NCBI GenBank assembly: GCA_013152575.1
Contig: JAADGB010000058.1
Location: 1 to 34,484, forward strand
Length of the DNA: 34,484 nt
From: Thermoproteota archaeon
Lineage (GTDB): Archaea > Thermoproteota > Thermoprotei_A > Sulfolobales > Acidilobaceae
Direction of reading: 5' to 3'
A program made the translations under genes and the position numbers. Below, in pieces: positions 1 through 34,484 of the stretch (position 1 is the first letter of the stretch; each line of letters opens with the position of its first letter). The notes below the pieces were generated by a model. The model did no database searches and was not told where the DNA came from. It saw only the letters and a list, made by a program, of their open reading frames with translations.

Positions 1-1
1 C

Positions 2-136
2 GGTGAGAAGCAGGTCATTGTCAAGGTTGCCGAGGAAGATAAAGGGAGAGCAATAGGGAAAGAGGGTAGGAATATAAAGAGGGCGAGACTCGTCCTTCAG
101 AAACTCTACGGAGTCTCCAGTGTAGTTATAAAGTAG
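2..136 (+). CDS. nusA: C-terminal end of NusA-like KH-domain transcription factor (5'-truncated by window)
   Basis: Frame from nt 2 reads GEKQVIVKVAEEDKGRAIGKEGRNIKRARLVLQKLYGVSSVVIK*; KH signature (GRAIGKEGRNI) directly upstream of rps12, as is usual in archaea. Confidence 0.8.
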   Translation, partial: GEKQVIVKVAEEDKGRAIGKEGRNIKRARLVLQKLYGVSSVVIK

Positions 137-183
137 AGCTATAGTCTGCCACCATTAGTTTTTAAAGACCCGTCTAATCCTAT

Positions 184-651
184 GTGGCCAGAGGGGGTAG
201 CAAGGGTATGACAGGTAAGAAATCGCCAGTAGGTCTATTCGCGGCCAGAAAGCTCAGGAAGAAGAGGATGAAGTTTAGGTGGAGCCAGCTAGAGTTCAAG
301 AGGAGGAGGCTAGGCCTCAAGAAGAAGTACGACCCACTAGAAGGAGCTCCAATGGCTAGAGGAATAGTCCTAGAAAAGGTTGGAGTCGAGGCTAGACAGC
401 CCAACTCAGCTCTCAGAAAGTGTGTCAGGGTCCAGCTAGTCAAGAACAAGAAAGTGGTAACAGCATTCGTGCCAAGGGATGGTGGTATACTACACATAGA
501 CGAGCACGACGAAGTAATCATAGAAGGTATCGGAGGACCAAGAGGCAGATCAATGGGAGACATCCCAGGAGTCAGATACAAGGTAGTAATGGTGAACGGC
601 GTATCACTTAAGGCCCTATGGCTTGGTAAGAAGCAGAAGCCGAGAAGATAA
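184..651 (+). CDS. rps12: 30S ribosomal protein S12
   Basis: 155 aa, GTG start; contains [16 protein letters not shown] and [16 protein letters not shown] typical of archaeal S12. Confidence 0.97.
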
Positions 652-655
652 ACCC

Positions 656-1213
656 CTAATAGGGGCTCCCAAACTCTTCCTCATCATCGTCCTCTTCATC
701 TTCCAACTCACGCGATAAGTCTATCAGCTCTTGGCTCACGTATATCGGTTTGTCAGCTACCAGTGCTAGGAAGACTGCATGGCTGGGAATCATCTTTATA
801 CTAACATGGAGGCCATCTGATTCAAAATGCGCTGTTGCCGTATATACGCCCGTCACTTCATCATACTCGTCAATCACTATCCTATCGAGGCTCCGCTCGA
901 TCATATCCCTGAAATCATCATGGAATGCCAGTAACGAGAATAGACTCTGTCTCCTGGGCGGTGGATCGCCCCTTCTCAGCATTTCTAAGGCTTCAATAAC
1001 TTCTGGAGGGACATAGTACATTTCAAAAATCTCGCCATTCTCAAGGTAAAGTCTCAGCCCAATGGGATACTTGCTCTTACCACCTAGAACGATGTAATTC
1101 TCATCGTCTCCGTAGATTACTTGGTATATTGGCGCTATGTCGACTACCTGATGCAATTCATTCAACCCAGTCACCCACGGCCCAGTCCAGTGGCGCGAAC
1201 TAGGGCTTATCAA
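656..1213 (-). CDS. DUF151 / bifunctional nuclease (BFN)-domain protein with acidic C-terminal tail
   Basis: IVLGGKSKYPIGLRLYLENGE..., SIKMIPSHAVFLALVADKPIYVSQELID resembles the DUF151 family; acidic tail EDEEDDDEEEFGSPY. True start may be downstream of the listed one. Confidence 0.75.
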   Translation of the reverse strand: MISPSSRHWTGPWVTGLNELHQVVDIAPIYQVIYGDDENYIVLGGKSKYPIGLRLYLENGEIFEMYYVPPEVIEALEMLRRGDPPPRRQSLFSLLAFHDDFRDMIERSLDRIVIDEYDEVTGVYTATAHFESDGLHVSIKMIPSHAVFLALVADKPIYVSQELIDLSRELEDEEDDDEEEFGSPY

Positions 1214-1293
1214 CTAAATGCCGCAGGTTAAGGGAGATTGAGGAAGCTTATAAGGGTCAGAGTCTGGCCGAAGTTTAAGGGTGCTAGAAGGAA

Positions 1294-1905
1294 GTGTCGG
1301 CAAACGAAGTGACCCTACCAGAGGACATCGAGGTAAGAGCGGACTCGATCAGGCTATTCGGTAAGTGGAGCTGGGTAGGAGTAGAGGTAAGGGACCCCGG
1401 CCTGAAAAGATACATAAGCCTGAGGCCTATATGGATCCCCCACACAGGCGGACGCCACGAGCACAGGAGATTCGCCAAGAGCCAGGTACCCATAGTCGAG
1501 AGGCTGATCAACCAGCTAATGAGGCCAGGTAGAAACGGTGGAAAGAAACACCTAGCCTACAACATAGTCAAGACAGCCTTCGACATAATCTACTTAGAGA
1601 CCGGCGAGAACCCCATACAGATACTTGTAAGGGCTATCGAGAACGCCGCCCCCAGAGAGGAAACCACGAGGATCGTATACGGTGGTATCACTTACAGGGT
1701 CTCCGTAGACGTCTCACCGCAGAGGAGAGTAGACCTAGCGCTAAGATTCCTAGCCGAAGGCGCCAGGAACTGTGCATTCAACAACCCCAAGCCTATCGAG
1801 GAGTGTCTAGCCCAGGAGATAATACTAGCCTCCCGGGGCGACCCGCAGAGCCACGCGATAAGGCAGAAGGAGGAGATCGAGAGAATCGCCCTCAGCTCAA
1901 GGTAA
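1294..1905 (+). CDS. rps7: 30S ribosomal protein S7
   Basis: 203 aa, GTG start; [30 protein letters not shown] and [16 protein letters not shown] motifs. Confidence 0.97.
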
Positions 1906-2005
1906 TCCATAATCCCACACCTTCTCCCCAAAGCGGTGGCTTTTTAACTCCTTTTCGCACCAGTCTCCTAATCGGCTCTAGACGGAGCTATGGGGTGTAT
2001 AGGAA

Positions 2006-3319
2006 ATGCCCGAGAAGCAGCACCTAAACCTAGTAGTAATCGGTCACGTAGACCATGGAAAGAGCACACTAGTAGGTCACCTACTCTTCAGACTTGGACT
2101 AATCGAGGAGAAGAAGCTCAAAGAGCTAGAGGAGCAGGCAAGAGCCAAGGGTAAGGAGAGCTTCAAGTTCGCCTGGATCCTCGACAAAATGAAAGAGGAG
2201 CGTGACAGAGGTATCACAATCGACCTAACCTTCATGAAGTTCGAGACCAAGAACTACGTGTTCACTATAATTGACGCCCCCGGCCACAGAGACTTCGTCA
2301 AGAACATGATCACTGGCGCAAGCCAGGCCGACGCTGCTATACTAGTAGTATCAGCTAGAAAGGGAGAGTTCGAGGCTGGTATGAGCCCAGAAGGCCAGAC
2401 CAGAGAGCACCTACTACTAGCCAAGACTATGGGTATCGAGCAGATAATCGTAGCCGTAAACAAGATGGACGCCCCCGACGTCAACTACGACCAGAAGAGG
2501 TTCGAGCAGATAACAGGCATCCTGAAGAAGTTCATGAAGGGACTAGGCTTCAAGGTCGAGGAGATACCCTTCATCCCAGTCAGCGCATGGAAGGGAGACA
2601 ACCTCATCGAGAGAAGCCCCAACATGCCATGGTACAAGGGCCCAACCCTAGTAGAGGCCCTAGACCAGCTAAAGCCGCCAGCAAAGCCTGTAGACAAGCC
2701 TCTAAGGATACCCATACAGAACGTATACTCGATCCCCGGAGCCGGTACCGTGCCAGTAGGTAGAGTAGAGACCGGCGTACTAAGGGTAAACGACAAGGTA
2801 GTCTTCATGCCACCGGGAGTAGTCGGAGAAGTCAGAAGCATACAGATGCACTACCAGGACCTAGAGAAGGCTGAGCCTGGAGACAACATCGGATTCGCTG
2901 TAAGAGGCATTAGCAAGAACGACGTAAGGAGAGGAGACGTAGCAGGCCACGTAGACAACCCACCGACAGTAGCTGACGAGTTCACCGCAAGGATCTTCGT
3001 CATCTGGCATCCAAGCGCAATCGCACCAGGCTACACGCCAGTCATCCACGCACACACCGCAAGCATAAGCGCCAGAATGGTAGAGATACTAGCCAAGCTA
3101 GACCCAAGAACCGGTAAGGTAATCGAGGAGAAGCCACAGTTCCTAAAGCCAGGAGACGTTGCAATCGTAAGGTTCAAGCCAGTCAAGCCAATGGTAGTAG
3201 AGAAGTTCAGCGACTTCCCAGCACTAGGAAGATTCGCAATGAGAGACATGAACAGGACAATAGGCATCGGCATAATCACCGACGTAAAGCCAGCACAGGT
3301 CGAGATAAGGAAGAAGTAA
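2006..3319 (+). CDS. tuf: Translation elongation factor EF-1 alpha
   Basis: 437 aa; GHVDHGKST, DAPGHRDFVKNMITG, NKMD motifs. Confidence 0.98.
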   Translation: MPEKQHLNLVVIGHVDHGKSTLVGHLLFRLGLIEEKKLKELEEQARAKGKESFKFAWILDKMKEERDRGITIDLTFMKFETKNYVFTIIDAPGHRDFVKNMITGASQADAAILVVSARKGEFEAGMSPEGQTREHLLLAKTMGIEQIIVAVNKMDAPDVNYDQKRFEQITGILKKFMKGLGFKVEEIPFIPVSAWKGDNLIERSPNMPWYKGPTLVEALDQLKPPAKPVDKPLRIPIQNVYSIPGAGTVPVGRVETGVLRVNDKVVFMPPGVVGEVRSIQMHYQDLEKAEPGDNIGFAVRGISKNDVRRGDVAGHVDNPPTVADEFTARIFVIWHPSAIAPGYTPVIHAHTASISARMVEILAKLDPRTGKVIEEKPQFLKPGDVAIVRFKPVKPMVVEKFSDFPALGRFAMRDMNRTIGIGIITDVKPAQVEIRKK

Positions 3320-3451
3320 TCCACGCCAGCATTTTCTCCCAAACCCTTCCTCAATACTGCAACTCAATATTTCTCCATCCCCTCTACACTGGCAGCATTT
3401 ACTTTATAACCGGAACCAGGCGCCCAATACGGTTACGGGTGGAGAAGGAAG

Positions 3452-3766
3452 ATGGCGTTCAAGATAAGGATCTACCTATGGAGCACGGACGTGAAGAGCC
3501 TCCAACAAGTAGTCGAACAGATCCGCGAGATAGCAAAGAAGACTGGAGCCCCAATTAGGGGACCCATACCACTCCCAACGAAGAGGCTCGAAGTACCCAT
3601 CTTTAGGCTACCCCACGGTGAAGGCAGCAAGTACTGGGAGCACTGGGAGTTAAAGATCCACAAGCGTATCATCGACCTAACAGCCGACGAGAGAGTACTG
3701 AGAAGGCTGATGAGAATACAGATACCACGAGACGTAAGAATAGAGATCAAGCAGATGAGAGGCTAA
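3452..3766 (+). CDS. rps10: 30S ribosomal protein S10
   Basis: 104 aa; [19 protein letters not shown]...[27 protein letters not shown]. Confidence 0.97.
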
Positions 3767-3856
3767 ACCCCCATCTAATTATAACATAACTCCCAACCAA
3801 CCGTCTGAATCCTTAATAAAACTCCTCTCAACATGGATACATTGGACTCTATGGGT

Positions 3857-3945
3857 GCCGGGGTGCCCGAGCGGACCAAGGGGACGGGCTGGAGACCCGT
3901 TCCCCCGTATGGGGGGCGCGGGTTCGAATCCCGCCCCCGGCGCCA
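3857..3945 (+). tRNA. tRNA-Ser (anticodon GGA), long variable arm, CCA encoded
   Basis: Acceptor GCCGGGG/CCCCGGC, anticodon stem-loop ACGGG-CTGGAGA-CCCGT, variable arm CCCCCGTATGGGGG, T arm GCGGGTTCGAATCCCGC, 3' GCCA. Confidence 0.95.
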
Positions 3946-3955
3946 TACAATCCCC

Positions 3956-4630
3956 TTAGTGCTTCTTAGTGGGTGGAGGCATGATCACAATAGTAGTCTT
4001 GTCTGGTATGTCGTCGGGAGTAACCTCTAACACCCTACTATCGAGCCTTAGCCTCCTAGCCTTTGAGATCGAGAGGAATTTGTCTAGCGGATCTAGCGGT
4101 AGGGTGGAATAGGGTACCCAGTAATGCATTGGGATCACTAGTCTTGGCTCTGTCTTCGTTATGAGCTCCCACGCCTCTTCTGCATCTATAGTATAGGTTC
4201 CGCCCACCGGAACCATTAGTATGCTTACACCCTTAAGCTTCTCGAGGACATCGTCCCCGGGGATATGTCCAAGGTCGCCAACATGTACGATGCTGAAGGA
4301 TCCGGCCTCCAGCCTATAGATTATGTTCTCGCCGCGGAGCTTGCCCATAGACTTATCATGGTATGCCTGTATCCCCTCAACTTTGAAGGGACCCAGCTGG
4401 AAACTGCCTTTCCTCCATTTAACTACTTCTCTTGCATCAACCATCTCAACAGCGTTGTGGTCGTAATGGTTATGGGTCACTAACACGGCATCCGCCTTGA
4501 TCCGGAACTCTGGCAGGTTTAGGCTGCCGCCATCATGGGGGTCAATAGCTATCGAATAATCATCGTATTTGACTAGGAAGTACGCGTGTCCATACCATTC
4601 AATCCTCAAAGAGCTACCCATATCATCCAC
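3956..4630 (-). CDS. Metallo-beta-lactamase-fold metal-dependent hydrolase (UPF0173-like)
   Basis: VTHNHYDHNAVEMVDA, IVHVGDLGHIP, VIPMHYWVP metal-binding motifs. Confidence 0.88.
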   Translation of the reverse strand: MDDMGSSLRIEWYGHAYFLVKYDDYSIAIDPHDGGSLNLPEFRIKADAVLVTHNHYDHNAVEMVDAREVVKWRKGSFQLGPFKVEGIQAYHDKSMGKLRGENIIYRLEAGSFSIVHVGDLGHIPGDDVLEKLKGVSILMVPVGGTYTIDAEEAWELITKTEPRLVIPMHYWVPYSTLPLDPLDKFLSISKARRLRLDSRVLEVTPDDIPDKTTIVIMPPPTKKH

Positions 4631-4682
4631 CTATAGAGCTATTCTATAATCTACGGCTACTAAATCTTAATTTCCGAACACA

Positions 4683-5960
4683 ATGGCTCATCTTACGGGG
4701 ATTCGAGTGCCAATAGGCTACTTCGATAAGAAAATTGGCACACTAGACGATATCAATGTTGAAGGTAAGAAGGTGTTGCTAAGAGTTGATATTAATTCTC
4801 CTATTGATCCAAAAACTGGTGATATACTAGATGATACAAGGTTTAGATCGCACCTAGAGACTATTGAGACGCTCATCGACCAGAAAGCTGCGGTAGTCAT
4901 AATGAGCCACCAAGGCAGACCCACCAGCAGCGACTTCACAAGGCTAGACAAGCACGCAAAACTACTCTCCAGCCTCCTTGGCATTGATGTTGACTATGTA
5001 CCCGATGTTATTGGTCCAGAAGCGTTGAGGAGAATACAGCAACTATCGCCAGGGCAGGTTCTACTACTAGACAATACAAGACTTGTCAGCGAAGACTATG
5101 TTGAAGCGCCGCCAGAAGTGCACTCGAAGGGAATAATGGTTACGACCCTCTCGAAACATGTAGAGTACTATGTTAACGATGCCTTCGCAACAGCACATAG
5201 AAGCCAGGCCAGCATAGTAGGCTTCCCCCTAGTCCTACCAAGCGTAGCAGGTAAGTTGATGGAGCGTGAAGTGAGGACGTTGTCAAGAGTGTTGTCCAAG
5301 GATGAAAGACCCAAAGTCTTCGTTCTAGGTGGAGCAAAAGTAAAGGACACGATTAAGGTAATCAAATACGTCGTAGAGGCAGGAGTTGCAGACGAGATAC
5401 TGACGACAGGTTTAGTGGCGTTACTCTTCCTCCTCGTATCAGGAGTAAACATAGGAGAAGCTGAGAGTGTTGTGAAATCCAAGGTCAACGAGAAAACGGT
5501 TGAAACCGCGAGGAACCTCATTGCATCAGGTGCCCCAATAAGGGTACCTTTGGACTTCTATGCTGAAATAGATGGTAACGTGGAACTAGTAGATGCCTCA
5601 AATATAACGGGTGCTCCCAAAGACATAGGCCCCTCAACAATAGAATACTACTCATGGAAGATACGCAGCGCTAAGATAATAGTAATGAGGGGTCCCGCCG
5701 GAGTAATTGAAGACCCCCGGTTCAGGAGAGGGACCCGGGAACTTGTTGAAAGCGCTCTGAGATCCAACGCGTTCACAATATTCGGCGGAGGACACTTCAA
5801 CGCGATACTATCAGAGTTCCCCGAAGAGCTCCGTAGGAGAGTGGGACACATCAGCACCGGTGGAGGAGCACTACTATACTTCCTCGCGAACAGGAAGCTA
5901 CCCGGGTTAGAGTCTTTAGCTAGATCATACGAGAAATTCTTCACGGGTGACGGCTCGTGA
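4683..5960 (+). CDS. pgk: Phosphoglycerate kinase
   Basis: KKVLLRVDINSPID..., MSHQGRPTS, NDAFATAHRSQASIVGFP, VLGGAKVKD, IFGGGHFNA. Confidence 0.97.
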   Translation: MAHLTGIRVPIGYFDKKIGTLDDINVEGKKVLLRVDINSPIDPKTGDILDDTRFRSHLETIETLIDQKAAVVIMSHQGRPTSSDFTRLDKHAKLLSSLLGIDVDYVPDVIGPEALRRIQQLSPGQVLLLDNTRLVSEDYVEAPPEVHSKGIMVTTLSKHVEYYVNDAFATAHRSQASIVGFPLVLPSVAGKLMEREVRTLSRVLSKDERPKVFVLGGAKVKDTIKVIKYVVEAGVADEILTTGLVALLFLLVSGVNIGEAESVVKSKVNEKTVETARNLIASGAPIRVPLDFYAEIDGNVELVDASNITGAPKDIGPSTIEYYSWKIRSAKIIVMRGPAGVIEDPRFRRGTRELVESALRSNAFTIFGGGHFNAILSEFPEELRRRVGHISTGGGALLYFLANRKLPGLESLARSYEKFFTGDGS

Positions 5961-6985
5961 CGGTAAAAATTGGTATTAACGGTTATGGCACTATTGGTAA
6001 GAGAATAGCCTCAGCTATCATGAAGGTACCCGGCCTAGAGCTTGTAGGAGTAGTCAAGAGGAGCCCGGACTACGGTGCATTGCAGGCGCATAAACAGGGA
6101 CTAGCACTATACGCGCCAGACGAGGAGTCAGCAAGGAAGTTCGAGAAGGCCGGATTACCAGTTAAAGGGACCCTCAAAGATCTCCTAGGAGAAGTAGACT
6201 TGATTGTAGACTCAACGCCCGGCGGCGTCGGAGCCAAGTACAAGCCCCTCTATGAAGAGCATGGGGTCAAGGCGATATACCAGGGTGGAGAGAAGGCTGA
6301 CGTCGCAGAGGTCTCGTTCAGCAGCCTATGTAACTATGAGGAGGCCATTGGCAAGAATAGCGTGAGGGTCGTCTCATGCAATACGACAGGCCTCCTCAGA
6401 GTAATCTGTACATTGAATAAGGTATTTGGAGTCGAGAAGGTCAGAGCCACTATAATAAGGCGTGCAGCCGACCCCAAGGAAATCAAGAGAGGACCGGTAA
6501 ACAGTATAGTATTGAACCCGCCTAAACTGCCGAGCCACCACGCGATAGACGTGAAGAGCGTTCTACCATGGCTTGACATATGGACTTCAGCTGTAGTGGT
6601 TCCAACTACCCTAATGCACGTGCACAACCTCATAGTCTACCTAAAGAAAGATGCGACCAGGGAGGATGTTATCGAGGCGTTAAGGCAGGCTCCAAGGATA
6701 ATGCTAGTCTCAAGCGAGGCCTCAGGGATAAAGTCTACAGCGCAGCTAGTGGAGGCTGCTAGGGAGGTAAGGCCGCGGTACGATATACCAGAGCTTGTGA
6801 TCTTCGAGGACTCAATACACATTGAGGGGAGAGAGCTAGTATTCTTCCAGGCTGTACACCAGGAATCCATCGTTGTGCCAGAGAACATCGACGCCATCAA
6901 GGCAATGATGGGCCTAGAGAGGGACCCCGCGAAGGCTATCCAGGATACCGACTCCCTCCTCGGAGTATCGAAGACTCTCTGGTAG
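5957..6985 (+). CDS. gap: Archaeal type II glyceraldehyde-3-phosphate dehydrogenase
   Basis: KIGINGYGTIGKRIASAI, SCNTTGLLRVICTLN, RRAADPKEIKRGPVNSIVLNP; GTGA overlap with pgk stop. Confidence 0.97.
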   Translation: MTVKIGINGYGTIGKRIASAIMKVPGLELVGVVKRSPDYGALQAHKQGLALYAPDEESARKFEKAGLPVKGTLKDLLGEVDLIVDSTPGGVGAKYKPLYEEHGVKAIYQGGEKADVAEVSFSSLCNYEEAIGKNSVRVVSCNTTGLLRVICTLNKVFGVEKVRATIIRRAADPKEIKRGPVNSIVLNPPKLPSHHAIDVKSVLPWLDIWTSAVVVPTTLMHVHNLIVYLKKDATREDVIEALRQAPRIMLVSSEASGIKSTAQLVEAAREVRPRYDIPELVIFEDSIHIEGRELVFFQAVHQESIVVPENIDAIKAMMGLERDPAKAIQDTDSLLGVSKTLW

Positions 6986-7079
6986 ATCGATCCATTTTAT
7001 CCCACAAGAATCCCATTCTACTCCACGTAATCTACTTCTTTAAATTTCGCTCCACTGACTAACACCCGGGGGAATTCTA

Positions 7080-8291
7080 GTGGATGGATATAGGAGATTT
7101 GTATCAAAGAGAACATCACTATTCAGAGCATCAGAAATAAGAGAACTGCTGAAGCTCACCGAGGGTAGAGACGTTATCAGCCTCGCGGGAGGATTACCTG
7201 ACCCAAGAGTATTCGATCCAAGACTTGCAGAGATCGCAAAGGAGATAATTGAGAAGGAGAGAGATCACGCCCTACAATACTCACCCACTGCTGGTGTGAC
7301 TGAGTTCCGGCAGACTCTAAAGGATTTCGCCGACTCCAAGGGTATTAAGGTTACAGCAGACGATGAAGTTGTAGTAACAGCTGGTAGCCAAGAGGCCCTC
7401 TTCCTAGCCGCTAGGGTTTTGATTGACCCCGGCGATAAGGTAATTGTGGAGGAACCGACCTATCTCGCTGCTGTAAACGTCTTCAGGGAGCATGGAGCGA
7501 CCTTTGAGGCTATACCTATTGACAGTGAGGGCATGCAAACAGACGTCCTCGAGGAAAGGCTTAGGAGAATGAGTAAGGATGAGAAGAAGCCCAAGCTGAT
7601 CTACTTGGTCCCCACTTCTCAGAACCCGAGCGGTTCAACAATGAGCCAGGAGAGGAGGAAGCACCTAATCGAGCTGGCCGAGGAGTATGATTTACTCATA
7701 ATTGAGGATGACCCGTATAGCTTCTTCACATTCGAGCCCATCCAAGTGGATTACTTGAAGACGCTTGATAAGTCTGGTAGGGTTCTCTATATGTCAACCT
7801 TCAGCAAGATCCTCTCACCTGGTCTACGTGTGGGCTGGGTTCTAGGTCCTAGAGATCTCGTGAGCTATCTAGAGCTTTCAAAGCAAACAATAGATCTGCA
7901 CACCTCTACACTATCACAGTACATCATAATGGAGGCCATCAAGAAGGGAATAGTTGATGCGACAATAGAGAGGGCGAGAGCACTCTATAAGATAAAGAGA
8001 GACTCAATGATGGATGCACTCGAAGACTACATGATGGACTTAGCAGACTGGACGAGGCCAGTGGGAGGATTCTTCACAATGGTATATGTAAATGGCGAAA
8101 TCGACATGAAGGCACTCATGTATGAGGCAATAGAGAAGTACGGTGTAGCCTACGTCCCTGGAGAAAGCTTCTTCCCGGTCTCAAAGAAGAAGAACACGAT
8201 GAGGCTGAACTTCAGCTACCCATCACCAGACCAGATAGTGGAGGGAGTAAGAAGAGTAGCCCTCCTAGTCAGGGAGAAGCTAGGCAAGTAG
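7080..8291 (+). CDS. PLP-dependent aminotransferase class I/II (LysN/aromatic-type)
   Basis: ISLAGGLPDPRVF, EEPTYLAAVNVF, VPTSQNPSGSTMS, STFSKILSPGLRVGWV. Confidence 0.93.
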   Translation: MDGYRRFVSKRTSLFRASEIRELLKLTEGRDVISLAGGLPDPRVFDPRLAEIAKEIIEKERDHALQYSPTAGVTEFRQTLKDFADSKGIKVTADDEVVVTAGSQEALFLAARVLIDPGDKVIVEEPTYLAAVNVFREHGATFEAIPIDSEGMQTDVLEERLRRMSKDEKKPKLIYLVPTSQNPSGSTMSQERRKHLIELAEEYDLLIIEDDPYSFFTFEPIQVDYLKTLDKSGRVLYMSTFSKILSPGLRVGWVLGPRDLVSYLELSKQTIDLHTSTLSQYIIMEAIKKGIVDATIERARALYKIKRDSMMDALEDYMMDLADWTRPVGGFFTMVYVNGEIDMKALMYEAIEKYGVAYVPGESFFPVSKKKNTMRLNFSYPSPDQIVEGVRRVALLVREKLGK

Positions 8292-8324
8292 GTGTACCTC
8301 CTTTTTCCCCTCTCCCAATGAATC

Positions 8325-8735
8325 ATGGTATTGGAGAGAATTATGGAGCGGATAATCGAGGAAGCGGGAGTAGGCATAATAAAGCCGGAGACCAGAAGGA
8401 AGATCATTGAAATACTGACGAGCGAGTTAAGCTATAGACAGGTAGCCAGGAGCCTAGGCGTGACTGCGGCAGCGATTCACAAGTACATCACGGGCAAATC
8501 AACTCCTAGAGACGAGGTAGTCAAGAGAGCAATCGATCTTGCAGCAGAACTCGGTCTAACCGAGGTAGGCGACCTAATCTTAGAAGACATTGCTACAGAG
8601 CTAGAAGCCCTGCTGAAAACGTTGGCTGAAAAGGATCTAGCCTCAGCCTCACACGTTTCAAAACTCTCAAGTATAGTCGGCAGGGCTAAACTGGTATTAG
8701 CAGCTGGCCTCTCAGGAAACAAGAAGCGAATGTAG
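8325..8735 (+). CDS. Helix-turn-helix (Cro/XRE-like) protein
   Basis: SYRQVARSLGVTAAAIHKYITGKSTPRDEVVKRAIDLA: HTH pattern. Confidence 0.75.
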   Translation: MVLERIMERIIEEAGVGIIKPETRRKIIEILTSELSYRQVARSLGVTAAAIHKYITGKSTPRDEVVKRAIDLAAELGLTEVGDLILEDIATELEALLKTLAEKDLASASHVSKLSSIVGRAKLVLAAGLSGNKKRM

Positions 8736-8742
8736 TTCTCTT

Positions 8743-9132
8743 CTACGAGATTTTCACCACGTTCCAGTACTCGCCAGCCTCAATTAGCCACGCCGCCATT
8801 AATCTGGCCACGAATCTCCTAGCATCTCCTCTCGAGATATTGTATCCGAGTCTCGAGGCCGCCTTGTAGGCTATATCCTCATCTATCCTGTCGATAAAGA
8901 TGTCTGTTAGTTCCTCGAGTAGATCCCATAGGTTTATTCTCCTTTTACTGGATACGATTTCCTTAAGTCTAGTATAGTCTTCGTCTTTTAACATGGCCTT
9001 ATCCACTAGGTCTTCTCGCCCCTCTTCTCTTGCAACCCGCCAATAAGTGAAGAGTAAATCATAGTTATCCACAACCTTGCCTGACGCGAATGGAGGCGTC
9101 TTCTTATTCTCGGGTTTCTCCACGAGATGCAC
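8743..9132 (-). CDS. Conserved hypothetical protein, helical, 129 aa
   Basis: Clean ORF filling the gap, divergent from the HARP gene; no family recognised. Confidence 0.65.
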   Translation of the reverse strand: MHLVEKPENKKTPPFASGKVVDNYDLLFTYWRVAREEGREDLVDKAMLKDEDYTRLKEIVSSKRRINLWDLLEELTDIFIDRIDEDIAYKAASRLGYNISRGDARRFVARLMAAWLIEAGEYWNVVKIS

Positions 9133-9198
9133 CGCTTTTAGTAATTAAGCTGAATAGGCTAATATTAAGTGTCGGGTACGATGCTGAGGTGCCAGTGA

Positions 9199-9840
9199 TT
9201 GGACATCTTCGTGCTCGACACGACTAGCGTGACAGAGACAAGGCTTAGATCAACGCTAGAAGAGGAGAGCTTAGAGGGAGTAGTGTCTAAGATAGCTGGG
9301 TTGATTAGAGAGGCTAGAATAAAGTTGAAGGCAAGATTCTACATGACCCCGTCAACCTGGAGCGAGCTCCGGAGGATACTTATTGGTAACTCTGTCAGCC
9401 TCGAGGTCATCCAGGAATTAGCCGCTTGGATTACTGTTAAGGCACCAGACAAGCTTTCACTCCAAATCCCGGCCAGCGTCTTCTCCGAGTATGTAGCTGA
9501 CATAAGGAGGAGGCTCTTCAAGGGATTACGAGTTGCTGAAACGGCTGTACGTAGGGTTGCAAAGGAGTGCCCGGACTCTAGCGATGGATGCATTGGTGAG
9601 ACGATTAGAGATCTCAGAGATAAGTATAGGGAGGCTACCCGTAAAGGTCTTGTCGATAGCGTAGAGGACTTGGACACTATCCTTCTCGCCATGGAGTTAA
9701 AGGGTATAGTAGTGACTAGCGACGCAGGGATTAGGAGGCTGGGAGAACAGTTAGGAATAATCGTTGTAGACCCGGTTGATTTCGTCAACATGCTTAAGAG
9801 AATGATATCATCCATGGACTCTTCCTTCGAATCAAGTTAG
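9199..9840 (+). CDS. HARP-family PIN-domain protein ('RNA ligase partner'; RNA-free RNase P homologue)
   Basis: N-terminal FVLDTTSVTE, FYMTPSTWSELRRIL, C-terminal IRDLRDKYREATRKGLVDSVEDLDTILLAMELKGIVVTSDAGIRRLGEQLGI, consistent with the HARP/PIN signature; TTG start with GAGGTG upstream. Confidence 0.85.
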   Translation: MDIFVLDTTSVTETRLRSTLEEESLEGVVSKIAGLIREARIKLKARFYMTPSTWSELRRILIGNSVSLEVIQELAAWITVKAPDKLSLQIPASVFSEYVADIRRRLFKGLRVAETAVRRVAKECPDSSDGCIGETIRDLRDKYREATRKGLVDSVEDLDTILLAMELKGIVVTSDAGIRRLGEQLGIIVVDPVDFVNMLKRMISSMDSSFESS

Positions 9841-9896
9841 TGACCACGGGTAAAGGATTAAATCACCCAAACAAGCCCCTCACTCTTATAATGGAA

Positions 9897-10002
9897 GCCG
9901 CCGTAGCTCAGCGGTAGAGCGCCGGCCTCGTAACGGTAAATCGTTGATCCGAGGTCGCGGGAGAGCCGGTGGTCGCGGGTTCGAATCCCGCCGGCGGCTC
10001 CA
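9897..10002 (+). tRNA. tRNA-Thr (anticodon CGT) with an intron in the anticodon loop, CCA encoded
   Basis: Acceptor GCCGCCG/CGGCGGC, D arm GCTC/GAGC, anticodon stem CCGGC/GCCGG, mature loop CTCGTA|A, T arm GCGGGTTCGAATCCCGC, 3' TCCA. Confidence 0.92.
9933..9963 (+). other. Predicted 31-nt archaeal tRNA intron (between positions 37 and 38)
   Basis: Central BHB helix CTCG/CGGG with 3-nt bulges TA|A and AG|A beside the anticodon stem; exact splice sites inferred by hand. Confidence 0.78.
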
Positions 10003-10075
10003 TACACCTAGATTCTACGATGTGCCCCAAGGTTTCTAGACGATCTCTTTTTAGATACTTTGACATAGTTAATCG

Positions 10076-10621
10076 TTGAAGGTGGAAGTTTTGGCGAGGA
10101 TCTATACTAGGACTGGAGATGGAGGAGAAACCTACTGTGCCGCTCTAGGGACTAGGGTCCCCAAGGATCATGCTTTGATAGAGTTCATGGGGACTCTTGA
10201 CGAGGCAAATAGTCTACTTGGCATTGCTGCGGCGAACTGTGAGGGCGAGGTTAAAAGGTCCCTGGAGGATTTACAGAGGCTACTCTTCCGGGTTGGATTC
10301 TCTCTGGGAGGGTTCGCTGATATAAGTGAGGCTGATGTTGAAAGCCTTGAGAAGATCGTTGATGAGTATATGGCTGGAGTCGAGTTGAAAGGATTCGTGA
10401 TCCCTGGGGGAGATATGTGCTCATCCTTCATCCACTTTGCTAGAACAGTTGTCCGGAGGGCTGAAAGAAGGCTGGTCTCAGCGCATAGGTCAGGGGTTAG
10501 TGTTAAGGCGGGAGAGGATAAGTTGAAGCTAGCAATTAAGGTGTTGAATAGGATGAGCGACGCGCTATACGCGATGGCTGTAGGAGTCCAAGCTAGGAAG
10601 GGTGAATTGAAGTACTTGTAG
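10076..10621 (+). CDS. PduO-type ATP:cob(I)alamin adenosyltransferase
   Basis: IYTRTGDGGETYCA, ELxGFVIPGG, ARTVVRRAERR, LNRMSDALYAMA; TTG start. Confidence 0.93.
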   Translation: MKVEVLARIYTRTGDGGETYCAALGTRVPKDHALIEFMGTLDEANSLLGIAAANCEGEVKRSLEDLQRLLFRVGFSLGGFADISEADVESLEKIVDEYMAGVELKGFVIPGGDMCSSFIHFARTVVRRAERRLVSAHRSGVSVKAGEDKLKLAIKVLNRMSDALYAMAVGVQARKGELKYL

Positions 10622-10636
10622 CGGGCCTCTAGGGGG

Positions 10637-10687
10637 ACGAGCCTCCCCATAGGGGCTTGTCAGGCGATGGCGTATTCTTCATCGGCC
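10637..10687 (+). other. Two tandem hairpins upstream of PCNA
   Basis: ACGAGCCTC-CCCATA-GGGGCTTGT (9 bp with G.U pairs), then GGC(G)GATG-loop-CATCG-GCC style stem with a bulge. Confidence 0.4.
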
Positions 10688-10761
10688 CATCAAGTAATTG
10701 GATACAGATAGCTAATCCTAATTAAGAATCACAGCCAACCACTATATGAGGGTGGAGTGTT

Positions 10762-11553
10762 TTGGCGCAAACCCTTGAATCAGAGATTGAGGGCGTAGTG
10801 GCAACGCTACGGTACCCTGATGCCAAGAGTCTCAGGGAGTTTATAGAAGCTCTATCAAAGATACTCGATGAAGCTAGATTCGATATCACTCAGGGTGGAG
10901 TCAAGGTTGCTGGCATGGATCCAGCTAAGGTTGCCTTTATCGAGGTATGGATGCCCCGGGAGTCCTTCCTAGAATACGACCTAGACGAGTCCCGCGAGTC
11001 GATATACATGGGTGTCAGGCTAGAATCTCTTGCAAGTGCCCTGAAGAAGGGGAAGAAAGGCGAGCCTGTGCTCTTCCGGGTCTCAGATGACAAGGTATAT
11101 GTCCAGGTTGATAGTGTGGTTGTAAAGAGATTCCTAATGCCCAATATCGAGGTGTTCATAGACCTGCCCGAGAACATTACACTGGAGCACGATGTAGAGG
11201 CTAGTGTCATAGCCGAGGTGCTCAAGAAGGCTGTAAAGGATGTTGAGATTGTTGGTAAGGAGGTCGAGTTCGAAGCAAATGATGGCAAACTAGTTATAAG
11301 GGCGAAGGGAGAGGCCAGGTCGAGAGTAGAGGCAGTACTACAAGAGGGTGTCTCAAGCGCATTATTATACCTGGAGATCAGGAAGCCCTCTGTCAGCGTA
11401 TACGATGTATCCTACATAAAGAACGTACTAAACCTAACGAAGATAGCAGAATCAGTTGAAATAAGGTTCTCCAGCGAGAGACCATTAGAGCTCGTATTCA
11501 AGAGCCCAGATGGGAGTAGGGTAAGGTATCTTCTAGCCCCATCAGTCGTCTAA
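10762..11553 (+). CDS. pcn: DNA polymerase sliding clamp (PCNA)
   Basis: 263 aa; KILDEARFDITQGGVKVAGMDPAKVAFIEVWM and C-terminal VRYLLAPSVV. Confidence 0.95.
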   Translation: MAQTLESEIEGVVATLRYPDAKSLREFIEALSKILDEARFDITQGGVKVAGMDPAKVAFIEVWMPRESFLEYDLDESRESIYMGVRLESLASALKKGKKGEPVLFRVSDDKVYVQVDSVVVKRFLMPNIEVFIDLPENITLEHDVEASVIAEVLKKAVKDVEIVGKEVEFEANDGKLVIRAKGEARSRVEAVLQEGVSSALLYLEIRKPSVSVYDVSYIKNVLNLTKIAESVEIRFSSERPLELVFKSPDGSRVRYLLAPSVV

Positions 11554-13167
11554 CCCAGCTGCCTCCCTCAACCTCTTTACAACGAAGTCCTTATTCAGCA
11601 GCGAGAGTAGGGGCGCGGCCCTAGGTCCTCGATCCTCTCCAACGAACACCCTGTAGAACTCTCTGTAGAACTCACGCCTCTCCTTACCTGTAAGGTTCTG
11701 CGTCGCTTGTATCATGGCCTCCTTAATGCTATCCTCTCTCCAGTCGGATAGACTCGCCAGCTTCTCGGCTAGTACGCTGAAAGTCTCCTTGTACTTTAGA
11801 TTCACGATAACATCTCTGCTCACTGACTCCACTATTCTTACCTTAAGGCCTGGCGGCGAGTACTTCTCCACCCATCTGCCAGCCTTTTCTAACAGGCCCT
11901 TCACCCAGCTTAGACTATAGTCATCGGGCTCCTCCGGCAGATGGCCCGTTCTCTTGAGCCTTGCCAACGCCTCTTCCACTCTATCCATTGGAATCAGTTG
12001 TGCTAGTATTGCGGCATGCGTGTAGGGTACCTGTGCAGGGAGCCTTAGAGGCATCTTACCGGGATGGCTCAACTCGTACGTTCTCTTTAGGTAATCACCG
12101 TCCTCAGCCTCCTCTACACCGAAGTAGACCCTCTCTGCCTTGTAGTATTGCTCGTAGTATTGCGGCAGTTGCAGAGGATCGATAACTATCTTCTTCCTAG
12201 GATGAGTGTAGAAGTATAGGAATCTCAGTATTTGTGGGTGGGCGATTTCAAGCCACTCTCTCGGAGTAATGCCTACAAAACCACTGCTTGACATATCAGA
12301 CTCTCTACCTGAGACCCTGTATCCAACCCACTCATACCACTCTCCTAGTGGGGGATCGTAGTCGAAGACCTTGACCGATAGCTCGACACAGCTATCCCTG
12401 CTACCTCCAGGCGTCGCGTGATCCTTCCCGTAGGGTTCAAAGTCTACGGAGAGAACCTTCCAGACACCTGCCCACTCGATCCTCCAGTTCAGCTTTACAT
12501 CTGTTATATCAGCTATACCACGATGGCCGCAGTGCTTACACACGTATTCTACCTTGCCGTCCTCGGTAACCCTAACTGCCTTCGTCTTATCTATCCTTCC
12601 ACAATTGCTACACCTTGGCTCTACGGGGATCCAGTCCTCAGGGTATGGCTTCCTTCCCCTGTACTTGTTGACTATCTCGCGGATCTCCTCCTTCTTCGGT
12701 AGAACCTCTTGCAATATGAAGTCCTTGAAGGGACCCTTATAGAGCTCCTCGGTAGTCACGACCTCTACTCTCCCATCGGTGTACTCCTTTATGAATGGTC
12801 CGAAGTCGCTCCAAAAATGATCGATCCAGCTCTTATGGCACCCCTTGGGGTCTGGCACATCCTTGAGCGGCCATCCAGCATACTTCTTCGCTTCGTTGGG
12901 ATCGTCGAACTGCTTCCTCTGACTCTCCTTACCCTTCCAAGGATCAACCGTGTAGAGGGTGAGAAGCTGTCTCACCTTGTATCCACGCTTCTCTAGCTCC
13001 CTTCTAACAGCCTCTCCCAGCAGAATCTCTCCTCTCAACCTACCTATGTGTTGGAGGCCCGATACGCTTAGTCCACCATTAATAGTGATAACACCCTTCT
13101 CCCTATACCTTTCTCTCAGCCTCTCCTCCAGCGAATCCACTAGCTGGTCCAACCAGTGCTTCTCCAC
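11542..13167 (-). CDS. lysS: Class I lysyl-tRNA synthetase
   Basis: NGGLSVSGLQHIGRLRGEIL (class I HIGH-like motif), zinc motif CSNCGR...CKHCG, DHATPGGSRD, MSSSGFVGITP (KMSKS-like region). Confidence 0.95.
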   Translation of the reverse strand: MEKHWLDQLVDSLEERLRERYREKGVITINGGLSVSGLQHIGRLRGEILLGEAVRRELEKRGYKVRQLLTLYTVDPWKGKESQRKQFDDPNEAKKYAGWPLKDVPDPKGCHKSWIDHFWSDFGPFIKEYTDGRVEVVTTEELYKGPFKDFILQEVLPKKEEIREIVNKYRGRKPYPEDWIPVEPRCSNCGRIDKTKAVRVTEDGKVEYVCKHCGHRGIADITDVKLNWRIEWAGVWKVLSVDFEPYGKDHATPGGSRDSCVELSVKVFDYDPPLGEWYEWVGYRVSGRESDMSSSGFVGITPREWLEIAHPQILRFLYFYTHPRKKIVIDPLQLPQYYEQYYKAERVYFGVEEAEDGDYLKRTYELSHPGKMPLRLPAQVPYTHAAILAQLIPMDRVEEALARLKRTGHLPEEPDDYSLSWVKGLLEKAGRWVEKYSPPGLKVRIVESVSRDVIVNLKYKETFSVLAEKLASLSDWREDSIKEAMIQATQNLTGKERREFYREFYRVFVGEDRGPRAAPLLSLLNKDFVVKRLREAAGLDD

Positions 13168-13233
13168 CCATTACACCTAGTAAGGAAACGATACACTAGC
13201 CTAATTTTGTTCTTTGCAATAGCCTACCCGGCT

Positions 13234-13261
13234 CCACTCTATAAATCAGGTTATAGAGTGG
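13234..13261. promoter_or_regulatory. Perfect 11-bp inverted repeat CCACTCTATAA-atcagg-TTATAGAGTGG between divergent lysS and trpB2
   Basis: Read directly; arms are exact reverse complements with a 6-nt spacer; AT cores resemble TATA boxes in both directions. Confidence 0.75.
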
Positions 13262-13331
13262 CCATATAGTGGAAAGACTTATTAGTTGAAAACGCATTGA
13301 TTGATGAGCCAGAGGTGATGAGAATGCGCCA

Positions 13332-14687
13332 ATGGATTTAGCCCGTTTGAGGGCTCCCCAGGACTCCTCCATGATCCCCTCCTCCTGGTATAATATCGTC
13401 CCAGACCTCCCCGAAGAGCTTCCTCCAATGCTCCGACCCGACGGCGAGCCAGTCAAACCATCAGACCTCGAGCCAATATTCCCATCAAAGCTAATAGAAC
13501 AAGAATTCTCACGGAGCAGATTCATCGAAATCCCCAGAGAGTTAAGGGAGCTATATGCTAGGCTTGGAAGACCAACACCCCTACTACGTGCAAGACGGCT
13601 AGAGGAACTACTCGGAACGCCCGCACAGATCTACTACAAGTACGAGGGTGTAATGCCCACTGGTAGCCACAAGATCAATACAGCCGCTGCACAGGCCTAC
13701 TACAACAAGCTGGAAGGAGTGCGCAGACTTACAACGGAGACAGGGGCTGGCCAATGGGGTAGCGCCCTAGCACTAGGCGGAGCATTATTCGGCTTGAAGG
13801 TCAGGGTCTACATGGTAAAGATCAGCTACATGCAGAAACCATACAGGAAGATAATGATGCAAGTATACGGTGCAGAGGTTATCCCAAGCCCAAGCAACTA
13901 CACAGAATACGGTAGAAGACTCCTAAGCACGGATCCAGAAAACCCGGGAAGCCTTGGAATCGCGATAAGCGAAGCTATAGAAGACGCTGTCAAGAACGAT
14001 GATACAAAATATAGTCTCGGCAGCGTGTTAAACCACGTACTCCTACACCAGACAATCATAGGGCTAGAGGCAAGGAAGCAAATGGAGGAGCTAGGAGTAT
14101 ACCCAGATATAGTCATAGGCTCAGTAGGAGGGGGCAGCAACTTCGCAGGATTAAGCTACCCCTTCATGAAAGACAGACTACAGGGGAGATCTGAGACAAG
14201 CTTCATCGCAGTGGAACCTACGGCCGCTCCCACGATGACCAAGGGTATTCTAGGCTACGACTATGGAGACTCGGCTGAAATGACGCCCCTCATCTACATG
14301 TACACACTAGGCCACAAGTTCGTTCCACCACCAATACACGCCGGAGGCCTAAGATACCATGGAGTAGCACCAACGATAGCAATACTCGTAAAAACAGGAT
14401 ACATAGAGCCAAGAGCCTACGGTCAAAACGAAATCTTCAACGCAGCACTCCTATTTGCAAAAGCCGAAGGCATAATCCCCGCTCCAGAAAGCGCCCACGC
14501 CGTAAAGGCCGCTATAGATGAGGCACTGAAAGCCAAGGAGCAAGGCAAGGAGAAAATCATACTGTTCAACCTTAGCGGACACGGCCTCCTAGACCTACAA
14601 GGCTACAATGATTACCTCGAAGGGAAGCTTACTGACGCCTACATCGACGGGCCAAGAATAGAAGACCTACCCTTCACCAAGAAATAG
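13332..14687 (+). CDS. trpB2: TrpB2-type tryptophan synthase beta chain-like PLP enzyme
   Basis: [73 protein letters not shown]-terminal extension typical of TrpB2. Confidence 0.95.
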
Positions 14688-14723
14688 CCAGAACCGTAGG
14701 AACCCCCGCGGAGGAATACAGCA

Positions 14724-15209
14724 TTGAGGCCCAGGCTCGAACTACTAGAGCTATCAGCACTAATACCACACGAAGAAGTGATGCCCCTAAGACTCCAAGA
14801 AATTCAAACGAGGATAATGCAAGACAAGTTTCTACTCAAGCCAATAATAGTCGACGAGAAAACCCTGGTAGTAGTAGACGGTCATCATAGACTTACAGCT
14901 CTAAAGAGGATTGGTGCACGCAGAGCACCAGTATTGTTTATTGACTATACTCGGGATATAGACAGGTTACACGTAATGGTGCCTCCGAAAAACATCGCCA
15001 GATATCAAAGCTCCATAGATGAACTAATAGCATCGATAACCAGTAGAAGAACTATGGTAAATATGGAATCTAGGGTAAGAATCGAGGTACGGGAAAGAGG
15101 ATTCCTACTCGAGCATCTAGGCAGAAGCCTCCTGCCACCAAAGACCACAATACATTACACGTGGGCGAAGAACTACTATTCTCTAGTTCCCTTATCCCTT
15201 CTTTACTAG
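14724..15209 (+). CDS. ParB-fold protein, probable free L-serine kinase (SerK-like)
   Basis: LIPHEEVMPLRLQEIQTRI...LLKPIIVDEKTLVVVDGHHRLTALKRIGARRAPVLFIDY; DGHHR motif as in SerK/ParB family; GGAGG upstream of TTG. Confidence 0.8.
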   Translation: MRPRLELLELSALIPHEEVMPLRLQEIQTRIMQDKFLLKPIIVDEKTLVVVDGHHRLTALKRIGARRAPVLFIDYTRDIDRLHVMVPPKNIARYQSSIDELIASITSRRTMVNMESRVRIEVRERGFLLEHLGRSLLPPKTTIHYTWAKNYYSLVPLSLLY

Positions 15210-15291
15210 TACCTAACACTATAGGGGATGTGATAATTATAGTAGCCCTAATGCATTTCATTAATTCCAGGTACAAGAGACTAGGCAAGCT

Positions 15292-16167
15292 ATGGAGGAT
15301 AATGGTTTGGTGGCGCGGCTTAAGGCCTGTGCTAGGCTGATGAGGATAGTCAACAGCTTGATGGTTGGATTCGCCGTACTTGTGGGTATCACGATAGTAG
15401 TTGGTAGGGATATCGTTAACTTACCATTAACCACGCTAGCATTAGCCTATGTGACGGGGTTCACCATATCCGCCTCATCAATGGTATTGAACGATATAGT
15501 GGATATTGATATTGATAGGATTAACGCGCCGGACAGGCCTCTAGTGTCTGGAGCCATATCCTTGAAGACAGCATACGTCTGCTATGCTATACTCTCCCTC
15601 CTAGGCGTTCTAGCCTCACTATTGATCGGCTGGGAGGCCTTCGCAGTAGCCGTTGCTGGATGGCTTGTGGGAAGCCTATATGATGTATGGGGTAAGAGGA
15701 GCGGCTTCCCCGGTAATGTAATGGTAGCCTTCTCGACATCGCTACCATTCCCTTACGCGATGGCCGTGGTTGAGGTCTGGAGGGAGTCTACCATAATCTT
15801 CTGGGCGATGGTTTTCCTAACCGTTCTCGGCAGGGAGATCGTTAAGGATATTGCTGACGTTGAGGGTGACAGACACGTTAACGCGAGGACTCTACCGATC
15901 GTTATCGGGGAGGGACCCTCAGCCGTTATCGCAGCGACACTATATGTGGTTGCTGTCGCCCTAAGCCCGATACCAGTGATCATAGGGGGAGTCGAACCGG
16001 TATCCTACGGAGTTTTCATCGCCGTGGTGGATTTCATCCTCCTATATGAGTCTATTAGGATAGTCAAGGACCATAGCAGGGCTACTGCATTAAGACATAA
16101 GAGAAATGTGTTAATAGCAATGCTTCTAGGGTTAGTCGGGTTCATGTTAGGGACCCTGCTGGGGTAA
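15292..16167 (+). CDS. UbiA-superfamily prenyltransferase, probable (S)-2,3-di-O-geranylgeranylglyceryl phosphate synthase
   Basis: MVLNDIVDIDIDRINAPDRPLVSGAIS and EIVKDIADVEGDRHVNARTLPIVIG Asp-rich motifs; multiple TM segments. Confidence 0.9.
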   Translation: MEDNGLVARLKACARLMRIVNSLMVGFAVLVGITIVVGRDIVNLPLTTLALAYVTGFTISASSMVLNDIVDIDIDRINAPDRPLVSGAISLKTAYVCYAILSLLGVLASLLIGWEAFAVAVAGWLVGSLYDVWGKRSGFPGNVMVAFSTSLPFPYAMAVVEVWRESTIIFWAMVFLTVLGREIVKDIADVEGDRHVNARTLPIVIGEGPSAVIAATLYVVAVALSPIPVIIGGVEPVSYGVFIAVVDFILLYESIRIVKDHSRATALRHKRNVLIAMLLGLVGFMLGTLLG

Positions 16168-16865
16168 TGGTCTTGGAGTTAATAGCAGAGCTGAACCCTC
16201 CGAGGGACCCTGTTAAGCTGTTGGAGATAGCAGAGCGTTTCTCCGAGGTGTTCGACTGGATCGACATTCCGGACGCCCCGCTCGGCAAGCCAAACTACAA
16301 CTCGCCCGTAATCGCCGCCTACCTAGTTAGCCGGGGCTTCAGTGTGATAGCCCATCTCAGGGTTTCCGACGTTAACACAATAGCCCTCAAGACGATAACA
16401 AAGACCTTAGGGTCCCTGGGAGTCCCACGCATAGTATACTTGAGGGGGGACCCGCCTCAGCAGGGTAGTAGTGTTGAAGACTTCACCCCGGAAGATGCAG
16501 TCTACTATGCGAGGAGCAGGCCTGAAGCCCCGGAGCCAGGCCTCCTGCTGAGTCTCAGGAAGGGAATTGAAGCCATAAGGAACCGGCTGGATGTGCCTGC
16601 TGGATTCTATTTTGTACTAAACTATGACTGGGAGAAAGGATCAAACATAGAGCTACTCAAGACCGTGTCAGCACTTGCAAGGAGTATGGACAAGAAGTTG
16701 TATGCATATCTGATAATACCAGAAGAGATCTGTAGCCAGCCCGTTAGAGTTAGCTCTCTGATAAGCCAGGTTACCGGACTCGTAGATGGCATCGTGTTCT
16801 CAGCTCCCCACAGCGTTGACTGTATCACAGAGTGTGGGAGGATAGCGAGGGATTCACTAAGTTGA
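16167..16865 (+). CDS. MetF/methylenetetrahydrofolate reductase-like TIM-barrel protein (short, 232 aa)
   Basis: LELIAELNPPRDP, VIAHLRVSDVNTIALKTITKTLGSLGVPRIVYLRGDPP pattern of the MTHFR family. Confidence 0.75.
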   Translation: MVLELIAELNPPRDPVKLLEIAERFSEVFDWIDIPDAPLGKPNYNSPVIAAYLVSRGFSVIAHLRVSDVNTIALKTITKTLGSLGVPRIVYLRGDPPQQGSSVEDFTPEDAVYYARSRPEAPEPGLLLSLRKGIEAIRNRLDVPAGFYFVLNYDWEKGSNIELLKTVSALARSMDKKLYAYLIIPEEICSQPVRVSSLISQVTGLVDGIVFSAPHSVDCITECGRIARDSLS

Positions 16866-18010
16866 GGATAGCCGTTGTAGGAGCCGGCTTCTCCGGGCTG
16901 GTGTTCGCCTATAAACTAGCCTCTAAGGGGTACGATGTGGATGTGTATGAAGAGCATAAGCGCGTAGGGTTTCCTCCCCACTGTACAGGCCTCGTATCCA
17001 TGGATACGGTAGAACTAATCGGGGGGCCAGCAAAGGAAAACATACTTGGAACCTATAATGGGGTAGTCCTAGACGTTGAAGGAACTAGGTGTACAATAGA
17101 CACTGTCAATAGAGTGGTAAAGCTAAACCGGGAAGGCCTCGAGGAAGCACTACTCGAGGAGGCAGAGGCGAACGGTGCAAGCATACACCTTGGAGTGCGG
17201 GTCTCGAGGATAGATAGCCAGGGCCTGGTTGAGGCTGGCAATGATAGGGGGATCTATGATCTAGTCATACTAGCCGAAGGTATCCACGGTAACCTTCGAG
17301 GTCAGATAGGACTAGATCACCGATTGACAACTACGTATGGCCTAAACGCGGAGATCTCCGGCCAGGACCAATCCCTGCTAGGCGATTATATCTTGATAGG
17401 TTTTGAAAGGACCCTGGAAGGGTTTTCCTGGAGATTCGGGTTCCTCGATAGGATCCTAGTAGGTGCATTATCTAAGAGGGCTAGAGAGGTAAAGGAGAAG
17501 GTAGCTAGTATGGTTAACGGTGGTAGACCCCGTAGATTATATGGTGGAATAGTTATCCATGGACCGCCGTTAAGGAGGCTTAGGCTGGGTAAAGTTGTGT
17601 TAGTTGGCGATGCTGCTGGTTTGAATAAGCCTCTGACGGGCGGCGGCTTGTATCCCAATGCCTGGTTATCCGTTAAGTTATCTGAGATCGACTTGGCGGC
17701 TGGCGATTTCTATGAGGTCGATCGTGTGGCTGGCATGCTTGTTGGGAAGCTGCTTAGGCAGTATAGGATTGCTAGGGCATACTATGGGGATACGGCTAGC
17801 GGGGTAGTATTGTTGAGGAGTGCTGTTGAGGCTGGGTTGTGTGATGTGTTGAGTGGGAGGATAGATTATGATGGTCATGAGAGGATGATATCCCTAGTTT
17901 TATCTAGTCCTGCGAGGGGTTTGAGGATTCTATTCTCTACGCTGAGTCATTCTAGGAGGGAATTCTATAAATTTGTATTAGATTTTATAGGAATAAAACG
18001 TGGTGGTTAA
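16862..18010 (+). CDS. FAD-dependent geranylgeranyl reductase family protein
   Basis: LRIAVVGAGFSGLVFAYKLASKGYDVDVYEEHKRVGFPPHCTG (Rossmann FAD motif), VVLVGDAAGLNKPLTGGGLYPNAW; start re-assigned to TTG 16862 (TTGA overlap with upstream stop). Confidence 0.85.
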   Translation: MRIAVVGAGFSGLVFAYKLASKGYDVDVYEEHKRVGFPPHCTGLVSMDTVELIGGPAKENILGTYNGVVLDVEGTRCTIDTVNRVVKLNREGLEEALLEEAEANGASIHLGVRVSRIDSQGLVEAGNDRGIYDLVILAEGIHGNLRGQIGLDHRLTTTYGLNAEISGQDQSLLGDYILIGFERTLEGFSWRFGFLDRILVGALSKRAREVKEKVASMVNGGRPRRLYGGIVIHGPPLRRLRLGKVVLVGDAAGLNKPLTGGGLYPNAWLSVKLSEIDLAAGDFYEVDRVAGMLVGKLLRQYRIARAYYGDTASGVVLLRSAVEAGLCDVLSGRIDYDGHERMISLVLSSPARGLRILFSTLSHSRREFYKFVLDFIGIKRGG

Positions 18011-18063
18011 CACAGACTAGCGTCGTACATGCTGATGTTTATCGCGTCTGGATTCCCTCCCGG

Positions 18064-18399
18064 CTACTCTATTATGGTTATGTTCTCCTCTGGGAAGCCC
18101 ATCTCGACTAGTATCTTCTTAACGCGGTGCCTGTGGTCTCCCTGTAGCTCTATTCTTCCGTTCTTGGCAGTACCGCCTGTTGCGAGCCTGCTCTTGAGCG
18201 TGCTTGCAAGCTTCCTTAGATCGAATTCTTTCTCGTTTATTCCTTCTATAATGGTTACTTCCCTGCCGAACCTCCTTCTCTCGACTCTGATCTTTATTAT
18301 CTGCTCTTCCGCAGAAAGCTGTTCACATATCTCAGGGGGAAGTCCGCCACACATCGAGAGATCGCTCATGGCCTTTGCTACCCACCTTTTCCTTTGCAA
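18064..18399 (-). CDS. Translation initiation factor aIF1 (SUI1 family)
   Basis: [21 protein letters not shown]...[34 protein letters not shown]; likely starts at internal [11 protein letters not shown]. Confidence 0.93.
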
Positions 18400-18451
18400 T
18401 CCTCTTTATAGTCGCTAAGGGATATAAGCCTTCACCCTCCCCACCGACTCT

Positions 18452-18697
18452 TTGGACGGGTGCTGGATAGTGGCTGAGGGTTACGGTTACGAGTGGGAAG
18501 GAGAGTTTTCATCGCTACCCTACGGTATCAAGGACAGGCCTGTACACTACATGTGTGTACGCTGTGGAACGATAATGTCAAGGGAGGAACTCATGCAGTT
18601 CCACGATATGATGTGCAAGAACTGTGGTGGCAGGATATTCGTAAAGCTCAGGGCTCCGCCCGAGACTCTAAAGAGAAGGAGGATATATGCGGTCTAA
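18452..18697 (+). CDS. rpoP: DNA-directed RNA polymerase subunit P (Rpb12-like), with N-terminal extension or downstream true start
   Basis: VHYMCVRCGTIMSREELMQFHDMMCKNCGGRIFVKLRAPPETLKRRRIYAV: two CxxC zinc motifs plus GGRI. Confidence 0.82.
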   Translation: MDGCWIVAEGYGYEWEGEFSSLPYGIKDRPVHYMCVRCGTIMSREELMQFHDMMCKNCGGRIFVKLRAPPETLKRRRIYAV

Positions 18698-19647
18698 CCG
18701 GGTATCCCGGATATCTTCTCTCCCTTCCTAACCAGCTGGTTTAGAATCAATGTTTCAACGAGGATCTTGGAGGCCAGTATACTTGTTACACCTGAGGGAT
18801 CATATGGTGGTGTGACCTCGACTAGATCAACACCTACTAATCTCTCATCAGTCGCCAATCCATAGAGGACGAGTAGTAGCTCGTGTGGTGTAAGGCCAAC
18901 GGCTTCGGGGTTGGCTACTCCAGGAGCGTATGCTGGATCGATAGCGTCCATGTCTATGGATACATAGATGTGCTCGCAGGAGCTGAGTCTCCTACGGATC
19001 GAGGCTAGTAGGTTCAATGGACCTATCCTCTTCAGGCCAATGCTTGTCTCATAGTGTATCTCCTTCTTCATCTTTGCATAGTCTAATTCAGCCTTCTCCC
19101 AAGCCCTCACCCCTACATAGTATACAATGCTGGGGTTGAACCTCTCCATTATACGCCTCATAACGGTAGCGTGGCTCATCTTGAGCCCCAAATACTCCTC
19201 TCGCAGATCGAAGTGCGCGTCAAACACGACTAGGCATGGCTTTTTACCTGACTTCACGAGCCCCTCGATTATACCGTATAGGATAAGGTGCTCCCCACCG
19301 ATAACGACGGGTATCCTGTTCTCCTCCACTATCTCTTCGATAACGGTTGACAGCCTTTGGAGCGTCGCTTTGGGGTCCCCATGGATTACAGCTAGATCCC
19401 CTATATCCTCCAGTTCTACATCGTAGAGGTATGCCTCATCAACGAAGACACTATTCCACTCTATATTATACGTGGCCCTCCTAATCTCGAGAGGCGCGAA
19501 CCTCTGGCCGGGCCTGTAGGATGAAGTAGAGTCGAAGGGGACGCCTAGAATCGTGTATTGCGGTTTAGCAGGCCTCCTCTCGGGGCCGAAGTGGCACTCT
19601 GCCCTGCTAGTGTATAATTCACGCATGCTCAATGAACCGTGCACCAC
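18694..19647 (-). CDS. speB: Agmatinase / ureohydrolase family
   Basis: PVVIGGEHLILYG, VVFDAHFDLREEYLG, YVSIDMDAIDPAYAPGVANPE metal-binding motifs all present. Confidence 0.93.
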   Translation of the reverse strand: MVHGSLSMRELYTSRAECHFGPERRPAKPQYTILGVPFDSTSSYRPGQRFAPLEIRRATYNIEWNSVFVDEAYLYDVELEDIGDLAVIHGDPKATLQRLSTVIEEIVEENRIPVVIGGEHLILYGIIEGLVKSGKKPCLVVFDAHFDLREEYLGLKMSHATVMRRIMERFNPSIVYYVGVRAWEKAELDYAKMKKEIHYETSIGLKRIGPLNLLASIRRRLSSCEHIYVSIDMDAIDPAYAPGVANPEAVGLTPHELLLVLYGLATDERLVGVDLVEVTPPYDPSGVTSILASKILVETLILNQLVRKGEKISGIPG

Positions 19648-19726
19648 GATAACTGTAGTTTGTAATCGTATAAATTGGAGGGTTTATCGCAGAGAATGAA
19701 ACTGGGAGCGGTAAAGGTGTAATAGA

Positions 19727-21499
19727 TTGGCGGAGCAGGACCTATACAATAAGATAATGGAACTGGCTAAGCGGAGGGGCTTCTTCTGGCCCTCCTACGA
19801 GATATACGGGGGAGTAGCAGGATTCTATGACTTCGGCCCCTACGGCGTTCTCCTGAAAAAGAGGATTATAGAGAAATGGAGGAAGTACATCGTCGAAAAC
19901 CACAGCAATTACGTAGTCGAGATAGAGACGCCTATCATAGGGCCATCAAAGGTATACGAGGCAAGCGGACACGTAGCAAGCTTCACCGACCCGATAGTTA
20001 CATGCACAAAGTGTGGGAGAAAGTTCAGGGCAGATCACCTCATAGAGGACAAGCTGGACATAGACGCCGAAGGCCTATCACCGGAGGAGATGACGAAGCT
20101 GATCAAGGAGCACAACATAAGGTGTCCCGTATGCGGAGGAGTGCTAGGGGAAGTCAAGCTATTCAACCTACTATTCCCTACACAGATAGGCCCCTATGAG
20201 GGCAACAAGGGATACCTTAGACCAGAACTAGCCCAGGGAATGTTCGTAGCCTTCAAACGAGTACTAGAGGTCATGAGGGGCAAGTTACCGCTTGGAATCG
20301 CCCAGATAGGCAGGGTTGGGCGGAACGAGATAAGCCCGCGGCAGGCAATGATGCGTCTACGCGAGTTCACCATTATGGAGATGGAGTACTTCATAGACCC
20401 CGAGGACCCCGATGGGAGCTGCCCATTCTATAGTAAGGTGGAGGATGAGGTACTGAGGATCAGAACCTATGAAATGAAGGTCAGGAACGAGCCGCCGAAG
20501 GAGTTCACCGTTAAAGAGGCGGTAGAGTCTGGCGTGATAATCCATAAGTGCCTAGCCTACTGGATGGTAGTGGCGAAGAAGTTCCTAAACAGCCTGGGTG
20601 TACCGGATGAGAACATGTTCTTCGACGAGAAGGGACCCCACGAGAGAGCCCACTACTCATCCCAGACATTCGACCAGATGGTGAAAGTATCAAGGTGGGG
20701 ATGGATCGAGGTCGCAGGCCACAGCTACAGAGGGGACTATGACTTATCAAGACACATGGAGTATAGCGGTGTAGACCTAACAGTCTTCAAACCATACGAG
20801 AAACCCATAAAGGTGAAGGTAAAGAAGGCCTTCATCGACAAGGCCTACGTAGGTAGGCGATTCAAGTCGGAGGCCAAGAAGATCCTCATGGAGGCCGCGA
20901 AGATACCCGAAGAGAAGCTGATAGAAGCGGCTGAGAGGGGAACAGGCATCACTATAGCTGGGTACGAGATCCCAGCGGAGGCCATAAAGGTAGTGGAGAG
21001 GGAGGTGAAGGTCACTGGTAGGAAGTTTATTCCACACGTCGTCGAGCCATCATTCGGAACCGACAGAATAGTCTACGTTGCGTTCGAATACTCGTATAGA
21101 GAGAAGGCTGGTAGAACAATACTCAGCCTACCACGCGACGTAGCCCCAGTGCAGGCAGGCGTTGTGCCATTAGTTGAGAAGGAGGAAGCCTTAAGGGAAA
21201 AGGCGATCGAACTCTATAACTTACTGGTTGATAACGGGTTCTACGTGATTTACGATGATACGGGCAGCATTGGGAGACGCTATGCCAGGATGGATGAAAT
21301 AGGGGTCCCAGCAGTCTTCACAATAGACTACCAGACGCTCGAGGACGGTACAGTGACGATGAGGGACCGCGATACGTGGAAGCAGGTAAGGCTGCCATTC
21401 AATGAGGCTCCAAATGCCCTAAGAAGGTTCTTATACGATGGAGTTGACATCCATGAACTGGGAACACCCGTAACAGTAGAGGGTGATGGAGAAGGCTAG
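19727..21499 (+). CDS. glyS: Glycyl-tRNA synthetase (class II, alpha2 type)
   Basis: FFWPSYEIYGGVAGFYDFGPYG, RPELAQGMFVAFKR, FGTDRIVYVAFEYSY. Confidence 0.97.
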   Translation: MAEQDLYNKIMELAKRRGFFWPSYEIYGGVAGFYDFGPYGVLLKKRIIEKWRKYIVENHSNYVVEIETPIIGPSKVYEASGHVASFTDPIVTCTKCGRKFRADHLIEDKLDIDAEGLSPEEMTKLIKEHNIRCPVCGGVLGEVKLFNLLFPTQIGPYEGNKGYLRPELAQGMFVAFKRVLEVMRGKLPLGIAQIGRVGRNEISPRQAMMRLREFTIMEMEYFIDPEDPDGSCPFYSKVEDEVLRIRTYEMKVRNEPPKEFTVKEAVESGVIIHKCLAYWMVVAKKFLNSLGVPDENMFFDEKGPHERAHYSSQTFDQMVKVSRWGWIEVAGHSYRGDYDLSRHMEYSGVDLTVFKPYEKPIKVKVKKAFIDKAYVGRRFKSEAKKILMEAAKIPEEKLIEAAERGTGITIAGYEIPAEAIKVVEREVKVTGRKFIPHVVEPSFGTDRIVYVAFEYSYREKAGRTILSLPRDVAPVQAGVVPLVEKEEALREKAIELYNLLVDNGFYVIYDDTGSIGRRYARMDEIGVPAVFTIDYQTLEDGTVTMRDRDTWKQVRLPFNEAPNALRRFLYDGVDIHELGTPVTVEGDGEG

Positions 21500-21959
21500 A
21501 TTCCCGCTTAGGGTGAGTATGCGTATGAGGATAGAGGAGAAGGTACCAGGCGAGAAAATCGAGGACGCCGAGATGGTTGAAGAGGCCCAGCCCGAGAGAC
21601 CCAAGGGCTCACTCAAAGACATACTCGCAGTCATACCCCCAGCATCGAGCTTGAAGGTCAAGGAGAAGAGGCTCAGGGAGAAGAGAATCAGGCTGAAGTA
21701 CGACGACTCACTCGCTCCAGAAAAAGCTAAGCTGAACCCGAAGCTCGCGAGCATGCTAGGCATAACAGAGAAGCTAGAGATAGTAGTAGCTGGCAGGCAC
21801 AGATTCGCCTTCCTCGCCGTGCTAGACGAGGAGGTAGATGAAAACCACGTACACGTCAACCCAGAACTCATGGAGGAGCACGGAATAGCCGACGAAAGCA
21901 TCGCGACGGTCAGAGCCTACAGGGGTACCGAGAAGCTCGGCGTAAGACTCAACGTATAA
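21483..21959 (+). CDS. Conserved hypothetical protein; charged N-terminus plus possible double-psi/AbrB-like beta domain
   Basis: Overlaps glyS 3' end; LNPKLASMLGITEKLEIVVAGRHRFAFLAVLDEEVDENHVHVNPELMEEHGI. Confidence 0.7.
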   Translation: MMEKARFPLRVSMRMRIEEKVPGEKIEDAEMVEEAQPERPKGSLKDILAVIPPASSLKVKEKRLREKRIRLKYDDSLAPEKAKLNPKLASMLGITEKLEIVVAGRHRFAFLAVLDEEVDENHVHVNPELMEEHGIADESIATVRAYRGTEKLGVRLNV

Positions 21960-22004
21960 CACCCCTAGTTCAACCCTTAATCCTTCTATACTGGGGAAGA
22001 ATGT

Positions 22005-22409
22005 TTGCCGGGAAAAGCCGATGTTATGGCCGAGCTGCTGTACATGAAGCTAGAGGAGCATCTGCGAGCTATCGAGACTATTGAAAAGCTAGTAAAGTCA
22101 ATGAGTCCAGCAGACCTAGGCGGCAGCGAACAACTAGAAGAGCTACGAGACGCAGTAGCTAGATTGAGGAGTCTTAGGAAGGCGATGATAACTGATGCCG
22201 AACGCATCATATCATCGATACGTGGTGGTGAGATATCGGTTGGAGCCGAGACCCCTCTCTACGCCTTAGCCAGATACTATGCCGAGGCAGCCTATCATAC
22301 CGAGATGAGGTTACTCAAGAAGCTAGGCATATACTCAACAGACTCTGATATGGAGGATGTCGTAAGGTTAAGATCCCTGTTCCAGGAGATTCTTCGGAGT
22401 CTAGAATAG
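22005..22409 (+). CDS. Hypothetical helical protein, 134 aa
   Basis: Clean ORF with TTG start; heptad-like LEELRDAVARLRSLRKAMITDAERIISSI. Confidence 0.6.
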   Translation: MPGKADVMAELLYMKLEEHLRAIETIEKLVKSMSPADLGGSEQLEELRDAVARLRSLRKAMITDAERIISSIRGGEISVGAETPLYALARYYAEAAYHTEMRLLKKLGIYSTDSDMEDVVRLRSLFQEILRSLE

Positions 22410-22479
22410 GTGCTGTTTTAATCCTTTATAACCCGGATACATCCACGGTTCAAAATGTCAGACTGATCGGTGTGCTAGC

Positions 22480-23199
22480 ATGTATGCGGGCTCTGGTAAC
22501 ATCAGCAGAGAAGTAGTGATTGAGCACTTAGTAAACATAGCCCGCGAGCTGGAGTCAATAATAGTGGCTATAAACAACACCTTTGACTCCAGCTCGCTGC
22601 CCCGCGCCGAGGTAGTCGATAAACTCTTCCGCCAAGACCTGGTAATGTCGAAGGATAGGATAGAGAAGAGCATAGCTCAACTCCTACTCTACATAGCCTC
22701 TGGTAGGATAGAATTAGTCGATTCAAAGGAGCTAATCCTGAGGGTGACAGAGGGTTACAGGGACATTGTAACCAAGCTCGAGGCATTCATTCACAGGATA
22801 AAGCTGGCTAAGAGGGCTGGAATAGAGTTCGACGATAAGATATTCAAGAAGATGAAGGAGATGCTGAATCACATAGTTGAGGCAAGCGGCCACATAACAA
22901 CTCTAGCGAGGCTATCTGGAAGAGCACTGGGCAACCATGACGTTGCAAGAATGATGGAGACTAGGAACGATAAGGTCCAAGAGATCGAGAGGTTAGTAGA
23001 CGACCTATACAGGGAAGTACTCGACACACTAATCGACACGGCTAACGACTTCAAGACCTACATACTAATCAGGGATGCAATAAGCACGTTAGAAGATACC
23101 ATGGACCTGCTATCCAAGCTATCACTAAACTACTTCATACTGGGAGTTGGCATGGCAACCAGCGCCGCTGGAGGCGGCGGTACAGCCTATGAAATGTAA
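22480..23199 (+). CDS. PhoU-like / DUF47 family protein
   Basis: All-helical 239 aa; RNDKVQEIERLVDDLYREVLDTLID...IRDAISTLEDTMDLLSKL, resembling the conserved C-terminal E/D motif of PhoU-like proteins. Confidence 0.65.
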   Translation: MYAGSGNISREVVIEHLVNIARELESIIVAINNTFDSSSLPRAEVVDKLFRQDLVMSKDRIEKSIAQLLLYIASGRIELVDSKELILRVTEGYRDIVTKLEAFIHRIKLAKRAGIEFDDKIFKKMKEMLNHIVEASGHITTLARLSGRALGNHDVARMMETRNDKVQEIERLVDDLYREVLDTLIDTANDFKTYILIRDAISTLEDTMDLLSKLSLNYFILGVGMATSAAGGGGTAYEM

Positions 23200-23740
23200 G
23201 GCTAAGGCGCGGCTCTACGGGACAACGGTAGTAGTCGAATCTATAGACGATTCTAGATGCCTCTACCAACAAGGATTCTACGGTCATCCTCTAGGCGTGG
23301 AGAAGCCTAAAGACGCCTCCTTCAACTCGCAACTACGACTTTCGCCTACTGAAGCACTCTACCTCCTCGAGCAGGGAGTAATTACTGTGGTGGATGAGGA
23401 AGGTAATCCAGTCGAGTTCAAAGAACTATGGACTAGGCTAAGCAGCCAATACAAGGACCTTAAAGTAGAGTATCCCGTATACAAGGCTCTTAGACAGTCC
23501 GGCTTAGTGGTTAGGAGCGGCCTCAAGTTCGGAGCCGACTTCACCGTTTATAGGCTGGGGCCGGGGCTGGAGCATGCCCCCTACATTGTCCACGTAGTTG
23601 CCTATGACGAGGAGTTGGAGCCCACCGATATAGTTAGGGCTGGTAGGCTGAGCCATAGTGTTAGGAAAGCATTTATTCTTGCATCCGTAGAGCCTAATGG
23701 GAATCCTAGTTACTTAATCTTTAAATGGCTCTTACCATGA
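23189..23740 (+). CDS. endA: tRNA-splicing endonuclease catalytic subunit (EndA)
   Basis: YKALRQSGLVVRSGLKFGADFTVYRLGPGLEHAPYIVHV...RAGRLSHSVRKAFILA; candidate catalytic Tyr (FTVY), His (LEHAP) and Lys (SVRK) present; start re-assigned to ATG 23189. Confidence 0.93.
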   Translation: MKCKAKARLYGTTVVVESIDDSRCLYQQGFYGHPLGVEKPKDASFNSQLRLSPTEALYLLEQGVITVVDEEGNPVEFKELWTRLSSQYKDLKVEYPVYKALRQSGLVVRSGLKFGADFTVYRLGPGLEHAPYIVHVVAYDEELEPTDIVRAGRLSHSVRKAFILASVEPNGNPSYLIFKWLLP

Positions 23741-23787
23741 CTATATAGAGGGAAGCGATTTCGTCGAAGAAAAAACATCGAGGATGT

Positions 23788-24171
23788 TTGAGGGGTATAG
23801 ATGTGTCAACATATAATCCCCGAGAACCCAGGCGGAGGCCCCACGAGTGGCGACGCTCACCCGAGAAAAGACAGTTGCGGCCAAGACCGATAGGAGACAG
23901 ATGCAACCCTCTTTGCCCATTCTTCAGGTGCCAGAAGAGGGCGCTCAGGATTGTAACTGAGCAATACAAGGGGAGGCCGATAAAGGTCGCGATGTGCGCG
24001 TGGATAGGAGACAAGTGCATCGGAGCATCCTGTCGATTCGCCTTCTGCGAGAAGAGAGCGATGTTACCGGATGGCCGGTGTGCTCTCGCCGTGAAGGCCA
24101 AGAGAGGCAAGGAGTTCGAAGAAGAACTGATGGAGATGGAGAAGGAGTTCGGATTCGACGAGGGCTTCTAG
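23788..24171 (+). CDS. Hypothetical 8-cysteine, basic, probable metal-binding protein
   Basis: [10 protein letters not shown]...[18 protein letters not shown]...DGRC; probable start at TTG 23788 or GTG 23803. Confidence 0.72.
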
Positions 24172-24761
24172 ACTCCACTCCATCTCTTGTAAAGACTATT
24201 CTCGATACCCAATGCATCCAATACCTTACCCGCTAAGAACCTTGTAATATCGTCAATTGTCTTCGGCTTATGGTAGTAGGCTACACATAACGGAACAATT
24301 ATGGCACCCGCTTTTGCTAGTTTCACGAGGTTCTCCAACTCGATAACGCCCATTGGAGTCTCTCTGGGTGCGACTACTAGCCTACGTCCTAGCCTTAGAA
24401 TGGATAATGCAGCCCTCACTACCAGGTTATCAGAGTATCCGCCTGCTATACCTGCTACGGTCTTCATACTAGCCGGTACTACTGCCATGGCGTCGGGCTG
24501 GTTGCTACTGCTAGCGAGTGGCGAAGAGAAGTCGTCATCGCTATACACTGGCCCGAACTCGCTAAGCCGTCTCCTAAGCTCTTCGGCCTCTATTCCCTCC
24601 TCGTATCTGGCAACCGCGTAGGCTCCTCTTGACACGATAATTCCCTTTATTTCAACGCCAGCTCCACTCAGCGCCCTCACTACCTCTACTCCTATTCTAA
24701 CCCCTGATGCTCCTGTTATTGCGATTGCAACACTATTCACTCCTCGAGGATCCCTCGGCAT
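24168..24761 (-). CDS. ubiX: Flavin prenyltransferase UbiX/Pad1
   Basis: [67 protein letters not shown]. Confidence 0.95.
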
Positions 24762-25306
24762 TCTTCTCCAGCTCCCAGAGCCTCTTCTACACCCTTAACC
24801 ATATCGTTAAAGGCCTTAGATCCATATGCAATGAAGTATACACGTGACAGACTCCCTGGCTTGTGGCTGGCAACCACTCGGGCCATTTCGCGGGCAACGT
24901 CCTCGACTGAGAGGCCTCCGACACCCGCGCCCATGGCTGGTAGAGCTATTGATTCTATCCCGAGTCTCTCCGCCTCTTCCAGTGAGGCTCTGGTAGCCTT
25001 CACCGCGTTCTCAAGCGGGATCCTCATGGCAGGCCTCTCCATTGTAGGGGCGTGTATAACGTACTTGGCTGGTAGCCTGCCAGCTCCAGTTGCTATAGCT
25101 TTACCCACTGGTACTGGTGCATGCTTCACGGCCTCCTCTTCGATCTCCTTGCCTCCAGCTTTCTTGATAGCGCCTGCTACTCCTCCACCCATTATCAGTA
25201 GGCTATTGGCGGCGTTCACGATAGCATCGACCTTAGCCTTTGTTATATCACCCTCTTCGACGATAAGGGTCATACCGTTATCCAGCCTCCAACACATGGC
25301 CATCAC
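24737..25306 (-). CDS. Macro-domain protein (ADP-ribose-binding/processing)
   Basis: [64 protein letters not shown]. Confidence 0.95.
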
Positions 25307-26118
25307 AATACACCCTCCGCCAACTCTTTTAGAATGGGGATCTCTTCGATTTTCTCCTTATCAAGTATACTCCATATTATTCCACTAGGTTTATTCCTTC
25401 TCTCATTGACCTTGATTAGCCTCGTGGGCGTGGCGATGTAATCCACGGGGACATCATGTGGATCCTGAGGTAGCCGCGAGTTGAACACTTGCAAGTCATG
25501 TACAGCGGTTGCGACGGGCGTGTTATCCTCTACTAGGCCTAGTTCTCCGAGAATCCCCCACTCTAGGTCTCCGTATCCGTGTCCCTTACCGAGCCTGTCC
25601 CCACGAGTGCTCACGGCAACGCTTCCCTCGACTATGAAGTCTACCCTCTCGATCCAAGCCGTTAGTGCGTCGATGGTTTTCAGGGGCTTGCCGTACCGGA
25701 ATGCTCCCTTAATGGTTGAGGCCTCCTTGTAACTACGTCCCGGTATGGTCGAGGGGTCGAGAAGTAGGAAACCGTTTCTGATTCGGGGGGTTGGCATGAG
25801 TAGTATCTTGCCCTCAACGAGGGCCGCGTACCGAATAGCCCTTTGAGGGGAGTCTGGGTTTATCTTCACAACTCTAGCCCTCTTCCATTCTGGGAGCTGT
25901 GTTATCCTCTTACACGCCTGCTCGGCACCCTCAAAATTAGGTATTCTGTGCTCTATGGGAAAGGGTGGGCGTGCAACATTAGCCTCCCTAAGCCTCCTGT
26001 AGACTAGGAGGCGTACCTCTTCCTTACTCATGCTGCTCAGATCCATAACCCCCACACCACTAATGATGGCGTGGCGGCTCCAATGGTCCGTGAAATACTC
26101 ATCCCTACGCGTGGTCAT
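25303..26118 (-). CDS. 5-formyltetrahydrofolate cyclo-ligase family protein
   Basis: SMSKEEVRLLVYRRLREANVARPPFP...GDRLGKGHGYGDLEWGILGELGLVEDNTPVATAVHDLQV, matching the archaeal FTHF-cycloligase-like family. Confidence 0.85.
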   Translation of the reverse strand: MTTRRDEYFTDHWSRHAIISGVGVMDLSSMSKEEVRLLVYRRLREANVARPPFPIEHRIPNFEGAEQACKRITQLPEWKRARVVKINPDSPQRAIRYAALVEGKILLMPTPRIRNGFLLLDPSTIPGRSYKEASTIKGAFRYGKPLKTIDALTAWIERVDFIVEGSVAVSTRGDRLGKGHGYGDLEWGILGELGLVEDNTPVATAVHDLQVFNSRLPQDPHDVPVDYIATPTRLIKVNERRNKPSGIIWSILDKEKIEEIPILKELAEGVL

Positions 26119-26183
26119 TAAACCCAGCGGACGTCATCGCCGCCGTCAATTGTTATCTCCCCTAACCCCTAATAGTTTTCACC

Positions 26184-26567
26184 GTGAGGGACCCTGGGGA
26201 GATGATGGAAAAGTATCCATGGCTACTGCCTATAATATGGGTATTAGAGAGGGGAGCCTCCTGCGACCCTGTCGTTGTAGCTGAGGAACTCGGTATTCCC
26301 ACGCGTCTAGCGAGGACTCTCGTGTATAAGGCTCGAAGGCTAGGATTATGTGAGTCAAAACCGGATGTATGCATAGCTAGGTCTGGTAGGTCGTTCTATG
26401 GGGTCATGGGGTCCCTTGTGTTTGTCGCCCGTTTGAGGAATAGGCGGGTTACTGGCTACGTGTTTAAGATAGGCTATGATTACGAGGGTGTTAAAAAGAG
26501 GATATTGATGGAGGCGCTTGAATATTTGAAAGGGTCTTGTTTAGCTGGAGAGGAACCTGGTTCTTAG
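26184..26567 (+). CDS. Small winged-helix-like protein
   Basis: PVVVAEELGIPTRLARTLVYKARRLGLCE HTH-like segment. Confidence 0.6.
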   Translation: MRDPGEMMEKYPWLLPIIWVLERGASCDPVVVAEELGIPTRLARTLVYKARRLGLCESKPDVCIARSGRSFYGVMGSLVFVARLRNRRVTGYVFKIGYDYEGVKKRILMEALEYLKGSCLAGEEPGS

Positions 26568-29228
26568 CACGTATTGGAGTATGCCTCCGTGCTTGTAGTA
26601 TTCTACTTCTATCGGCGTGTCTAGTCGTGCCTTGACCTTGAACTCTATTACTCTGCCGTCTTCCTTCTTGGCCCTAACGGTCAGTATCTTGCCAGGGTAT
26701 AGTCCCTCGCTTATGCCTAGTATCTCGTACTCCTCGCTTCCATCTAGTCCTAGCTTCTCCGCGTTCTCGCCAGGCATGAACTCTAGTGGTAGTATGCCCA
26801 TTCCTACTAGGTTGCTTCTGTGGATTCTCTCGTAGCTCTCTGCTATCACGGCCTTCACTCCTAGGAGTGCGGGTCCCTTAGCTGCCCAGTCCCTGCTGCT
26901 ACCGGTTCCGTATTGTTTGCCTGCTAGTATGATTAGTGGGATACCCATCTCCTTGTACTTCATGGCGGCGTCATAGACGTGCATTACCTCCTTGGTAGGC
27001 CAGAATATGGTCCATCCTCCCTCCTTGTCTGGTACTAGCTTGTTCCTGAACCTTGGGTTGTCGAATGTACACCTCATCATTACCTCGTGGTTTCCTCTCC
27101 TCGAGCCGCAAGTGTTTAGCTCGTGCGGCTTTACTCCAAGGCTTAGTAGGTACTGGCCTGCCTTGGTCTCTGGAAGTATTCTTCCAGCGGGGCTTATGTG
27201 GTCCGTTGTGGTCCTATCAGGGGCCCATACCAGTACTCTGGCGCCCTTGATGTCCTGTGGCTCTGGTGGCTCTAGAGGCATGTTCTCGAAGAACGGTGGC
27301 TTCTTGATGTAGGTGCTGTCTGGGTTCCATGGGTAGGTCACTGACTTGTGCTCTGGTAGCTTGTTCCAGTGCTCGTCTCCTTCCCATATGTTGGAGTACT
27401 TCTTCTTGAACGCCTCTGGATCTAGCGCCTCCTCTACGGCTTTCCTTACCTCCTCGGCGGTTGGCCATATGTCTTTGAGGTATACTGGGTTTCCGTTGGG
27501 ATCGTATCCTATGGGTTCATTGTAGAAGTCTATGTCTATCCTTCCAGCTAGGGCGTATGCTATTACGAGTGGTGGGCTTGCTAGGAAGTTACCTCTCGCT
27601 AGCGGGTGTACTCTGCCTGAGAAGTTCCTGTTACCGCTGAGTACTGTTGCGACCCATATGTCATTCTTCTTAATCGCCTCCTCTATGGCTGGCGGTAGTG
27701 GGCCGCTGTTACCGATACATACCGTACAGCCGAATCCTGTGACGTGGTATCTGAGAGCTTCTAGGTATGGCATTAGTCCGAGCTTCTCCCAATAGTCTGG
27801 TACGACCCTGCTACCTGGAGCGTTGCTTGTCTTCACCCATGGCTTGACCATTAAGCCTTTCTCGACGGCCTTCTTGGCTAGTAGTGCGGCGGCGATCATT
27901 AGGCTTGGGTTGCTGGTGTTTGTACAGCTTGTTATACCTGCGAGGACCACGCTGCCGTCCTCTATCTTGAACTCTTCCCCGTTGCTCTCCAACTCTACTA
28001 TTACCTTGCCCCTCTTCTTCTCCTTCTGGTAGGATTCGATTACCTCTGTGACCCTCTTCTTGGCCTCTCTGAGCGGTATCCTGTCCTCTGGGTGGCTCGG
28101 GCCAGCGATGCTTGGCTCGACATCGTTTAGGTCTATCTCAACTACCTGCGTGTATCTTGGCACCGGATTTTCTGGGTCATACCATATCTTGAGCCTCTTC
28201 AGGTACTCCTCAACCATCTTTACGTGTGCGGGGTCCCTGCCCGTTAGGATTAGGTACTTGATTGTTGCCTCGTCGGGTGGGAAGTAGCCCATGGTTGCTC
28301 CGTACTCTGGGGACATGTTGGCTATTGTTGCCCTGTCTGGGACTGAGAGCTTCTTTACACCCTCGCCGAAGTATTCTACGAATTTGCCTACGACTCCCAC
28401 CTTCCTCAGCTTCTCTGTGATGTAGAGGACTAGGTCTGTCGCGGTTGCACCCTCTGGTAGCTCTCCTTCCAGCCTGACTCCTACCACTTCTGGGAGTAGC
28501 ATGTAGTATGGTTGCCCTAGTATGGTGGCTTCAGCCTCTATACCACCGACTCCCCATCCGAGCACGCCGAGACCGTTTATCATTGTGGTGTGGCTGTCAG
28601 TGCCTAGCACGCTGTCTGGGTATGCTGTCAGCTCGCCGTTCCACTTGCTCACCCATACTAGCTGTGCGAGGTGTTCCAGGTTTACCTGGTGGATTATACC
28701 CTTACCCGGAGGAGCGACCCTCAAGTTGTTGAAGGAGTTCTGGGCCCATTTTAGGAGAGTGTATCTCTCCGAGTTCCTCTCGTATTCCCTCTTCATGTTC
28801 CAGAAGAGCGCATATGAAGTTCCGAAGTAGTCTACCTGGACGCTGTGGTCTATTATCAGGTGTACTGGGATGAGTGGGTTAAGTACGCTGGGGTCCCTGT
28901 TGAAGTCCTTTAGAGCGTCCCTCATAGCTGCGAGGTCTACTACTGCCGGGACTCCTGTGAAGTCTTGCATTATGACTCGTGTCGGGAATAATGGTATGTC
29001 TTTCTTGCCAGCGTTCTCCTCCCACTTAGCTGCTGCTTGTACCTCTTCGTCCCTCACTACAAAGCCGTCATGGTTCCTTACCAGGTTCTCGAGGACTACG
29101 CGTATAGAGTAGGGGAGGTTCTCGTACTTGCCTAGCCCGTACTCGTCTATCTTGTCTACCCTGTATATCCTCGCCTTGCCCTTGGGGGTCTCTATATACT
29201 CCTCGAACATCTTCTTGTCGAAGGCCAA
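26541..29228 (-). CDS. acn: Aconitate hydratase (AcnA/IRP type)
   Basis: GITSCTNTSNPSLMIAAALLAKKA, GFGCTVCIGNSGPL, RRGNHEVMMRCTFDNPR, YGTGSSRDWAAKGP. Start re-assigned to TTG 29228 (AGGTGGGA 6-8 nt upstream); the ORF track's extension to 29705 is antisense to the next gene. Confidence 0.95.
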   Translation of the reverse strand: MAFDKKMFEEYIETPKGKARIYRVDKIDEYGLGKYENLPYSIRVVLENLVRNHDGFVVRDEEVQAAAKWEENAGKKDIPLFPTRVIMQDFTGVPAVVDLAAMRDALKDFNRDPSVLNPLIPVHLIIDHSVQVDYFGTSYALFWNMKREYERNSERYTLLKWAQNSFNNLRVAPPGKGIIHQVNLEHLAQLVWVSKWNGELTAYPDSVLGTDSHTTMINGLGVLGWGVGGIEAEATILGQPYYMLLPEVVGVRLEGELPEGATATDLVLYITEKLRKVGVVGKFVEYFGEGVKKLSVPDRATIANMSPEYGATMGYFPPDEATIKYLILTGRDPAHVKMVEEYLKRLKIWYDPENPVPRYTQVVEIDLNDVEPSIAGPSHPEDRIPLREAKKRVTEVIESYQKEKKRGKVIVELESNGEEFKIEDGSVVLAGITSCTNTSNPSLMIAAALLAKKAVEKGLMVKPWVKTSNAPGSRVVPDYWEKLGLMPYLEALRYHVTGFGCTVCIGNSGPLPPAIEEAIKKNDIWVATVLSGNRNFSGRVHPLARGNFLASPPLVIAYALAGRIDIDFYNEPIGYDPNGNPVYLKDIWPTAEEVRKAVEEALDPEAFKKKYSNIWEGDEHWNKLPEHKSVTYPWNPDSTYIKKPPFFENMPLEPPEPQDIKGARVLVWAPDRTTTDHISPAGRILPETKAGQYLLSLGVKPHELNTCGSRRGNHEVMMRCTFDNPRFRNKLVPDKEGGWTIFWPTKEVMHVYDAAMKYKEMGIPLIILAGKQYGTGSSRDWAAKGPALLGVKAVIAESYERIHRSNLVGMGILPLEFMPGENAEKLGLDGSEEYEILGISEGLYPGKILTVRAKKEDGRVIEFKVKARLDTPIEVEYYKHGGILQYVLRTRFLSS

Positions 29229-29376
29229 TTCTCCCACCTTTAACCCCGTAATAGTTTCCGGTGGACGCGGTAAATAACAATGGTTGATAGTAATCTTAGC
29301 GGTGGATGTCTGTGTTTGATCATGGAGGCGTGGTTTTATCCCCCTAAGACGTTGTAAACCACTGGGTGGTTGTTGA

Positions 29377-30375
29377 TTGAATAGGATAAGGATACTGGTA
29401 GCAGTATTGGTGATTCTTGGAATAGTTTTAGCGGGATATGTATTAGTTTCCCAGAATTCAGAGAAGTCAAAGACACCGACAGTCGTAGCGGCTACGATCA
29501 AGGCTGGGATAGCCAGCATAGACGTCGTAGACGCAGACAAGGATATCCAGAAGGAGGCGGGCGTGAACTTCACAGTACTAAGGCTGACAACACCGCCACA
29601 AGTAATAGACGCCATACTGAACGGCGACGCCCAGATAATCACCGTACCAGTAGAGCTAGCAGCAGTAGCAATGGAGAGGGGAGGAGACGTATACATCATA
29701 GCCATAGACTACGACCTAAACCAGGCAATACTAACAAGGCCCGACACAGGCATAACAAGCCCCGCAGACCTTAAGGGCAAGAAGGTAGCCGCAGTAGTAG
29801 GATCAGGCACCTACGCGTTATTCAAAGCGTTCATGAAGGAACTCTACAACCTAACCGTCGGTGAGGGCGAGGGATACGACATACAGATAGTCAACCTGGC
29901 ACCACCCACAGTCGTAGACGCCCTTGTAAACGGAGACGTTGACGCCGCAGTAATATGGGAGCCCCTCGTCTCACAGGCCATAGTAAAGTATGGAATGAAG
30001 GTTGTAGCCACATATCAAGACCTCTGGAAGCAATACGCTGGAGACATGCCAGCACCCATGCTAGTCTGGGTAGCAACCAGCGACATCGCTAAGAACAAGA
30101 CACTCCTAGACAAAGTACTCAAGGCACACCAGCTAGCAGCTGAGAAGTGGAATAAGAACGAGGACAACTGGACAATAAACTTCCTCTCAAACGCCTACAA
30201 CGTTGATCCCAGCGTGGCTAAGAGTATATGGGAGAGGGACCCCATGCACGCGGAAGCCTGCATACCAGACAACCTAGTTGACTCAATGGTGAAGATTTGG
30301 GGTCTAGCAAAGGAGGCAGGCTACATACAAGACATACCATCAACAGACAGGATAATAACCTGCAGCCAGGGCTAA
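29377..30375 (+). CDS. ABC transporter substrate-binding protein (NMT1/THI5, SsuA/TauA-like)
   Basis: N-terminal membrane segment, KTPTVVAATIKAGIAS..., TSPADLKGKKVAAVVGSGTYALFKAF, DVDAAVIWEPLVSQAI. Confidence 0.88.
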   Translation: MNRIRILVAVLVILGIVLAGYVLVSQNSEKSKTPTVVAATIKAGIASIDVVDADKDIQKEAGVNFTVLRLTTPPQVIDAILNGDAQIITVPVELAAVAMERGGDVYIIAIDYDLNQAILTRPDTGITSPADLKGKKVAAVVGSGTYALFKAFMKELYNLTVGEGEGYDIQIVNLAPPTVVDALVNGDVDAAVIWEPLVSQAIVKYGMKVVATYQDLWKQYAGDMPAPMLVWVATSDIAKNKTLLDKVLKAHQLAAEKWNKNEDNWTINFLSNAYNVDPSVAKSIWERDPMHAEACIPDNLVDSMVKIWGLAKEAGYIQDIPSTDRIITCSQG

Positions 30376-30399
30376 CAACCATCAACATTGATAGGTGGG

Positions 30400-31155
30400 A
30401 TGGCGTCTACCATGAAGGAGAAGCTGAGGGGAACACTAGGATACCTGGTGGCTGTAGGAGTATTCCTAGCAATATGGCACCTACTCTCATCTTTCTCAGG
30501 AATCCTCCCCGGGATAGTACCCTCAGTATCATACCTTGTAGGCAATCTAGACATAGCATTATCAGATACAGTGATAACGCTGGAGAATACAATAGCAGGA
30601 TTCGCCTTAGCCCTGGCTCTGTCGCTGGCCCTAGCATGGTTAGCCTCTCTGGGAGGGTTCGTAGAGGATGTAGTTAAGTCCTTCAACGTCCTAGTCCAGA
30701 GCGTCTCGGCACTAGTATGGGCTCTCCTATTCCTCATAATCTACGGCTTCACGAGCCGTTTACCAGCTATCAGCGTGGCGGCAGCGACCGCCTTCCCAAT
30801 CCTATTATCGGGGACCCTGAAGGGATTCGAGGTTGCTAGATCCGAGTACGGCGAGCTCTCAAGAATACTGGGATTGACACGGATAGGGGAGTTCCTAAAC
30901 ATACTGGCCCCTGCTAGTGTTCCATTCATAGTCGCATCGGGGAGGAGCGCGCTGGGAGCGGCGTTGAGGATAAGCGTTGTAGCCGAAGCATTCGGTGCCA
31001 GTGGAGGTATTGGTTATAGGCTGTGGCTCTACTATCAGCTCCACGATTATGAGGGTTTCATGGCGTGGGCATTACTCCTCGTAACACTGATGGTAGTATT
31101 GGATAAGGTTGTGTTGGAGAGGTTGGAGGCGTGGAGCAGGAAATGGATGGAGTAG
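30400..31155 (+). CDS. ABC transporter permease (SsuC/TauC-like)
   Basis: Hydrophobic helices; SRLPAISVAAATAFPILLSGTLKGFEV...LNILAPASVPFIVASGRSALGAALRISVVAEAF (EAA-like loop); ATG 30400 preceded by GGTGGG. Confidence 0.88.
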   Translation: MASTMKEKLRGTLGYLVAVGVFLAIWHLLSSFSGILPGIVPSVSYLVGNLDIALSDTVITLENTIAGFALALALSLALAWLASLGGFVEDVVKSFNVLVQSVSALVWALLFLIIYGFTSRLPAISVAAATAFPILLSGTLKGFEVARSEYGELSRILGLTRIGEFLNILAPASVPFIVASGRSALGAALRISVVAEAFGASGGIGYRLWLYYQLHDYEGFMAWALLLVTLMVVLDKVVLERLEAWSRKWME

Positions 31156-31844
31156 TCGTCGAGGCGAGGGAGCTGGTTGTAGAGCTGGGAGGGACCCCGA
31201 GGGCGGGTCCTGCAACCTTCACTGTAAAGAAAGGGAGTGTGGTAGTAGTAGCGGGTCCCAACGGTGCTGGCAAGACAACACTGCTTAAGGCAATAGCAGG
31301 GCTAGTGAGGGATGTCAAGGGTGAACTCGTTGTCCGAGGGACCCCCATCTACATTCCACAAAGCGACTTACTCCTACCATGGAAGACTCTGCTCGACAAC
31401 ATTATACTACCACTAACCGTTAAGGGGGTGCCTAGGCGGGAGGCCGTTGAGAGGGCGCAGCGTGTGTCGAAACTCCTTGGGCTTACCGAGCATCTAGAGA
31501 AGTATCCGAGGCATGCTAGTGGAGGGACCCGTAGGAAGGCTGCCGTTGCTAGGGGCCTCGTTATGGGCGCTGATATCTTGTTGCTAGATGAGCCTTTCAC
31601 GGGCGTAGATGTCGCAGCGAGGGCTGCGTTAATCGATATGCTAGCTGGCCTTGTCCTAGGAGGTTTATCCATCGTGCTCGTGACCCACGACTTGTACCTC
31701 GCATCTAGGATTGCCGACAGGATACTTGTCTTGATGCCTCCTCCGCAGGGTGTGGTCGAGGCCTTCGACCTCTCAGGGATGGATCGTAGTGGTCGATATA
31801 GGGTTGCCGAGAAGGTTGTATCTATGATCTCTTCTCCCGGCTGA
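31131..31844 (+). CDS. ABC transporter ATP-binding protein with degenerate signature motif
   Basis: Walker A GPNGAGKTT, Q-loop YIPQSD, signature ASGGTRRKAAVARG, Walker B ILLLDEPFTGVD, H-loop VTHD. Confidence 0.93.
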   Translation: MEQEMDGVVVEARELVVELGGTPRAGPATFTVKKGSVVVVAGPNGAGKTTLLKAIAGLVRDVKGELVVRGTPIYIPQSDLLLPWKTLLDNIILPLTVKGVPRREAVERAQRVSKLLGLTEHLEKYPRHASGGTRRKAAVARGLVMGADILLLDEPFTGVDVAARAALIDMLAGLVLGGLSIVLVTHDLYLASRIADRILVLMPPPQGVVEAFDLSGMDRSGRYRVAEKVVSMISSPG

Positions 31845-32151
31845 CCTCTTCCAGCTTCTCAAGGGTCCCTCTCAGGAGTTCCAGGGCTTTATGGTAGAGT
31901 TCCTCGCCATAAGGGGTCACCTTGTATACACCCGTCTCATCCTTCTCTAGTATACCCTCCCTTTCTAGCCTGTAGAGTACTGTGTATGTTGTTACGGTGG
32001 CGGGCTTGAACCCGTACTTCTCTTTTATCCTCCTCCTTACGTCGTAGCCGTATGTGGGTCCCTCTGATAGTAGTACTGATACTATGTAGATCCATAGTAC
32101 GTCTATTGTGAGCTTTCTTTGGAGCCTCTTGAGTGGGGGTGGTTGGTCCAC
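31822..32151 (-). CDS. PadR-family transcriptional regulator
   Basis: LWIYIVSVLLSEGPTYGYDVRRRIKEKYGFKPATVTTYTVLYRLEREGILEKDE...YKVTPYGEELYHKALE. Confidence 0.87.
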   Translation of the reverse strand: MDQPPPLKRLQRKLTIDVLWIYIVSVLLSEGPTYGYDVRRRIKEKYGFKPATVTTYTVLYRLEREGILEKDETGVYKVTPYGEELYHKALELLRGTLEKLEEVSREKRS

Positions 32152-32173
32152 CTTTCTCCTCCGCTTATTGTTG

Positions 32174-32238
32174 TATTTGTGGGGGAAGGGTTATTATATG
32201 GCTGTGTGATATATTAATCCAGAGATATATTTGTGGGG
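32174..32238. promoter_or_regulatory. Divergent padR/ino1 control region with 11-bp direct repeats TATTTGTGGGG (32174-32184, 32228-32238) and GATATATT repeats
   Basis: Exact direct repeats read from sequence in the gap between divergent genes. Confidence 0.5.
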
Positions 32239-32245
32239 ATGAAAT

Positions 32246-33352
32246 ATGGCGAAGATAAGGGTTGCAATAGCTGGTGTAGGTAATTGTGCCTCAGCCCTAA
32301 TCCAGGGAGTCTACTACTACAAGGACGCAGATGATTCCGAGCTCGTCCCCGGATTAACTAGCGTGAGGCTGGGAGGATACCATGTAGGCGATATAGAGTG
32401 GGTCGCAGCCTTCGATGTCTCCAAGAATAAGATCGGGAGGGATCTAGCTGAGGCGATATTCCAGCCGCCGAACATCACGCCGAGATTCGCCGACCTCCCC
32501 AGGAAGCTTGGAGTCGAGGTCTCACCAGGACCAGTACTTGACGGTGTAGCTCCACACATGAGGGAGAGGTTCAACCCCCATGATAGGGAGGTGACTCTAG
32601 GCGAGGTAGTAGACGTTCTAAAGTCGAGCGGTGCAGACATACTCATAAACTTCCTACCAGTGGGTAGCGAGGAGGCCAGCCGCTTCTACGCTAAGGCCTC
32701 TCTTGAGGCTGGAGTGGCATTCATCAATGGAATGCCCACATTCATAGCTAGTGATCCTGAGGGTAAGTGGCCTAGACTCTTCGAGGAGGCCGGGGTCCCT
32801 GTTGTAGGCGACGATATCAAGGGACAGCTTGGAGCAACCGTGCTCCACAGAACCCTTGTTAGGTTAATGCATATGAGGGGAGTGAGAGTCGAGGAGACCT
32901 ACCAGTTGAACATCGGAGGCAACACAGACTTCGAGAACATGCTGATGGAGGAGAGGCTGAAGAGTAAGAGGATAAGCAAGACCAGCGCCGTGACGAGCGT
33001 ATTACCTTATGGTGAGGAACTATGGAGTAAAGGCCGTGTTAGGATAGGACCCAGCGACTATGTCCCATTCCTAGGCAACACAAAGATAGCATACATCTAC
33101 ATCAAGGGCAGGAGCTTCGGGGACTTCCCAGTAACGCTAGAGGTCAAGCTACAGGTCGACGACAAGAGCATGTTCGCAGGGTCAATGATCGACGCGATAA
33201 GAGGGACTCGAATAGCCAAAGACCGTGGAGTGGCTGGCCCGGTTGTGAGCGTATCTGCACCATTCTTCAAGCACCCACCAGTACAGGCTCCAAGCGATGA
33301 AGAGGCCCACAAGTGGTTCATCGAGTTCATAGAGGGGAAGAGGCCACGATAA
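32246..33352 (+). CDS. ino1: myo-inositol-1-phosphate synthase
   Basis: [59 protein letters not shown]. Confidence 0.95.
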
Positions 33353-33417
33353 AACTAAAGCTTGGAGAGAGGATATAGGAGCCCATACACAACTCCATCT
33401 AGAGGGATGAGCGGACG

Positions 33418-33454
33418 ACGGTCAACAGAGCCCCCTGTGGGCGGTGAAGACCGT
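33418..33454 (+). other. Hairpin ACGGTC-AACAGA-GCCC-CCTGT-GGGC-GGTGAA-GACCGT (two stems around a 6x6 internal loop)
   Basis: Exact complementarity of ACGGTC/GACCGT and GCCC/GGGC in the ino1-downstream intergenic region. Confidence 0.5.
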
Positions 33455-33487
33455 AAACCCCATTGCGACCAATCAACAATACGTATT

Positions 33488-33513
33488 ATACTTATTGATA
33501 TAGGCATAAGTAT
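33488..33513. promoter_or_regulatory. Inverted repeat ATACTTAT-N10-ATAAGTAT upstream of the beta-helix surface protein
   Basis: Exact 8-bp arms in an AT-rich promoter-like stretch. Confidence 0.5.
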
Positions 33514-33595
33514 TCTATAATGTAAGAATGTTACACCACCCATTTTACGAAGCTAAACGGGAGGTCTGCAATTGTAGTGCTCGAGAATATTGGGT

Positions 33596-34484
33596 GTGAA
33601 AATAGTGAATCAAAAACACGGACTTCTCCTTGTACTAGTACTACTTGTGTCTATGATTGCTGGTGTGGGCTCGTTTGATCGCGGATCGGGTATTGCTCAT
33701 GGGGCAACGCCTACGGTTATTACGAGTCTCCCCTACGTTATCACCACCCCCGGAGTATACGTTCTGAACACCGATCTGACAACGACAGGTGACGGTATAA
33801 TCATCGACACGGCTAATGTAACGATTATAGGAAACGGCCACACGATAACGGGCCCGGGCTTAGGGACAGGCATCAATATGACGAGTCATGAGGGCAATAT
33901 TACAATAACGAACCTAACAATCACGAACTTCTCTGTGGGAATCAACGCCTACGACATATGGAACCCTGGAAGCCACGATGGCTTCACAGGCGTAGTCGTA
34001 ACCGATGTCTCGATAATAGATGTGAGGATAGGGATAAACTTCACTAATTTCGGGAGCTACGGCGGCTTCATAATAGATAATGTACGCGTGTCGAACTTCA
34101 CGGCGAAAGGTATATTCCTCATGTGGGACTATGGAGGAGTAATATCAAACACTATCCTAGAGGGAACCAACACCACTGACTCCGGAGTATACGTGAAGGA
34201 GTCAGACGGCATATACATCTACAATACAACCATCCAAAACGTGGCCCTCATAGGAATCTATTTCTACAGGGTATACGACTATACGGTCGTCAGTTCAACG
34301 GTAGAATACTCGGGGTATGGTGTCTACTCCCACACATCATACTACTCCCTATTCCTCCACAACACCTTCGCAGGAAACCGCTACGGGAACCTATACTTCA
34401 TAGACTCTGGGTACTTCGCCTTAACCTCAAACAACATATCCTATGCTGGAGGCCCGGGTGTATTCATTAATGAGACATACTACT
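33596..34484 (+). CDS. Secreted right-handed beta-helix (NosD/PbH1-like) surface protein, truncated at window end
   Basis: Open frame to window end: MKIVNQKHGLLLVLVLLVSMIAGVG signal peptide, then NVTIIGNGHTITG..., NITITNLTITNFSVGINAYD..., SDGIYIYNTTIQNVALIGIYFY repeats. Missing from the ORF track because it has no stop in the window. Confidence 0.85.
   Translation, partial: MKIVNQKHGLLLVLVLLVSMIAGVGSFDRGSGIAHGATPTVITSLPYVITTPGVYVLNTDLTTTGDGIIIDTANVTIIGNGHTITGPGLGTGINMTSHEGNITITNLTITNFSVGINAYDIWNPGSHDGFTGVVVTDVSIIDVRIGINFTNFGSYGGFIIDNVRVSNFTAKGIFLMWDYGGVISNTILEGTNTTDSGVYVKESDGIYIYNTTIQNVALIGIYFYRVYDYTVVSSTVEYSGYGVYSHTSYYSLFLHNTFAGNRYGNLYFIDSGYFALTSNNISYAGGPGVFINETYY

Follow-up and report, generated by a model that had tools for sequence, protein, structure and literature searches.

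The locus studied here raises the question of what HARP, the homologue of the protein-only RNase P of Aquifex, does in a heat-loving crenarchaeon, a matter that bears on the reason for which a second RNase P, made of protein alone, is retained in many archaea. The gene lies in the window, that is, the whole stretch of 34,484 nucleotides that was analysed. A crenarchaeal setting had been supposed for it in an earlier note based on the sequence alone, and the closest named records are indeed MAGs labelled Thermodiscus sp. and Acidilobaceae.

Identity and active site of the window HARP

9199-9840, + strand: HARP (homologue of Aquifex RNase P; PIN_5, TIGR03875), 213 aa, TTG start, identified by profiles, fold and residues
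9186-9191, + strand: Shine-Dalgarno-like GAGGTG, 7 nt before the HARP TTG, read from the sequence

The window gene is a genuine, correctly named HARP. In the HMM search proposed in the earlier note, HARP profiles came first: the protein matched Pfam PF08745 (PIN_5) over its full length at 230.5 bits (E 1.7e-68; curated cut-off 27 bits), and NCBIfam TIGR03875, 'RNA ligase partner protein', also over its full length, at 225 bits (E 6.3e-67; cut-off 95.3 bits). Its sequence relatives in the PDB were all RNA-free RNase P, with the Aquifex HARP entries 7f3e and 8kd9 matching at E about 1e-33. The fold gave the same answer. A monomer model predicted by AlphaFold (AF2; pLDDT 91) has the PIN domain and protruding spike helices of a HARP, and the best 34 PDB matches to this model were all HARPs, among them those of Aquifex and Hydrogenobacter in complex with pre-tRNA, while VapC-type PIN proteins came far behind, beginning at E about 4e-4 to 4e-3. 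The best-scoring profile was thus not that of VapC or another PIN family, an outcome that would have spoken against the assignment, and the identity of a VapC toxin is ruled out by both the profile and the fold matches. The start context TTG-GA is shared by most HARP orthologues of the same family.

In the Aquifex enzyme, Aq880, the residues D7, D138, D142 and D161, and R125 and R129 of the spike helix, were reported to be essential (PMC8266387). Alignment places the aspartates D7, D138, D142 and D160 of Aq880 (the last is D161 in the numbering of that paper and residue 160 of the 8kd9 sequence) at D7, D153, D157 and D175 of the window HARP, and the two arginines at R140 and R144. Both arginines are invariant in 29 sequences, and Aquifex and 27 relatives from the order keep all of these residues, D7 being the exception in two sequences with truncated start calls. 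None of the active-site acidic residues is missing, as might have been found in a misassigned gene. The window HARP is probably catalytically competent.

RNA-based RNase P and the neighbourhood of the gene

The earlier note had expected HARP to occur alongside an RNA-based RNase P, and the genome search that it proposed bore this out. The window genome, a 980-kb MAG that is 65% complete, contains a full-length archaeal RNase P RNA (RF00373, 175 bits; gathering score 84) and encodes Rpp29; thus, HARP adds to the RNA-based enzyme and does not replace it, as was described for archaea generally (PMC6380272, PMC10941002). Rpp30 was not detected by the Pfam model, which is weak in this group, in this 65% complete genome; in the same-genus genome G003 (genome, genus and family labels, G, g and f, are codes of this analysis) it was found below the curated cut-off. 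RNase P RNA is present in 44 of 46 good relatives. The idea that HARP is the sole RNase P of the organism, as in Aquifex, might draw on the undetected Rpp30 of an incomplete genome, but the RNase P RNA and Rpp29 of the window genome and the Rpp30 of G003 make it exceedingly improbable, and at 175 bits for RF00373 we rejected a HARP-only organism of the Aquifex type, in which that RNA should be absent. The housekeeping RNase P of the cell is the RNA-based enzyme, not HARP.

The surroundings of HARP contain the following features.

8325-8735, + strand: helix-turn-helix protein, a conserved upstream neighbour of HARP (context only)
8743-9132, - strand: 129-aa all-helical protein, divergent from HARP, widespread in the order and not HARP-specific
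9897-10002, + strand: tRNA-Thr(CGT), exons 9897-9932 and 9964-9999, CCA encoded at 10000-10002; RF00005 at 64.6 bits, exon-joined fold
9933-9963, + strand: 31-nt intron of tRNA-Thr at position 37/38, from sequence and fold; position shared with the HARP-adjacent tRNA in relatives

Both neighbours mentioned in the earlier note proved to be real. The tRNA gene just downstream, matched by Rfam at 9897-9999, is a tRNA-Thr(CGT) whose joined exons give a 75-nt tRNA and which starts 56 nt past the HARP stop. ARAGORN at default settings missed it because of the 31-nt intron at position 37/38. When introns were allowed, the same program called tRNA-Ser(CGA/AGA) downstream of HARP in relatives; we rejected these calls, as their introns were misplaced and all the sequences were tRNA-Thr-like, with no long variable arm. 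The tRNA-splicing endonuclease EndA (PF01974, PF02778), which would be expected to excise the intron of tRNA-Thr, is encoded in the window at 23147-23740 (+), and a macro-domain protein at 24737-25306 (-).

Of 60 relatives, 45 have a homologue of the divergent open reading frame, whether or not they carry HARP. Its product had no Pfam match and, as an AF2 model of pLDDT 90, no PDB fold match. In the order this protein often adjoins tRNA-Thr(CGT). Its wide occurrence in HARP-less genomes means that it is not an antitoxin of HARP, and it was ruled out as a HARP partner on the same ground.

One could imagine that HARP is coupled to tRNA-Thr(CGT), for instance by co-transcription, and releases or regulates that tRNA. 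Indeed, tRNA-Thr(CGT) follows HARP at 22-255 nt in 15 genomes from six genera of the family, in 14 of which a divergent protein of about 130 aa precedes HARP. However, the divergent protein and tRNA-Thr adjoin each other directly, with no HARP between them, in G005, G016, G024 and G032, and in other families HARP is located elsewhere. It follows that either HARP entered that junction or the junction lost it, and the adjacency of the gene says little about its function. The adjacency of HARP to both neighbours looks positional, and a functional coupling to the tRNA is very improbable.

Joint gain and loss of HARP and the RNA ligase Rnl3

The earlier note was right about the identity and context of HARP but overlooked its near-perfect companion, the RNA ligase Rnl3 (TIGR01209). 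In the window genome Rnl3 is encoded on a contig other than that of HARP (C2:7-780), where it is cut by the contig end and covers profile positions 113-370 only. A link between HARP and Rnl3 was published in 2025 on the basis of genome mining (Seshadri and Gopalan; PMC12153264). We surveyed 214 genomes of the order, many of them MAGs, and counted absences in the 118 good ones (completeness of 90% or more, contamination of 5% or less). HARP was present in 36 and Rnl3 in 35 of these: both genes occurred in 35 genomes, HARP alone in one (G083, 93% complete, in about 180 contigs), Rnl3 alone in none, and neither in 82. Fisher's test gives 3e-29 for this co-occurrence, a value uncorrected for kinship.

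Kinship was controlled on an EF-2 tree of 100 genomes, built from this one marker gene by a quick method, on which 11 changes of state were counted for HARP and 12 for Rnl3. Among nine independent supported pairs differing in HARP, Rnl3 was concordant in 8.9 on average and opposed in none (sign test p=0.004). When positives were restricted to genomes with linked genes, six of six pairs were concordant (p 0.03); with unlinked genes only, 4.9 of 5 pairs were concordant on average, p being 0.06, where five pairs cannot reach 0.05. The contrast also appears between sisters within a genus, of which G019 has both genes and G007 neither.

A particular case is genus g13 (G016, G024, G032), in which HARP and Rnl3 lie side by side as a cassette, and the junction between the divergent protein and tRNA-Thr contains no HARP. 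This arrangement suggests a separate acquisition of the pair. In the HARP tree and in the Rnl3 tree alike, the g13 sequences fall outside the clade of other sequences of the same family, nearest to family f7, the exact placement beside f7 having moderate support. Thus, g13 appears, from its gene order and these trees, to have acquired HARP and Rnl3 together.

Among the neighbours of HARP and Rnl3, no third partner recurred across families. The upstream neighbours of Rnl3 that are conserved in the family of the window genome resemble, in their N-terminal sequence, citrate synthase and SufB/SufD. In G040, the tRNA-Thr(CGT) anticodon-stem pattern was matched at C1:1285647-1285658 (+); this candidate tRNA is divergent from Rnl3 and about 130 nt away from its 5' end.

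The correlated gain and loss of HARP and Rnl3 points to a task in RNA processing that the two share, not to the everyday trimming of tRNAs. A serious rival is that HARP serves as a stress backup for tRNA 5' processing, redundant with the RNA-based RNase P, while the same harsh environments account for the retention of Rnl3, with no direct cooperation between the two. All three archaeal HARPs assayed showed some pre-tRNA cleaving activity (PMC10941002), and the intact catalytic and tRNA-binding residues of the window HARP and the presence of the RNP enzyme in the same genome would agree with such a role. A backup function alone, however, leaves unexplained why Rnl3 is gained and lost in concert with HARP in about nine independent places, unlinked genes included, and why the two seem to have moved jointly into g13; moreover, both genes are missing from about 70% of the order's good genomes. 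We regard this explanation as rather unlikely, with a real chance of being correct.

Far less probable is a toxin-antitoxin-like or damage-and-repair pair made up of HARP and Rnl3, in which HARP would be the nuclease. PIN_5 has been assigned to the VapC group, and such a hypothesis was discussed in PMC12153264, where, on the other hand, the Rnl3 knock-out was reported to be viable. The two genes are unlinked in the family of the window genome, and the best fold matches are all HARPs, ahead of any VapC-type PIN protein (E values above).

Proposed role and comparison with known HARPs

The best-supported explanation, to which we give somewhat better than an even chance, is that HARP acts as an accessory endonuclease which, together with the ATP-dependent Rnl3, serves a pathway that cleaves and ligates RNA; an accessory role agrees with archaeal HARP knock-outs, which had no growth phenotype (PMC10941002). 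It builds on the family membership, the intact active site, the RNP RNase P components found in the same genome and the correlated gain and loss with Rnl3; the oligomer, the activity, the substrate and the direct cooperation with Rnl3 are what we infer. Members of the HARP family form homo-oligomers of up to a dodecamer, the tetramer being the minimal active unit. The window protein, as a PIN-fold, metal-dependent endoribonuclease, should oligomerise too; its spike helix would grip tRNA-like RNAs, and the cut would fall 5' of the acceptor stem and leave a 5' phosphate. HARP may in this way generate 5'-phosphate ends on certain precursors, either tRNA-like RNAs or box C/D sRNAs, the processing of the latter being one proposal made for HARP-Rnl3 (PMC12153264), and Rnl3 could then seal or circularise the RNAs cut by HARP.

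A stronger version, which we hold more tentatively and at somewhat less than even chance, would make HARP and Rnl3 two halves of one cleavage-ligation module that is gained, lost and transferred as a whole in hyperthermophilic crenarchaea, its substrates being RNAs that are circularised or re-joined, not pre-tRNA leaders. Co-occurrence is no proof of cooperation, and a shared third factor could keep both genes. The Rnl3 knock-out of Thermococcus kodakarensis had no growth defect (PMC12153264), so that the HARP-Rnl3 pathway may be dispensable.

What is new here is a phylogenetically controlled test of the HARP-Rnl3 link in a crenarchaeal order; the window HARP adds to the known family, and the test strengthens the published link. 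The order amounts to a natural experiment, in which the presence of HARP flips about eleven times, Rnl3 follows and the RNA-based enzyme stays nearly constant, and it supplies closely matched species pairs for probing the function of both proteins.

Compared with Aq880 of Aquifex aeolicus (7f3e, 8kd9), the window HARP is about 35% identical over its full length and has the same fold (TM-score 0.92 by target length to 8kd9 chain D), but, at 213 versus about 190 aa, it extends further at the C-terminus and contains several short insertions. Aquifex has no RNA-based RNase P, whereas the window genome has components of that enzyme. In this respect it resembles Haloferax, Methanosarcina and Thermococcus (PDB 7e8j), in which HARP and the RNP enzyme are also co-encoded; these studied archaeal HARPs are euryarchaeal, however, while that of the window belongs to a crenarchaeal branch. 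With regard to the association reported in PMC12153264, the window genome is alike in possessing Rnl3, and its order shows near-perfect co-occurrence; it differs in that the two genes are unlinked, and the present test of the association used independent pairs on a phylogeny.
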